In this document: positions 1-25,970 of the stretch, piece after piece
Numbering within the stretch: position 1 is the stretch's first letter
Layout: each line of letters starts with the position of its first letter
Virus record (IMG/VR): IMGVR_UViG_3300034375_000894
Location: 1-25,970 of that record
Reading direction: 5' to 3' (one strand)
Source: a virus
Length of the DNA stretch: 25,970 nt
The notes under the pieces: generated by a model
The model's database searches: none
Told to the model about the DNA's origin: nothing
Seen by the model: the letters and a program-made list of their open reading frames with translations, nothing else
Position numbers and translations under genes: made by a program

Positions 1-164
1 GGTTTGTATTCTTTTTTCTTTTTGATATGATTTTGTGCTAGCTTATATCCATTCTTAAAAGCATTTTTATAAATTAATTTTTCTCTCTTAGATAAGTTAG
101 AATATTGACTAGCTTTCATTGCTAATCTAATCTCTTTAAAGATTTGTCTTTGCTTTGAAGTCAT
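1..164 (-). CDS. Hypothetical basic small protein, 3' end outside window
   Basis: The minus-strand frame opens at ATG 164-162 and reads 54 codons, MTSKQRQIFKEIRL onwards, to the window edge without a stop. A GGGG-containing Shine-Dalgarno-like stretch lies just upstream (166-172). The product is Lys-rich, with predicted helices and a poly-Lys segment near the visible end. It is the last gene seen in the leftward operon that starts with the exonuclease gene at 2806. No family is recognised. It was too short to stand out by length, so the call rests on the start, the ribosome site, operon direction and codon use similar to its neighbours. Confidence 0.6.
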   Translation of the reverse strand, partial: MTSKQRQIFKEIRLAMKASQYSNLSKREKLIYKNAFKNGYKLAQNHIKKKKEYK

Positions 165-211
165 TAATCCCCTACAGCCTTTCTTTGTTTTTTTTAAATT
201 TGAACTAACGA

Positions 212-391
212 TTAAGCGTTAGCTCTTTTAGCTTCTGCGTTTTCAATCTTGACAATCTTACTCCAATGCTTCGGTATTCTTTTGAAAGCATTGTAAGTTT
301 TAAGACACTGACCTTTATCTTCATGCTTTAAGATAAGTTCAAAGTCTTTTTTAAGTTTGTCATATTGACGAACTTTGCTGTTGCTTTTCAT
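212..391 (-). CDS. Hypothetical 59-residue basic protein
   Basis: The ORF starts at ATG 391-389, directly preceded by a near-perfect Shine-Dalgarno (AGGAGAAGG, 392-400), and ends at TAA 214-212. The protein begins MKSNSKVRQYDKLKKDFEL and contains a short motif, FKRIPKHWSKIVKIE, in its second half. It overlaps the end of the upstream gene (360-554) by 32 bases, so the ribosome site lies inside that gene and translation is probably coupled. The function is unknown. The high Lys/Arg content could mean nucleic-acid contact, but nothing diagnostic is present. Confidence 0.6.
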   Translation of the reverse strand: MKSNSKVRQYDKLKKDFELILKHEDKGQCLKTYNAFKRIPKHWSKIVKIENAEAKRANA

Positions 392-554
392 CCTTCTCCT
401 TTTTTACTTTTGTAAAATCTAATTTTACATTTTCGATCTTACATTCTACAACTTCACCCTGTGCGTTGGGGTCTGCAGCTTTCTTTACATCATCAAATCT
501 TTCAACAAGTTGGAAACTTGCCTCGCCAGATTTAATTCGTATATATTTAGTCAT
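360..554 (-). CDS. Hypothetical 64-residue protein of the leftward early operon
   Basis: The start codon at 554-552 abuts the stop of the upstream DUF6378-like gene with no gap and is preceded by AAAGGA. The product begins MTKYIRIKSGEASFQLVERF and ends in a hydrophilic tail of Lys, Glu, Gln and Ser. The N-terminal half looks like a small beta-rich fold; the tail is probably disordered. Its last 32 bases are shared with the next gene (212-391). No family is recognised. Tight packing in the operon is the main support that it is expressed. Confidence 0.6.
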   Translation of the reverse strand: MTKYIRIKSGEASFQLVERFDDVKKAADPNAQGEVVECKIENVKLDFTKVKKEKDEKQQQSSSI

Positions 555-845
555 TTAATCCTTTTTGTCTATACTTAATTTATGTAGTTCTTTAGCCATT
601 TTTGAGTATATCTCAAGGTCATCATAGTTATCTGCCTTGTATTTTCTAGTTGTTCTATATAATTTTAAACCCATCATAAGCTGACCTACCTCGTATGGTT
701 CTATATCATCCTTTAATTTGTCATGCAGTATAACATTGAATATGACAGAGATCAGCCTAAAGTTTTCCTTAAAGTCGCCATAATCCTCTTGCCGATCTTC
801 CATGATCTTTTTTAAAATCTTATCTGATAAATCTATTGTCGTCAT
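555..845 (-). CDS. DUF6378-like phage protein
   Basis: From ATG 845-843 the protein reads MTTIDLSDKILKKIMEDRQE. It has the pattern I associate with phage DUF6378 proteins: an R-x-E-x-Y-G-D-x-x-x-N-F-x-x-I segment near residue 20, a middle segment ending in GQLMMGLKLYR near residue 60, then DNYDDLEIYSKMAKEL. This is a small all-helical family of unknown role, common in phage early regions. The frame can be extended upstream to a TTG at 872, but that start would lie inside a predicted RNA stem-loop (854-915), so I prefer the ATG. Neither start has an obvious Shine-Dalgarno, which is unusual among these genes. Confidence 0.65.
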   Translation of the reverse strand: MTTIDLSDKILKKIMEDRQEDYGDFKENFRLISVIFNVILHDKLKDDIEPYEVGQLMMGLKLYRTTRKYKADNYDDLEIYSKMAKELHKLSIDKKD

Positions 846-853
846 AGTTAGGG

Positions 854-915
854 GATGAGGTAGGGAAAACAACTAAAAAGGCAGAAAGGGATGCCAAATA
901 AAAACCCCACCTCAT
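854..915 (-). promoter_or_regulatory. Predicted 12-bp RNA stem just upstream of the DUF6378-like gene
   Basis: On the leftward transcript GATGAGGTGGGG (915-904) can pair with CCCTACCTCATC (865-854) over 12 base pairs, including one G-U pair, closing a loop of 38 nt. The stem ends 8 nt before the ATG at 845, a gene with no visible Shine-Dalgarno. It also covers the gap after the preceding gene (stop at 939). There is no U-run after it, so it is unlikely to be an ordinary terminator. It may act in translation control or RNA processing. The pairing is seen in the sequence; the role is inferred. Confidence 0.45.
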
Positions 916-938
916 CGAAAAGTATCTAACGATACTTA

Positions 939-1232
939 CTATCTTTTAGCATAATAGCTTGGTTTTGCATAATCTTTTTTCGGTGCAAAACTTGGTGATC
1001 CACCACCAGATGATCCTGATTTAGACTTATCATTTGCTCTAAGTCTTATGGTAATCATACCACTTTCATCATCCCATCCAGCTTGGTTGTGCCAAGTTTC
1101 TCCTATCTTAACACCAACACGCCAATCTTTATCGGGTGGAGAATCTTGATTTGGTGGACCAACCCAATCAGGTTGCTCTGGTGCGCTCTTCTTTTCGTTT
1201 CTTACTAGCTTAATATATATATCATCAGCCAT
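939..1232 (-). CDS. Hypothetical protein of the recombination operon, disordered tail
   Basis: This 97-residue protein begins MADDIYIKLVRNEKKS. It has a central beta-rich segment with WRVGVKIGETWHNQAGW (about residues 37-53) and MITIRLRAND (59-68), then a Gly/Ser-rich linker and a basic, Tyr-rich tail ending in YAKR. The start is preceded by GGAG at good spacing and overlaps the stop of the annealing-protein gene by 8 bases, so the two are translationally coupled. The layout (compact beta domain, flexible linker, short tail) resembles single-strand-binding accessory proteins, but the tail is basic rather than acidic and I do not recognise the family. Unknown function; possible DNA partner of the annealing protein. 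Confidence 0.7.
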   Translation of the reverse strand: MADDIYIKLVRNEKKSAPEQPDWVGPPNQDSPPDKDWRVGVKIGETWHNQAGWDDESGMITIRLRANDKSKSGSSGGGSPSFAPKKDYAKPSYYAKR

Positions 1233-1911
1233 TTGTTATTACTCCTTGGTTTAGTTTTGTCTCTTGAGTTTCATACAAATCAGTTATCTGTCTGTACTCT
1301 CGAAGAGACTTATTATTAGAGCTGAATAAATCTGAGTTATTTTTTTTCCATTGTCTCAGAGCGTAGATGTCATCTATTTTTTGGATGTCACCTTTTATTC
1401 TACCCATATCAAGCTGATCCATGTCGAGCTTAATATTCTTTTTTCCATTTGTTTTTGGAATTTGTTTTTCTTGAGGCTGTGAAAATTCTTGTTTCATTTG
1501 TTCAACATATTTACTGTCATCAAACTTACCTAAGAATACATCAGCACTCATACCTAGATGACTAAATGCTTTTGTCATAGCATCTGTCATAGCTTTCTTT
1601 GGTGCTTCATCATCAAGTTTACTGTTAGCTTTATATAAATTTTGTACTGAACAAACAGGACCATACTCATGCCATTCGTTAGTGAAATATTTTATAGTTA
1701 CTTCTGCAAATACTAATCCATCTACATATTTATAATCTACTTTGTATTTCCAACCCAAACCTACTGGACCAAACATATCTGTCATAGATTGTATTTGATA
1801 CATAGGATCAATACTGGTTATTTTTTTACCATAACTACTTGGTACTAACCTTGTATATTGTGGATTTGTTTTACTTAATGTTTCCCATATCTTCATATTT
1901 TTATTTTGCAT
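1225..1911 (-). CDS. Single-strand DNA annealing protein, Rad52/ERF-like
   Basis: The 228-residue protein probably anneals complementary single strands during phage recombination, acting on the product of the exonuclease encoded just upstream. Residues about 40-135 carry the family pattern: a GPVGLGWKYKV segment, beta strands, then a D-E-A-P-K-K-A-x-T-D-A-x-T-K-A helix followed by FSHLGMSADVFLG and FDDSKYV. I know this block from phage annealing proteins of the Rad52/Sak and ERF-like groups; which group is uncertain. The C-terminal 90 residues are charged and probably flexible. The gene overlaps the exonuclease end by 11 bases. A second ATG at 1896 is possible, with GGGGG upstream of both. 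Confidence 0.7.
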   Translation of the reverse strand: MQNKNMKIWETLSKTNPQYTRLVPSSYGKKITSIDPMYQIQSMTDMFGPVGLGWKYKVDYKYVDGLVFAEVTIKYFTNEWHEYGPVCSVQNLYKANSKLDDEAPKKAMTDAMTKAFSHLGMSADVFLGKFDDSKYVEQMKQEFSQPQEKQIPKTNGKKNIKLDMDQLDMGRIKGDIQKIDDIYALRQWKKNNSDLFSSNNKSLREYRQITDLYETQETKLNQGVITNG

Positions 1912-2806
1912 TTAACCCCCATAGTTGTTTTATTGTTTGTCTTTGTTTGTCTGTTAGATTTTTATAGTGAAAGAAATGATTGAGGTCTGGCTCTTCTGTT
2001 AGCTCTGCTAGTTCAGATAAATTACCTTTGCAATATATAATCATCTGCTCCCATCTATAAATTTTTTTTGTCATCAAGTTGTATTGATATTCTAAATGAT
2101 CGGCTTTCATCTTCTCATGTGTGTCATCAAAGATTAAGTAATCTGTTTCATTTGCCAAACCTAAAAATGGTTTCTTCCCGGTACACTTCCAATAAAAAGC
2201 TACTTGTTTCCAATAACCATCAAAGATTAAATTTTCTCCTAGTTCTTGTTCCTTCCAATAATATTCATTTTTGTTTTGTCTCTTTTTACAATTACTAGGT
2301 TTAACTTTTAACTCTAAAAATTTTTTATTACTTTCATAATCTATACGACCTATAATATCGTGTATTAAATCTTTTGGTTTATTAACTACATATCTTTCGG
2401 CTGCAGTTTTTTCATCTTTAAAAATTTGTTTGTATAGTTTTTTTATTTGTTCAATAATCTTATGTGAAAGCTCATCTATATTATCTCTAGCAAACTTATC
2501 TTTCTCATCTACCGGATCATACTTATTAATATCATCAAGCTCTTGTTTATATATTTCATTATAATCTCTGTTATCTATTTTAATTTTCTTATCTTTGAAG
2601 AATCTATATTCACATAATAATCTTTGAGCTGTGTTGTTGGTAAGGTTTCCAATTCTAGGCTTATAGTTCATCAAGAACCCATCTCTTTCTTGAGGAGTAT
2701 GATAACCATAGTTAGTAATAAATTTAGCCAAAGGCTGATCTGAGCTTGAAGGCGACCAATGATCAAAGCCTTGACCACCATTAATATTTGAAAAGTATTC
2801 TTTCAT
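1901..2806 (-). CDS. PD-(D/E)XK exonuclease, RecB/Cas4-like
   Basis: The 301-residue protein shows the catalytic signature of PD-(D/E)XK exonucleases. GRID places Asp156, ELK gives Glu165 and Lys167, and YWKQVAFYW supplies the Gln201-x3-Tyr205 motif typical of RecB/lambda-exonuclease-like members. It probably resects double-stranded ends for the downstream annealing protein, forming a Red-like pair. It is the first gene of the leftward operon. Its ATG at 2806 lies only a few bases after the predicted transcription start, so the mRNA may be almost leaderless, and no Shine-Dalgarno is present. N-terminal residues 1-110 are mostly helical and variable. The nuclease call is firm; polarity and exact family are not. 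Confidence 0.75.
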   Translation of the reverse strand: MKEYFSNINGGQGFDHWSPSSSDQPLAKFITNYGYHTPQERDGFLMNYKPRIGNLTNNTAQRLLCEYRFFKDKKIKIDNRDYNEIYKQELDDINKYDPVDEKDKFARDNIDELSHKIIEQIKKLYKQIFKDEKTAAERYVVNKPKDLIHDIIGRIDYESNKKFLELKVKPSNCKKRQNKNEYYWKEQELGENLIFDGYWKQVAFYWKCTGKKPFLGLANETDYLIFDDTHEKMKADHLEYQYNLMTKKIYRWEQMIIYCKGNLSELAELTEEPDLNHFFHYKNLTDKQRQTIKQLWGLNAK

Positions 2807-2820
2807 AGTTGTTTGAAATT

Positions 2821-2848
2821 AATATAGTTATTTATACCAGTTTGTCTA
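2821..2848 (-). promoter_or_regulatory. Predicted sigma-70-like promoter for the recombination operon
   Basis: On the minus strand TAGACA (2848-2843) is followed after 16 bases by TATATT (2826-2821). The same TAGACA hexamer at similar spacing occurs twice in the plus-strand promoter region at 7200-7283, which supports a shared promoter type. Predicted transcription would begin only about 8 bases before the exonuclease start codon. Confidence 0.45.
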
Positions 2849-2872
2849 CTATTATTTTTTATTATTTTTTAC

Positions 2873-2900
2873 TTGCAATATATAACCTTTATGGTATCAG
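2873..2900 (+). promoter_or_regulatory. Predicted promoter with embedded operator upstream of the HTH gene
   Basis: TTGCAA (2873-2878) and TATCAG (2895-2900, with an extended TGG before it) are spaced 16 bases apart. The spacer holds the 12-base core AACCTTTATGGT (2884-2895). The identical core lies between the -35 and -10 boxes of the leftward promoter at 6423-6452. A site inside the spacer is a classical repressor position, and the next gene encodes a Cro/CI-like protein, so autoregulation is likely. Confidence 0.5.
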
Positions 2901-2921
2901 CAAGTTTCACGAAAGGAGTTT

Positions 2922-3143
2922 ATGAAATTATCAGATTGGATCAAAGAGAATAAATTAAGTTATTCTCAAGCCGCCAATAAATTTGGCATCATTAATATAA
3001 ATCCTGCCACCAATGTTCAACGCTACGCCAAAGGTGAAAGGATACCACACCCTAAAGTAATGTTAAAAATATTTAAGGCAACAAATAAAAAAGTACAACC
3101 TAATGATTTCTATGAAGAATACTGGCAAAGAGAAGAAGTTTAA
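2922..3143 (+). CDS. Cro/CI-like helix-turn-helix regulator
   Basis: The 73-residue protein matches the lambda-repressor-like HTH layout. MKLSDWIKENKLSYSQAANK gives helices 1-2, FGI-x-NPATNVQRYAKGER (about 21-40) is the recognition region, and IPHPKVMLKIFKAT (41-54) gives the following helix, ending with VQPNDFYEEY as in many phage Cro-like proteins. GAAAGGAG lies just upstream of the ATG. It is the first gene of the rightward early operon and sits next to a divergent promoter pair. It probably controls the early switch by binding the AACCTTTATGGT-type sites. The target is inferred; the fold is well supported. Confidence 0.85.
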   Translation: MKLSDWIKENKLSYSQAANKFGIININPATNVQRYAKGERIPHPKVMLKIFKATNKKVQPNDFYEEYWQREEV

Positions 3144-3384
3144 ATATAAACGAGTGCGTTTGTATTGGCAAGATATTGTCAGCAATTCGGAATGGATGAC
3201 GCTTGATAAAGCAAAGGACCAAACATTTAGTTGGTGTGAAGATACCGGCTACTTGTTACATAAAGATCCTAAGAAAGTTATCATCTTTGCTTCGCATAGC
3301 TTTGATGATGATGGTTCACTCACAGTTGGTAACACTACAGTATACCCAAGATCAGTTGTTAAAAAGATAGAGGTATTAAAATGA
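3103..3384 (+). CDS. Conserved phage hypothetical protein (LYWQDIV type)
   Basis: The 93-residue protein contains VRLYWQDIVSNSEWMTLDKA (about 18-37), then WCEDTGYLLHKDPKKVIIFA, an acidic DDDGSL turn and TTVYPRSVVKKIEVL at the end. I recall this pattern from many phage genomes, where it has no assigned function; it looks like a small beta-barrel. The start is uncertain: ATG 3103 and ATG 3112 are both inside the HTH gene end and lack a Shine-Dalgarno, so translation probably depends on coupling. The stop overlaps the next start in an ATGA arrangement. Confidence 0.75.
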   Translation: MISMKNTGKEKKFKYKRVRLYWQDIVSNSEWMTLDKAKDQTFSWCEDTGYLLHKDPKKVIIFASHSFDDDGSLTVGNTTVYPRSVVKKIEVLK

Positions 3385-3578
3385 CAAACTCTAAAATATT
3401 TGATGAGATTGGATGTCCTGATGATTTAAAGGAATGTAATAGAGAACTTAAACGAGCCAAGAAATATATCAAAAAGCAATCAGATATAATTTTTGCTCTT
3501 GAAAAAGAAATACAATTAAACAATTATGAAATAAAAACACTAAAGGAAAGGTCTAAAAATGAAAGAGGAAAACAATAA
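3381..3578 (+). CDS. Small coiled-coil hypothetical protein
   Basis: The 65-residue product has an N-terminal IFDEIGCPDDLKECNRELK segment and then a continuous charged helix with heptad-like spacing (about residues 17-58), probably a short coiled coil. Its ATG overlaps the previous stop (ATGA) and is preceded by GAGG; its end overlaps the next gene by 20 bases. The position in the early operon suggests a takeover or replication accessory role, but nothing identifies it. Confidence 0.7.
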   Translation: MTNSKIFDEIGCPDDLKECNRELKRAKKYIKKQSDIIFALEKEIQLNNYEIKTLKERSKNERGKQ

Positions 3579-4284
3579 AGAATATGTATATTTTATTAAG
3601 TTAAATCCAAATATTAATACAGGATATAATCAATATAACTATGTTAAAATTGGTAAAAGTAACTCTATTGATGGAATTAAAAGAAGAATATCTAGTTTAC
3701 AAGTAGGATCTCCATTTAAACTTAACTTCTTAGGTTATCTTGAAGGATCGGAAAAATATTTTCACGATTACTTTCATGCTTGTAGAGTACAGGGGGAATG
3801 GTTTATTTATGATACGATAGCAGAAAAAATTAAGTCATACAATTTATGTAAATTTGATAAACCTATAAAAGAAAAAAGTTATATTCCTCTTGATATAAGT
3901 ATAAGAAAAACATTTAACAACGATCAATTAGTTCGCTTTATAAGTAGATCATTAAAAAGATTATTTGTTTTATATGATGTTGAATGTAAGCGTAGAAAAG
4001 AAATAACAGATGATTATTTTGGTTCTACAATAAATGCGGGTGACAGATATTTTAACATTAAAGATGAGCCTTATCAATGGAATGGAATTAAATTAACTAT
4101 TTCTAATGCTTATAAAATATACTGTATATTTAAGAGCATGATATATATGCGTAATACCAAATTTTATTACGATAAAAGACATCTTCATGTTGAAGATTCT
4201 TTGAATGAACTAAAAAAAAATTGGAGTAAAGATTTTCAATCTGTTATATTTGATGAAAAAACTAATGAGGTAATCAATGGCTAG
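3559..4284 (+). CDS. T5orf172/GIY-YIG-type domain protein
   Basis: Residues about 9-85 match the T5orf172 (MUG113-related) branch of the GIY-YIG superfamily. EYVYFIK corresponds to the GIY strand, YVKIGKS (28-34) to the YIG strand, KRRISSLQVGSP supplies the conserved Arg helix, and EKYFHDYFHACRVQGEWF gives the H-x-x-F and GEWF segments. Members are putative nucleases or DNA-binding domains of phages. The C-terminal part (90-241), rich in aromatic and basic residues, is not recognised. The start overlaps the preceding gene by 20 bases and follows AAAGGAAAGG. Base composition is even more AT-rich than in the neighbouring genes, which may indicate separate acquisition. Confidence 0.7.
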   Translation: MKEENNKEYVYFIKLNPNINTGYNQYNYVKIGKSNSIDGIKRRISSLQVGSPFKLNFLGYLEGSEKYFHDYFHACRVQGEWFIYDTIAEKIKSYNLCKFDKPIKEKSYIPLDISIRKTFNNDQLVRFISRSLKRLFVLYDVECKRRKEITDDYFGSTINAGDRYFNIKDEPYQWNGIKLTISNAYKIYCIFKSMIYMRNTKFYYDKRHLHVEDSLNELKKNWSKDFQSVIFDEKTNEVING

Positions 4285-4657
4285 ATGGACCTACGCATTT
4301 AGCAATGGGAAATATAACGATTGGCACAGACAACACCCAAATTTGGCTGGTATTGATATAGATTTTATTGAAGTTTGTCCCCACTGCCTAGAACCTTTGG
4401 CAGTTAAGGAGACTTGCTATGACAAGGGACAGAAATGGAAAGCTACAACGCTTACAAAGAGGGTCGCAGAGGCTCTTAGAGTACCCGGATTTTTAGTTTT
4501 CTATACTCCTTTGGGGGTTGATATGAAATTTAGGATCAAACGTATTACAGAGCCTGTGAGTGAGATATATGAGATGACTTCAGACCAATGGTTAGCTTAT
4601 TTATATGAGCTACATAAGGAACATAGGAGGTGTTGCAAAGATGCAACAGAAGTATGA
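4277..4657 (+). CDS. CxxC protein, possible PD-(D/E)XK-like nuclease
   Basis: The 126-residue protein begins MARWTYAFSNGKYNDWHRQH. The core reads GIDIDFIEVCPHCLEPLAVKE (about 25-45), followed by a conserved-looking YDKGQKWKATT and a hydrophobic strand FLVFYTP. The D-x-D-x-x-E-x-C-x-x-C-x-E-P-L-x-x-x-E arrangement resembles a small nuclease core with a zinc knuckle (Cys34, Cys37). I have seen similar proteins in phage genomes without a function. GAGG precedes the ATG, and the start overlaps the upstream gene by 8 bases. The nuclease idea is inference from the acidic pattern only. Confidence 0.7.
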   Translation: MARWTYAFSNGKYNDWHRQHPNLAGIDIDFIEVCPHCLEPLAVKETCYDKGQKWKATTLTKRVAEALRVPGFLVFYTPLGVDMKFRIKRITEPVSEIYEMTSDQWLAYLYELHKEHRRCCKDATEV

Positions 4658-5351
4658 GCCTCACATAAGGGTTAAGTTCTCGCTATTTGATAGTCCCCAG
4701 TTTAGAAACATTCCAAACAAGCACCGAGCTTACTGCTATTTGGTATTCATTTGTTTGCTAAAGTTCGCTAACTCTAAAACGCTGACTTGTTACCCACGCC
4801 AAGCCACCCTATCTAATATGACAGGTCTTAGTCGAAGCACTATATTTAGGACCACTGAATTGTTAGAGAGATCAAAAATTATTACAAAAAAACGCCAGAA
4901 GTCTACAACATTATATACCATTAATAAAGATCATGTTGTGTCTACAAGAAACTATGATGTGTCTACAGGACACATGGGTAGTGTCTACAGGACTAATATT
5001 AGTAGAACTATCATTAAACAAACTAACATTAATAACTATATAAAAGTTTTGGCAGAAGGTGGTAGCGATAAAGATACAATCTTAACAAAGTTAGCGTCTA
5101 AGTTTACAGTTCAAGAACTCAATGATGCTATCAAGGATAATGATAACCCTTATCTATGTAAACAGGCTTTACAAATAAAGGACCAAGAACAAGTGAAGTA
5201 TGTCTCAAAAGATGTTATAAATAAGGCGGTAGATGATGTCCGAAAAAAGACAAACTACTTTTATAAAGATAAGGTATACAAGAATAAGAGGGATCATGGC
5301 AGGATTTCAGCAACGAAAAGTTTTTTGTCAAAGTTTGACAAGAAGAAGTAA
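4641..5351 (+). CDS. Winged-helix replication-initiator-like protein
   Basis: I start it at ATG 4641 because AGGAGG (4625-4630) lies 10 bases upstream; a longer frame from 4605 has no such site. Residues about 20-95 form a winged helix of the HTH_36 type. CYPRQATLSNMTGLSRSTIF (50-69) is the HTH, RTTELLERSKIITKKRQKST is the recognition helix and wing, and LYTI is the final strand. Such proteins in phage early operons often initiate replication or regulate it. The middle, residues 85-118, is encoded by four GTCTACA repeats (see separate entry). The C-terminal third is lysine-rich and helical. The role as initiator is inferred; no helicase loader is seen next to it. Confidence 0.65.
   Translation: MQQKYEPHIRVKFSLFDSPQFRNIPNKHRAYCYLVFICLLKFANSKTLTCYPRQATLSNMTGLSRSTIFRTTELLERSKIITKKRQKSTTLYTINKDHVVSTRNYDVSTGHMGSVYRTNISRTIIKQTNINNYIKVLAEGGSDKDTILTKLASKFTVQELNDAIKDNDNPYLCKQALQIKDQEQVKYVSKDVINKAVDDVRKKTNYFYKDKVYKNKRDHGRISATKSFLSKFDKKK
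4899..4993 (+). repeat. Four GTCTACA direct repeats inside the winged-helix gene
   Basis: GTCTACA occurs at 4901, 4940, 4961 and 4983, giving intervals of 39, 21 and 22 bases. The last three extend to GTGTCTACARGA; copy 4959-4973 is also a dyad, GTGTC-TACAG-GACAC. The first three share one codon phase (coding for Ser-Thr), but the fourth is in another phase and codes for Val-Tyr-Arg. The conservation is therefore at the DNA level and not a protein repeat. Origins inside initiator genes are known from lambda O. Origin function here is inferred. Confidence 0.55.
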
Positions 5352-5718
5352 AAGACCATGCCAAGCAAAAGGATACCCAACTGCCAATGGTAAATATTTA
5401 TGTAGGTTTCATGGCGGTAATAATATAAAAGGATTTAACCAAAAGAACTATACTGATGACACAAGAATCAAAGCACTCTCAAAGCTCAAACAATTCAGAG
5501 ACAAGTCAAGAGAAGAAGTTGAACAATACTATTACAAAGAAGTCAAACCTAGAATTGGAACTACAGAAAGAAGTAGATACTATAGAAAATATGCTTATGC
5601 GAGGCGTAACTCTTTCAGAAATTTTAGAGGACAAAAAACTCTCTGTCTCACAGATGAGCTTACAAAAGTTCTATGCAATCTTAAAGAAAGACAAAGAACT
5701 CAATCACAAAATAGTTGA
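5296..5718 (+). CDS. HGG-motif Cys/His protein next to terminase small subunit
   Basis: The start is placed at ATG 5296, preceded by a GAGGG stretch; longer versions run into the winged-helix gene. Residues 1-45 read MAGFQQRKVFCQSLTRRSKR onwards, with Cys11, Cys22, Cys37 and His39, and the signature CRFHGG-x-x-x-x-G. This short family is common beside phage terminase genes and probably binds zinc; its function is unknown. The chain from about residue 55 (TDDTRIKALSKLKQFRDKS) still looks natural, but beyond about residue 85 it shares DNA with the terminase small subunit frame. The downstream half may be weakly constrained, or the true end may involve a frameshift. Confidence 0.6.
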   Translation: MAGFQQRKVFCQSLTRRSKRPCQAKGYPTANGKYLCRFHGGNNIKGFNQKNYTDDTRIKALSKLKQFRDKSREEVEQYYYKEVKPRIGTTERSRYYRKYAYARRNSFRNFRGQKTLCLTDELTKVLCNLKERQRTQSQNS

Positions 5719-5989
5719 AGCTAGAAAAATTGGTATCCAAACTTTAATTGATAAGTTGCTACAAATATTTCAGTATCAAGAAATTGAAAATCCTAATCAA
5801 ATCTTATGGGTGAGGGAAAAAACAAAGTTTATTACTTACCTAGCAGGAAAGCTGACCGATCTTTATTCTGACAATAAACCGATAAAGCAGAATATAGATC
5901 AGAAAATTTCTGTTTCGTGGCAAGATAGTCCCGATCTGATTGACTTAGACGCAGAAGAAGTTGTCGATAAAACAAACCCCTCGCCATAA
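5456..5989 (+). CDS. terS: Terminase small subunit-like protein
   Basis: Residues about 40-140 have the helical pattern of phage terminase small subunits. IENMLMRGVTLSEILEDKKL is the DNA-recognition helix-turn-helix region, followed by SLQKFYAILKKDKELNHKIV, IGIQTLIDKLLQIFQY, and WVREKTKFITYLAGKLTDLY, equivalent to the R-x-x-x-R-K-W-x-x-x-K-x-x-P-x-x-Y region. It would select viral DNA and load the large subunit encoded 2.5 kb downstream. The N-terminus is uncertain. ATG 5456 has no Shine-Dalgarno and gives a Ser/Asn/Lys-rich lead; TTG 5519 or ATG 5591 could be the real start. The 263-base overlap with the preceding gene is unusually long. Confidence 0.65.
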   Translation: MTQESKHSQSSNNSETSQEKKLNNTITKKSNLELELQKEVDTIENMLMRGVTLSEILEDKKLSVSQMSLQKFYAILKKDKELNHKIVEARKIGIQTLIDKLLQIFQYQEIENPNQILWVREKTKFITYLAGKLTDLYSDNKPIKQNIDQKISVSWQDSPDLIDLDAEEVVDKTNPSP

Positions 5990-6004
5990 TTAAATGGCAA
6001 AGGG
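5978..6004. terminator. Hairpin at the convergent end of two operons
   Basis: GCCAT (5983-5987) pairs with ATGGC (5994-5998) around a 6-base loop, extended by CCCT (5978-5981) with AGGG (6001-6004) across a small bulge. It contains the stop of the terminase small subunit gene and sits 15 bases before the stop of the leftward gene at 6019. Read leftward it is followed by GGTTTGTTTT, so it is best as a terminator for the leftward cassette; rightward the tail is weaker. Confidence 0.6.
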
Positions 6005-6018
6005 TAGTTAGTTCTAAT

Positions 6019-6177
6019 TTACTCACTTGTAACTGTTTCATTTTCTTCAAGCTCTCTTATCTCTACTTCATAGCTGTCAAAAAATTCTTTCACAGGTTTA
6101 TCCCAATGTAAAAGATGACTAAGATGTAAGTTATCTTCATAAACATCTATTATAAATCTTCTTGAATATACTTTCAT
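6019..6177 (-). CDS. Hypothetical 52-residue protein, last gene of leftward cassette
   Basis: The frame from ATG 6177 to TAA 6019-6021 encodes MKVYSRRFIIDVYEDNLHLS and continues with HLLHWDKPVKEFFDSYEVEI and an acidic tail. The start follows the stop of the upstream gene by one base. It has alternating hydrophobic residues early (beta strands) and an acidic end. No family is recognised. It is bounded downstream by the 5978-6004 hairpin, which makes it the cassette's terminal gene. Confidence 0.6.
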   Translation of the reverse strand: MKVYSRRFIIDVYEDNLHLSHLLHWDKPVKEFFDSYEVEIRELEENETVTSE

Positions 6178-6178
6178 T

Positions 6179-6388
6179 TTATTCATGTTTAATAAACTCC
6201 ACAGTTATTTTGCATTTACCATGTTCTCTAAAATTAACTGTATCATCATAGGTGTCTATTAATTCGCATAATCTTTTTAAGATTATACCATCATCGCTAT
6301 GAACATGAGTTAATATTTGGTTCTTTTTTTCTTTGTTACCCTCGTACTTAGTACCAATGGTAACTATCTCGTAGCTATCTATATACAT
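6179..6388 (-). CDS. Hypothetical 69-residue protein downstream of the repeat array
   Basis: Begins MYIDSYEIVTIGTKYEGNKE; the pattern of alternating hydrophobics, a Lys-rich turn, the helix IILKRLCELIDTYDDT and a closing strand CKITVEFIKHE suggests a small alpha/beta fold. AAGG lies 9 bases before the ATG, and the leader contains AAACAACTA twice. It has its own predicted promoter at 6423-6452, with the repeat array immediately upstream. It is therefore the gene most likely controlled by that array. Function unknown. Confidence 0.7.
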   Translation of the reverse strand: MYIDSYEIVTIGTKYEGNKEKKNQILTHVHSDDGIILKRLCELIDTYDDTVNFREHGKCKITVEFIKHE

Positions 6389-6422
6389 AGTTGTTTACCT
6401 TTAGTTGTTTCCTTTCATAATT

Positions 6423-6452
6423 ATAATATAACCATAAAGGTTAATATGTCAA
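6423..6452 (-). promoter_or_regulatory. Strong predicted leftward promoter with operator core
   Basis: On the minus strand a consensus TTGACA (6452-6447) is followed by an 18-base spacer and TATTAT (6428-6423). The spacer contains AACCTTTATGGT (6442-6431), identical to the site in the promoter of the HTH regulator gene. It lies 36-65 bases upstream of the start codon at 6388, and the seven-copy repeat array begins 11 bases upstream of its -35 box. Confidence 0.6.
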
Positions 6453-6463
6453 TAGTATTTTTA

Positions 6464-6609
6464 GGTTGATTGTCTCAAAGTTTTAGTTGCTTATATCAAA
6501 CTTTAGGTTGCTTATATCAAAGTTGTGGTTGCTTATCTCGAATAAGTTTTGGTTGATTGTCTCAAAAATCATGGTTGATTGTCTCTAATTTTTGGTTGCT
6601 TATCTCAAA
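6464..6609 (+). repeat. Seven-copy iteron-like array, about 21-bp period
   Basis: A 16-base unit with consensus GGTTGMTTRTMTCAAA starts at 6464, 6485, 6506, 6527, 6551, 6573 and 6594, giving steps of 21, 21, 21, 24, 22 and 21 bases. That is close to two helical turns, so the copies fall on nearly the same DNA face. Two versions occur: GATTGTCTC (copies 1, 5, 6) and GCTTATMTC (copies 2, 3, 4, 7). Each unit is a loose dyad, TTGM-N5-TCAA. Stops occur in the reading frames checked on both strands, so it is non-coding. Candidate roles are initiator iterons or an activator array for the adjacent promoter. Confidence 0.85.
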
Positions 6610-6613
6610 AAAA

Positions 6614-6778
6614 TTATTTTATTTCTTGTCCTTGTTTATTAAATGATTTGTTTATATTTGGGACATATAAAAAACCATTGTCTTTTAGTTGCTTCAACAT
6701 ATTATTAAACCATATATTATTAATATTATGTTGATATGGTTTAAGATTTTTATAGTATTTTTGCGACCATTGGACCAT
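6614..6778 (-). CDS. Hypothetical 54-residue protein (YYKNLKPYQHNINN type)
   Basis: From ATG 6778 the frame encodes MVQWSQKYYKNLKPYQHNIN and continues with NIWFNNMLKQLKDNGFLYVP and NKSFNKQGQEIK, ending at TAA 6614-6616. The dense pattern of aromatic and Asn/Lys residues looks like a real conserved small helical protein. I have an impression of similar sequences in pelagiphage-like genomes but cannot confirm it. It follows the previous gene after one base, has no Shine-Dalgarno, and is the last gene before the repeat array. Confidence 0.6.
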   Translation of the reverse strand: MVQWSQKYYKNLKPYQHNINNIWFNNMLKQLKDNGFLYVPNINKSFNKQGQEIK

Positions 6779-6779
6779 A

Positions 6780-6881
6780 TTAAAACAATATAACGCCTAA
6801 TAAAAAACCAATTAAAAAACACTGGTATTCATGGCGGTAGTAAAGCTCATAAAATTTAAGATCCTTTAAAAATTTATTCAT
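6780..6881 (-). CDS. Tiny single-pass membrane protein, 33 residues
   Basis: The frame ATG 6881 to TAA 6780 encodes MNKFLKDLKFYELYYRHEYQ followed by CFLIGFLLGVILF. The last 13 residues are a hydrophobic membrane segment ending at the stop codon, giving an N-in, tail-anchored or holin-accessory-like layout. It overlaps the preceding gene's stop by 8 bases and is followed after one base by the next gene. The gene is very short, so the call rests on packing and the clean membrane segment. Confidence 0.5.
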   Translation of the reverse strand: MNKFLKDLKFYELYYRHEYQCFLIGFLLGVILF

Positions 6882-7020
6882 TTTTTAATTGCTTCAGGTA
6901 TTGTCTAAATAATTTCATGGCTTCTCTTTTAGTATAAAAATAATATACTTGCTTGATCCAGTAACCCTTAACGATGTCAGTTATTAAATAGCTACCATTT
7001 AATTGTTTTGTTACAATCAT
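6874..7020 (-). CDS. Hypothetical 48-residue protein
   Basis: From ATG 7020 it reads MIVTKQLNGSYLITDIVKGY and continues WIKQVYYFYTKREAMKLFRQYLK. The layout is two short beta strands, then an aromatic strand and a basic helix. That resembles the minimal domains in which a host-reading strand pair is followed by a KREA helix, as in AP2-like or Arc-type small phage proteins, but no assignment is possible. The start overlaps the previous gene in an ATGA arrangement, and GGGGG lies upstream. Confidence 0.65.
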   Translation of the reverse strand: MIVTKQLNGSYLITDIVKGYWIKQVYYFYTKREAMKLFRQYLKQLKNE

Positions 7021-7169
7021 TTATAAACCCCCAATAAATTAGATAAAATATAAGGTGTTATTTTTTTTGGTATTGGTAGTCTATATTTGAGCCAGTCGGT
7101 CCAGTATTGTTTGGTCCTATATATTTTTATAATTGGTACTTGATATAAATTGATATTGTCTTTTTTCAT
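7017..7169 (-). CDS. Hypothetical 50-residue protein, first gene of leftward cassette
   Basis: ATG 7169 is preceded by GAGAGG. The product MKKDNINLYQVPIIKIYRTK continues QYWTDWLKYRLPIPKKITPY and ends in a hydrophobic stretch. It is basic and aromatic-rich, with no recognised family. It is the first gene after the divergent promoter region and has AAACAACTA in its leader (7190-7182, read leftward). Confidence 0.6.
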   Translation of the reverse strand: MKKDNINLYQVPIIKIYRTKQYWTDWLKYRLPIPKKITPYILSNLLGVYK

Positions 7170-7199
7170 ATTACCTCTCATTAGTTGTTTTAATATACA

Positions 7200-7297
7200 T
7201 AGACATTATGGCTATATATACTATGGTCAATAATGTCGCACTTATCATATTTATAATAGACATTTTGGCTATATAGTTATAAAAGTTTAAATGTCAA
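7200..7297. promoter_or_regulatory. Divergent promoter region built from an 18-bp direct repeat
   Basis: AGACATTATGGCTATATA (7201-7218) recurs with one change at 7258-7275. Each copy begins a rightward promoter-like pair: TAGACA 7200-7205 with TATGGT 7222-7227, and TAGACA 7257-7262 with TATAAA 7278-7283. Leftward pairs overlap them: TTGACC 7230-7225 with TAATGT 7208-7203, and TTGACA 7297-7292 with TATATA 7275-7270. The arrangement would let one regulator control both the small-gene cassette and the 7331 gene. The repeat includes TTWTGGCTATA, related to the TTTATGGTTATA part of the 6423-6452 promoter. Confidence 0.55.
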
Positions 7298-7330
7298 TTA
7301 TGACAAAAACAACTAACAAAGAAGGTAAAC

Positions 7331-7924
7331 ATGACACCAATAAGAAAAGATGAGAAGGAACATTTATTGTCAGTGTGCAATAAGAAGTTTAACGCTAGAG
7401 AGCAATCTATATCTTATGAAATTCAAAGAGATGCTCAAGAGTTAAGCGACAAAAAAAAGAGTTCTTTTCAAAAATTAATTAAAGTTGATAAAAAAATGAC
7501 AGCTTTAATTGAAGCAGAAAAGAAATACAAAAAGCATATCCAAAATAAAGACGCTATAGAAAAAAAATTACTTGAGGATGTGTCCAAAAAAGCTAAAGAA
7601 GTTCAGGAACATTTAGAGAGGGTTAATAATGTTCGTAAATGGGGACGAGATTTTAGCGATTATAGGACCAATTATATAGATGATCCTGCAAGCGGTGATT
7701 TTATAGCTAATTTAAACAAATGTTGTTATGAGGAATCACTACAACATGTAAGTGATAACCATAAATTAAAAGCACATCTTGAGGACATGAGAGATCAAGT
7801 AATTATGACTATTAATAGCGGTCTTGCATTGGCTACAACTCAAGCAGAAGTAAAAAAAATATATAATGAAGCGGGTATAGATTACTATCTACCTCAAGCA
7901 TTATTACAGTTACCATCTAAATAA
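7331..7924 (+). CDS. Hypothetical coiled-coil early protein, 197 residues
   Basis: The protein begins MTPIRKDEKEHLLSVCNKKF. Residues about 20-100 are almost entirely charged helix (a probable coiled coil), followed by a compact region with WGRDFSDYRTNYIDD (about 104-118) and LNKCCYEES, then a helix and a short conserved-looking tail, KIYNEAGIDYYLPQALL. I recall similar proteins from marine phages, always without function. AAGG lies 5 bases before the ATG. It is a one-gene transcription unit with its own promoter region (7200-7297) and a strong terminator right after it, which points to a product needed at independent dosage. Confidence 0.75.
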   Translation: MTPIRKDEKEHLLSVCNKKFNAREQSISYEIQRDAQELSDKKKSSFQKLIKVDKKMTALIEAEKKYKKHIQNKDAIEKKLLEDVSKKAKEVQEHLERVNNVRKWGRDFSDYRTNYIDDPASGDFIANLNKCCYEESLQHVSDNHKLKAHLEDMRDQVIMTINSGLALATTQAEVKKIYNEAGIDYYLPQALLQLPSK

Positions 7925-7935
7925 TAATAAACATT

Positions 7936-7970
7936 AAACCCGGTTAGGTTAATTCTTAGCCGGGTTTTTT
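7936..7970 (+). terminator. Intrinsic terminator after the 7331 gene
   Basis: AAACCCGGTTAG (7936-7947) pairs with CTTAGCCGGGTTT (from 7955), including one G-U pair, and is followed directly by a run of T ending at 7970. A GC-rich stem plus U-tract is the textbook rho-independent form. It isolates the early gene from the late operon downstream. Confidence 0.85.
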
Positions 7971-8268
7971 ATTGGTCCTATACTTCCATTTTAAACACTC
8001 AACCACGCCACGCAATCACTCGTATATATAAGCGGATCAAGGTATTATATATAATACATGAGCCAAAAAGTCGTAATGATAATAAAAAGTTACCGGTAAC
8101 TATTACATTTTGCCAGATGTTTTTATAGATTTTGTAAATTATAAAAGCCATACACCCCAAAACCAACCCGCCAAATATTATATATATATACATGGGACTC
8201 GAGGACACCCTTACACACAGCTTCATCTTCATCTTGCCAGACCAATAATAATAAACTAGATATGGTAT
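7971..8268. promoter_or_regulatory. Intergenic control region before the late operon
   Basis: These 298 bases separate the terminator from the late operon and hold no confident gene. They contain two perfect palindromes: the 16-base GTATTATATATAATAC (8042-8057) and the 12-base GTTACCGGTAAC (8089-8100). An alternating TA tract and a locally GC-richer segment (about 8191-8245) with CTCGAG follow. The late promoter must lie here or be read from upstream; I see only weak sigma-70-like pairs, such as TTGCCA 8235-8240. The palindromes are candidate sites for a late activator. Confidence 0.5.
7999..8193 (-). CDS. Doubtful small membrane protein
   Basis: A minus-strand frame from ATG 8193 encodes 64 residues starting MYIYIIFGGLVLGCMAFIIY, then KIYKNIWQ and a second moderately hydrophobic stretch. 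It would make one or two membrane segments with a basic C-terminus, as expected for a small phage membrane protein. Against it: no Shine-Dalgarno, no operon partner, and both perfect palindromes of the control region fall inside the frame. AT-rich DNA easily produces such hydrophobic frames. Listed as a possibility only. Confidence 0.25.
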   Translation of the reverse strand: MYIYIIFGGLVLGCMAFIIYKIYKNIWQNVIVTGNFLLSLRLFGSCIIYNTLIRLYIRVIAWRG

Positions 8269-8460
8269 ATGAACTATTTTTCATCAGAAGATATGGATTG
8301 CGTTTGCTACATTGAAGAAAAAACAAACAATGTAGTTATTAAATTCTTTAATATACCAGATCATTCTTCTGCTGAGTTATTTACAATGTTTGCTATGAAC
8401 AGATTAGGTTTTGATTATCACCCTCTAAATGAGAATATGCCTAGCAAATCAGTTCACTAA
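8269..8460 (+). CDS. Small conserved protein before terminase large subunit
   Basis: The 63-residue product MNYFSSEDMDCVCYIEEKTN has regular strands (VVIKFFNI), then a helix with AELFTMFAMNRLGFDYHPL and a basic end KSVH. The F-x-x-x-x-M-x-x-L-G-F-D-Y-H segment looks conserved; I recall similar small proteins just ahead of terminase in marine podoviruses. It ends 3 bases before the terminase start, so it probably opens the late operon and couples terminase translation. No Shine-Dalgarno is clear for its own start. Function unknown. Confidence 0.65.
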   Translation: MNYFSSEDMDCVCYIEEKTNNVVIKFFNIPDHSSAELFTMFAMNRLGFDYHPLNENMPSKSVH

Positions 8461-8463
8461 GTT

Positions 8464-9735
8464 ATGGATATTAAAATACCTTATACACCTCGTAAGCATC
8501 AAGCCTACATTCATAAACAAATAGATAAACACAGATGGAATGTATTAGTTTGTCATAGAAGATTTGGCAAAACTGTGGCAGTTCTAAATCATTTGATTAG
8601 ATCAGCTTTAACTTCTAAGAACAAGAACCCTAGGTATGCCTATATATCACCTACCTTCAAACAATCAAAAGCTATTGCTTGGGATTATATAAAACAGTTC
8701 ACCGCCAAAATACCCCACACTAAATTCAACGAAACAGAACTGAGAGTTGATTTACCAAATGGCTCTCGTATCACCTTGCTAGGCTCAGAAAACTCAGATG
8801 GCTTGAGGGGTATATACCTTGATGGTTGTGTGATTGACGAGTATGCAAATGTAAATGAAAAACTATTTCCTGAGATTATCAGACCAGCACTATCCGACAG
8901 AAAGGGGTACTGTGTTTTTATTGGGACTCCGCAAGGAATGAATAATAATTTTTATGATTTATACCAACATGCACAAGGTGCGGATGATTGGTTTCACTAT
9001 AAAGCTAAAGCTAGCGATACGAAAATTGTTGACCAAGAGGAACTAGACAAAGCGAAAGAGGTAATGGGTGAGAAGAAATACCTGCAAGAGTTTGAGTGTG
9101 ATTGGATCGCAAACATCGAAGGTGCTATCTATGGTGATGAGATTGCAAAACTAGATAACAAACGACAGATAACTAGAGTGCCATACGATCCTAGTTTACC
9201 AGTTTCGACAAGTTGGGATTTGGGTGTTTCAGATCATAGTTCAATTATATTCTTTCAACAACTAGGTAGAGCAATCAATATTATCGACTACCATGAAGAA
9301 AGAGGTCAAGGATTACCGCACTATATTCAGATGATAAAGGAAAAGGATTATATCTACAAAGATCACTTTGCGCCACACGACATCGAAGTTACAGATTTTA
9401 GTAATGGCAAGACCCGGAGAGAGGTCGCCTATCAATTAGGAATTAGGTTTAAAGTCGTGCCAAAAATTCCACTCGAAGATGGCATCCACGCAACGACAAT
9501 GATCTTGCCTAGATGTTGGATTGATGTAGACCATTGCAAAAACTTAATAGATGCGTTAAGACATTACCACAGGAAGTATATTGACAAAAACAGAATGTTT
9601 AGGTCAAAGCCTGTACACGATTGGAGTTCACACGCTTGCGATGCCATGAGGTATCTAGCTGTTGGATTACAAGAAATAAATGATAGACAAATTGCTCCAC
9701 AAAGTGTAGCAGATAATGAATACAGGATTATATAA
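8464..9735 (+). CDS. terL: Terminase large subunit
   Basis: This 423-residue DNA-packaging motor subunit has both domains. The ATPase shows the Walker A-like CHRRFGKT (30-37), the Walker B CVIDEYA with catalytic Asp125-Glu126, and the coupling motif FIGTPQG (152-158). The RNase H-like nuclease shows SWDLGVSDHSS (Asp252, Asp257), an IIDYHEE strand with Asp275, and the final HDWSSHACDAMRYLA with Asp393. It cleaves and translocates viral DNA into the prohead through the portal. Length is on the short side for the family but all motifs are present. No Shine-Dalgarno; probably coupled to the 8269 gene. Confidence 0.95.
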   Translation: MDIKIPYTPRKHQAYIHKQIDKHRWNVLVCHRRFGKTVAVLNHLIRSALTSKNKNPRYAYISPTFKQSKAIAWDYIKQFTAKIPHTKFNETELRVDLPNGSRITLLGSENSDGLRGIYLDGCVIDEYANVNEKLFPEIIRPALSDRKGYCVFIGTPQGMNNNFYDLYQHAQGADDWFHYKAKASDTKIVDQEELDKAKEVMGEKKYLQEFECDWIANIEGAIYGDEIAKLDNKRQITRVPYDPSLPVSTSWDLGVSDHSSIIFFQQLGRAINIIDYHEERGQGLPHYIQMIKEKDYIYKDHFAPHDIEVTDFSNGKTRREVAYQLGIRFKVVPKIPLEDGIHATTMILPRCWIDVDHCKNLIDALRHYHRKYIDKNRMFRSKPVHDWSSHACDAMRYLAVGLQEINDRQIAPQSVADNEYRII

Positions 9736-9737
9736 TT

Positions 9738-9971
9738 ATGGGATCAATATTAAAACCAAAACCAGTAGTAATACCACCGCCACCACCACAACCAGAACCA
9801 CCACCACCACCTGTTGTTGAAGAGTTACCAGAAGAAAAGAAAGAAGAGATTTCAAAAGAGATGGCTGCTAGAGAAAGAAAAAGAAGAGGAAGAAAATCAA
9901 CTATTCTTACTGGACCATTAGGTATTCAAGAAACTGAAGAAGAAGCATTAGAAACTTTATTGGGTAAATAA
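9738..9971 (+). CDS. Proline-rich small protein with RRGRxSTILT motif
   Basis: The 77-residue protein has a Pro-rich N-terminal half (residues about 8-30, runs of Pro with Glu and Val), an acidic/basic middle, and the motif RRGRKSTILTGPLG (49-62). It ends with TLLGK. The motif recurs in the product of 10414-10833. Small proteins with an R-R-G-R-x-x-T-I-L-T tail are widespread between terminase and portal in podoviruses, with no known role. Position in the head module suggests a virion or assembly function. Confidence 0.7.
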   Translation: MGSILKPKPVVIPPPPPQPEPPPPPVVEELPEEKKEEISKEMAARERKRRGRKSTILTGPLGIQETEEEALETLLGK

Positions 9972-9972
9972 T

Positions 9973-10218
9973 ATGGCATTTGGAAAATTACTAAGAGAAT
10001 TAATTAAAAGACCAAAAGTAAAAAAAGTATTAAAAAAAGTTAAACAAAAAAATACTGCTAAAACTACAAACACAAAAATATTAAAAGCTAAACCTTTTAA
10101 AGTTGCTTCAAAAAGTAAATCTAAAATAATAATAGGTAGAGGTGTAAAAGTATCTACATCTGGTGGTTTACTTTCTCAAAAAAAAACAATTAAAGATAAA
10201 AAATTATTAGGAGTATAA
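9973..10218 (+). CDS. Very basic 81-residue protein of the head module
   Basis: About one third of the residues are Lys; it begins MAFGKLLRELIKRPKVKKVL and ends KDKKLLGV. An amphipathic basic start is followed by a Ser/Lys-rich part with IIIGRGVKVSTSGGLL. It starts one base after the previous stop. The codons for its last residues and stop (GGAGTATAA) also serve as the Shine-Dalgarno of the next gene. A DNA-condensing or head-internal role is conceivable from its charge alone. No family recognised. Confidence 0.6.
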   Translation: MAFGKLLRELIKRPKVKKVLKKVKQKNTAKTTNTKILKAKPFKVASKSKSKIIIGRGVKVSTSGGLLSQKKTIKDKKLLGV

Positions 10219-10219
10219 T

Positions 10220-10411
10220 ATGTTAGAAAAAATTAAAAAAGTATTTACAAGAAAGAAACCAGTAGTAAAAAAAACTAAAGAAGTTAAAGAAGAGGTAAAA
10301 GAAAAAATTAAAATTGAAGAACCTTTAGTTTTGAAAAAAAAAGATATTTCTGAAAAAGCTACAAAAGAAACTAAGCAAGAAACTAAATCTTCATTAACAT
10401 TTGGAGTATAA
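10220..10411 (+). CDS. Lys/Glu-rich 63-residue protein of the head module
   Basis: The protein begins MLEKIKKVFTRKKPVVKKTK and continues as a low-complexity Lys/Glu chain ending SSLTFGV. The first 10 residues could form a small amphipathic helix; the rest is probably disordered. It starts one base after the previous stop, and its last codons (GGAGTATAA) again act as ribosome site for the next gene. Repetitive composition means weak evidence from sequence pattern, but the operon spacing supports expression. Confidence 0.55.
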   Translation: MLEKIKKVFTRKKPVVKKTKEVKEEVKEKIKIEEPLVLKKKDISEKATKETKQETKSSLTFGV

Positions 10412-10413
10412 TT

Positions 10414-10833
10414 ATGGGAGCAACTGGACCAAGCACAGGACCAGCAGGACAAACAGGAACAACTGTTGTTGCAGGGAAAACATTACCTACCTATGGAACT
10501 AAAGAGGATGCGGAAAAAGAAAGAAAAAGAAATGAATCTAAAAAAAGATTAAAAGAAGCAGAAGAACAAAATAGATTAAATAGAGGTAGTGGAGGAGATA
10601 CAGATCCAAAACCAATTATTGTTAAAGAAGATGTTGATGAGACAAAAGAAGAAACTACTCAAGAAGAAATAATAGAAGATGAAGAAAAAGAAGATGAAGA
10701 AAAAGAATCTGAAGATAAAGAATATGATGCTAGAAGAACAAAAAGAAGAGGTAGAAGAATGACAATACTTACTTCACCAACTGGAACTGGTCAAGGTCTT
10801 GTATTGGGTAAACCAACTTTATTAGGTGCATAA
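10414..10833 (+). CDS. Acidic low-complexity protein with RRGRxMTILT motif
   Basis: The 139-residue protein opens with a Gly/Thr/Pro-rich segment (MGATGPSTGPAGQTGTTVVA), has a charged helix (30-55), then a strongly acidic stretch of Glu and Asp (about 70-105). It ends with RRGRRMTILTSPTG (111-124) and PTLLGA. The final block parallels that of the 9738 gene. The acidic stretch could mimic DNA or bind the basic partner proteins encoded just before it. The stop overlaps the portal start by one base. Probably a head-assembly or virion component; this is inferred from position. Confidence 0.65.
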   Translation: MGATGPSTGPAGQTGTTVVAGKTLPTYGTKEDAEKERKRNESKKRLKEAEEQNRLNRGSGGDTDPKPIIVKEDVDETKEETTQEEIIEDEEKEDEEKESEDKEYDARRTKRRGRRMTILTSPTGTGQGLVLGKPTLLGA

Positions 10834-12455
10834 TGGCAAAAACAGATTTAACTAAAACTATCATGGCGAGATATGATCGCCTTAAAACTGGTAGACAAAA
10901 CTGGGAAACACATTGGCAAGAAGTTGCAGATTACATGCAACCTAGAAAAGCAGATGTAACCAGAACTCGATCACGAGGTGATAAAAGAACAGAACTTATT
11001 TTTGATTCCTCTCCAATACAAGCTGTAGAATTGTTAGCTGCATCTTTACATGGAATGATGACTAACCCTTCTACTCCTTGGTTCTCACTAAGATATAAAG
11101 ATCAAGGATTAGATTCAGATGATGAAGCCAAACTTTGGTTAGAAAGTGTAACAGATACTATGTACACTGCTTTCAATAGATCAAACTTTCAACAAGAAAT
11201 ATTTGAATTATATCACGATCTAATTACATTCGGAACTGCTGCAATGTTTATTGAAGAAGATCAAGATGATCTTTTAAAATTTTCTACAAGACACATCAAT
11301 GAAATCTATATTACTGAAAATGACAAAGGTAGAATAGATACAGTATACAGAAAATTTAAAATTACTTTAAGAGCTGCGTTTCAACAGTTTGGTGAAAAAT
11401 TATCTGAAGAAGCAAGAAACAAAGTTGAGAAAGACCCATTCGATGAAATAGATATTTTACACGCAGTATATCCAAGACAAGACTTTGACCCTACAAAAAA
11501 AGATAAAAAGAATATGGAGTTTGAATCTGTTTATGTAGAATATAAAAATGGTAATGAACTATCAGTAGGTGGCTTCATGGAGTTCCCTTTTGTAGTACCA
11601 AGATATTTAAAAGCATCGCATGAGATATATGGTAGATCACCTGCAATGACAGCTCTGCCAGATGTTAAGATGTTAAATGAAATGTCTAAGACAACTATCA
11701 AAGCTGCACAGAAACAAGTAGACCCACCTCTATTAGTTCCTGATGATGGTTTCTTATTACCAGTTAGAACTGTACCGGGTGGACTTAACTTTTACAGATC
11801 AGGTACAAGAGATAGAATTGAACCATTAAACATTGGTGCAAACAATCCACTAGGTTTAAATATGGAAGAGCAAAGAAGAACTGCAATTAGAAATGTATTC
11901 TATGTAGATCAACTATTGTTACAACAAGGACCACAAATGACAGCAACAGAGGTCATACAAAGAAACGAAGAAAAGATGAGATTGTTAGGACCAGTATTAG
12001 GTAGACTACAATCAGAATTATTAAAACCAATGATCGACAGATGTTTTGCAATACTTTTAAGAAACAATCAGTTTGCTTCAGCTCCTGATTTCTTATCAGG
12101 TCAAGATATTGAAATTGAATATGTATCACCACTTGCTAAAGCACAAAAAGGAACAGAGCTTTCATCAATTACAAGAGCGATGGAAATATTAGGATCACTT
12201 TCTAATGTTGCTCCAGTATTTGATTATATTAACTTTGATGCTTTAGTTAAACATGTAGCAGACTTAGTTGGTGTTCCACAAAAAGTTTTAAAACTACAAT
12301 CACAAGTTAATGCTGAAAGAGAACAACAAGCTCAACTTGCACAACAACAAGCACAAATGCAACAGATGCAACAAGCAGCAGAAGCAGGAGGAAAGATAGC
12401 TCCATTAGCGAAGGCTTTGCCAGAAGAGGCAAAAGCTCTAGTTAATGCAGAATAG
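10833..12455 (+). CDS. Portal (head-to-tail connector), T7 gp8-like
   Basis: The 540-residue protein matches the bacteriophage head-to-tail connecting family. The N-terminus has RYDRLKTGRQNWETHWQEVA and YMQPRK (about 14-38), then FDSSPIQAVELLAASLHGMM and NPSTPWFSL, a central segment with RYLKASHEIYGRSPAMTALP, a KTTIKAAQKQVDPPLLVPDD block, and MTATEVIQRNEEKMRLLGP (about 369-387). The C-terminal tail is Gln/Ala-rich coiled coil (about 490-520). Twelve copies would form the ring through which DNA passes. Length is close to T7 gp8 (536). It is followed by the Bbp19-like gene with overlap. Confidence 0.95.
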   Translation: MAKTDLTKTIMARYDRLKTGRQNWETHWQEVADYMQPRKADVTRTRSRGDKRTELIFDSSPIQAVELLAASLHGMMTNPSTPWFSLRYKDQGLDSDDEAKLWLESVTDTMYTAFNRSNFQQEIFELYHDLITFGTAAMFIEEDQDDLLKFSTRHINEIYITENDKGRIDTVYRKFKITLRAAFQQFGEKLSEEARNKVEKDPFDEIDILHAVYPRQDFDPTKKDKKNMEFESVYVEYKNGNELSVGGFMEFPFVVPRYLKASHEIYGRSPAMTALPDVKMLNEMSKTTIKAAQKQVDPPLLVPDDGFLLPVRTVPGGLNFYRSGTRDRIEPLNIGANNPLGLNMEEQRRTAIRNVFYVDQLLLQQGPQMTATEVIQRNEEKMRLLGPVLGRLQSELLKPMIDRCFAILLRNNQFASAPDFLSGQDIEIEYVSPLAKAQKGTELSSITRAMEILGSLSNVAPVFDYINFDALVKHVADLVGVPQKVLKLQSQVNAEREQQAQLAQQQAQMQQMQQAAEAGGKIAPLAKALPEEAKALVNAE

Positions 12456-12681
12456 TATGGATCAAAAAGAACTAGAAAAAAAAATAAAACAACTACAAAC
12501 AGATTACAAATCAATATTCAATTCAGATGAAGGCTCTAGGGTCATGGCTGATCTTGAAAAAAGATGTCACTTTCTTTCTACCACCAATATAAAAGGGGAT
12601 AGTCACGAAAGTGCATATATGGAAGGACAACGCAGCGTTCTTCTATTTATAAAACAAATGCTGCTCACAAAGGAAAAATAA
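12445..12681 (+). CDS. Bbp19-like small phage protein
   Basis: The 78-residue protein contains YKSIFNSDEGSRVMADLEKR, then CHFLSTTNIKGDSHESAYME and EGQRSVLLFIKQML. This is the layout of the Bordetella phage Bbp19 family, found beside portal genes in podoviruses. The role is not known; a head-assembly function is inferred from location. The ATG at 12445 lies inside the portal gene end; ATG 12457 just after the portal stop is equally possible and leaves the family region intact. Confidence 0.8.
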   Translation: MQNSMDQKELEKKIKQLQTDYKSIFNSDEGSRVMADLEKRCHFLSTTNIKGDSHESAYMEGQRSVLLFIKQMLLTKEK

Positions 12682-12682
12682 A

Positions 12683-13558
12683 ATGTCAAGCGAACAGATA
12701 ACACAGGAAACTGTGCCTGTAGAACAGACAACTACAGAAGCACAACCACAAGCAACACAATCAACTGTTGCAAAAGCAGACACCCCTGCACCACAACCAA
12801 CTCAATCAACTTGGAAAGATTCTATTAGTGAAGTTTATAGAAGCGATCCTAACATTGAAAAGTTTACAGAGATAGATGCACTTGCAAAGTCATACATCAA
12901 TGCAACTAGAATGATTGGACAAGATAAGATGGTTGTACCTAATAAAAATTTTACTGACGATCAATGGGAAGAAGCCTATGTAAAAATGGGTAGACCAGAA
13001 TCTGCAGATAAATATACTTTAGATGCAAAATCTGAAACTGTACCTATGGATGAAAATGCAATTAAAATTTTTTCAGAGACATCTCATAAGTTAGGTTTGA
13101 ATAATAAACAAGCTCAAGGTGTTTTAGACTTTTATAAAAATAATATGGAAGCAAGAACTCAACAAGCAAAAGTTGATGCAGAAACTACACAGGCTCAAGC
13201 TAAGAATGTTCTTAGACAAGAATGGGGTAGAGACTATGATTCTAATATTGCAAAAGCTAAATCACTTGCTACTGCTAATCTTTCACCAGAAATTTTTGAA
13301 ATGCAACTAGCAGATGGAACTGCACTTGGAGATAATGTTGATGTCATCAAAGGTTTTGCAAAGATTGCAAACATGATGTCAGAAGATAAAATATTATCTA
13401 CAGAATCTGAAAATATGGATAGAGCTGAGGATATTCAAACTGAAATAGATCAGATTATGAATGACAGAGCTGGTCCTTATTATAATAGAACGCATCCAGA
13501 TCACGACAAGATGGTACAAAAAGTTTATACCATGAGAGAAATGTTAAATGCAAAATGA
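12683..13558 (+). CDS. Capsid assembly scaffolding protein
   Basis: The 291-residue protein has a disordered Thr/Gln/Pro-rich N-terminus (1-44), a WKDSISEVYRSDPNIEKFTE segment (45-64), YINATRMIGQDKMVVPN (71-87) and the marker PESADKYTL. A long helical middle with LRQEWGRDYDSNIAKAKSLA follows, and the C-terminal region ends in PYYNRTHPDHDKMVQKVYTM. This matches T7 gp9-like scaffolds of marine podoviruses. It would template prohead assembly and interact with the capsid protein encoded downstream. It sits in the usual order of portal, scaffold, capsid. A small gene starts inside its last codons. Confidence 0.88.
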   Translation: MSSEQITQETVPVEQTTTEAQPQATQSTVAKADTPAPQPTQSTWKDSISEVYRSDPNIEKFTEIDALAKSYINATRMIGQDKMVVPNKNFTDDQWEEAYVKMGRPESADKYTLDAKSETVPMDENAIKIFSETSHKLGLNNKQAQGVLDFYKNNMEARTQQAKVDAETTQAQAKNVLRQEWGRDYDSNIAKAKSLATANLSPEIFEMQLADGTALGDNVDVIKGFAKIANMMSEDKILSTESENMDRAEDIQTEIDQIMNDRAGPYYNRTHPDHDKMVQKVYTMREMLNAK

Positions 13559-13721
13559 TAATCACCTTAATAATGAAGAGATTAAACTTGAGATTTTAAG
13601 GATTGTTAAAGAAACAGGAACAGAGTTTCAGAAACAAGACCCCTTGCCAATCTGCGAAAATTATTATAAATGGATTAAAGGTAAGACAATTCGTAAGAAC
13701 CTTACTGGCAAGAAGGAATAG
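13548..13721 (+). CDS. Hypothetical 57-residue protein between scaffold and capsid
   Basis: An ATG at 13548 overlaps the scaffold end by 11 bases and opens a frame to TAG 13721. It encodes MQNDNHLNNEEIKLEILRIV and then KETGTEFQKQDPLPICENYY and KWIKGKT. The helix EIKLEILRIVKE followed by a loop and ENYYKWI is the layout of small proteins I recall at the same spot in other podoviruses. The start uses the same ATGCAAAAT context as the SSAP gene start. Function unknown; possibly an assembly cofactor. Confidence 0.65.
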   Translation: MQNDNHLNNEEIKLEILRIVKETGTEFQKQDPLPICENYYKWIKGKTIRKNLTGKKE

Positions 13722-13780
13722 ACTTCTAGTCTAAAAGACTTAAAATCCAAGAGATGCCTGCGTAGGCGGATAACTTCTCT
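13721..13780 (+). promoter_or_regulatory. Structured leader RNA upstream of the capsid gene
   Basis: Between the small gene and the major capsid protein the RNA can form several hairpins. GCCT (13756-13759) pairs with AGGC (13764-13767) around a GCGU tetraloop, enclosed by AGAGA (13750-13754) with TCTCT (13776-13780) across an asymmetric interior loop. Upstream, AGTCT (13728-13732) can pair with AGACT (13736-13740), or its AGTC part can pair with GACT (13721-13724), so two mutually exclusive hairpins exist. It ends about 27 bases before the capsid Shine-Dalgarno. Processing or stability control of the most abundant virion mRNA is a likely use. Confidence 0.45.
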
Positions 13781-13817
13781 GATTGTTTAACATAAATGAT
13801 AACAATGGGAGACTAAT

Positions 13818-14681
13818 ATGTCATCACAAGTAACTACAGCATTTGTACAGCAGTATTCTGCTAACATTCAAATGCTATCTCAACAAATGGGATCGTTATT
13901 AAGAGACAAAGTTCGTCTTGAATCTGTTGTTGGAAAAAATGCTTTCTTTGACCAAGTAGGGAAAGTAACTGCTGTTTTAAAAACTAGCAGACATTCTGAC
14001 ACTCCACAGATCGACACTCCGCATGCTAGAAGAAGAGTATCTCTTGCGGATTACGAATTTGCGGATTTAATAGATCAACAAGATAAAGTAAGACTCTTAA
14101 TAGACCCAACTTCATCTTATGCTCAAGCTGCTGCTATGGCAATGGGTAGAGCTATGGATGATGTGGTAATCAGTGCCGCTACAGGAACTGCATTTACTGG
14201 CGAAACAGGATCAACTTCAACTGTATTACCTGCAGCTCAGAAAATTACTGAAGCAGGTACTGATGGTTTAACTATTGCGAAGTTAAGAACTGCAAAAGAA
14301 AAGTTCGACTTAGCAAGCGTAGATCCATCAATCGCTAGATTTATCGTGGTATCCCCAAGACAAATCACTGATCTATTAGGTACAACTGAAGTAACAAGTA
14401 GTGATTTTAACACTGTCAAAGCATTGGCAAATGGTGAAATCAACTCGTTCTTAGGTTTTAACTTTATAGTATCAAACAGACTATCTATTGCATCTTCTAA
14501 AAGATCATGTATCGCATTTGCACAAGATGGTATTACATTAGCAGTTGGTAAGGATGTTCAAGCTCGTATTGACGAAAGAGCTGACAAATCTTATGCAACT
14601 CAAGTGTACTACTGCATGAGCATTGGCGCTACAAGAATGGAAGAAGAAAAGATAGTTGAAATACAAGCACACGAAGCGTAA
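13818..14681 (+). CDS. Major capsid protein
   Basis: The 287-residue protein fits the podovirus major capsid family with an HK97-type fold. FVQQYSANIQMLSQQMGSLL and RDKVRLESVVGKNAFFDQVG form the N-arm, then a loop with RHSDTPQIDTPHARRRVSLA (about 57-76), YEFADLIDQQDKVRLLIDP, a spine helix with AAAMAMGRAMDDVVISAATG (about 104-123), a segment with ARFIVVSPRQITDLLG, and a C-terminal IDERADKSYATQVYYCMSIG. A strong GGGAG lies 7 bases before the ATG, and a structured leader precedes it, in line with very high expression. It forms the icosahedral shell on the scaffold. Confidence 0.93.
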   Translation: MSSQVTTAFVQQYSANIQMLSQQMGSLLRDKVRLESVVGKNAFFDQVGKVTAVLKTSRHSDTPQIDTPHARRRVSLADYEFADLIDQQDKVRLLIDPTSSYAQAAAMAMGRAMDDVVISAATGTAFTGETGSTSTVLPAAQKITEAGTDGLTIAKLRTAKEKFDLASVDPSIARFIVVSPRQITDLLGTTEVTSSDFNTVKALANGEINSFLGFNFIVSNRLSIASSKRSCIAFAQDGITLAVGKDVQARIDERADKSYATQVYYCMSIGATRMEEEKIVEIQAHEA

Positions 14682-14699
14682 TAGAAGGAGAATATAATT

Positions 14700-15149
14700 A
14701 TGGCTGATTCAATACAACAAGCTAAGATTGATTCTACACCTTCACAAAAAGTGAAAGCAAATGAACTTACTGGAAGAGTAAGAATAGCTTTTGCTGAATA
14801 CGAAGCGAGTGCAGAACAATCAACAATTCACATGTTTAGCATACCAAATGGTGCGAGACTTTTATCAGGCTCAGTAGCTTATGATGCGTTAGGATCATCG
14901 ACTACTATTTCTGTAGGTTACGCAGCACACACTAAAGCAGATGGTACAAGTGAAGCAGCAGATGTAGATCAATACAAAGCTGCGGCAGCTTCAACTTCTG
15001 CACAAAGTGTTGCAGTGTTAGACACGATTGCATTAGACAAAAATGCAATAACAGATGCTGACAAAGATGGTGTTCCAGTTACAGTTACATTAGCAGGTGC
15101 TAATGGTACTGGTACTATTCAGTTGCAAATGTTATATGTAATTGACTAA
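14700..15149 (+). CDS. Capsid-adjacent virion structural protein
   Basis: The 149-residue protein starts after AAGGAG. It has the form of a small beta-sandwich: GRVRIAFAEYEASAEQSTIH, MFSIPNGARLLSGSVAYDAL, TTISVGYAAHTKADG, and a terminal VTVTLAGANGTGTIQLQMLY. The Ala/Ser/Thr-rich loops are typical of decoration-like proteins. Its place straight after the capsid gene, the same strong translation signals, and my memory of similar proteins in marine podoviruses suggest a capsid decoration or stabilisation protein. It is not firmly identified. Confidence 0.75.
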   Translation: MADSIQQAKIDSTPSQKVKANELTGRVRIAFAEYEASAEQSTIHMFSIPNGARLLSGSVAYDALGSSTTISVGYAAHTKADGTSEAADVDQYKAAAASTSAQSVAVLDTIALDKNAITDADKDGVPVTVTLAGANGTGTIQLQMLYVID

Positions 15150-15161
15150 TAACTAGAATTT

Positions 15162-15193
15162 TAGGGGGTGAAAGCGAGAGTGGAAACCCCCTA
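15162..15193 (+). promoter_or_regulatory. Strong 8-bp hairpin between capsid and tail genes
   Basis: TAGGGGGT (15162-15169) pairs perfectly with ACCCCCTA (15186-15193) over a 16-base purine-rich loop. It is the most G-rich stem in the window and begins 12 bases after the stop of the capsid-adjacent gene. No U-tract follows, and the next ATG is 8 bases downstream with no Shine-Dalgarno. It may lower transcription or stabilise the 3' end of the capsid message, giving less tail than capsid protein. Confidence 0.6.
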
Positions 15194-15200
15194 GAATGTT

Positions 15201-15401
15201 ATGAAGCAGATTAAAGATTTAAAAACAATATTACATTTAAGGAAGGGTAACTATGTTTACCGATATGTATTGGTAGACAGGTTTAAAAATACAGGAAAAG
15301 TGCATTATGGTTTTGATGCAAAACTTGAAAAAACCGAGCATGAGATTTTGGCATTAGAAAAAGATAGACAGATTAGAAGAAAGTATATTATAAGGAAGTA
15401 G
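15201..15401 (+). CDS. Hypothetical basic 66-residue protein
   Basis: The frame from ATG 15201 encodes MKQIKDLKTILHLRKGNYVY, then RYVLVDRFKNTGKVHYGFDA and a charged helix ending IRRKYIIRK. The pattern of strand, turn, strand and helix suggests a compact basic fold. It lies directly after the 15162-15193 hairpin, lacks a Shine-Dalgarno and is followed after one base by tail tube A. No family recognised; it may be a minor tail or assembly factor by position. Confidence 0.6.
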   Translation: MKQIKDLKTILHLRKGNYVYRYVLVDRFKNTGKVHYGFDAKLEKTEHEILALEKDRQIRRKYIIRK

Positions 15402-15402
15402 T

Positions 15403-15984
15403 ATGGCATCAGTAGTAGATATTTGTAATGGAGCATTAAATCAGTTAGGTGCTACAACTATTGTTTCCTTAACAGAAGATTCAAAAAATGGTAGACTATG
15501 TAATGCTAGATATACTCAAATAAGAGATAGTGTATTTAGATCACACCCTTGGAATTGTTTACAAAAAAGATTAGAACTATCATCATCAACAGATACTCCT
15601 GCATGGGGATTTAGTTTTAAATATGATTTGCCGGGTGATTGTTTAAGACTACTTAGAATATTAGATTATGATTCAAACCATAAAGTAGAAGGTAGATCCA
15701 TATTATCAAATAATTCTTCTATGAAGATATTATATATCTCAAGAATTACAGACCCAAATCAATATGACGAACTGTTAAGAGAAACATTATCAGCAGCATT
15801 ATCTGCAGATATAGCATACGCTATCACATCTAACAATACTACACAGCAAAATATGATTGCTTTGTATCAAGAAAAATTAAAAGATGCTAGATTTGTAGAT
15901 TCAACTGAAGGATATAATACTACTCAAGAAGATGGAATGGCAGATGTTATAGACGCTGGTACATTTATAAACGCAAGGTTCTAA
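15403..15984 (+). CDS. Tail tubular protein A (T7 gp11-like)
   Basis: The 193-residue protein has the family pattern from the start: VDICNGALNQLGATTIVSLT (5-24), EDSKNGRLCNARYTQIRDSV (25-44), FRSHPWNCLQKRLEL (45-59), then YDLPGDCLRLLRIL and a C-terminal helix with LRETLSAALSADIAYAIT. T7 gp11-like gatekeepers form the ring between portal and nozzle. Length is close to T7 gp11 (196). The next gene is the nozzle, as in T7. Confidence 0.92.
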   Translation: MASVVDICNGALNQLGATTIVSLTEDSKNGRLCNARYTQIRDSVFRSHPWNCLQKRLELSSSTDTPAWGFSFKYDLPGDCLRLLRILDYDSNHKVEGRSILSNNSSMKILYISRITDPNQYDELLRETLSAALSADIAYAITSNNTTQQNMIALYQEKLKDARFVDSTEGYNTTQEDGMADVIDAGTFINARF

Positions 15985-15987
15985 TAC

Positions 15988-18201
15988 ATGGCTAGAGTAG
16001 CTGCACAACTTACAAATTTTACAGCAGGTGAGCTATCACCTAGATTAGATGGAAGAAATGATTTATCTAAATATCCAGCAGGCTGCAAGACACTTGAGAA
16101 TATAGTTATCTATCCACATGGTGCGGCAGCTCGTAGACCGGGTACTCAGTTTATAGCAGAAGTAAAAACAAGTTCAGCTAAAACAAGATTAATTCCTTTT
16201 GAATTTTCAACAACACAAACTTACATTCTTGAGTTTGGTAATCAGTATATGAGAGTATACAAAGATAAAGGTCAAGTGTTATCAGGTGGTTCAGCTTTTG
16301 AAATATCTACACCATATCTAACTGCAGAACTTTTTGATATTAAGTTCGCACAATCTGCAGATGTTATGTACATTACACATCCATCTCATAAAACTAAAAA
16401 GCTATCAAGAACAGGTCATACATCTTGGTCATTAGATGATGTTCTTTTTGTCAATGGTCCATACCTAGATACAAACACATCAACAACAACACTTACATCT
16501 TCTGCGCACACAGTAGGCACAGGAAGAACTTTAACTGCTAGTTCAAACTTATGGGTATCTACAGATGTTGGAAGATTAGTTAGGTTCAGAGATGGTTATG
16601 GAGAAATAACTGGTTTTACTTCTGCTACAGTAGTTGATTGGGAAATATTAAAAGATACAGGATCAGCTAGTTCATCTGTTGATTGGTCGTTAGGTGCATT
16701 TTCAGATACAACAGGTCATGCGTCTTGCGTAACCTTCTTTGAACAAAGATTGGTATTTGCAGCAACACTTAACAATCCACAAACAATTTATTTTTCAAAG
16801 TCTGGTGATTATGAAAACATGGATGCAAATATTGGTGGTACTGTTGCAGATGATGATGCTATTGTTTATACGATTGCATCAAACCAAGTTAATGCCATAA
16901 GATTTCTTTCACCAACTAGAACTTTAATTATTGGAACTGCAGGAGGTGAGTTTGCAGTTTATGGGGGTGGAGACAATGATGCAATCACACCAACAAATAT
17001 TATTATTAAAAAACAATCAAACTATGGTGGAGCAAATGTAGATGCTGTACCAGTAGCTAACGCAACATTATTTTTACAAAGAGCTAAAAGAAAAATTAGA
17101 GAACTAGCTTACAACTTTGATGTTGATGGTTATGTAGCACCAGACATTACAATCCTTGCCGAACATATCACTAAAGGTGGTATTACACAAATGGCATATC
17201 AAGAAGAACCTTTATCTATTATCTACGCTGTAAGAGAAGATGGTGAGTTGGTTGCAGTTACATATCAAAGAGATCAACAAGTAGTTGCTTGGCATAGGCA
17301 TATATTTGGTGGATCATTTGGAAGTGGCAATGCAGTTTGTGAAAGTGTTGCGGTTATTCCTACAGACTTAGATGAGTATGAAGTTTATGTAATTATCAAA
17401 AGAACAATAAATGGTGCAACAAAAAGATATGTAGAAGTTTTAAATAGCTTTAGTTTTACCGAAACAGACAATACTACATTTAATTATTTAGATAGTCAGT
17501 TAAACTATGATGGTGTTTCAACAACACTTAATGGAGATATAACAGATTCAGCATCCACAATCACATTGACAGACGCAAGTTCTTTCAACAGTTCAGGTAA
17601 AATAAAAATAGGTAAAGAGATTATAGCTTACACAGGTAAATCATCAAATGATCTTACAGGATGTACAAGAGGTGAAAACTTAACAACTGCGGCAGCACAT
17701 ACATCTGGTGCAACAGTAGATCAAGTAGTTGAAACATTATCAGGTCTTTCACACCTTGAAGGACAAACAGTTTCTATATTAGCAGATGGTGCAACGCATC
17801 CAGATAAAACTGTTAGTTCAGGTGCAATAAGTTTAGATAGAGCAGCTAAGAAAGTTAAAATAGGTTTATCTTATACTTCATTACTTCAAACAATGAGAAT
17901 AGATGCTGGTTCACAGAATGGAACATCGCAAGGTAAAACAAAAAGAATATATGAAATAACTGTTAGATTATTTGAAACTGTAGGTGTAGAGGTAGGACCA
18001 GACTTAAACAATATGGAAAGAATACCTTTCAGATCATCTGCCAATCCAATGAATGAAGGTATTGAACCATTCACAGGTGATAAAGAAGTTGAATTTAGAG
18101 GAAACTACGATACAGATGGTTTTATAGTGGTAAGGCAAACTCAACCTTTACCTTTAACTGTTTTATCGGTATACCCAAGGTTAATAACAAATGATGGATA
18201 A
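15988..18201 (+). CDS. Tail tubular protein B / nozzle (T7 gp12-like)
   Basis: The 737-residue protein opens with the hallmark QLTNFTAGELSPRLDGRNDL (7-26) and the segment SKYPAGCKTLENIVIYPHGA with RRPGTQF. It also has a CVTFFEQRLVFAATLNNPQT block (about 248-267), typical of phage nozzle proteins. A module at about 510-575 contains SASTITLTDASSFNSSGKIK, IGKEIIAYTG and CTRGENLTTAAAHTSGATV; this is a separate beta module found in many tail proteins and probably inserted. The protein would form the hexameric exit channel below the gp11-like ring. The end overlaps the next gene by 11 bases. Confidence 0.92.
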   Translation: MARVAAQLTNFTAGELSPRLDGRNDLSKYPAGCKTLENIVIYPHGAAARRPGTQFIAEVKTSSAKTRLIPFEFSTTQTYILEFGNQYMRVYKDKGQVLSGGSAFEISTPYLTAELFDIKFAQSADVMYITHPSHKTKKLSRTGHTSWSLDDVLFVNGPYLDTNTSTTTLTSSAHTVGTGRTLTASSNLWVSTDVGRLVRFRDGYGEITGFTSATVVDWEILKDTGSASSSVDWSLGAFSDTTGHASCVTFFEQRLVFAATLNNPQTIYFSKSGDYENMDANIGGTVADDDAIVYTIASNQVNAIRFLSPTRTLIIGTAGGEFAVYGGGDNDAITPTNIIIKKQSNYGGANVDAVPVANATLFLQRAKRKIRELAYNFDVDGYVAPDITILAEHITKGGITQMAYQEEPLSIIYAVREDGELVAVTYQRDQQVVAWHRHIFGGSFGSGNAVCESVAVIPTDLDEYEVYVIIKRTINGATKRYVEVLNSFSFTETDNTTFNYLDSQLNYDGVSTTLNGDITDSASTITLTDASSFNSSGKIKIGKEIIAYTGKSSNDLTGCTRGENLTTAAAHTSGATVDQVVETLSGLSHLEGQTVSILADGATHPDKTVSSGAISLDRAAKKVKIGLSYTSLLQTMRIDAGSQNGTSQGKTKRIYEITVRLFETVGVEVGPDLNNMERIPFRSSANPMNEGIEPFTGDKEVEFRGNYDTDGFIVVRQTQPLPLTVLSVYPRLITNDG

Positions 18202-18658
18202 CATACTACATATAGTGCCATATACTGCACAACATGGACAATTTATTTTATCTCAACAAATGAACCATAAGGTATTAGAGGCAGATAGACATTATATTAA
18301 TGTAGAAGGTAATGCTAAAAACTTAGAACAAGATCATTTAGCATTTACTGGTTTAGTAAATAACAAACCTATCTTTGCTGCAGGTATGAAAATGATATGG
18401 GGTCAAGTAGCAGAAGGTTGGGTCATAGCATCAAGTGAGATGTGGAAGTATCCATTAGGTGTAGCAAAAGCAATTAAAAAAGATTTTGCAAGAGTTGCTA
18501 AAGAAAATAATATTGTAAGAGTTCAAACTGCAATTAGAAAAGAGTTTAAAGAAGGTCAAAGATTTGCAGAGTGGTTAGGTTTGGAGAACGAAGGTTTAAT
18601 GAGAAAATTTGGTTTTGATGGAACAGACCAATACAGATATGCGAGGATATTCTTATGA
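18191..18658 (+). CDS. T7 gp13-like protein with GNAT-type fold (DUF2833-like)
   Basis: The 155-residue protein has an N-terminal LHIVPYTAQHGQFILSQQMN, then a central LAFTGLVNNKPIFAAGMKMI and GWVIASSEMW, a helix KAIKKDFARVAKENNIVRVQ and AEWLGLENEGLMRKFG near the end. The order of a strand, helix, strands (I-F-A-A-G-M) and a W-L-G-L-x-x-E-G-x-M-x-K-F-G finish is GNAT-like, as in the acetyltransferase-fold proteins at the T7 gene 13 position. In T7 gp13 is needed for virion assembly; enzymatic activity is not established here. Two adjacent ATG codons start the gene. Confidence 0.75.
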   Translation: MMDNILHIVPYTAQHGQFILSQQMNHKVLEADRHYINVEGNAKNLEQDHLAFTGLVNNKPIFAAGMKMIWGQVAEGWVIASSEMWKYPLGVAKAIKKDFARVAKENNIVRVQTAIRKEFKEGQRFAEWLGLENEGLMRKFGFDGTDQYRYARIFL

Positions 18659-19116
18659 GTGCAGCTTTACCTTTTGTAGCAGTTGGTACTTCTTTATTAG
18701 CAGCTAAACAAGCAAGTGCTATTGGTTCTTTTAATCAATCTATTGCTGAAAGAAATGCAACTATTGCAGAGCAAGAAGCTGAAGCTCAAAAAAAACTTAC
18801 AACATATAATTTAAGTAAATTTAATCAAAGTTTTGAAAAATTACAATCAAAAACAAGAGTAAGTTTATTAAAATCAGGTGTAGAATTATCTGGCACTGCT
18901 TTGAAAATTTTGCAATCCAATGCAGAGCAAGCTGAATTACAAAGAAATGTTATTGAATATAATGGTCAAGTTGCTGAAGCTAAAAAATTAGAAGAAGCAA
19001 CTTTCGCAAGAATTTCAGGAACACTTGCTAGACGACAAGCTAATCTTCAAGCACTTGGATATATTTCTCAAGCTGGAACTAGCTTACTTAATATGAAACA
19101 AGTAGGATTAATTTAA
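18655..19116 (+). CDS. Internal virion protein B (T7 gp14-like)
   Basis: The 153-residue protein starts with a hydrophobic segment (MSAALPFVAVGTSLLAAKQA). Long Ala/Glu/Gln-rich helices follow: FNQSIAERNATIAEQEAEAQ, then KSGVELSGTALKILQSNAEQ, and a closing LARRQANLQALGYISQAGTS. This is the typical appearance of gp14-like ejection proteins, which leave the head first and form the outer membrane channel. T7 gp14 is 196 residues; this one is shorter, as is usual in small marine podoviruses. It shares an ATGA-type overlap with the previous gene and is followed by gp15- and gp16-like genes. Confidence 0.82.
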   Translation: MSAALPFVAVGTSLLAAKQASAIGSFNQSIAERNATIAEQEAEAQKKLTTYNLSKFNQSFEKLQSKTRVSLLKSGVELSGTALKILQSNAEQAELQRNVIEYNGQVAEAKKLEEATFARISGTLARRQANLQALGYISQAGTSLLNMKQVGLI

Positions 19117-20636
19117 TGCCAAAAATACCAACATTTGAATCTGATCTTTTACCTACTGCAGAAGTGGGAGCTGTAAAATCTAGTTTACAAGTTTCACCTA
19201 GAGATACTTTAGCTGGAGCTTTGTTACCTGCAGTACAAGATATTACAAACTATTATATAAAAGAAAAAGAAATATCAAATAAAGTTGAAGGTGGAGAACT
19301 TATTGCACAAGCTAAACAAGAATTATTTGAACTAGAAGAAAAATCAAAATTAGAATCAACACCAGAAAAAGGAATATCAAAATTTGAAAATGGTTATAAA
19401 TCAATAGTTGATAAATATAAAAATCAAGCAGGAAATAATTATATTCAAAAATATTTTCAAATAAATATATCATCTAGTAAACCTTCATACACATCTAATA
19501 TTTTAAAACAAACTAGATCAAATATGGTTTCAAGAAGAACCAATCAAGTTTTACAAAATGTTCAAGATAAAATATCTGTATTAGTTGATGGAGAAAATCC
19601 TTTTGATTTTCAAACTATCTATGATTATTCAATAAATGAATATCAATCTTTAGTAAGAGATGGATTAGCAAGTGAAAATGATTTTAATGTTTTTAAACAA
19701 CAATTACCTTCTTTAGTAGAAGAAACTCAAGTAAGAGAAATAGGTTCAGCAAATGCTGCAAAAGCATTTTTACTTCTTAGTAATGAAAAAAATTTTCCTA
19801 ATATAAGAGGAGAAGAAAGAAATAAAATAATAAGAGAAATGGGTACTCTTTCTGAACTACAACAAAAAGCATTTAAAGCATCTCAAGATATAAACATAAT
19901 TGAAGCCTCAGATCAATATTTAAGAAAATTTGGTGAACAAAAATTTTTTGGTGTTTCACCAGAAGATATGCAAAATATTAAAACAGGTGATGAAGAATTT
20001 GATAATCAATTAGAATTAGTGAATGATAAAGTAATTAAAAATAAGTTTAGCTTTGATACTAATTACAATACAAATTCTGATGTAATTCAAAAAATACAAT
20101 CAGGAGAAATAACAAACACTAAAACAAAATTTTTATTATCGGGAGAAACAGAAAGTAAAAGTATATTAGAAAGATTAGGAGATGGAGATATAAATGATAA
20201 AGATGCTAATTTTTTATCATTGATACTTACTAGAAGTAACAATAATACTTTTAAAAAAGAAGATCAAAAATTTTTACAATACTTTAATAATCTTACACCT
20301 TTACTACAAGGTAATAATTTTTTAAATTTTTTTGATAAAGAATATAATTTTAGAGCTAGTCAATTAAGACAAGTATTACATAAAAGATATGTGGATGGAT
20401 TAAGACAAGGTGTGCCTATAGAGGATTTATTAAATGCTACTTCAGAAAATTACATAGCAAAAGATATAAAAAGTTATTTACCTAAAACTGCAGACTTAAA
20501 TAGTGTTCTTGATAACATGGTAAATACTTTAGAAATAAAAACAGATACACCTCAAAGAAAAGAAGGTGAAACTATCAAAGAGTATGAGTTAAGAATAAGT
20601 GGTGGTATTGACATAGATAAGGATGCTTCTCCATAA
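19116..20636 (+). CDS. Internal virion protein C (T7 gp15-like)
   Basis: This 506-residue, mostly helical, Asn/Lys-rich protein carries no enzymatic motif. It begins MPKIPTFESDLLPTAEVGAV and has ALLPAVQDITNYYIKEKEIS (about 35-54), then coiled helices throughout. Position between the gp14- and gp16-like genes, helical character and length (T7 gp15 has 747) support assignment as the periplasm-spanning ejection protein. Starts and stops overlap by a single base on both sides, which shows tight translational coupling. Sequence divergence is high, so this is a positional and compositional call. Confidence 0.75.
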   Translation: MPKIPTFESDLLPTAEVGAVKSSLQVSPRDTLAGALLPAVQDITNYYIKEKEISNKVEGGELIAQAKQELFELEEKSKLESTPEKGISKFENGYKSIVDKYKNQAGNNYIQKYFQINISSSKPSYTSNILKQTRSNMVSRRTNQVLQNVQDKISVLVDGENPFDFQTIYDYSINEYQSLVRDGLASENDFNVFKQQLPSLVEETQVREIGSANAAKAFLLLSNEKNFPNIRGEERNKIIREMGTLSELQQKAFKASQDINIIEASDQYLRKFGEQKFFGVSPEDMQNIKTGDEEFDNQLELVNDKVIKNKFSFDTNYNTNSDVIQKIQSGEITNTKTKFLLSGETESKSILERLGDGDINDKDANFLSLILTRSNNNTFKKEDQKFLQYFNNLTPLLQGNNFLNFFDKEYNFRASQLRQVLHKRYVDGLRQGVPIEDLLNATSENYIAKDIKSYLPKTADLNSVLDNMVNTLEIKTDTPQRKEGETIKEYELRISGGIDIDKDASP

Positions 20637-23600
20637 TGACTAGCCTTGCAGAAAAAGAAATAAAGTATAATGAAGCTGGTTTTACTCAAAAAGAAATAGC
20701 TGATTGGAAAAAAGAAAAAATATTAGAATTAAAATCAGCAGGATTTAATAATCAAGAAATACAAGAAGAGTTTGGATCTAAACCAAACAATGAACCTTTT
20801 ATAAAATATTTTCAAGATATAAGTAAAGAAATACAAGAGGAAACTATGCAATCAGAAATAGTTTCACCTGACGATCAAATGCTTTACGATTCTATGCAAG
20901 AAATGGGAGATCAAAAGTCTATGAAAGAGATACTTGTAGGTAAAAATTTTGATGGTGATGCAATATTAAAAAGGGGTTGGGGTAAAACTTTGTATGATAT
21001 GACTTATAGATTATCTACAGAAAAAGGTTTACCAGATGCTTTTACAGAGGAAGAACCAGAAGATTATACTTGGTTTGAAGGTTTATTAGAAAGAGGTTTA
21101 ACACTTGGTGCTGAACTTCCTATTTATGGTTTAAGTTATATTCCCGGTGGTTTAGTTAATCCAGTAGCAGGCGCATTTACTGCAGGAGCAATACCGGGTG
21201 CTGCTAGAGAAACAATACTAAAAGGATTAGAACAACAATCTTATGGACAACCAGTTGAAATATTAAAAAATTTTTTACAAGAAGGTATCAAAGAAGGTGC
21301 TAAACAAGGAACAGTATTTGCAGCTACAGCAGTTGCACCACAACTTAGAATACCGGGAGTGGGTAAATTAGCAGATCAATATTTAACAAGAGTAGCATCA
21401 CAGCTTACAGCCTTTGAAGGAACTGGTGCTATTTTAAATGGACAGTTACCAAGTCTAAAAGAGTTTAGTTATTCTGCTGTTTTGTTTGGCGGTATAGGTT
21501 TGGTTCAACCAAAAAAAACAATGGAAGATAGAACTAAAAAAATATTTGTTGATACAGGTAAAAAACCTAATCAAGTTTTCAAAGATTCAATAGGAAATAA
21601 AAGAATATTAGAAGATGTTTCATCAAGACCTTATATTAGAGATTATAAAAGTTTAATGGATAGAAAAACAGTTGAGAAAAAAGCTGAACCTAAACAACCT
21701 GAAATATTATTTAAAGATGATTTAGCAAACAAAGCTGCAGAAAATATTGTATTCAAACCTAAAGTAGAACCTTTAACAGTAGAAAAACTAAAAGAGATGG
21801 GTTCTAAAGTTAAAAAGAAAGCTATTATAGAAGGTATAGATAATAAATACCCAATACTAGAAGCTCTTAGAGAGGCAGGGGTCAATACAAAAACAGGAAT
21901 AGAAAAATTAAATATATATGAACAAGCTAGAGTTTTAGAAGGAATACCAAACAGAGCAGCTTATTTTATAGAAAATAAAACAATTAATTTTAAAAACTTA
22001 AATGATAGAGGTGCAGGTTTAAAAGAAGTTGTAAAAGATGTTATTGATAAAGGTAAAACTGAAACTCAATTATTTGAAACTTATTTAATGAATAGAAGAG
22101 CTGTTGAGTTAAATAATAGAGGAATAGAAACAGGATTTAATATTCAAACTGCAAAAGAATTTGTAAATAAATATAAACTTCAATTTGAACAAGTTGCTAA
22201 AAAAACTGACACTTATCAAAGAGAAATCTTAGAATATGCAAGAGATGGTGGCTTTATAACTGCTGAAGCATTTACCTCTATGACAGAAGCAAATAAAAAT
22301 TATGTTACTTATGCAAGAGAATTAATTGGCAAAGATGGAAAAGTTATAGCTGTTGAAGGTAGTAGTGCAAATCCTCTTAAAGAAATAAAAGGTTCTAAAT
22401 TAAGAGTATTTCCGCCATTAGAACAAATGGTTAAAAATACAAATACCATAGTAAATTTAGTTGAAAGAAATAATGTTAAATTACAATTTATAGATAAAAT
22501 AGCTGAAGCTAAAAAGAAAGATTCAAACTTATTTCCCTTTATAGAAAAAGTAAATCCAGTTACTACTAATTTACCTAAATCAGAATTATTATCAATTAGA
22601 AGAGATGGTAAATTAGAAACATGGAGTGTAGGTAAAGAGTTAGTTGATGCTTTTAAAACTTTAGATCAACAAGGTTCTAATATGTTATTTAATTATTTAG
22701 GCGCACCTGCCAGAACTCTTAGAGCTGGTGCAATTTTAATTCCTGACTTTGCTGTACCAAACTTTTTTAGAGATACAATGCAAGCTAGTTTTTTAAATAA
22801 AGTTGGATTTGTTCCAATACAAGATTCTTTAATTGGTATGTTTAATATTATTACTAGAGGTAGAAGTAAAAAAGCACAAGATATGTATAATAAATATGTA
22901 AAATCTGGTGGTATGCAATCTACACTTCTTGCTGTTGATAGACCTAATTTATTTGATGGTAAGGTTTACGATATTCTTTCTAAAGGACCAGTTAGAAATG
23001 CAGACAGAGGTATGTTAGCTCCATTTAGAGCATTAACTAGATTATCAGAGGAGATGACAAGATTTAGAATATTTGAAAAAACATATCGAAAAGCAATAGA
23101 CAAAGGATTAACAGAAAGACAAGCATTAGAGAGAGGTGGATTTGAAGCAAGAAATCTTTTAGATTATGCAAAACGAGGAACATTGGGGAATAATATAAAT
23201 AAACTTGTTCCATTCTGGAACGCAAGGGTTCAAGGTTTAACAAGATTATATGAAGCCTTTAGAGATCAACCCGGTAGAACTACAGCTATGATTGGTGCTT
23301 ATGTTGTTATTCCAACACTAGGTTTTTATATGTTAAATAAAGATGATCCTGATTATAAAGAACAACCTGAGTGGTTGAAGCAAGCATACTATTATTTTAA
23401 GATAGGAGATAAACCATATAGATTTCCAAAACCTTTTGAAGTTGGAACTCTTGTATCTTCAATGGTTGAAAAAACTTTAGATTGGGTAAGAACAAATGAA
23501 CCTCAAGAATTTGCAAAATTTGCAAAAGATTTTTTAACAAGTAACGCTAAAGGTTTTTATCCTTTTCCAACTGCAGTTAGACCTTTTGCAGAAAATTTTA

Positions 23601-24274
23601 TGAACTATAGTTTTTTTAGAGATGCACCATTAGTTCCAAAATCATTAGATAAAAATTTACCTAACAAATTTTATTATACTGAATACACATCTGAAACATT
23701 TAAATTAGTTTCAAAACTATTAAATGATTTGGTTGGTGATGATAGTTTCTTTGCAACAAATCCTATTCATGCTGAGAATGTATTTAGATCGTGGACAGGT
23801 GGTATAGGTAGATATATTATTGATACATTAGACTATGCTTTAGTCAAAGGTCAAATTATTGATGATCCTATAAAACCAACAGATACCTTATCTAAAATAC
23901 CAGTAATAAGAGCTTTTGATGTCAGAGAAATACCGGGATATTCTGCAAAATCTATAGTTAAATTTTTTGAAGAGTATGAAAAGGTAGATACTATTATAAA
24001 TGGTATGGATTTTGCTGAGAAAAATGGTGATTTTGAAGAATATAGAAAGCTACAAAAGTCTTTAAATGCAGATCATAATTTAATAAAAGATACTAGACAA
24101 TCAATAAAAGATTTGGACAAAATTATAAGAGATATATATAACATAAAAAAGTTTCCAAATGGTAAAGTACCAACGCCAGATGAAAAAAGAGAATTAATAG
24201 ATGACAAATATAAATTAATGATAATATTTGCTAAACAAGGATTAACAATCCTTGAAAATGCTAAGAAAAAATAA
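20636..24274 (+). CDS. Internal virion protein D (T7 gp16-like) with LPD38-type region
   Basis: The largest protein here, 1212 residues. An N-terminal segment is followed by a hydrophobic, Gly/Ala-rich region (about 150-240), then a long helical middle. Residues about 685-870 contain YLGAPARTLRAGAILIPDFA, NFFRDTMQASFLNKVGFVP and later SEEMTRFRIFEKTYRKAIDK with KLVPFWNARVQGL. I associate this block with the large polyvalent-protein domain LPD38, common in podoviral ejection proteins. A membrane-like stretch AMIGAYVVIPTLGFYML follows at about 884-900. No lytic transglycosylase motif is visible, unlike T7 gp16. It probably forms the inner-membrane part of the ejection channel. Confidence 0.85.
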   Translation: MTSLAEKEIKYNEAGFTQKEIADWKKEKILELKSAGFNNQEIQEEFGSKPNNEPFIKYFQDISKEIQEETMQSEIVSPDDQMLYDSMQEMGDQKSMKEILVGKNFDGDAILKRGWGKTLYDMTYRLSTEKGLPDAFTEEEPEDYTWFEGLLERGLTLGAELPIYGLSYIPGGLVNPVAGAFTAGAIPGAARETILKGLEQQSYGQPVEILKNFLQEGIKEGAKQGTVFAATAVAPQLRIPGVGKLADQYLTRVASQLTAFEGTGAILNGQLPSLKEFSYSAVLFGGIGLVQPKKTMEDRTKKIFVDTGKKPNQVFKDSIGNKRILEDVSSRPYIRDYKSLMDRKTVEKKAEPKQPEILFKDDLANKAAENIVFKPKVEPLTVEKLKEMGSKVKKKAIIEGIDNKYPILEALREAGVNTKTGIEKLNIYEQARVLEGIPNRAAYFIENKTINFKNLNDRGAGLKEVVKDVIDKGKTETQLFETYLMNRRAVELNNRGIETGFNIQTAKEFVNKYKLQFEQVAKKTDTYQREILEYARDGGFITAEAFTSMTEANKNYVTYARELIGKDGKVIAVEGSSANPLKEIKGSKLRVFPPLEQMVKNTNTIVNLVERNNVKLQFIDKIAEAKKKDSNLFPFIEKVNPVTTNLPKSELLSIRRDGKLETWSVGKELVDAFKTLDQQGSNMLFNYLGAPARTLRAGAILIPDFAVPNFFRDTMQASFLNKVGFVPIQDSLIGMFNIITRGRSKKAQDMYNKYVKSGGMQSTLLAVDRPNLFDGKVYDILSKGPVRNADRGMLAPFRALTRLSEEMTRFRIFEKTYRKAIDKGLTERQALERGGFEARNLLDYAKRGTLGNNINKLVPFWNARVQGLTRLYEAFRDQPGRTTAMIGAYVVIPTLGFYMLNKDDPDYKEQPEWLKQAYYYFKIGDKPYRFPKPFEVGTLVSSMVEKTLDWVRTNEPQEFAKFAKDFLTSNAKGFYPFPTAVRPFAENFMNYSFFRDAPLVPKSLDKNLPNKFYYTEYTSETFKLVSKLLNDLVGDDSFFATNPIHAENVFRSWTGGIGRYIIDTLDYALVKGQIIDDPIKPTDTLSKIPVIRAFDVREIPGYSAKSIVKFFEEYEKVDTIINGMDFAEKNGDFEEYRKLQKSLNADHNLIKDTRQSIKDLDKIIRDIYNIKKFPNGKVPTPDEKRELIDDKYKLMIIFAKQGLTILENAKKK

Positions 24275-24286
24275 TATAGGATAACT

Positions 24287-25669
24287 ATGACAGTATCTAC
24301 AACGATAATAAAATCATCTCATAATGGTAATGGTTCAACCACAACCTTTGCCTACAATTTCAAAATTTTTGCGGACACAGACTTAGTAGTAATTATAAGA
24401 TCAGCAGCAGGAACTGAGACAACTAAAACTTTAACAACTCACTATACAGTAGCAGGTGCAGGTGATGCTTCGGGTGGAAGCATAACTTTTACTGCTGGTA
24501 ATATACCAGTAACAGGTGAGACAGTTGTTATAAGAAGGAATGTCCCGCAAACTCAAGCGATAGATTATATCGCTAATGATCCATTCCCTGCGGAGACTAA
24601 TGAAGAGGGTCTGGATCGTACTACTATGATTGCACAGCAAGTATCTGAAGCAACAGATAGATCCATAAAACTTTCAAGAACAAACACGATGACATCTACA
24701 GAATTTACTGTAGGTGCAACAGATAGAGCTAATAAAATTTTAGCATTTGATAGTGCTGGAGAAATTTCAGTAACACAAGAATTAGGAACTTATCAAGGCA
24801 CAGATGCTACTGTAACCACAGAGGCATACAGTGTTAGAGATATAATTAAATCAACAACCACTGCTGAACTTAACAATGTTTACATTTGTGTAGCAGATTC
24901 AGTTGTTGGAGATAGTTTAACAGACACAGATCATTTTGAATTATTGGTAGACGCTGTATCTGCTGCAACCAGTGCCACAGCCGCAGCTAGTTCAGCAAGT
25001 GCTGCATCCACTAGCGCATCTGCTGCCGCAACATCTGCTACAAACGCTGCTAACTCAGCATCCACTGCTACAACAAAAGCAAGCGAAGCATCTACTTCTG
25101 CAACCAATGCAGCATCTTCTGCATCAACAGCGTCAACACAAGCTACTAACGCTGCTAGTTCTGCAACGAGTGCTGCCAGTTCAGCTACAACAGCGACTAC
25201 TAAAGCAAGTGAAGCTAGTACCTCTGCAACCAATGCCGCTTCTTCAGCAACTGCTGCAGCAAGTTCTGCAACAACAGCTACAACAAAAGCATCAGAGGCT
25301 GCAACATCAGCTACTAATGCTGCATCTAGTGCAACAACTGCATCAACTCAAGCATCAAACGCATCGACTTCAGCAAGTAACGCTGCAACAAGTGCTACTG
25401 CTGCCGACACAGCTAAAACTGCTGCACAAACTGCTCAAGCCGCTGCCGAAGCAGCAGCTGATAATTTTGACGATACTTATTTAGGAGCTAAATCTAGTGA
25501 TCCTACAGTAGATAATGATGGGGATGCACTAACTGCAGGAGATTTATATTTTAATACAACATCAAATGTATTAAAAGTTTATAATGGTTCATCTTGGCAA
25601 TTAGCTGCTGTAGATGCAACTGGTTTAGCAAGTAATGGATTTGCTATTGCAATGGCGATAGCTTTATAA
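24287..25669 (+). CDS. Tail fibre protein with T7-type N-terminal domain
   Basis: Residues 1-150 match the T7 tail-fibre attachment domain: FAYNFKIFADTDLVVIIRSA (about 20-39), LTTHYTVAGAGDASGGSITF, VVIRRNVPQTQAIDYIANDP and FPAETNEEGLDRTTMIAQQV. A region with YICVADSVVGDS follows, then a long Ala/Ser/Thr heptad repeat (about 225-390), expected to form a trimeric helical shaft. The end is a small module, YLGAKSSDPTVDNDGDALTA to VYNGSSWQ, and the protein stops soon after (AIAMAIAL). There is no large receptor-binding tip, so it may serve as an adaptor for other tip proteins encoded further downstream. Confidence 0.88.
   Translation: MTVSTTIIKSSHNGNGSTTTFAYNFKIFADTDLVVIIRSAAGTETTKTLTTHYTVAGAGDASGGSITFTAGNIPVTGETVVIRRNVPQTQAIDYIANDPFPAETNEEGLDRTTMIAQQVSEATDRSIKLSRTNTMTSTEFTVGATDRANKILAFDSAGEISVTQELGTYQGTDATVTTEAYSVRDIIKSTTTAELNNVYICVADSVVGDSLTDTDHFELLVDAVSAATSATAAASSASAASTSASAAATSATNAANSASTATTKASEASTSATNAASSASTASTQATNAASSATSAASSATTATTKASEASTSATNAASSATAAASSATTATTKASEAATSATNAASSATTASTQASNASTSASNAATSATAADTAKTAAQTAQAAAEAAADNFDDTYLGAKSSDPTVDNDGDALTAGDLYFNTTSNVLKVYNGSSWQLAAVDATGLASNGFAIAMAIAL
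24959..25460 (+). repeat. Heptad-coding Ala/Ser/Thr repeat within the fibre gene
   Basis: A stretch of about 500 bases codes for seven-residue units of Ala, Ser, Thr and Asn. The block TTKASEA-STSATNA-ASS recurs three times, 42 and then 28 residues apart, both multiples of seven. Codons vary between copies, so the protein period rather than the DNA is kept. The low-complexity DNA also opens long false frames on both strands. Confidence 0.85.
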
Positions 25670-25681
25670 TAAGGAGTATAC

Positions 25682-25970
25682 ATGGCACAAAACTTTCGAA
25701 GATACACAAGCAACGATGTAGGAACATCTGCTGCAACTTTATTTACTTCAGACAGTTATGATACTGTTGTTGGAATATCTGTAGCTAATGTAACTGGTTC
25801 ATCAGTTATAGCATCAGTTTATATTAATGATGGTTCAAATGATATTTATTTAATTAAAGATGCACCTATTCCTGCAGGTTCATCATTACAAGTTTTAGAT
25901 GGTGGAGCAAAGTTTGTAGTTCAATCTGGTGATGCTTTAAAAGTTGTATCAGATACAGCTTCATCATTAG
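25682..25970 (+). CDS. Small beta-rich structural protein, 3' end outside window
   Basis: AAGGAG lies 7 bases before ATG 25682. The visible 96 codons read MAQNFRRYTSNDVGTSAATL, then SYDTVVGISVANVTGSSVIA, SVYINDGSNDIYLIKDAPIP and AGSSLQVLDGGAKFVVQSGD, a compact jelly-roll-like beta protein. I recall near-100-residue proteins of this kind right after fibre genes in marine phages, where they are probably tail or fibre-associated. The frame is open at the window edge. Strong ribosome site and late-operon position suggest good expression. Confidence 0.8.
   Translation, partial: MAQNFRRYTSNDVGTSAATLFTSDSYDTVVGISVANVTGSSVIASVYINDGSNDIYLIKDAPIPAGSSLQVLDGGAKFVVQSGDALKVVSDTASSL

Follow-up and report, generated by a model that had tools for sequence, protein, structure and literature searches.

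A repeat array beside a leftward promoter appears to be an exchangeable cassette in HTVC010P-type pelagiphages

An array of seven repeats in a virus genome lies between a leftward promoter and a 54-aa gene, and comparison with related phages suggests that it behaves as an exchangeable cassette: the promoter and the gene on either side appear to stay in place while the array between them changes. The sequence examined is the 25,970-base virus record IMGVR_UViG_3300034375_000894, called the window throughout. The array occupies 6464–6609 on the plus strand, and relatives carry arrays with other units that were sorted with it into sets A–D. We favor, with somewhat less than even confidence, the explanation that this is a swappable upstream regulatory array that acts on the promoter (P_L) or on read-through, with a binder encoded by none of the neighboring genes. 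It is unusual for the unit at one locus to be exchanged as a whole when none of the genes examined encodes a regulator that covaries with it.

A 12-kb query from the window matched 20 phage records, every one from Pelagibacter phages, including HTVC010P. Judged by these matches, the window is an HTVC010P-type pelagiphage that infects abundant ocean bacteria. Pelagiphages are called ubiquitous and highly abundant in the abstract of PMC10504331. The isolate genomes measure 33.6–36.1 kb, of which the window would cover about three quarters, so the gene for an array binder may lie beyond it. The large terminase subunit is encoded at 8464–9735 (PHROG-type family match). The N-terminal part of a DnaA-domain-IV-like homologue, truncated at the contig end, lies at 3–164 on the minus strand and is 87% identical to the HTVC034P protein. 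All seven isolate DnaA-like proteins tested match Bac_DnaA_C, and none matches an AAA+ family. The cumulative GC-skew minimum falls at 3052 and not at the array, in a skew that is confounded by gene direction.

The 16-bp units of the array (GGTTGMTTRTMTCAAA) start at 6464, 6485, 6506, 6527, 6551, 6573, and 6594, which gives steps of 21, 21, 21, 24, 22, and 21 bp. The consensus is exact in four of the seven units and carries one mismatch in three. An earlier note on this DNA had described seven repeats at 21–24-base steps, and this description was borne out: seven units chain at 19–27-bp steps in the window, compared to at most three in 300 order-2 Markov windows (253 gave two and 47 gave three). 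The same note had distinguished two unit variants, whereas three were found: ATTGTCTC, CTTATATC, and CTTATCTC. Elsewhere in the window there are two three-mismatch matches to the unit, which is the chance level (shuffle mean 2.78). The cores are alike, with a mean pairwise identity of 0.85, compared to 0.36 for the 5 nt that follow and 0.58 for the 5 nt that precede them. Conserved cores with variable linkers have the look of a binding-site set and support the regulatory reading. A 5-nt inverted repeat is present in only two of the seven units. The array had been placed in a non-coding gap; this stands in that no listed ORF of at least 40 aa spans it, but two TTG-start ORFs (6317–6469 and 6579–6734) overlap its ends.

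The proposal that the units share one face of the helix is doubtful. At 10.5 bp per turn, units 1–4 are in register but the last three are rotated by 3–4 bp (R 0.47, p ~0.21); an assumed 11-bp period gives R 0.87. Five related arrays, with steps of 23–25, 23–25, 14–16 plus 23, 24–25, and 23–24 bp, gave R values of 0.18–0.31 at 10.5 bp and 0.10–0.59 at 11 bp, and show little sign of same-face phasing. Activity at the RNA level, as a sponge, an antitoxin-like RNA, or a terminator, would suit a location just behind the 3′ end of the leftward gene at 6614, and repeat RNAs can be set-specific, as in type III antitoxins. The array has no RNA structure in excess of shuffled sequences (z −0.28 and +1.36), an Rfam search of it gave no match at E 0.5, and set B matches set A best in the opposite direction. 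We regard an RNA element as highly improbable. The absence of structure beyond shuffles and of an Rfam match makes DNA the likelier active form.

P_L lies at 6425–6452 on the minus strand, with a perfect −35 box (TTGACA, 6447–6452) and a −10 box of TATATT (6425–6430). The first unit of the array is 11 bases from this consensus −35, as had been noted. A palindromic operator-like sequence, AACCATAAAGGTT, lies inside P_L at 6430–6442. An AACC-N5-GGT-type near copy of this operator is found at 2884–2896, upstream of the gene for an HTH_3-like regulator (2922–3143, plus strand) that scores below the Pfam cut-off and is conserved where the set A, B, and D contigs reach. This protein is a candidate ligand of the AACC-N5-GGTT operator. 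The first product encoded behind P_L has 69 aa (6179–6388, minus strand), and the first gene behind P_L varies even among arrays that belong to one set.

The 54-aa gene at 6614–6778 (minus strand) abuts the array with its end and is found beside each array seen. Homologues of its product occur in cyanophage P-TIM68, marine virus AG-345-O18, and three contigs (L210–L212), where no array was detected. A blastn search of 6400–7330 against the phage collection matched two entries of the cyanophage P-TIM68 genome, in the 6614 gene only. The next gene considered, at 7331–7924 on the plus strand, encodes a 197-aa predicted all-helical protein that is present in all array-bearing contigs reaching that far. 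It has distant relatives in other phages and falls into two allele groups that do not match the array set. Its predicted structure had no PDB match at E 0.001 or better. A search of this family found 126 relatives; 80 loci were taken and 44 were scanned for repeats, and the array was present only in the twin contig of the window. Other loci have GCTTG-type repeats, coding repeats, or, in L173, AGTGACAAT-like repeats. In six loci with distant homologues (L128, L144, L156, L170, L171, and L173), GCTTG-containing repeat runs were seen, some at ~14-bp steps. Six proteins had no match in NCBIfam, and PADLOC gave one weak match among five proteins, of the 7331 protein to ZorA (E 0.0057). Two near-identical, nearly palindromic sequences, TAGACATTWTGGCTATATA, were found by eye at 7200–7218 and 7258–7276, 58 bp apart and upstream of the 7331 gene.

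Relatives were collected through the replication protein Rep and through P_L. Of 87 loci from a search of viral contigs with Rep, 80 were retained, and 52 of these have at least 1800 nt downstream of Rep. An array was detected in eight of these 52, one being the twin contig, and the shorter L019 is a ninth. None was detected in the other 44 by scans that require several similar units. The array of L022, with three units, fell below the four-unit threshold and was found through the promoter scan, and other short arrays may have been missed. That scan located the exact 25-base promoter-operator pattern in 10 contig stretches, all of them with an array that begins 11–26 bp from the −35 box. The distance from the first unit to the −35 box is 11–14 bp in sets A, B, and D and 26 bp in set C. 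A looser P_L match was found in six of the 52 Rep loci, again with an array in all six.

Set A (GGTTGMTTRTMTCAAA) consists of the window with seven units, its twin L102, and L105 with six. Set B (AAAAGTGACAATCGGTA) is found in L019 (four units) and L022 (three units), set C (TTATCCAA) in L031, L100, and L101 with steps mostly of 14–16 bp, and set D (TCTAATTTATTATTTCGTTGA) in L028, L068, L035, L038, and L039 with steps of about 24 bp. Arrays of all sets abut a 6614-type gene and have P_L on the other side, except in L028 and L068, whose array regions are alike and which carry a set-D array without P_L. P_L, the array, and the 6614-type gene are all absent from the array-less relatives L023 and L036, and no array was detected in the ten isolates scanned. 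The earlier note had suggested looking in relatives for an array whose unit differs at the corresponding position, and the outcome is positive, with sets B–D at the set-A spot. The sets share little: permutation of shared cores gave p 0.005 for A–B (uncorrected, six pairs), 0.040 for A–C, and 0.045 for C–D, and values above 0.38 for the remaining three pairs. Core lengths and steps also differ, from 16-bp cores at 21–24 bp to 8-bp cores at 14–16 bp. The pairwise core similarity is too low to argue for a common motif or a single binder of all four sets.

Similar repeats were sought elsewhere. In viral contigs, paired set-A units were found only in the twin contig and L105; they also occur in four bacterial genome contigs, of which L264 was inspected. 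There, a 21-bp tandem repeat of Chryseobacterium (1200–1360) contains the set-A 13-mer GAGACAATCAACC, which is taken as chance. Weak irregular four-copy repeats in L014, L016, L036, L095, and L040 and at 10622 and 25155 of the window were rejected, being off the array spot or having no clear unit; L014 and L016 were read directly. Repeats (GCATCTTCTGCATCAA and others) were also seen within the tail-fiber gene at 25112–25331. Runs of TTATCCAA occur in unrelated contigs, some in open frames and some not, and runs of AGTGACAAT elsewhere are few and mixed. Among 12 contigs with such runs, none matched DnaA_C and one matched HTH_36, below the cut-off. Many TTATCCAA and TTGGATAA repeats are found in L215, L216, and L222, partly at 15–16-bp steps and with no open frame across them; they resemble set C, and no DnaA_C match was found in these contigs.

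Pairwise identities were determined segment by segment, the 6614 side being the adjoining 200 nt. Within set A, the window and L105 are 99% identical in the array, 85% on the 6614 side, and 75% in the DNA further on, and they are non-homologous (43%) on the far side of P_L. In set C, L031 and L101 are 99% identical in the array versus 94% on the 6614 side. In set D, the array of L035/L038 is 84% identical versus 70% on the 6614 side, both values are 98% for L038/L039, and L028/L035, compared in the array alone, are 93% identical. In set B, the arrays of L019/L022 are 90% identical and their flanks 95–96% (95% on the 6614 side). The array is thus better conserved than the neighboring gene side in three of five within-set pairs. 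Five between-set pairs are 47–57% identical in the array, taken as the level of unrelated AT-rich DNA, and 73–88% identical on the 6614 side. The far side of P_L is 90% identical for window/L019 and non-homologous (52–61%) in the other four pairs, and the 25-base P_L pattern is kept even in between-set pairs with a non-homologous far side. High identity within sets and 47–57% identity between sets, despite a homologous 6614 side, are the basis for describing the array as an exchangeable cassette. Only window/L019 shows replacement between two homologous wider flanks; since the other four pairs are non-homologous beyond P_L, the exchange may sometimes involve more than the array. Replacement of a block at one site between conserved neighbors suggests that the sequence of a non-coding element is under selection.

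A neutral minisatellite, formed by tandem duplication at a fragile spot and without function, could account for the variation in unit number (seven in the window and six in L105; four in L019 and three in L022) and for units that differ between sets. It does not account for linkers that differ while cores are kept, for arrays that exceed the neighboring gene side in identity in three of five same-set pairs, or for an array in all 10 P_L stretches, and we consider it improbable. Replacement at one site with the neighboring DNA kept would also fit an arms race. The repeats could be a DNA decoy or a self/non-self tag that titrates or disarms a sequence-specific DNA-binding protein belonging to the host, to a prophage, or to a competing phage. 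Such an opponent would be a foreign initiator or a defense protein, and each of the four sets would be directed at a different one. The arrays without P_L in L028 and L068 are consistent with this, and there are precedents in three papers: ectopic lambda origins arrest lambda (PMC4488673), the DNA-based aba element has cognate specificity (PMC8585504), and satellite origins are exchanged under nuclease attack (PMC8263062). No opponent was found, however; pairs of set-A units occur only in the twin, L105, and the four bacterial contigs (with L264 attributed to chance), and a decoy leaves the so far constant pairing of P_L with an array unexplained. A decoy or tag is rather unlikely. That the array is a hypervariable non-coding repeat cassette, exchanged at a fixed site in a pelagiphage arms race as an allele-specific binding platform, is unlikely as well but carries some weight; its target would be a defense protein or the initiator or regulator of a competitor, and not the phage's own replication protein.

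The rep gene bears on whether the array is a replication origin. The ORF is listed at 4605–5351 (plus strand), and the start at 4641 given for this winged-helix gene in the earlier note is a possible internal start. The product is a Rep-like replication initiator or helicase loader with a winged helix (residues ~38–106), a linker (115–139), and a helical C-terminal part (141–231). It matches PHROG replication-initiation and DnaD-like helicase-loader families. The predicted structure has a mean pLDDT of 70.9 and a pTM of 0.41, and the linker (115–139) is of low confidence. Foldseek matched initiator domains 4pt7, 4pql, and 5kbj at E 0.002–0.02, with 4pt7 and 4pql best (0.002–0.0035); ordinary winged-helix regulators are close behind (E 0.005–0.03), and the best matches lie above the 0.001 level. 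A family profile of Rep had no match among solved structures at E 0.01. Upstream of rep, 3559–4284 encodes a 241-aa protein with a MUG113 domain, which we take to be of the GIY-YIG type, and is possibly an accessory nuclease. This protein had no match in 23 loci, several of which stop short of the region, and one weak partial match in the phage collection.

The rep gene contains three repeats of its own, GTGTCTACARGA, at 4935–4996 (plus strand) with 21- and 22-bp steps, which are candidate origin iterons. The middle copy is a perfect palindrome, ATGTGTC-N5-GACACAT. An 83% AT stretch follows directly (4997–5050, plus strand) and is a candidate unwinding element; the three most AT-rich 54-nt windows of the gene begin at 4995–4997. 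Twenty-eight of 84 rep genes, many of them closely related, were searched for three copies at 20–23-bp steps and compared to 40 codon shuffles. The best three-copy repeat is at residues 97–117 in 23 of the 28 genes. It exceeds all 40 shuffles at residues 97–117 in 14 genes and elsewhere in two, and does not exceed them in 12. The window repeat scores 36 of 42, compared to a shuffle maximum of 28. By reading, GTGTC-type repeats accompany set A (window), set B (L019 and L022), set C (L031), and set D (L028 and L035), and a second type accompanies set D in L038 and L039; the repeat type changes between Rep clades. One repeat type with sets A–D, and set D with two repeat types, suggest that the array and the initiator are uncoupled in both directions.

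An array of iterons bound by the phage initiator would fit directly oriented repeats in a non-coding gap 1.1 kb from rep. Several findings oppose this origin. Phased repeats and, directly after them, the most AT-rich stretch of the gene lie within rep itself, one in-gene repeat type is found with sets A–D and set D also with another, the set-A unit is unlike both the in-gene repeats (p 0.28) and the DnaA box (p 0.57), and 44 of the 52 Rep loci with at least 1800 nt downstream have no detected array. We consider it very unlikely that the array is the origin. The earlier proposal of initiator iterons is not supported, as the unit does not change with the Rep repeat type. The likely origin moves from the array to the rep gene, where 4935–5050 is a candidate with a lambda-O-like layout: mid-gene iterons after the DNA-binding domain and an adjoining AT-rich stretch. 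The lambda origin lies in the middle of gene O, where passages of PMC7466680 describe iterons that are imperfect 19-bp inverted repeats with an AT-rich region beside them. A lambda-like helicase loader is reported for this phage type in passages of the Skadi paper (PMC10504331).

Proteins that could bind the array were sought by covariation of 24 window genes with 23 relatives, together with pairwise identities and ORF comparisons. The winged-helix protein had been named as the best candidate; this is not supported, since it is Rep-like and its own in-gene repeats are uncoupled from the set. Rep is an unlikely binder because its in-gene repeats keep one type across sets A–D. The small terminase subunit (TerS) homologue at 5456–5989 (plus strand) is Sf6-like, just below the Pfam cut-off, and its gene ends 475 bp from the array. 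A packaging (pac) site bound by TerS would fit this distance and the headful packaging proposed for related Skadi phages in passages of PMC10504331. TerS was rejected as set-following: it is 92–96% identical to that of the window in the set B and C loci and in L028 and L035, where the units are unlike, and 76–77% identical in L038 and L039, these four all being set D. Isolates without a detected array also have TerS, and a pac site is hardly credible.

The DnaA-domain-IV-like gene that begins in the window raises the possibility that the units are DnaA-box-like sites for its product. For comparison of the sets, we took the E. coli DnaA box to be TTATCCACA-like. Set C (TTATCCAAA) is one base from this box, and none of 300 permutations was as good, but sets A, B, and D are unlike it (p 0.57, 0.57, and 0.78). 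The QDHTT motif is invariant in seven isolate DnaA-like proteins, and between L028 and L038, which both belong to set D, protein identity is only 49% in a comparison limited to that set. The DnaA-like proteins of viral contigs were picked by a QDHTT-like motif, which makes motif sharing uninformative, and this filter yielded nothing for four of 10 loci. A DnaA-like gene is present in isolates where no array was detected. DnaA-box-like sites are highly improbable.

The remaining candidates behave similarly. The HTH protein is 84–97% identical where the set B and D contigs reach, and the set-C contigs stop short of it. The 7331 protein was rejected because sets C and D occur in both of its allele groups, and the 6614 protein because it does not split by set. 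For the 7331 protein and the homologues of 4277, 8269, and 9738, the L028 and L038 versions resemble each other more than they resemble the window version. Also closer between these two are a 93-aa ORF beyond the left end of the window, which has no comparison in sets A–C, and some small or overlapping ORFs. Where the sets could be compared, none of the Rep, TerS, HTH, 6614, 7331, and DnaA-like proteins changes in step with the array set. The binder is presumably a host protein or the product of a phage gene outside the stretches examined.

In the regulatory explanation that we favor, the array would be a multi-site cis-regulatory element directly upstream of the −35 box of a portable P_L with its AACC-N5-GGTT operator. 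The unit would be recognized by a sequence-specific DNA-binding factor that sets P_L activity; alternatively, the bound factor would block read-through from the leftward genes behind the array. The array would pass between phages as a block of ~100–175 bp, with the four unlike sets A–D segregating at one site. A DNA-binding platform is favored because the array keeps its place beside P_L, its cores resemble binding sites, and it has no RNA structure beyond that of shuffles; we infer that the array binds protein and affects transcription. Several observations argue against this reading. L028 and L068 have an array without P_L, no binder was found among the genes examined, and the differences in step and core length from set to set are not explained by one binding geometry. 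Conservation within sets is also uneven, with L038/L039 equal in array and flank and L019/L022 lower in the array than in the flanks. The earlier suggestion of an upstream activator array is supported in part, in that an array accompanies P_L in 10 of 10 stretches, but the link is not absolute, as L028 and L068 show. According to passages of PMC10504331, a related phage of the HTVC010P type lacks an RNA polymerase gene of its own, and the array may bear on how such phages time their genes.

Direct-repeat arrays next to promoters are common, an example being the OmpR sites before ompF. The present array shares with OmpR-type arrays several ~20-bp direct sites by the −35 box of a sigma-70-type promoter, but differs in that relatives exchange the whole unit at one locus, while none of the genes examined encodes a regulator that covaries with it. 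Mycobacteriophage stoperators are asymmetric short sites in many group-specific copies; they are scattered through the genome and follow the repressor, whereas the units here form one array. Among the matches listed from open-licence full texts, none describes this array, and passages of PMC11598899 and PMC12753301 say nothing on it. Compared to the lambdoid origin iterons in passages of PMC7466680, the likeness is with 4935–5050 of the rep gene, which has repeated sites and adjoining AT-rich DNA; the 6464–6609 array is outside rep, its unit is independent of Rep, and two of its seven units have inverted repeats. The aba anti-BstA element is also short phage DNA with an allele-specific effect, and its repeats are required; according to passages of PMC8585504, it is a 63-bp element with a 6-bp repeat at its ends that overlaps the bstA gene. 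PLE satellite replicons likewise exchange repeat-bearing non-coding DNA as a module. According to passages of PMC8263062, the initiator domain covaries with the origin there, whereas here Rep stays alike while the array changes.

Follow-up and report, generated by a model that had tools for sequence, protein, structure and literature searches.

Paired imperfect dyads over divergent promoters as putative operators of a small Xre/Cro-like regulator in a marine SAR11-type phage

The locus and its repeated dyad

The window, by which is meant the whole stretch of DNA analysed here, is a 25,970-base record of an uncultured virus with a G+C content of 32%. By DNA it is closest to HTVC010P-type pelagiphages such as Lederberg, HTVC034P, HTVC010P and Skadi, and the phage is a marine, SAR11-type one. 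Phages of this type rank among the most abundant in the sea. Encoded in the window are a terminase large subunit (8464-9735), a head-tail adaptor, and major head and tail proteins, together with an exonuclease/replication-initiation block. A search of the window for RNA elements matched no Rfam family.

The repeat region is flanked by a leftward run of small ORFs (6019-7181) and a rightward gene for a 197-aa protein (7331-7924, plus strand). The ORFs of the cassette (6019-6186, 6179-6388, 6614-6778, 6874-7020 and 7017-7181, all on the minus strand) gave no database matches. The 197-aa product, which is mostly alpha-helical, matched no family and no helix-turn-helix (HTH) domain; its model is helical with a mean pLDDT of 73.5, and the best viral structure match has E=0.006 with an rmsd of 51. 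Many of its charged residues are invariant. A terminator-like stem of 13 pairs with a T-run (7936-7967, plus strand) ends the 7331 unit ahead of the operon for the terminase large subunit. A leader element, ACAACTAA, is found just upstream of ribosome-binding sites on both strands (6388-6415, 7181-7195 and 7306-7325) and recurs in relatives too.

An 18-bp direct repeat reported in a first-pass annotation of this DNA is present as described, with AGACATTATGGCTATATA at 7201-7218 and AGACATTTTGGCTATATA at 7258-7275 lying 57 bp apart and differing by one change. The repeated stretch is actually 20 bp long, still with one change (7199-7218 and 7256-7275), and when up to three mismatches are allowed these two are the sole copies in the window, with 0.04 matches expected from shuffled sequence. 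Each copy is an imperfect dyad composed of two 8-bp halves and a variable 3-bp centre, TATAGACA-NNN-TGGYTATA. The first, designated O1 (7198-7216, plus strand), reads CATAGACA-TTA-TGGCTATA, and the second, O2 (7255-7273, plus strand), reads AATAGACA-TTT-TGGCTATA; both have 6/8 dyad pairs. As dyads of this strength are not in themselves rare, with 230 such 19-mers in the window, it is the pattern of conservation that carries the argument.

The pair is kept in 11 IMG/VR contigs, each with a homologue of gene 7331 on its right, from which nine distinct and well aligned gap versions were obtained. Across these versions, the half-sites of O1 are invariant at 7/8 and 7/8 columns and its centre at 1/3, and those of O2 at 7/8 and 6/8 with 2/3 for the centre; the linker between the copies is invariant at 3/14 columns and the bases to the right of O1 at 2/8. 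Inverted half-sites are thus conserved around a variable centre in both copies, and this combination, in an imperfect dyad, argues for an operator rather than a promoter alone. The pattern is the footprint that would be expected for a dimeric DNA-binding protein, and the copies are treated here as putative operators. Copy-to-copy spacing ranges from 56 to 58 bp, with one version at 66, so that no fixed helical phase is apparent.

The same alignment bears on the idea that module exchange left the repeats behind as a junction block beside gene 7331, kept by recombination and not by regulation. The first gene to the left of the pair does vary among relatives, several unrelated small ORFs being found in this position, and the gap and gene 7331 are constant, as such exchange would have it. 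Within this single block, however, conservation is concentrated in the half-sites and promoter boxes, the centres and linker having diverged, and an origin of this kind appears highly improbable.

Candidate promoters over the two copies

Counting of promoter consensus matches was dropped as evidence because sigma-70-like matches at 5900-8300 occur at chance level in this A+T-rich DNA (17 observed versus 17.0 +/- 4.7 in shuffles), and conservation was used instead. At copy 2, conservation supports candidate promoters on both strands. The leftward promoter PL2 (7270-7297, minus strand) has TTGACA at 7297-7292, a 16-bp spacer, and TATATA at 7275-7270, and its -10 falls on the right half of O2; the TTGACA is found in 9/9 gap versions, separated by 16 or 18 bases from a -10 of the TATATA or TATAAC type. 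The rightward promoter PR2 (7257-7283, plus strand) has TAGACA at 7257-7262, a 15-bp spacer, and TATAAA at 7278-7283. Its -35 is the left half of O2 and is also kept in 9/9 versions, with a spacer of 15 or 17 and a -10 of TATAAA or TATAAC. The layout of PR2 (TAGACA-NNN-TGG, then TATAAA/TATATT) is found as well at the promoter in the gap beside the Xre-like gene described below.

The first-pass annotation had proposed interlocked divergent promoters at each copy, in effect two equal pairs. Conservation bears this out at copy 2, in all nine versions, and not at copy 1. The leftward TTGACC called there (7230-7225) lacks a conserved -10; two relatives have TTAACC in its place and one has lost it. 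The rightward promoter called there has an inconsistent -10 that is not conserved across the gap versions. A better fit to copy 1 than TTGACC is GCGACA, located 9 bp beyond it, which gives a weaker candidate leftward promoter over O1, PL1 (7213-7239, minus strand; GCGACA at 7239-7234, a 15-base spacer, and TATATA at 7218-7213). GCGACA is the best call in 8/9 gap versions with a variable -10, and the GGTCAATAATGTCGCA block around PL1 is invariant at 10/16 columns.

Conserved blocks lie beside both operators, GGTCAATAATGTCGCA at 7225-7240 and AATGTCAATWATGACA at 7289-7305, and both contain GTCAATWATG. The AATGTCAATWATGACA block is invariant at 15/17 columns, beyond what its -35 requires. They may provide a second binding site or act as part of the start region.

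The overlap of promoters had also been interpreted as a switch in which polymerases on the two strands exclude each other, setting the small-gene cassette against gene 7331. In its fullest form, this explanation holds that two tandem interlocked divergent pairs arose by duplication and are switched by polymerase exclusion, with no dedicated repressor needed. The -35 and -10 boxes at copy 2 do overlap in 9/9 versions, and exclusion between promoters placed back to back in this way would be physically reasonable. As the primary design it does not agree with what selection best preserves, namely the dyad half-sites along with the TTGACA and TAGACA hexamers. Neither TGGYTATA nor the dyad is a promoter element, yet both are as well conserved as the hexamers; copy 1 is without a conserved rightward -10 or a conserved TTGACC; and TAGACA-NNN-TGG is present in the Xre gap too, at its leftward promoter. 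Polymerase exclusion without a repressor is therefore considered improbable. Because the element is conserved as a dyad and is present at the Xre control region, a repressor dimer occluding both promoters is the likelier switch, and such a dimer could turn both sides off together instead of setting one against the other.

A promoter for a phage RNA polymerase was also considered and is disfavoured, as the sites fit sigma-70 spacing and Skadi relies on the host enzyme. Dependence on host RNA polymerase extends, according to the authors of the Skadi study, to other HTVC010P-type phages, which are reported to be without an RNA polymerase of their own (PMC10504331).

Recurrence of the site in the Xre gap and beyond

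Motif counts were made over the window and 80 loci fetched with the window's own 73-aa Xre-like protein, a partly redundant set. In these 81 Xre-bearing sequences, TAGACA-NNN-TGG has 90 matches in 52 distinct contexts, compared with means of 3.9 matches (maximum 50) and 2.4 contexts (maximum 20) for permuted-pattern controls. All but four of the matches (86/90) are intergenic, with 12 accounted for by the operator pair and 74 located in the gap that precedes the Xre gene, where they point toward the recombination genes. The site is thus found predominantly at the control region of the putative regulator itself (74/90 matches), the window's own site being a poor dyad. The best leftward promoter uses this TAGACA as its -35 in 13 of the 17 Xre gaps taken as representatives.

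In the window, the site between the Xre gene and the recombination genes (2832-2850, minus strand; AGTAGACA-AAC-TGGTATAA) has 2/8 dyad pairs, and its right half is displaced by one base; its TAGACA (2848-2843) serves as the -35 for a leftward promoter whose TATATT lies at 2826-2821. A second site, TATAACCT-TTA-TGGTATCA (2881-2899, plus strand; 4/8 dyad pairs), is directly upstream of the Xre-like gene, and its AACCTTTATGGTAT block is kept in the Xre gaps of close relatives. A different arrangement occurs in L040, L042, L066 and L068, where the Xre-gap promoter has TTGACA further upstream, a -10 of TATAAT or TATAGT, and a spacer that carries TAACCGATATGG or WWACCAATATGG. Once freed from the -35 role in this way, the left half becomes ACC(A/G), the dyad partner of TGG.

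The architecture of these variant Xre gaps is matched within the window by a leftward promoter at 6423-6452 (minus strand; TTGACA from 6452, a spacer of 16 or 18, and TATATT/TATTAT). An operator-like element, OL (6427-6445, minus strand; ATTAACCT-TTA-TGGTTATA, 5/8 dyad pairs), lies in its spacer, and the string TTWTGGYTATA that the promoter had been said to share with the repeat is indeed found inside it, at 6427-6437 on the minus strand. Promoter and site are also present in L019, L042, L003 and L102. With a profile made from only the two copies, the 6427 site reaches 7.9 bits, compared with a mean best score of 12.0 in random sequence, and a scan of the window with this profile was set aside, neither the 6427 site nor the Xre-gap sites being above noise. 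Because the profile misses the 6427 site, its connection to the copies depends on comparative evidence, the best link being the architecture (TTGACA-TATTAACCTTTATGGT-TATATT) common to this promoter and the Xre gaps of L040, L042, L066 and L068. The suggestion that the operator family includes the 6423-6452 promoter is thus supported by comparison with relatives and not from the window alone.

Directly upstream of this promoter, at 6456-6611, are six to seven imperfect tandem units of about 21 bp (GGTTGATTGTCTCAAA / GTTGCTTATATCAAA). A different array, with units of about 22 bp (ACCGATTGTCACTTTT), occupies the equivalent spot before the same promoter in L102, and the two have in common only a GACAATC core in opposite orientation. 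Iterons or an activator array are possible explanations.

TAGACA-NNN-TGG is absent from the Xre gap of cultured isolates with 37-41% identical Xre proteins, and a nucleotide search for the pair-bearing gap in cultured phages gave chance-like matches only. A search across IMG/VR with the site alone returned matches that are mostly chance and in coding DNA. Apart from the pair-bearing contigs, the non-coding matches include L124, L174 and L145, each with the site ahead of a small gene. The first two of these encode 42-44% identical Xre proteins and share several neighbour genes, with the exact site upstream of the small gene. The site or a TCTAGACA-TWT-TGGCTAGA variant is carried by 11 of 14 loci with an L124-type Xre protein, 2.7-2.8 kb from the Xre gene, and random sequence yields 0-2 matches at the stringency of this search. 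The variant (L184-L195) represents a change of both half-sites in step. A separate sequence, TTATGGCTATAATTAGGCAT, is common to two otherwise different phages, occurring at 9838 in L055 and at 10269 in Skadi-2 (L007), where it lies at a cassette promoter; this sharing suggests a second conserved promoter or operator element.

A candidate regulator and the proposed circuit

The protein proposed to bind these operators is the 73-aa Xre/Cro-like helix-turn-helix protein encoded at 2922-3143 (plus strand). Its HTH_3 match is under the curated cut-off (18.5 bits versus 23, E=0.0021). The AlphaFold2 model has five helices and a pLDDT of 92.7, with YdaS, C proteins, P2 C and P22 c2 as the nearest folds in the PDB by Foldseek (probability <=0.98, E above 0.3); in this comparison no solved fold reached E<=0.001, and a sequence profile of the protein gave nothing significant against the PDB. 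Nearly all of the leading fold matches are of the Xre, C-protein, P22 c2 or YdaS type. Four residues in what is presumed to be the recognition helix (N27, P28, T30 and R34) are invariant all the way from the window to the isolates. From the position of the site and its co-occurrence with the protein, we infer that the 73-aa product may be the operator binder, and the placement of the site over -10 and -35 boxes favours repression as its putative mode of action.

Other binders have been considered, namely the HTH, replication-initiation-like product of 4605-5351, the protein encoded by gene 7331 through autoregulation, and a regulator supplied by the host. The first of these is an HTH protein, and every operator pair is accompanied by a 7331 homologue. 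Nevertheless, 7331 has no HTH match, the site is found at the Xre gap even in phages without 7331, and the distant phages that bear the site share the Xre protein and gap layout, so that a binder other than the Xre-like protein seems unlikely, if somewhat less so than polymerase exclusion.

Taken with these comparisons, the repeat probably provides the 73-aa Xre/Cro-like protein of the phage itself with two imperfect dyad operators, which would jointly govern the leftward cassette and gene 7331. The regulator would bind O1 and O2 through TATAGACA-NNN-TGGYTATA, and probably also the gap before its own gene, at the -35 region of the recombination-gene promoter (TAGACA-NNN-TGG), and the 6423-6452 promoter. 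As O2 spans overlapping divergent promoters, covering the -10 of the cassette promoter and the -35 of the 7331 promoter, a dimer bound there would be expected to shut both. O1, which lies 57 bp further left, within the leader of the leftward transcript and over the weaker candidate leftward promoter, may contribute cooperative binding, a roadblock, or control of PL1. Both repression and its timing are predictions of this scheme, with the early cassette presumably turned off as the level of regulator rises, in the manner of lambda Cro.

The kind of switch is most likely one familiar from phages and plasmids, and what would be new is to have such a circuit mapped in so abundant a group of phages. 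The lambda OL/OR regions, bound by Cro and CI, contain imperfect dyad operators of 17-19 bp. Like them, the proposed system has a small HTH regulator, imperfect dyads over promoter boxes, multiple operators per control region, and operators that lie in the gap next to the regulator gene as well as at an early promoter some distance away. Unlike lambda, it has its paired gap away from the regulator gene, and no CI-like partner repressor or integrase was recognised among the proteins scanned in this 26-kb fragment; the resemblance of the 73-aa regulator to Cro and CI is in fold only. The C proteins of restriction-modification systems are small Xre dimers that act on paired operators. Four of them (C.BclI, C.AhdI, C.Csp231I and C.Esp1396I) rank among the solved structures closest to the model of the regulator, with Foldseek E above 0.3, although no restriction-modification pair was recognised at the locus. 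In the Pr/Pc region of pLS20, a dedicated regulator, Rco, acts at overlapping divergent promoters and a second, distant operator, and looping between operators has been demonstrated (PMC4207663). The phage gap resembles this region in its overlapping divergent promoters, second operator at a distance, and putative dedicated regulator, although pLS20 is a plasmid conjugation system.

Among the cultured relatives, Lederberg, Skadi, HTVC010P and HTVC034P follow the same plan, with an Xre-like gene divergent from the recombination genes and a leftward cassette of small genes before TerL, and TGGCTATA half-sites are found at the cassette promoters of Lederberg and Skadi. The operator pair and gene 7331 are both absent from the four examined. 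Likewise, in 18 Xre phages spanning TerS to TerL, the pair is present in 5/5 with gene 7331 and 0/13 without it; since the pair travels with gene 7331, it is an accessory part of the regulon. HTVC010P has been described as exclusively lytic (PMC8163748). For Skadi, only four sigma-70 promoters, two Pribnow boxes, and two uncharacterised transcriptional regulators have been reported (PMC10504331), and no mapped operator for an HTVC010P-type phage was found in the literature searched. Gene control in this group is essentially unmapped, and a named candidate regulator and operator make it directly testable. The operator also provides a sequence handle for co-regulated small genes, which are likely candidates for early host takeover.

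A broader and more tentative proposal, which we regard as possible without favouring it, is that HTVC010P-type and more distant phages share one operator code, TATAGACA-NNN-TGGYTATA with its close variants, that one family of tiny Xre-like proteins reads it, and that it constitutes a portable control port. If so, the port would be the fixed double-operator divergent promoter beside gene 7331, where different small leftward genes are slotted in and so come under phage control. Further along the window, upstream of the terminase large-subunit operon, the sequence TATATATATACATGGGACTCGAGGACACCCTTACA at 8180-8230 is near-identical in HTVC010P and HTVC034P and partly retained in Lederberg and Skadi, and is a candidate packaging site or late leader.
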